Below are positions 1 through 12,778 of a stretch of 12,778 nucleotides of DNA, piece after piece. The stretch covers positions 1 through 12,778 of the forward strand of contig JASJBO010000125.1 of assembly GCA_030066475.1 (NCBI GenBank), given 5' to 3'. The position numbers and the translations under genes are program-made. The notes beneath the pieces were generated by a model. It saw only the letters and a program-made list of their open reading frames with translations, ran no database searches and was not told the DNA's origin. Position 1 is the stretch's first letter. Each line of letters begins with the position of its first letter. This DNA comes from Myxococcota bacterium (lineage in GTDB: Bacteria > Myxococcota_A > UBA9160 > PR03).

Positions 1-1352
1 ACGTCGGGGTGCTCGGCGGCCAGGTTGTTGTACTCGTTGGGATCGTCGGCGATCCGGAACAGGTAGTTGGTGACGCGGGCCGAGAGCAGGCCCTGGCGCA
101 CCTCCTGCACGAGCTTCCACTCGTCGTCGAACGCGGTCAGGCTGAACGAGCCGCGGATCGGCGTCTCGGAGGTGAAGTAGAGGTAGTCCTCGCGCGGCAT
201 GCGCTTGCCGGGCTGCGCGATGGCGGGCCACAGGCTGCGCCCGTCGAGCTTGCGCGTGTTGCGCGGCTCGACGCCGGCCGCCTCGGCCAGGGTCGGGAAG
301 ACGTCCATCACCGACATGATGCTGTCGAGCTTCGCGCCGGCGGGGATGCGCCCCGGCCAGCGCATCGCCGCCACCACACGGATGCCGCCCTCGAAGGTCT
401 CGCCCTTGCCGCCGCGCAGCGGCACGTTGTCGGCGCCGCCCGTCGCGTAGGCGGCCCCGCCGTTGTCGCTGAAGAAGAGCACGATGGTGTCGTCGGCGAT
501 ACCCTGCTCGTCGAGCGTGGCGAGCACCCGCCCGACGGCCTGGTCGAGCGCGTCCACGACGGCCGCGTAGATCGGGCGCGCGCTGTCCAGGAACATGAGC
601 TTGCCGATCTGGCGGGTGCGGTCGGTGTTCTCGCTGCGCGCCGGCTGGCGGTCGTCCTCCATGTCGGCGTAGCGGGCCTTCAGGTCGTCGGGCGCGTCGA
701 GCGGCGTGTGAGGGGCGATGAACGGCACGTACAGGAAGAACGGGCGCTCGGGGTCGCGCTCCCGGATCCAGCGCGACGCCTCGTCGGCCAGCAGGAAGGT
801 CTCGTAGCCCTGGTCGTCGATCGAGACGCCGTTGCGCTGGAAGTCCACGCCACCCTGGTTCCCGAACGGCGGGAAGTAGCCGACCTCGGTGTGGAGATGG
901 CCGTAGAAGTGGTCGAAGCCGCGCTGGTTGGGGTGGTAGGTCTGCTGGGCGTGCCCCAGGTGCCACTTGCCGACCATCGCGGTCTGGTAGCCGGCGGCCT
1001 GGAAGCTCTGCGGCATGAAGTGCTCGTCGGGATGGATGCCGATGTTGTGCCACGGCATGATCACGCCGTAGGCCACGCCCAGCCGCATCGGGTCGCGGCC
1101 CGTCATCAGCGCGGCGCGCGTGGGCGAGCAGATCGGCGTGGTGTAGAAGCGGTCGAGCTGCACGCCCTCGCGCGCGATCCGGTCGATCGACGGCGTGCGG
1201 ATCGACTCCTCGCCGTGGTAGCCGACGTCGGCCCAGCCGAGATCGTCGGCCAGGAAGATCACCACGTTGGGGCGCTCGGGCGCGGCGGCCGCCGCGCCGG
1301 CGGCGAGCAGCAGGAGCGCCGGCAGCGCGGAGGGGAGGCGTCGGTCACGCAC
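1..1352 (-). CDS. Exported formylglycine-dependent sulfatase (arylsulfatase family), 3' end beyond window
   Basis: Hydrolyses sulfate esters, probably in the periplasm; the substrate cannot be read from sequence. 450 residues are visible and the frame is still open at the window edge. It begins with a short basic/hydrophobic leader (residues 1-24, ending AAAA before PERPNVV), consistent with a Sec signal peptide. The N-terminal metal-binding motif is FLADDLGW (Asp36, Asp37). The maturation motif CSPTR (Cys75, Arg79) is the Cys-type site converted to formylglycine. GKWHLG (Lys129, His131) and a later FFSDNGG are also typical. The GTG start at 1352 is preceded by GGAGG (1358-1362) at 5 bases; no better ATG is present. 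The C-terminal ADDPNEYNNLAAEHPDV segment resembles the usual end of the family, so only a short tail is probably missing. It is the last visible gene of the sulfur-ester operon and overlaps the preceding small ORF by 8 bases. The family call is firm; substrate class is not. Confidence 0.95.
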   Translation of the reverse strand, partial: MRDRRLPSALPALLLLAAGAAAAAPERPNVVIFLADDLGWADVGYHGEESIRTPSIDRIAREGVQLDRFYTTPICSPTRAALMTGRDPMRLGVAYGVIMPWHNIGIHPDEHFMPQSFQAAGYQTAMVGKWHLGHAQQTYHPNQRGFDHFYGHLHTEVGYFPPFGNQGGVDFQRNGVSIDDQGYETFLLADEASRWIRERDPERPFFLYVPFIAPHTPLDAPDDLKARYADMEDDRQPARSENTDRTRQIGKLMFLDSARPIYAAVVDALDQAVGRVLATLDEQGIADDTIVLFFSDNGGAAYATGGADNVPLRGGKGETFEGGIRVVAAMRWPGRIPAGAKLDSIMSVMDVFPTLAEAAGVEPRNTRKLDGRSLWPAIAQPGKRMPREDYLYFTSETPIRGSFSLTAFDDEWKLVQEVRQGLLSARVTNYLFRIADDPNEYNNLAAEHPD

Positions 1353-1428
1353 GGAAGCCTCCGATCGGGTAGGCGTGATCGGCGAAGTCCTCGCGCGAGG
1401 GGTCGTCGACGAAGGCGTCGCCCGTCAC
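1345..1428 (-). CDS. Possible 27-aa small protein between sulfotransferase and sulfatase
   Basis: A 27-codon frame (GTG start, TGA stop) exactly fills the gap between the two flanking genes. Its GTG shares bases with the TGA of the sulfotransferase (GTGA), and its stop lies inside the first codons of the sulfatase, an 8-base overlap. The product starts VTGDAFVDDPS and ends HAYPIGGFRA; it is acidic in the first half and has no signal peptide or membrane segment. Codon third positions are mostly G or C, as in the neighbours. I do not recognise a family. It could be a genuine translationally coupled peptide, a degraded end of an older gene, or chance open frame in GC-rich DNA. Confidence 0.33.
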   Translation of the reverse strand: MTGDAFVDDPSREDFADHAYPIGGFRA

Positions 1429-2681
1429 CGCTCGGCCTCCACCCCGAAGCGCTCGAAGTAGAAGCCGAAGCGCTCGCGCAGTGCGTCGGGGTCGACGCCG
1501 AAGTCGGACTTCAGGTCGTAGAGGATGCGCCCGTGCACGCCGCGCGGGTTGTCGGCCAGGTAGCGCTCGAGCGACTGGCGCGCCTCGGCCGTCATCGGCA
1601 GCTCGGCCAGCGCGTAGATCCGCTCGACCATGGCCAGATCGTCCGCCATGAACTCGTGGAAGCGCACGTCGATGGCCTGCCCCTCGGGCAGCGCGTCGCG
1701 GTCGCGCGCGCAGGCGCGCAGCAGCCGCTCGACGCGGTCGATCCAGTAGGCCGCCACGGCGGGCGGATCCACGCGCGTGCGCCGGATGCGATCGCCGTAG
1801 GCGAGCATCGTGATGGCCGACGCGATCACCGCCACCGGGTCGCGGTGCGTGATCGCCACCGTCGCGTCCGGAAAGGTCTGCAGCAGCGGCCCGAGCTGCT
1901 CCAGGTGCTGCGGCGACTTCAGGATCCAGCGATCCGGGCCGCGCAGCCACTGGAGCGCCTGGAGCCCCTTCTTCAGGTAGGCGTAGTGCGGGGTCTGGTC
2001 ATGCGCGAGGTAGTAGTCGCGCCAGCGCGGCACCGTGGCGATCCACTCGAGCTCGTAGGAGGCGAAGTCGAGCGCCTGGACCTCGATCTCCTCGTGCACG
2101 TGCTCGGGCGACATGTCGTGCATGTTGCGCAGCAGCGGCGAGATCGCGATCTGCTGCTCGTAGCCCTGGCGGCAGCGCGCGAGCCGCGGGTCCACGCCGT
2201 CCGGCCCCGGCTCTTCGTCCGGGTCGGGAATCGGCTCGAGGCTCTCCCAGTAGGGCAGCGAGCGCAGCCGCCGATCGGCGGCGATCAGGTTGAGCAGGTG
2301 CGTCGTGCCCGAGCGCGGCAGCCCCGCGATCACGATCGGGCGGCGGATCTCGACGTCGAGGATCTCGGGGTGGCGCTTCAGCAGGTCCTCGAGCCGCAGC
2401 CGGTTGGCGGCGTAGCGGACGCAGTCGCGGTACGCGCCGACGCGGCCCACCGGACCGAGCTCCGCGTCCTCGTCGAGTGCCTGGAGCCAGACACGCAGCC
2501 GCTCGCGGAAGTCGTCGGCGCCGAAGTCGGACAGGCCGGTGCGCTGGCGGGCCTCGTCCAGCACCGCGTCCTCGCGAAACGCCACCGGCAGCTTCCCCGC
2601 CGCCTCGATCACCGTCTTCTGGAGCGGCGTCAGCTCGGGCGCGGCGAGGTCGGCGATGCGGATCGCTTCGGGGCGCGTCAT
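1425..2681 (-). CDS. PAPS-dependent sulfotransferase (Sulfotransfer_3-like)
   Basis: Predicted cytosolic enzyme transferring a sulfonate group from PAPS to a hydroxyl acceptor. The 418-residue protein carries the 5'-phosphosulfate loop VIAGLPRSGTTHL (about 117-129) and the 3'-phosphate-binding segment ITHRDPVAVIASA (277-289, Arg280 and Ser288), with WILKSPQHLEQL (252-263) between them. Length and spacing fit the bacterial Sulfotransfer_3 group, which includes mycobacterial Stf3 (sulfomenaquinone synthesis). The ATG at 2681 overlaps the TGA of the upstream MBL gene as ATGA, implying coupled translation; a longer frame upstream lacks homology and is discarded. The acceptor is unknown. Pairing with a P450 recalls CYP128-Stf3, where the P450 creates the hydroxyl that is sulfonated, but that analogy is inference. 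Function class is confident; role in biosynthesis versus modification of an imported compound is open. Confidence 0.93.
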   Translation of the reverse strand: MTRPEAIRIADLAAPELTPLQKTVIEAAGKLPVAFREDAVLDEARQRTGLSDFGADDFRERLRVWLQALDEDAELGPVGRVGAYRDCVRYAANRLRLEDLLKRHPEILDVEIRRPIVIAGLPRSGTTHLLNLIAADRRLRSLPYWESLEPIPDPDEEPGPDGVDPRLARCRQGYEQQIAISPLLRNMHDMSPEHVHEEIEVQALDFASYELEWIATVPRWRDYYLAHDQTPHYAYLKKGLQALQWLRGPDRWILKSPQHLEQLGPLLQTFPDATVAITHRDPVAVIASAITMLAYGDRIRRTRVDPPAVAAYWIDRVERLLRACARDRDALPEGQAIDVRFHEFMADDLAMVERIYALAELPMTAEARQSLERYLADNPRGVHGRILYDLKSDFGVDPDALRERFGFYFERFGVEAER

Positions 2682-3937
2682 CGCAGCGCCCCGCGCAGCG
2701 CGGCGACCTGCCGCCGCAGCCACGACGTGAGCCAGAAGTTCTCGCTCTGCTTCTCGAGCTGCTCGTGCGCGGCCAGGCTCACCTCGAGCGCGCCAGGATG
2801 GGCGGGGTCCGCGGCGAGCGCCACCTCGGCCAGGTGGATCGCCTCGACCGGCTCGCCCGCCTCGAGTCGCGCACGCGCGCGCGCCGCCACCGGGTCGGGG
2901 CCGCCGGCCAGCTCGACCAGGTCGCCGTGCACGCTCTCGGGCGGCGTCGCGTACAGCTCGGTGGTCGAGCGGTGGTGGAACCAGCCGGCGTAGGTCTCCC
3001 AGATCGCGCGCACGCTCCACGACACCTTGCCGTAGCCCTGCCCCACCTCGAGCCCGGGCGGCAGCTCGATCTCCCGCATCAGGGTGTGGACGTCCTTCCC
3101 CGCGTTCATGCCGCGCACCGTCGCGTCGTGCACGTACTCGACGGCGCCGCGCAGCCGCAGCAGCTCGTCGCGGATGAGCGCGCGGCCCGCGACCGGCCCG
3201 TGGTGCCCCACCAGCAGCAGCTCGGGCTCGAGCGCCAGCACGCGGTCGAGCGAGGCGATGAACTTCAGCGCCTCGCGGTAGCGGTCGCCGCGGATCGTCA
3301 CGAGGTTCGGGAAGTGCCCGAACAGCGCGCTGAACAGGTTGCCCGCGAAGCAGATGCCGTGCTGCGGCAGCCAGACCACCATCGAGTCGGTCGTCTCGCC
3401 GCCGGGCGTCGCCAGCAGCTCGAGGCGCACGCCGCCCAGCTCGAAGTCGAGCCGGTCGTCGAAGGTGAGCGTCGGCTCGGGCCGCGCCTGCGGCGACACG
3501 GTCTCGCCGAGGCGCTCGCGCACGTAGGCGTTGGCGCGCGCGATCGCCTCGGCGAACGCGAAGGCGCTGCGCCGGCCGCGGAAGGCGGCGATGCGCGCGT
3601 CGTCCGCCTGGTGGGCCGGGTTGCCCGCCTGGGCCACGATCTCGGTGCCCGCCTCGCGCAGCAGGTCGACGCCCCCCACGTGGTCCACGTGGCCCTGGGT
3701 CAGCAGGATGTAGCGGACCGGCCCCGCGTCGACGGCGTCGTAGTTGCGCTTGTGGACCGGCGCCTCGAAGCCCATCCCCGTGTTGACGATCACCCGCCCC
3801 TCGGCGGTGACCACGAGGTAGCTGTTGGACAGTCCCTCGGAGACCCAGACCAGGTCGTGCACGCGCCGCGCCTCGGGCTGCGAGGCGGGCTGGATCGCGA
3901 AGCCGTCGGGGCGCGATCGGTAGAGCGGCTCGGTCAT
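2678..3937 (-). CDS. Metallo-beta-lactamase-fold protein of the alkylsulfatase (SdsA1/BDS1) family, altered metal site
   Basis: 419 residues. The N-terminal two thirds is an MBL-fold hydrolase: NTGMGFEAP (52-60), LLTQGHVDHVGG (78-89), ATPGGETTDSMVVWLPQ (176-192) and LLVGHHGPVAG (241-251). Residues about 300-400 (YGKVSWSVRAIWETYAGWF and a helical tail rich in DP-A-H) match the alkylsulfatase dimerisation domain. The C-terminal SCP2-like domain of full-length SdsA1 enzymes is absent. The canonical HxHxDH is QGHVDH, so the first His is Gln81. The Glu of the usual AEN segment appears as Gly (FAGN, 197-200). His83, Asp85, His86, Glu181 and His245 remain. The ATG at 3937 has GAGGA just upstream and is preferred to an earlier ATG at 3970, which has no ribosome site. 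No signal peptide, so probably cytosolic. It could be a sulfatase on alkyl-type esters or a diverged hydrolase; alkylsulfatase family membership is firm, activity is not. Confidence 0.88.
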   Translation of the reverse strand: MTEPLYRSRPDGFAIQPASQPEARRVHDLVWVSEGLSNSYLVVTAEGRVIVNTGMGFEAPVHKRNYDAVDAGPVRYILLTQGHVDHVGGVDLLREAGTEIVAQAGNPAHQADDARIAAFRGRRSAFAFAEAIARANAYVRERLGETVSPQARPEPTLTFDDRLDFELGGVRLELLATPGGETTDSMVVWLPQHGICFAGNLFSALFGHFPNLVTIRGDRYREALKFIASLDRVLALEPELLLVGHHGPVAGRALIRDELLRLRGAVEYVHDATVRGMNAGKDVHTLMREIELPPGLEVGQGYGKVSWSVRAIWETYAGWFHHRSTTELYATPPESVHGDLVELAGGPDPVAARARARLEAGEPVEAIHLAEVALAADPAHPGALEVSLAAHEQLEKQSENFWLTSWLRRQVAALRGALR

Positions 3938-3963
3938 GGGTCCTCGCGGTCGGGTCGCCGGGG

Positions 3964-3999
3964 GGATCATACGCCCTGGGGAACGGGCGCCCCTGATCC
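3964..3999 (-). promoter_or_regulatory. Two-part hairpin in the tetR-MBL gap
   Basis: The only sizeable gap in this operon (70 bases between the tetR stop and the MBL start) holds an outer inverted repeat GGATCA (3964-3969) / TGATCC (3994-3999). An inner perfect stem CGCCC (3972-3976) / GGGCG (3985-3989) has an 8-base loop. A third GGATCA (4005-4010) overlaps the tetR stop. There is no T-run, so a classical intrinsic terminator is unlikely. It may be an RNA processing or stability element, or an operator. Visible structure only; role unknown. Confidence 0.3.
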
Positions 4000-4007
4000 G
4001 TTCTGGA

Positions 4008-4586
4008 TCAAGACGTCCTGGCGGGCACGAGCGGCGCCACGAAGCGTTCGACCAGCTCGCGCTCCTCGGCCTCGCTCTCGCCCGGCATGGCGAGCAGCGA
4101 CACCACGACGCGCGCCAGCCAGCGCGCCCGCAGCCGGCCGTCGGGATCGTCCTCGCGCGCGCCGAACAGGGCCGAGACGAAGCGCGCGTTCAGCGTCTCG
4201 ACCACCTCCGAGGAGCGCGACATCCGCGCCGCCATGCCGGACGCACCCGGCTCGAACCAGGCGGCCGTCCCCGGGTCGCGCCGCACCTCCTGGAGCGACC
4301 CGAGGATCGCCTCGGTGAGCCGCCGGCGCGGGTCCTCGATGTGCGCGAAGCGCTCGCGCAGGCGCTCGTTGATCGCCAGCGTCGCGCGCTCGACGTAGGC
4401 CAGGTGCAGGTCGTGGCGGGTCGGGAAGTAGCGATACAGCGTGCCGCGCGAGCACCCGGCGTAGCGGGCGATCTCGGCCATGCCGGCCGCCGACACGCCC
4501 AGCTCGATGAACGCCTTCTCGGCCGCGTCGAGGATCCGCTCCGCGGCGAGACCGGGCTGCTCCTCGCGCCCCCAGCCGCGCGCCAC
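4008..4586 (-). CDS. TetR/AcrR-family transcriptional regulator
   Basis: 192-residue one-component repressor. The N-terminal DNA-binding domain (about 11-60) includes the helix-turn-helix MAEIARYAGCSRGTLYRYF (36-54). The all-helical C-terminal ligand-binding domain is not assignable to a ligand class. The GTG start at 4586 shares a G with the TAG of the upstream P450 remnant (TAGTG). This start is supported by the paralogous position at 5842, where an ATG overlaps a P450 TGA in the same way (TGATG) and encodes the same MARGWGREEQ opening. Longer upstream frames read through the P450 remnant in a wrong frame and are rejected. As first intact gene of the sulfur-ester operon it probably autoregulates it, binding near the conserved element at 4679-4726, and possibly also the similar element before the intact P450. 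The ligand could be the P450 or sulfotransferase substrate. Confidence 0.92.
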   Translation of the reverse strand: MARGWGREEQPGLAAERILDAAEKAFIELGVSAAGMAEIARYAGCSRGTLYRYFPTRHDLHLAYVERATLAINERLRERFAHIEDPRRRLTEAILGSLQEVRRDPGTAAWFEPGASGMAARMSRSSEVVETLNARFVSALFGAREDDPDGRLRARWLARVVVSLLAMPGESEAEERELVERFVAPLVPARTS

Positions 4587-4631
4587 TATGCGGCCCGCGC
4601 CACGAAGGGGAGCGATTCGTAGCGGCGCACG
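4557..4631 (-). repeat. Paralogous repeat arm L, left copy (P450 3' end + tetR start)
   Basis: 75 bases matching 5813-5887 at 68 of 75 positions without gaps. It spans the last P450 codons and the first ten tetR codons (VARGWGREEQ). Homology stops abruptly inside tetR: this copy continues into the regulator, the other into unrelated sequence. With the 4632-4726 / 7001-7095 match it shows that two P450-tetR units once existed here. Confidence 0.85.
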
Positions 4632-4678
4632 GTCTCGGCGCCGCGGGGCTCGAGGGCGGGCTCGGCGGACGCGGGCAT
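4586..4678 (-). pseudogene. Internally deleted cytochrome P450 remnant (30 codons, in frame)
   Basis: The frame encodes MPASAEPALEPRGAETV followed directly by RRYESLPFVARAA. The first 16 residues match the start of the intact P450 at 5842-7047 (MPATAEPVFEPRSADT) and the last 14, VRRYESLPFVARAA, equal its last 14. Aligned without gaps, bases 4557-4631 pair with 5813-5887 (68 of 75 identical) and 4632-4726 pair with 7001-7095. The missing piece corresponds to 5888-7000, exactly 1113 bases or 371 codons. The ATG, GGGAGG ribosome site and promoter are all retained, as is the stop/start overlap with tetR. It cannot be a P450: the heme Cys, I-helix and ExxR motifs are gone. It may survive only as a leader that keeps tetR translation coupled. 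Confidence 0.9.
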
Positions 4679-4726
4679 TCGGAGCCTCCCAGGGAGGCAA
4701 CTATACAAGAACGGGGTTTTGTCCAA
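4679..4726 (-). promoter_or_regulatory. Promoter/operator region of the sulfur-ester operon, shared with the P450 promoter
   Basis: On the minus strand a TTGGAC box is followed 15 bases later by TATAGT (around 4701-4726), the latter preceded by TTCTTG. The same arrangement, ungapped, lies before the intact P450 (TTGAAC, 15 bases, TATATC). The pattern TTG-R-ACAAAA ... GTTCTTGTATA is thus kept in both copies. The 15-base spacer is short for a sigma-70 promoter, so exact boxes are uncertain. Likely the start of the operon and a site for the TetR protein. Confidence 0.5.
4684..4698. promoter_or_regulatory. 15-bp palindrome over the ribosome-binding site
   Basis: GCCTCCC and GGGAGGC flank a single central base; the GGGAGG is also the ribosome site of the P450 remnant. 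The equivalent position before the intact P450 keeps the ribosome site but not the palindrome. As DNA it could be a repressor operator; as RNA it could fold with a 5-bp stem and 5-base loop and mask translation. Either is inference. Confidence 0.4.
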
Positions 4727-4804
4727 TAGCGTAGAGCCACTCGCACGGCCCGGACGCGGGCTCGATTCCGGCCGTGCCGGCGGCCATGCGGGCGCAGCGC
4801 CGGG

Positions 4805-4829
4805 TCGAGCGTTCGCGGCAACCGCTCGA
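4805..4829. repeat. 7-bp inverted repeat (TCGAGCG / CGCTCGA)
   Basis: Perfect arms at 4805-4811 and 4823-4829 with an 11-base loop; a further TCGAGCG occurs shortly after, near 4848. A hairpin or protein-binding site is possible, but 7-bp arms arise by chance fairly often in GC-rich DNA. Confidence 0.3.
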
Positions 4830-4952
4830 TCTTGCCCGTCTTTGGTCGAGCGGATCGGCGAGTCCAGACGACCGCCCTTGCGCGCCTCACGGTGAGCTCG
4901 AGTCCGCCGCGGAGGACTGGGCGCCGCGGCGATCACCCACGACTCGGGAATG

Positions 4953-4986
4953 CTCGAAGGGGTGTTTTACACTCGAGCCTTCGGAG
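4953..4986. repeat. Nested inverted repeats around a TTT loop
   Basis: Outer arms CTCGAAGG (4953-4960) and CCTTCGGAG (4978-4986) pair with one bulged base. Inside lies a perfect GTGT-TTT-ACAC (4962-4972). The core is AT-rich for this genome. It could be an operator or an RNA hairpin between the two divergent units. Confidence 0.35.
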
Positions 4987-5230
4987 TCGATGGAAACGGT
5001 ACTCGGCGGACCTGACGGAAACGCTCGCGGAAGCTCGGCAGGAGAGACCAGTTGGTATTCGGCCGCCTCGCGTCCGTGGCCTCCCCGTTCAGGTGGACGC
5101 AGAACCGGGCGGCGGGCCGGCGAGCTCCGGACCTGCTCGAGCGAACGCCGTGGCTTCAAAAGCCCCGCTCCTCGGACTACCCTGAGCGATGCCGAGGCCG
5201 CGGCCACGCGGCAGGGGTCGCACAACGCAA

Positions 5231-5260
5231 CCAGACGCCACCGGACGCCACCCGACGCAC
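5231..5260 (+). repeat. 10-bp tandem repeat (CCRGACGCCA-like, three copies)
   Basis: Three consecutive 10-base units (CCAGACGCCA, CCGGACGCCA, CCCGACGCAC), with a weaker fourth just before (CACAACGCAA). The array sits about 25 bases ahead of the lipoprotein start. A period near one helical turn would suit a stacked binding site, or it may be a small slippage expansion. Confidence 0.55.
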
Positions 5261-5285
5261 CTGGAACATGGAGATAGGACGCACC

Positions 5286-5771
5286 GTGAAGAAGGACCTG
5301 GCCCTGCTCATCGCCCTGGCCCTGGCCGTGGCCTGTGATGAGGCTCCGTCATCTCACGTCTCCGGAATCGACGTAGAGAAGCTCGCGCCGGTCGAAGAGC
5401 TGGCCGCGTCGGTCGACTGCGCCGCGCTGGCGGCCGCCTGCAGATGCGCCGAGAGGATGGATCCCAAGGGGGGAGTGAATGCCCTGGGCGATGGGCGTGG
5501 AGCCCGAACCCCGGATAGCGTCACTGCAGGCGGCTTGGACGGTGCGATCGCGGCCTGCGAGAGGAGCATCGCGGGTCGCCTCCGCGACTACTCGCGGGAT
5601 GAGCGATGGGCCAGGCTCTTCGTGGCCGGCACCGGATCCCCGCGTACGGCCTGCATGATGAACCAGGCCGCCGACGCCGGCTTCCCGGGCGGACGCCAGG
5701 GTCTATGGGATGCCCTGGGTCTGGACCCCGGCCACTGGCGGCGCGCCCAGGACGTCTGCTGGAGGCGCTAG
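5286..5771 (+). CDS. Small Cys-rich predicted lipoprotein of unknown function
   Basis: 161 residues. The start is KK, followed by LALLIALALAVAC, giving a basic and hydrophobic signal ending at Cys17, a weak lipobox (AVAC rather than the usual L-A-G-C). The mature part has six further Cys (in SVDC, AAC, RC, AAC, TAC and DVC contexts), suggesting disulfides in an exported protein. I recognise no family. The GTG at 5286 has AGGA six bases upstream; the in-frame ATG at 5268 lacks a good site but would only add six residues. It points rightward, opposite to both P450 units between which it lies, and its stop overlaps the end of the tetR stub by a few bases (convergent). High G/C at codon third positions and a good ribosome site support expression. 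Lying at the point where P450-tetR homology breaks, it may have arrived with the rearrangement. Confidence 0.65.
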   Translation: MKKDLALLIALALAVACDEAPSSHVSGIDVEKLAPVEELAASVDCAALAAACRCAERMDPKGGVNALGDGRGARTPDSVTAGGLDGAIAACERSIAGRLRDYSRDERWARLFVAGTGSPRTACMMNQAADAGFPGGRQGLWDALGLDPGHWRRAQDVCWRR

Positions 5772-5842
5772 CTCGGGCCGGCCTTCACGACCCTTCCGCG
5801 AATCAGGGGAGCCTGCTCTTCGCGCCCCCAGCCGCGCGCCAT
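5768..5842 (-). pseudogene. Truncated tetR stub after the intact P450
   Basis: The ATG overlaps the P450 stop (TGATG) and the frame reads MARGWGREEQ, identical apart from the start residue to the opening of the TetR at 4008-4586. It then diverges (APLIRGRVVKAGPS) and stops after 24 codons. None of the helix-turn-helix remains. It is the 5' remnant of a second tetR lost to rearrangement, its end abutting the convergent lipoprotein gene. The conserved overlap shows the ancestral order was P450 then tetR, translationally coupled. Confidence 0.82.
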
Positions 5843-5887
5843 CACGCAGCCCGCGCCACGAAGGGGAGCGACTCGTAGCGCCGCACG
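5813..5887 (-). repeat. Paralogous repeat arm L, right copy
   Basis: Partner of 4557-4631 (offset 1256 bases, 68 of 75 identical). It covers the C-terminal codons of the intact P450 and the start of the tetR stub. Confidence 0.85.
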
Positions 5888-7047
5888 AAGTGGCCCGGCG
5901 CGTAGCGCCCGGCCTCGGCGTCGACCCGGAAGTCGGGGCAGCGCGCCAGCAGCTCCTCGATTGCGATGCGCGCCTGGAGCCGCGCCGCCGCGGCCCCGAT
6001 GCAGTGGTGCGGCCCATAGCCGAAGGTCATGATGCGCTTGACCCGGCGCGTCACGTCGCACGCGGCGGCGTCGGGCCCGAACTCGCGCTCGTCGCGGTTG
6101 GCCGAGGCGTAGAGCAGCAGCACCTTGCGGCCCTTCGGGATCGTACGGCCCTCGAGCTCGACGTCGCGCGTGGTGGTCCGCGCCAGGCCCTGCACGGGCG
6201 AGGTGAGGCGCAGGAACTCCTCGATGGCGTTCGGGACGCGCGCCGGATCCTCGAGCAGGTGGGCGCGCTGCTCGGGATGCCGGGTCAGCAGCTCGAGCGC
6301 GCCGCCCAGCAGCCCCGTGGTCGTGTCGTTGCCGCCGGTCACCATGGTGAAGCCGATGCCGAGGATCTTCGCGGCCGAGACCTCCTCGCCGGTATTGAGC
6401 CGGCCGTGCACGAGCGCCGAGATCATGTCCTCGCCCGGATCCCGGCGGCGCACCTCCATCAGGCCGGAGAAGTAGACCGCCATCTCGCTCACCGCCTCCA
6501 TGGCGCTGGCCAGGTCGCCGAGCGCGTTCGAGGCGACGATCGCCTGCGTCCAGCGGTCGAACAGCGCGCGGTCCTCACGCGGCACGCCCAGGAAGTGCGC
6601 GACCACGAGACTCGGCAGCGGCTTCAGCAGCTCGGCCACGACGTCGCCCTCGCCCACCTCGCGCAGGCGCTCGATGCGCTCCACCACGAACGCGCGGATC
6701 ATCGGGTCGAGGGCCTGCACCGCCTGCGGCGTGAAGCGCTTGATGGCGAGCTTGCGCAGCGCGGTGTGCTCGGGCGGGTCCATCATCACGATCGGCGACT
6801 CGACGCCGATCTTCCCCATCTCGTCGTACGAGAACGTCAGCCCCTGCGCCGACGAGAACGTGCCAGCGTCCACCGCCGCGTCGAACACGTGCTGGAAGCG
6901 CGACAGCACCCAGTAGTCCTCGCCCTGCCCGTTGTCCGGAACGCGGTGCACCGGGTCGTGCTCGCGCAGCGCGCGGTACATCGGGAACGGGTCGCGCCAG
7001 GTGTCGGCGCTGCGGGGCTCGAAGACGGGCTCGGCGGTTGCAGGCAT
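5842..7047 (-). CDS. Cytochrome P450 monooxygenase
   Basis: Soluble bacterial P450 of 401 residues, a normal length. Signatures are all present: I-helix oxygen-activation motif TGGNDTTT (237-244), ExxR at Glu277-Arg280 (EEFLRL), and the heme-binding loop FGYGPHHCIG (342-351) with Cys349 as thiolate ligand. MMDPPEHTALRKL (88-100) is the usual C-helix segment. The ATG at 7047 follows GGGAGG by about 7 bases; a TTG-initiated extension is rejected. The paralogous remnant starts at the same codon. It needs ferredoxin and reductase partners, none of which is in the window. CYP family and substrate cannot be named from sequence alone; closeness to a sulfotransferase operon whose own P450 was deleted suggests it hydroxylates the compound that is sulfonated. 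The gene is followed by a dead tetR, so control may now come from the TetR encoded at 4008-4586. Confidence 0.96.
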   Translation of the reverse strand: MPATAEPVFEPRSADTWRDPFPMYRALREHDPVHRVPDNGQGEDYWVLSRFQHVFDAAVDAGTFSSAQGLTFSYDEMGKIGVESPIVMMDPPEHTALRKLAIKRFTPQAVQALDPMIRAFVVERIERLREVGEGDVVAELLKPLPSLVVAHFLGVPREDRALFDRWTQAIVASNALGDLASAMEAVSEMAVYFSGLMEVRRRDPGEDMISALVHGRLNTGEEVSAAKILGIGFTMVTGGNDTTTGLLGGALELLTRHPEQRAHLLEDPARVPNAIEEFLRLTSPVQGLARTTTRDVELEGRTIPKGRKVLLLYASANRDEREFGPDAAACDVTRRVKRIMTFGYGPHHCIGAAAARLQARIAIEELLARCPDFRVDAEAGRYAPGHFVRRYESLPFVARAA

Positions 7048-7095
7048 TAGGGACCTCCCAGGCGGATTGATATACAAGAACCTTTTTTTGTTCAA
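7001..7095 (-). repeat. Paralogous repeat arm R, right copy
   Basis: Partner of 4632-4726. In this copy arms L and R are separated by the 1113 bases of P450 coding sequence that the left copy lacks. Confidence 0.8.
7048..7095 (-). promoter_or_regulatory. Promoter/operator of the P450 gene
   Basis: Minus strand: TTGAAC, 15 bases containing a run of seven A, then TATATC, with GGGAGG ahead of the ATG. It aligns ungapped with the element at 4679-4726. GAAC and GTTC form a small inverted repeat (8-base gap) in this copy. The shared core is the best candidate for a TetR-controlled site. Confidence 0.5.
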
Positions 7096-7256
7096 CAAAG
7101 GGACTTGGGCTCGATTTCTGCCCGTTCCACAGATCCTTCGCTGATTCAGTGAGTTACGGCCGCGTCCCCTGGCGGATCGCCGTCTCGGCCGTCATGTTCG
7201 TGCGTATGGCCCAGGTCACCCTCGCGGGACGCAACGAGGCCTCGGGCGGGTAGCCC

Positions 7257-9248
7257 ATGACGCTTCGCATCGGCGGGAAGTTCGCACTGGCCCAGGCCGC
7301 TCTGGTGCTCCTCTTCGTCGTGCTCGTGGGCCTGGTCCACCTGCTGGGTCGGAACGTCCGGGTGCAGGCGCACGACGTCGGCAGCGTGGAGGTGCCCTCG
7401 GCCCTGCTGTCGGTGTCGCTCATCGACGAGCTGGACGACATGAACGCGAACGTGCTCGAGTACGTTCACGGGGAGTCCGACGAGCTCGAGGACTTCGAGC
7501 GCAACCGGCGCAAGTTCGAGGCGTTCTACCAGGAGCTCCGCACCGTGTCGGACGACGAGTTCAGCGCGATCGCCGAGCTGGGACGCCTCGTGGCGGTCTA
7601 CGAGCACGAGGCGCGCTCGCGCGTCTTCGAGCGCTTCGACCCGGCCCTGGAGGCCTGGGCGAGCGAGCGCATCGACACGCTGGAGGAGGACTTCGCGAAG
7701 CCGCTGGAGCAGCTGCTGAACCGGCGCAAGGAGCGCGAGCTGGGTGCGGCCCGCGGCGCGGCCCCGCCGGGGCCGGGCGAGGTGCCCGCCGCGTCGCTCT
7801 ACGTCGAGCTGGTCGACGAGGTCGGCGACATGCGGCGGAAGCTGCACGAGTACGTCCGCGGGGTCGAGACCGCGGCGCAGCGCTTCGAGCGCGACGCCAG
7901 GTCCTTCGAACGCTTCCTGGCCAAGCTGCGCCCGCTCGAGCCCGAAGACCTCGACCGCATCGAGAGGCTCTACCACGGGCTGCGCGACGGCGCGCGCGAG
8001 ATCTTCACCCGCTACGACGCGACGGCCAAGCGCGATGCGCTGGCCGCCATCGACGCCCTGGAGCACGGCGTCTTCGCCGACATCGAGAAGAGGCTGGACG
8101 CCCTGGCGGCAGCCTCCCAGGGCGACTCGGACGCCGCGCTGGCGGAGCTGCTGGACCTGGTGGACGCCAACGAGCGCGTGCTGTGGATGGCCCTCGGCCT
8201 GATGCTGCTGGTGGCCTCGGGCGTCACCTTCTTCGCCCACAGCGCCATCGCGCGGCCCATCCAGGACTTGCACGACATGATGGCGGCGCTGACGAAGGGC
8301 GAGACGGGCATCGACGTCGCGCACACGAAGCGCCAGGACGAGATCGGCGCCATGGCCCAGGCGGTGCAGCTCTTCCGGGACAACACCGTCGCGCTGGCCG
8401 AGAAGACGGCGGACCTGGAGGCGCTGCCCGAGAAGCTCGGGAAGTACCTGTCGCCCCAGGTCTACAGCTCGATCTTCCGCGGCCAGAAGCAGGTGGAGGT
8501 GCGCGCCGAGCGCAAGAAGCTCACCATCTTCTTCTCGGACGTGGTGGACTTCACGGAGACCACCCACGACCTCGAGTCCGAGGAGGTCGCGGCCCTCCTG
8601 AACAGCTTCCTGACCGAGATGACGGTCATCGCCCTCGAGCACGGCGCCACCATCGACAAGTACATCGGGGACGCCTTGCTGATCTTCTTCGGCGACCCGG
8701 AGACGCGCGGCGTGCAGGAGGACGCGCGCGCCTGCGTGCGCATGGCGCTGGCCATGCAGAAGCGCCTGCAGCAGCTCCAGCAGGAGTGGCACGACCAGGG
8801 CTACGAGCGGCCGCTGCGCGCGCGCATGGGCATCAACACCGGCTACTGCGACGTCGGCAACTTCGGCAGCCCCGAGCGCATGGACTACACCATCATCGGG
8901 GGCGAGGTGAACCTGGCGGCGCGCCTCCAGTCGACGGCCGAGCCGGGCGGCATCGTGCTCTCGCACGAGACCTGGGCCCTCACCCAGGACCTCGTGAAGG
9001 CGGAGCGCGGCGAGCCGATCCACGTGAAGGGCATCCGCCGCGAAGTGACCCCCTACCGGGTGCTGAGCGAGTGGCAGGAGCTCGAGGCCGAGGGCCACGT
9101 GCTGCGCAAGACGCGGCCGGGCCTCGAGCTGCGGATCGACCTGCAGGAGCTGGCGCGCACCGCCGACGCGAGTAGCGGCGACGTCGAGCAGGTGGTCCAC
9201 GACCTCGAGGGCGTGCTCGAGGCCCTCAGGAAGACGAGCAAGAACTAG
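7257..9248 (+). CDS. Membrane-bound class III adenylate cyclase with duplicated sensor region and HAMP domain
   Basis: Predicted to make cAMP from ATP in response to an external signal. In the 663 residues: TM1 (about 9-31), a periplasmic helical region (32-307), TM2 (308-328), HAMP (about 330-380, with ARPI at 332 and DEIGAM at 361), and a catalytic domain (about 418-605). Metal-binding Asp428 and Asp472 are in FSDVVDF and KYIGDALL. Adenine-selecting Lys468 and Asp543 (MDYTIIGG), and the transition-state Asn552 and Arg556 (VNLAAR), are all present, so it should be active and ATP-specific. The periplasmic part contains two related modules (about 54-157 and 181-286). A 50-residue tail after the catalytic domain is unassigned. 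The ribosome site before the ATG at 7257 is weak (GGGCGGG region). Divergent from the P450 with a 209-base gap; no functional link is evident. Confidence 0.94.
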   Translation: MTLRIGGKFALAQAALVLLFVVLVGLVHLLGRNVRVQAHDVGSVEVPSALLSVSLIDELDDMNANVLEYVHGESDELEDFERNRRKFEAFYQELRTVSDDEFSAIAELGRLVAVYEHEARSRVFERFDPALEAWASERIDTLEEDFAKPLEQLLNRRKERELGAARGAAPPGPGEVPAASLYVELVDEVGDMRRKLHEYVRGVETAAQRFERDARSFERFLAKLRPLEPEDLDRIERLYHGLRDGAREIFTRYDATAKRDALAAIDALEHGVFADIEKRLDALAAASQGDSDAALAELLDLVDANERVLWMALGLMLLVASGVTFFAHSAIARPIQDLHDMMAALTKGETGIDVAHTKRQDEIGAMAQAVQLFRDNTVALAEKTADLEALPEKLGKYLSPQVYSSIFRGQKQVEVRAERKKLTIFFSDVVDFTETTHDLESEEVAALLNSFLTEMTVIALEHGATIDKYIGDALLIFFGDPETRGVQEDARACVRMALAMQKRLQQLQQEWHDQGYERPLRARMGINTGYCDVGNFGSPERMDYTIIGGEVNLAARLQSTAEPGGIVLSHETWALTQDLVKAERGEPIHVKGIRREVTPYRVLSEWQELEAEGHVLRKTRPGLELRIDLQELARTADASSGDVEQVVHDLEGVLEALRKTSKN

Positions 9249-9260
9249 CCCCACGAGCTT

Positions 9261-9300
9261 CGCCCGCGGGGCGGGAGCCGGATCGTCGCGCGCGGCGACG
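9261..9300. terminator. Paired GC-rich hairpins between convergent genes
   Basis: The cyclase (rightward) and radical SAM gene (leftward) end 77 bases apart. The gap contains CGCCC-GCG-GGGCG (9261-9273) and CGTCGC-GCGCG-GCGACG (9284-9300, 6-bp perfect stem). Neither has a T-run, so they are at best weak terminators or transcript-end stabilisers for both genes. Confidence 0.35.
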
Positions 9301-9325
9301 CGCTGCTCGCAGACCGCTCATATTC

Positions 9326-11221
9326 CTATTCCCTCGCCGGGAGTGCCAGGCCGAGGAGCTTGGAGTCCTCGCGATAGAGCAGCCTGGCACGATCGAGATC
9401 GTCCACCACCGAGTCGATGGTCGAGGGATCGAGCCGCCCATCGAAGTGCGCGAGGAGCTTGCGCCTGGTGACGATCGTCTCGTGCAGGAACTCGTAGACC
9501 TCCGCATGCGCCTCGCCGAACGCATGCTGGGTGCCACGCTCGTCGTAGCGCGTGTCGAAGAAGCACGCGCCATCCACGGCACGCTCGTAGGAGAGCTGCA
9601 CGGGTCGGCGCATCGCCAGATTCCTCCAGTGGAAGAGCTGATAGACGAGGATGTCGTACTGGTCGCTTACGTCCTGGTCGAACCGGTAGGGGCGCTCGAA
9701 GACGTAGCAGTACCGATCGGTGTCGAAGCCGATCTGCTCGCAGTACTCTCGCGACAGCATGATCTCGTAGCGGCGATTGGCCGCGAGCGGCGGAAGCCCG
9801 AAGCGGCGTGAATCCCGGTGCAGCGGGGCATATCGGGTCAGGAGCACGGGAACGTAGGTCTCCGGCGGCGGCAAGTGATAGAGGAGCGGAACGTTCCGGC
9901 AGACCGCCGCGTAGTCCTCGGCCTCCTCGCCGGGGAACCCGTAGAGCACGTTGTAGTAGAGCTCGATTCCCCTCGCAGCCATGAGCTTCAAGGTCAGGAC
10001 GTTCCGGATTCCGGTGACGCCCTTCTTGATCCGCTTGAGGACCGGCGTCGAGAACGACTCGATGCCGGCCTGCACGCGGTGAATCCCAGCCGCCTTCATC
10101 AGGTCCGCGTCCTGGGCCTTGATGTTCGACTTCATCTCCCAGTGCAGCCGATAGGGTGCGCCCATCGCGGCGAGATCCGGCAACAGCGTCTTGTAGAAGG
10201 CGCGAGGCAGGATGTAGTCGGAGAAGCGGAAGCGCGTGACCCCGTAGCGCTTCTCCAGCTCGGAGAGGATCATCTTCACGCGCTCGGACGACTTCGATCG
10301 GTAGACCATGGTCTCGTCGTCGATGCCGCAGAAGACGCAGTGATGCCGCTGGCCCCACCAGCATCCGCGAGAGCTCTCGACCGGCAGGACCTGGGTGTGG
10401 ATGTGCACGTCGTGATCGCCGGCGAGCTCGTCGAGGTCTCGGAACCAGTCGTCGTAGTCCGGCACCGGACTCGCATCCAGATCGTATCGGCGCGCGTCCT
10501 TCGGGTTGCTCCGGACGCGTCCGTCTTCTCCCCGGTACATGATGTCGGGGATGGTCCGAAGTCGCTTCCGATCGACGGACGCGCGGGCGAGCGCCGCGAC
10601 CTTGGGCTCGCCGTCACCGAAGGCGATGACGTCGACGAACGGAAAGGCGGCCAGGATCTCCGGCCCGACCGGTCGCTCGAGGGAGTAGCCCCCGAGGACG
10701 AGCAGCTTCTCGGGGAAGGCTTCCTTGATCCGCCTTGCGAGCGCCAGCGAGGCGAAGGTCTGATCGTACATGCAGGTGAACCCGACCATCGTGTAGTCGT
10801 CGCGGGCGACCCGCTGCATGCAGTCGTCGAGAAAGGCGGGCACGACCTCGTTCCGGGTCTTCAGCGCCTGATCGACATGGGGCACCGGGTCGTAGGACGC
10901 ACGCGCCGTCAGGTCGATCCGGTCGAAGGTGTCGCGCACCAGGCGCTCGATCGCTCGGATCTGCTCCGGTGCTACCGCCTCGCCCTGGAGCTCCTTCGTG
11001 AAGACGAAGTCGGTCACGGCCCAGGAATCGGCGGTGCCCTGGTAGGTGCCAGCCTTGAGGTACTTGAGCAGGAAGAGGTGGAGGTGCTGGACGCGACAGG
11101 GAATGCCGTGCCGTTGGAGCTCGGCCTTCAGGATCGCGAGCCCGAGCGAGGGCTCCCCGAGTGCGCCCCAAGGGAGGCTCAGCAGCAGCACCTTGGGCCG
11201 GGCTGCGTCTCCGCTCGGCAT
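9326..11221 (-). CDS. B12-binding radical SAM RiPP maturation enzyme (CX7CX2C family, probable C-methyltransferase)
   Basis: 631 residues. The N-terminal 250 form a cobalamin-binding-type domain (KVLLLSLPWG at 10-19, VGFTCMYDQTFASLALA about 146-162, LLVLGGYS at 173-180). The radical SAM core follows. The cluster motif is RGCWWGQRHHCVFCG, with Cys287, Cys295 and Cys298, that is CX7CX2C rather than the common CX3CX2C. This spacing with the CWWG...HCxFC context is characteristic of 'RiPP maturation radical SAM protein 1' enzymes, which act on ribosomal peptides and are often predicted C-methyltransferases. The core continues with QAGIESFSTPVLKRIKKG (384-401) and YNVLYGFPGE (423-432). A helical C-terminal domain (about 520-631) may bind the leader. 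It lies 17 bases after the precursor-like gene, surely one transcript. In a 60-base line I counted, G+C is near 58% against 68% in the cyclase, so transfer is possible. Confidence 0.9.
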   Translation of the reverse strand: MPSGDAARPKVLLLSLPWGALGEPSLGLAILKAELQRHGIPCRVQHLHLFLLKYLKAGTYQGTADSWAVTDFVFTKELQGEAVAPEQIRAIERLVRDTFDRIDLTARASYDPVPHVDQALKTRNEVVPAFLDDCMQRVARDDYTMVGFTCMYDQTFASLALARRIKEAFPEKLLVLGGYSLERPVGPEILAAFPFVDVIAFGDGEPKVAALARASVDRKRLRTIPDIMYRGEDGRVRSNPKDARRYDLDASPVPDYDDWFRDLDELAGDHDVHIHTQVLPVESSRGCWWGQRHHCVFCGIDDETMVYRSKSSERVKMILSELEKRYGVTRFRFSDYILPRAFYKTLLPDLAAMGAPYRLHWEMKSNIKAQDADLMKAAGIHRVQAGIESFSTPVLKRIKKGVTGIRNVLTLKLMAARGIELYYNVLYGFPGEEAEDYAAVCRNVPLLYHLPPPETYVPVLLTRYAPLHRDSRRFGLPPLAANRRYEIMLSREYCEQIGFDTDRYCYVFERPYRFDQDVSDQYDILVYQLFHWRNLAMRRPVQLSYERAVDGACFFDTRYDERGTQHAFGEAHAEVYEFLHETIVTRRKLLAHFDGRLDPSTIDSVVDDLDRARLLYREDSKLLGLALPARE

Positions 11222-11238
11222 CGCAGCGGCCCGGGGGC

Positions 11239-11799
11239 CTAGAGCTTTGCGTCGCGGTGCGGCGAGAGGTCCTCGAGCCAGACGCTGGGTTCGACTCCTT
11301 GCGGGTCGGCCGCATCACCATCGGGGTCCTCCATGAGCTCCTCACGGCTGACGACCGTGACGACGGCCTCGGCCACGATGATGGCGGCTGCGATCACCGC
11401 GATGCCGGCCGCGACCCAGCCCACGCCGTAGACGGTGTTGTCCTGCGGCATGGCCTTGATGCTGAAGCGCTTGTCGTACAGCCGCGCGAGCGCGGCCTCG
11501 GGCTCGAGACCCGTGATCTGCTCGACGCTCTCGGGTGAGAGCTCCCTGCCGAGGGCGCGGGCAACCTCGGCCGGACGACGGTGGAACTCATGGATGAAGC
11601 GGCCGTCGAGCACCACGTCGTTCAGGAAGGCCTCGAGCTCGCTGAACTCGGGGGGCGGCGGCGCGAGGGGCATCGTGCGCCCGCGTGAGGTGCCCGTTCG
11701 CGCGCCGCGCTTCGGACTTCGCCCGGGGGCGCGTGAGGAAGTCGGGTTCGAGCGCTCGCGTTGAGCCGAGGTGGTCGAAGAGGGTTGGGGTGAGGCCAT
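11239..11799 (-). CDS. Candidate RiPP precursor with leader-like domain and hydrophobic core
   Basis: 186 residues. Residues 1-42 are Ser/Arg/Pro-rich and low complexity. Residues about 51-112 look like a RiPP leader: FSELEAFLNDVVLDGRF, then RRPAEVARALGRELSPESVEQ, predicted helical, with the dp..va..lG..ls pattern seen in many leader peptides. Then comes a hydrophobic stretch beginning VYGVGWVAAG (123-132) and rich in Val/Ile/Ala to about 150, and a polar acidic tail (SREELMEDPDGD onward). The ATG at 11799 has GGGAGGAG eight bases upstream and is preferred; an internal ATG at 11673 (MPLAPPPP) would remove the low-complexity part but lacks a ribosome site. Position directly before a RiPP radical SAM enzyme is the main argument. 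The hydrophobic stretch could be a modified core (compare proteusins) or a transmembrane helix. No clear GG/GA cleavage site. The protein family is not one I can name. Confidence 0.65.
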   Translation of the reverse strand: MASPQPSSTTSAQRERSNPTSSRAPGRSPKRGARTGTSRGRTMPLAPPPPEFSELEAFLNDVVLDGRFIHEFHRRPAEVARALGRELSPESVEQITGLEPEAALARLYDKRFSIKAMPQDNTVYGVGWVAAGIAVIAAAIIVAEAVVTVVSREELMEDPDGDAADPQGVEPSVWLEDLSPHRDAKL

Positions 11800-12097
11800 C
11801 CGAGCGACTCCTCCCAGGATCTGCGACCAGGTGGCGCAACCAACAAGTGCCATGTCTGGGGCGCTCATGTCAAGGAGACGCCGAGACGGCCCGATGACGC
11901 CCCGCGCGCAGGCGAGCTGCGGGTCCTGGCGCGCTTCGCGCGAGCCGGAGACGCGCCGCGGGCCGTGAAATCGCCCCGGGATGGGCCCCTATCCCCTCGC
12001 CCCTGCTTGACATGAGCAGACGCTATCGGTCCTCGAGCTGAAGGCGGGGCCGCCGATCCAGCAGGTGGCCTGCGTGACGGCGTACACCCGCCGGGCC
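11800..12097. other. Non-coding region between RiPP genes and the edge gene
   Basis: About 300 bases without a credible gene. It should hold the RiPP operon promoter. A TTGACA on the minus strand (11868-11873) lies about 70 bases before the precursor start, but the base runs 16-18 further on are poor -10 matches. The middle part is very GC-rich with no sizeable hairpin plus T-run for the gene ending at 12098. Confidence 0.45.
11863..12017. repeat. 12-bp perfect inverted repeat with TTGACA in each arm
   Basis: GCTCATGTCAAG (11863-11874) and CTTGACATGAGC (12006-12017) are exact reverse complements 131 bases apart. Each arm contains a consensus -35 hexamer, pointing outward: left toward the RiPP genes, right toward the end of the leftward gene at 12098. 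Could be an operator pair, ends of a small element, or chance. Confidence 0.55.
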
Positions 12098-12778
12098 TCA
12101 GCAGCCGAGGTCCGGCGCCTTCGTCTGCTCGAAGCGGCCCGGCGGTGCGCGATCGGGTCCCCCACCTTCTGGGGCGCAGTACTCGTCGACGGGGGTCACG
12201 GAGGCCACCCCGACCGTCGCGTTCTCCCTCACCACATACTCGCTGGCGCCGATGCTGGAGTTGGGGTTGCCCCAGTCGTATGTGTAGCCGAGTCGCGTCC
12301 ATGGGTAGGGCCTCTCGTAGTACCCCTCGAACTTCTGCTGGAACCAACGTGCGTGCGCGAGGGCTTCGACGTACTCCTTCTCTCTCGCGGCCGTGGCCTG
12401 CGACTCCTCCGGCGCCTGCACCGCGGGAGGGCCCTCCTGGTCTTCGGCTTCTTCGGGCGCTTCGGGGATGGCGGGCAGGCCCCGGCGGCAGGTGCGGTCC
12501 TCGATGTCCGGGTCGGGGCACGGGCGGAAGACGTCTCCCGGCTCCACCCACAGCTCGACGATCGAGCCCTTCGCGGGCCCCGGTCGGAGCCCGAGGTACT
12601 CCGCGATGCGCTGCTCGACTTCTGCGCCAGAGAGCGCGAACGCGCGGCACTGCTCCTGCAGCTGGGGCACTGGAGAGACCCAGACGGGCTTCTTCAGCTT
12701 GCACTCCTTGCGCTCGTTGTCCGGGTAGCCGTGGTAGGAGGCGAAGGTGGCCACCAGGACGCGCGGCGGATTGGTGCC
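12098..12778 (-). CDS. Protein of unknown function, N-terminus beyond window
   Basis: 226 residues are visible and the frame is open at the right edge, starting GTNPPRVLVATFASYHGYPD. The C-terminus is ...KAPDLGC. It has six Cys spread along the chain (KEC, QC, RPC, RTC, EYC, LGC), an acidic Pro/Glu/Ala-rich linker (about PEAPEEAEDQEGPPAVQAPE), and an aromatic segment YPWTRLGYTYDWG followed by SEYVVRENATVGV. The pattern of Cys and the aromatic beta-like segment suggests an exported or envelope protein, but the signal region is outside the window. I recall similar YPWTRLGYTYDWG-type hypothetical proteins but cannot name a family. Any GTG at 12754 is only an internal codon as far as can be seen. 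It is transcribed in the same direction as the RiPP genes, about 300 bases upstream of them, so linkage is possible but unproven. Confidence 0.75.
   Translation of the reverse strand, partial: GTNPPRVLVATFASYHGYPDNERKECKLKKPVWVSPVPQLQEQCRAFALSGAEVEQRIAEYLGLRPGPAKGSIVELWVEPGDVFRPCPDPDIEDRTCRRGLPAIPEAPEEAEDQEGPPAVQAPEESQATAAREKEYVEALAHARWFQQKFEGYYERPYPWTRLGYTYDWGNPNSSIGASEYVVRENATVGVASVTPVDEYCAPEGGGPDRAPPGRFEQTKAPDLGC

Follow-up and report, generated by a model that had tools for sequence, protein, structure and literature searches.

A small precursor-like gene and the gene of a radical SAM enzyme of the RiPP maturation type lie side by side in the window (the whole stretch of 12,778 nucleotides that was analysed), and the same pair was found in 10 other loci, in at least four phyla. 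The apparently new part is a precursor family whose members accompany a single clade of enzymes from a known and very large family. On balance, we favour leader-guided C-methylation of a Val/Ile stretch of the small protein by the paired enzyme, the two genes acting as a self-contained cassette. The hosts include named isolates (Massilia timonae, Mesorhizobium, and Rhizohabitans). Since expression of only two genes is needed, it becomes practical to test directly which substrates stand-alone B12/radical SAM C-methylases choose, and whether these enzymes also act on proteins that remain unexported.

The gene pair and its enzyme

The first-pass annotation described a compact locus with a precursor-like gene 17 bases upstream of a CX7CX2C radical SAM enzyme. 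Both ORFs were found where claimed, and the gap between the precursor stop and the enzyme start (11222-11238) measured 17 bases. The features are as follows.

9326..11221, minus strand: radical SAM C-methyltransferase gene (TIGR03975), ORF of 631 aa
9332..9610, minus strand: winged-helix-like C-terminal domain of the enzyme, residues 538-630, possibly leader-binding (RRE-like), from the model
10328..10363, minus strand: CX7CX2C cluster motif, enzyme residues 287-298, CWWGQRHHCVFC
10589..11194, minus strand: N-terminal B12-binding-like domain, residues ~10-211, from structure alignment to OxsB, TsrM, and TokK
11239..11673, minus strand: gene of the precursor-like small protein, ORF of 144 aa, with paired homologues in 10 other loci
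11242..11271, minus strand: conserved tail D-L-S-P-H-R-D-A-K-L, precursor residues 135-144
11350..11418, minus strand: Val/Ile/Ala stretch, the proposed core, precursor residues 86-108
11464..11646, minus strand: Os1348-like helical leader, precursor residues 10-70, with invariant D23-G24-R25 and S46

The right edge given earlier for the locus, 11799, had to be moved, being upstream of the likely start of the precursor. This start is probably the ATG at 11673, chosen because the homologues agree (the 131-aa relative P0129 begins in the same region); a codon-usage gene caller also picks it. No sigma-70-like promoter was found at 9200-12200. A B12 riboswitch at the pair was discarded, the Rfam search at gathering score having returned one tRNA only across 8 sources.

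The assignment of the enzyme to the RiPP maturation radical SAM type, made at first from the motif, was borne out by the profile search: it scored 479.9 bits against TIGR03975 (cut-off 281.85), full length over model positions 1-606 of 606. Its motif RGCWWGQRHHCVFCG corresponds to C287-X7-C295-X2-C298, and C-x7-C-x2-C was present in 35 of 35 rows of alignment A1, the window enzyme among them. The enzyme is an ordinary member of TIGR03975, a known family of large size, with at least 1413 proteins at E ≤ 0.001 when 7997 candidates were scored. Its best non-self identity was 55-56% among the matches listed. The plasmid search with the enzyme gave 103 records, all below 60% identity (the best 30 of the 103 at most 32.3%), and a scan of genome contigs with one enzyme sequence as query found no relative.

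The AlphaFold2 model of the enzyme had a mean pLDDT of 93.4, and its nearest folds were OxsB, MgmA, AprD4, TsrM, TokK, and CysS. MgmA, TsrM, TokK, and CysS are methylases; OxsB and AprD4 are not. As modelled, the enzyme has the fold shared by cobalamin radical SAM enzymes and related proteins, methylases and non-methylases alike. Binding of cobalamin is judged likely from this model and no more than that, since the score against PF02310 (B12-binding) was 22.7 bits, under the gathering value of 32.1, despite the fold. CobS was present in 9 of the 10 host genomes. In the C-terminal domain the model shows the order of elements EEE-HHH-EE. Alignment of this domain with a 5-row PqqD alignment by hhalign gave a probability of 65%, other proteins (transcription regulators and further unrelated ones) gave matches that were equally weak or better, and none of the matches is clearly an RRE; because the domain was modelled within the whole enzyme, the missing RRE or named fold carries no weight. 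By the model, these last ~90 residues could bind the leader.

A precursor family and its enzyme clade

The leader-like helix proposed earlier for the small gene resembles a known fold, the top match being Os1348 (6lk7). This match is weak, and that to SonA, a RiPP precursor, is weaker still. Against NF038399 the window precursor scored 30.7 bits, with a cut-off of 40, and all 14 precursors tested stayed under the cut-off (the window and 13 relatives, 10 of which match, while P0122, P0127, and L111 have no match at all). In L003, L112, and L113 the match sits on an extra upstream repeat and not on the conserved DGR leader. These are the long precursors of 275-284 aa (L003, 7118-7945; L112, 7761-8615; L113, 8481-9323), which carry two leader-like repeats and an extra N-terminal domain of ~110 residues with no Pfam match. 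Neither the window precursor nor the relatives tested matched a curated family of Pfam or NCBIfam above its cut-off. With the single precursor sequence as query only itself was found, and the search of plasmids with it gave no match.

We then built the search on a precursor profile, which was run on six partly overlapping sets of 95, 297, 245, 200, 74, and 146 genomes (limits of E 0.01 for the first four and 0.001 for the last two). Strong matches (E ≤ 1e-15) were obtained in nine genomes and weak ones (3e-4 to 0.007) in four. The first-pass annotation had held that precursor homologues lacking a radical SAM neighbour would speak against the pair, and the outcome is in its favour; the enzyme adjoins the precursor in all nine genomes with strong matches and, within 1.5-kb flanks, in none of the four with weak ones. 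Three of the latter (L104, L105, and L108) look like chance matches and were rejected. The fourth, L100, lies at a contig start and was rejected as well; it is an NHLP-like ORF of 128 aa (21-407) with Gly-Gly and a short core, a different and ordinary-looking precursor.

Seen from the side of the enzyme, the profile matched 11 of 84 enzyme loci at E < 10, and in all 11 the top match was the same-strand neighbour of the enzyme gene. In the tree of the 84 enzymes, a quick one computed without bootstrap, these 11 and L007 form a 12-row clade with SH-aLRT 100. The contig of L007 begins inside the enzyme gene. The hosts of the precursors seen include members of Rokubacteria, Bacteroidota, Actinomycetota, and Pseudomonadota, and that of L007 is from Armatimonadota. 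The pair is patchy: in one genus 3 of 146 genomes gave strong matches, and in another 3 of 74. Precursor and enzyme distances are correlated (r 0.91 over 10 pairs, with 0 of 10000 permutations as high), as is expected from shared descent or joint inheritance alone. Outside the paired loci, the upstream genes were of other kinds among those listed of the 72.

The Val/Ile stretch, the tail, and the proposed reaction

The Val/Ile/Ala-rich stretch noticed after the leader was located at residues 86-108, with 11 Val or Ile, 8 Ala, no Leu, and one Glu, and its composition exceeds what is expected by chance, being Val/Ile-rich and leucine-poor. The most hydrophobic 15-mers of 17 precursors had on average 9.6 Val + Ile and 0.65 Leu + Phe, against 4.25 and 4.89 in 57 control windows of similar hydrophobicity drawn from 126 non-precursor genes in the ten sources of 10 of the precursors; since the precursors are related, the 17 may represent some six or seven independent cases. 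At least 7 Val + Ile with at most 1 Leu + Phe were present in 8 of the 10 precursors of the ten sources and in 1 of the 57 control windows.

The stretch is also partly conserved. Synonymous and nonsynonymous changes in it numbered 6 and 0 for L005/L114, 6 and 0 for L006/L114, and 8 and 0 for L004/L111, while the leader has many. Of four pairs of relatives compared at the DNA level, three were thus free of amino-acid change, in two of three lineages; L112/L113 showed no such difference between stretch and leader, and there the stretch has diverged. The stretch was better kept than the leader with p < 0.05 in three of seven pairs (L005/L114, 0.04, and L004/L111, 0.0007, both by Fisher test; P0127/P0128, 0.009), and the difference was not significant in the other four (L112/L113, 0.75; P0123/P0124, 0.89; P0129/P0130, 0.13; P0129/P0132, 0.22). 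Taking into account that the precursor model gives the stretch as a low-confidence helix, it could be an ordinary membrane helix.

A second conserved element, absent from the first-pass annotation, is the C-terminal tail, whose form D-x-S-x5-K-L is common to the window precursor and relatives. The loose pattern D-x-[SRK]-x3/x5-[KR]-[LMFVI]-end was found in 17 of 17 precursors and the strict form D-x-S-x3/x5-K-[LMF] in 13 of them. Among 136 called genes in the 10 sources only the 10 precursors had the loose pattern, and among 16,218 six-frame ORFs there were 19 occurrences of it, 11 in precursors, and 9 of the strict form, all in precursors; because the patterns were written from the same sequences, these counts describe specificity and are not an independent test. 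We placed the window tail at residues 135-144 because only that end fits D-x-S-x5-K-L; the MAFFT alignments instead set D116 in the conserved tail column (alignment A3 leaves out P0131, which has no C-terminus). The spacer between stretch and tail is of 26 residues in the window and of roughly 7-16 in relatives. Among the precursors the tail is more widely kept than the exact stretch.

With these elements the following mechanism can be proposed. The two genes would constitute a self-contained cassette for the modification of a peptide or protein. The Os1348-like leader would dock on the enzyme, with the winged-helix domain at the C-terminus as a possible site, and docking would put the Val/Ile-rich stretch into the active site. 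There, with SAM and methylcobalamin, the enzyme would C-methylate unactivated carbons of Val, Ile, or both, most likely at C-beta and probably repeatedly, in the manner of PoyC in polytheonamide. The tail would be another constant part, which may serve in recognition or in processing at a later stage; any cleavage would be a further, presumed step. C-methylation of Val/Ile within residues 86-108 is proposed because of the precedent of PoyC and polytheonamide. In the passages available, the polytheonamide and bottromycin methylases are proposed to act on C-beta and to share the unconventional Cx7Cx2C motif, and valine methylation by PoyC is demonstrated in vitro (PMC5682303); a passage of another paper has PoyC methylating Ile3, Val5, Val10, and Val21 (PMC11285071). 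A hydrophobic aliphatic stretch, as suggested earlier, would be a fitting substrate for a C-methylase of this type.

The proposal is supported by the full-length TIGR03975 match, the CX7CX2C motif, the cobalamin radical SAM folds, the pairing, the leader fold, the beta-branched stretch, and CobS. It is weakened by the low B12 score in Pfam, by OxsB and AprD4 being non-methylases, by the leader score under the cut-off, by the tail being kept in more precursors than the exact stretch, by the four pairs whose stretch is not better kept than the leader, by the low-confidence helix modelled for the stretch and the Glu in it, and by the lack of a protease or exporter among the genes searched. Given the tail, the partly conserved stretch, the precursors of 275-284 aa, and the lack of a common export gene, an exported peptide is less obvious than the first-pass annotation assumed. 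A bolder reading, which we hold only tentatively and consider rather doubtful, is that the product is a stable intracellular or membrane protein of a mobile two-gene system, with the Val/Ile strand hardened in place by multiple C-beta methylations and the tail as a functional end. It is allowed by the long relatives, by the lack of a common exporter or protease, and by a stretch that some lineages conserve, in contrast to a hypervariable one.

The proposed methylation competes mainly with two other readings, one in which the tail is modified and one with a different radical reaction. The first, in which the enzyme modifies the D-x-S...K-L tail and the Val/Ile stretch does no more than anchor the protein, in a membrane or as a beta-strand, is unlikely. 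The tail is indeed present in every precursor, including L112 and L113 with their diverged stretch, and among the called genes it is exclusive to them, but the stretch has little leucine, in contrast to the other hydrophobic segments at these loci, and is free of amino-acid change in two of three lineages; the known CX7CX2C relatives, as far as the passages at hand describe them, act on Val, Ile, and similar residues.

Equally improbable is a conventional exported RiPP, with the stretch cut from its leader and exported by proteins encoded elsewhere, an arrangement compatible with methylation. Peptidase C39 domains occur elsewhere in 7 of 10 host genomes, the leader resembles Os1348, the cluster of which lies beside putative efflux genes in the part of its description available, and L112 and L113 have Gly-Gly between leader and stretch. 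However, 3 of the 10 hosts gave no C39 match (one of them a draft MAG), the neighbours examined have no exporter in common, and Gly-Gly at that position is absent from 8 of 10 precursors, the window one included.

A different radical reaction on the stretch (cyclopropane formation, cross-linking, epimerisation, or desaturation instead of methylation) is decidedly unlikely. OxsB and AprD4 are among the nearest folds and yet are not methylases. TvgB converts Val to cyclopropylglycine in a RiPP (PMC9062424), and PMC13331322 names non-methylating cobalamin radical SAM enzymes, both in the passages available. Against this, the portion of the TvgB work at hand places it in a different radical SAM subfamily, TIGR03975 is named as a C-methyltransferase family, and the Cx7Cx2C enzymes cited are C-methylases in the excerpts consulted.

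That the genes are chance neighbours, the small protein being an unrelated membrane protein and the enzyme having another substrate, is very improbable, for although the evidence linking them is genomic, the enzyme is adjacent at all nine strong matches, the paired enzymes form a single clade, the genomic surroundings mostly differ, and the leader is RiPP-like.

Known systems and genomic surroundings

The proposed methylation has its closest likeness in PoyC, compared here by partial description, which shares Cx7Cx2C, the cobalamin radical SAM architecture, and an aliphatic Val/Ile substrate. Polytheonamide differs, by the accounts available, in undergoing epimerisations and other modifications besides C-methylation, whereas in the window a single enzyme was seen, with a leader resembling Os1348 and a tail that is conserved. 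Os1348 of Pseudomonas sp. Os17 (6lk7, NF038399) is the best fold and profile match of the window leader, and its gene likewise precedes predicted modifying-enzyme genes in the passages at hand; however, it has 85 aa, by the same passages, against the 144 aa of the window precursor, which is under the family cut-off, and the text of its paper has 0 occurrences of "radical SAM", such an enzyme being present in the window pair.

Classical NHLP/Nif11 precursors are similar in having a folded leader followed by a C-terminal region, with genes beside maturases. They differ, according to the available part of PMC2887384, in Gly-Gly and hypervariable cores; the window precursor has no Gly-Gly, and its stretch is conserved better than the leader in some close pairs. 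Identity as a classical NHLP or proteusin was rejected in view of the score under the cut-off, the absence of Gly-Gly in the window, and the lack of recognised partner maturases; Pfam showed no proteusin-type epimerase or other maturase in the window genes tested or among 17 neighbours of nine related loci (4 of them with no match). The earlier statement that no known product class is evident is supported. TvgA/TvgB likewise belong to a RiPP pathway in which a radical SAM enzyme modifies repeats that contain Val; they differ, in the passages of PMC9062424 available, by TVGG repeats, cyclopropylglycine, and the other subfamily, and the word cobalamin is absent from that paper. Within the abstracts and passages covered, most subscription papers lying outside them, no Val/Ile-rich precursor with a stand-alone TIGR03975 enzyme was described, and an assay of any enzyme from this clade was likewise not found.

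The absence of a transporter, protease, or second modifying enzyme from the window, noted at first from the sequence alone, agrees with Pfam, by which none (no second RiPP maturase either) was found in seven window ORFs, the pair included. The same-strand gene upstream of the pair (12098-12754) has no Pfam or NCBIfam match. A P450 (5842-7047) was rejected as partner, as it lies beyond an opposite-strand cyclase gene and no P450 was found by Pfam among the 17 neighbours of the relatives. On the minus strand of window 1-7047, the P450 is accompanied by a TetR regulator and an alkylsulfatase-type metallo-beta-lactamase-fold protein (all by Pfam), and by genes that appear sulfatase-like and sulfotransferase-like.

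Gene calls in the window and the nine related loci, with Pfam on the 17 neighbours, showed surroundings that mostly differ: trigger factor, zinc dehydrogenases, LysR, MarR, sulfatase, transglycosylase, alpha/beta hydrolase, and others. L006, outside the gene-called set, has the upstream neighbour of L005. No exporter, protease, or second enzyme common to the loci was found among the neighbours examined. In L112 two same-strand genes of 87 and 153 aa, 10 bases apart and with no Pfam match (8625-9359), lie directly upstream of the precursor, possibly as part of a larger operon in that genome; in L002 a gene of 188 aa overlaps the end of the enzyme gene, and in L111 an RND pump precedes the pair. 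The neighbours in these three loci speak against a strict two-gene view, but none is shared. Genes that look ABC-like lie ~6 kb off in L003, L112, and L116, and these are not shared among the loci either.

The genome G006, one of those with the two-gene pair, also has a second enzyme homologue, L088 (C75:6444-8321, 330.8 bits), 1.5 kb from a Peptidase C39 (C75:4601-4963), so that it has the conventional exported-RiPP arrangement for a different enzyme. Other enzymes of the TIGR03975 type (L008, L014, L022, L026, and L063) follow, in the downstream direction, large proteins with Pro-Ile-rich repeats at the C-terminus, for example PIQPIQPI and KPIKPI. Those of L021, L056, and L059 follow genes with Cys-rich repeats of the CTIRACTI type and that of L067 a gene with PIIRQ repeats, which, from their sequences, apparently represent further kinds of substrate.
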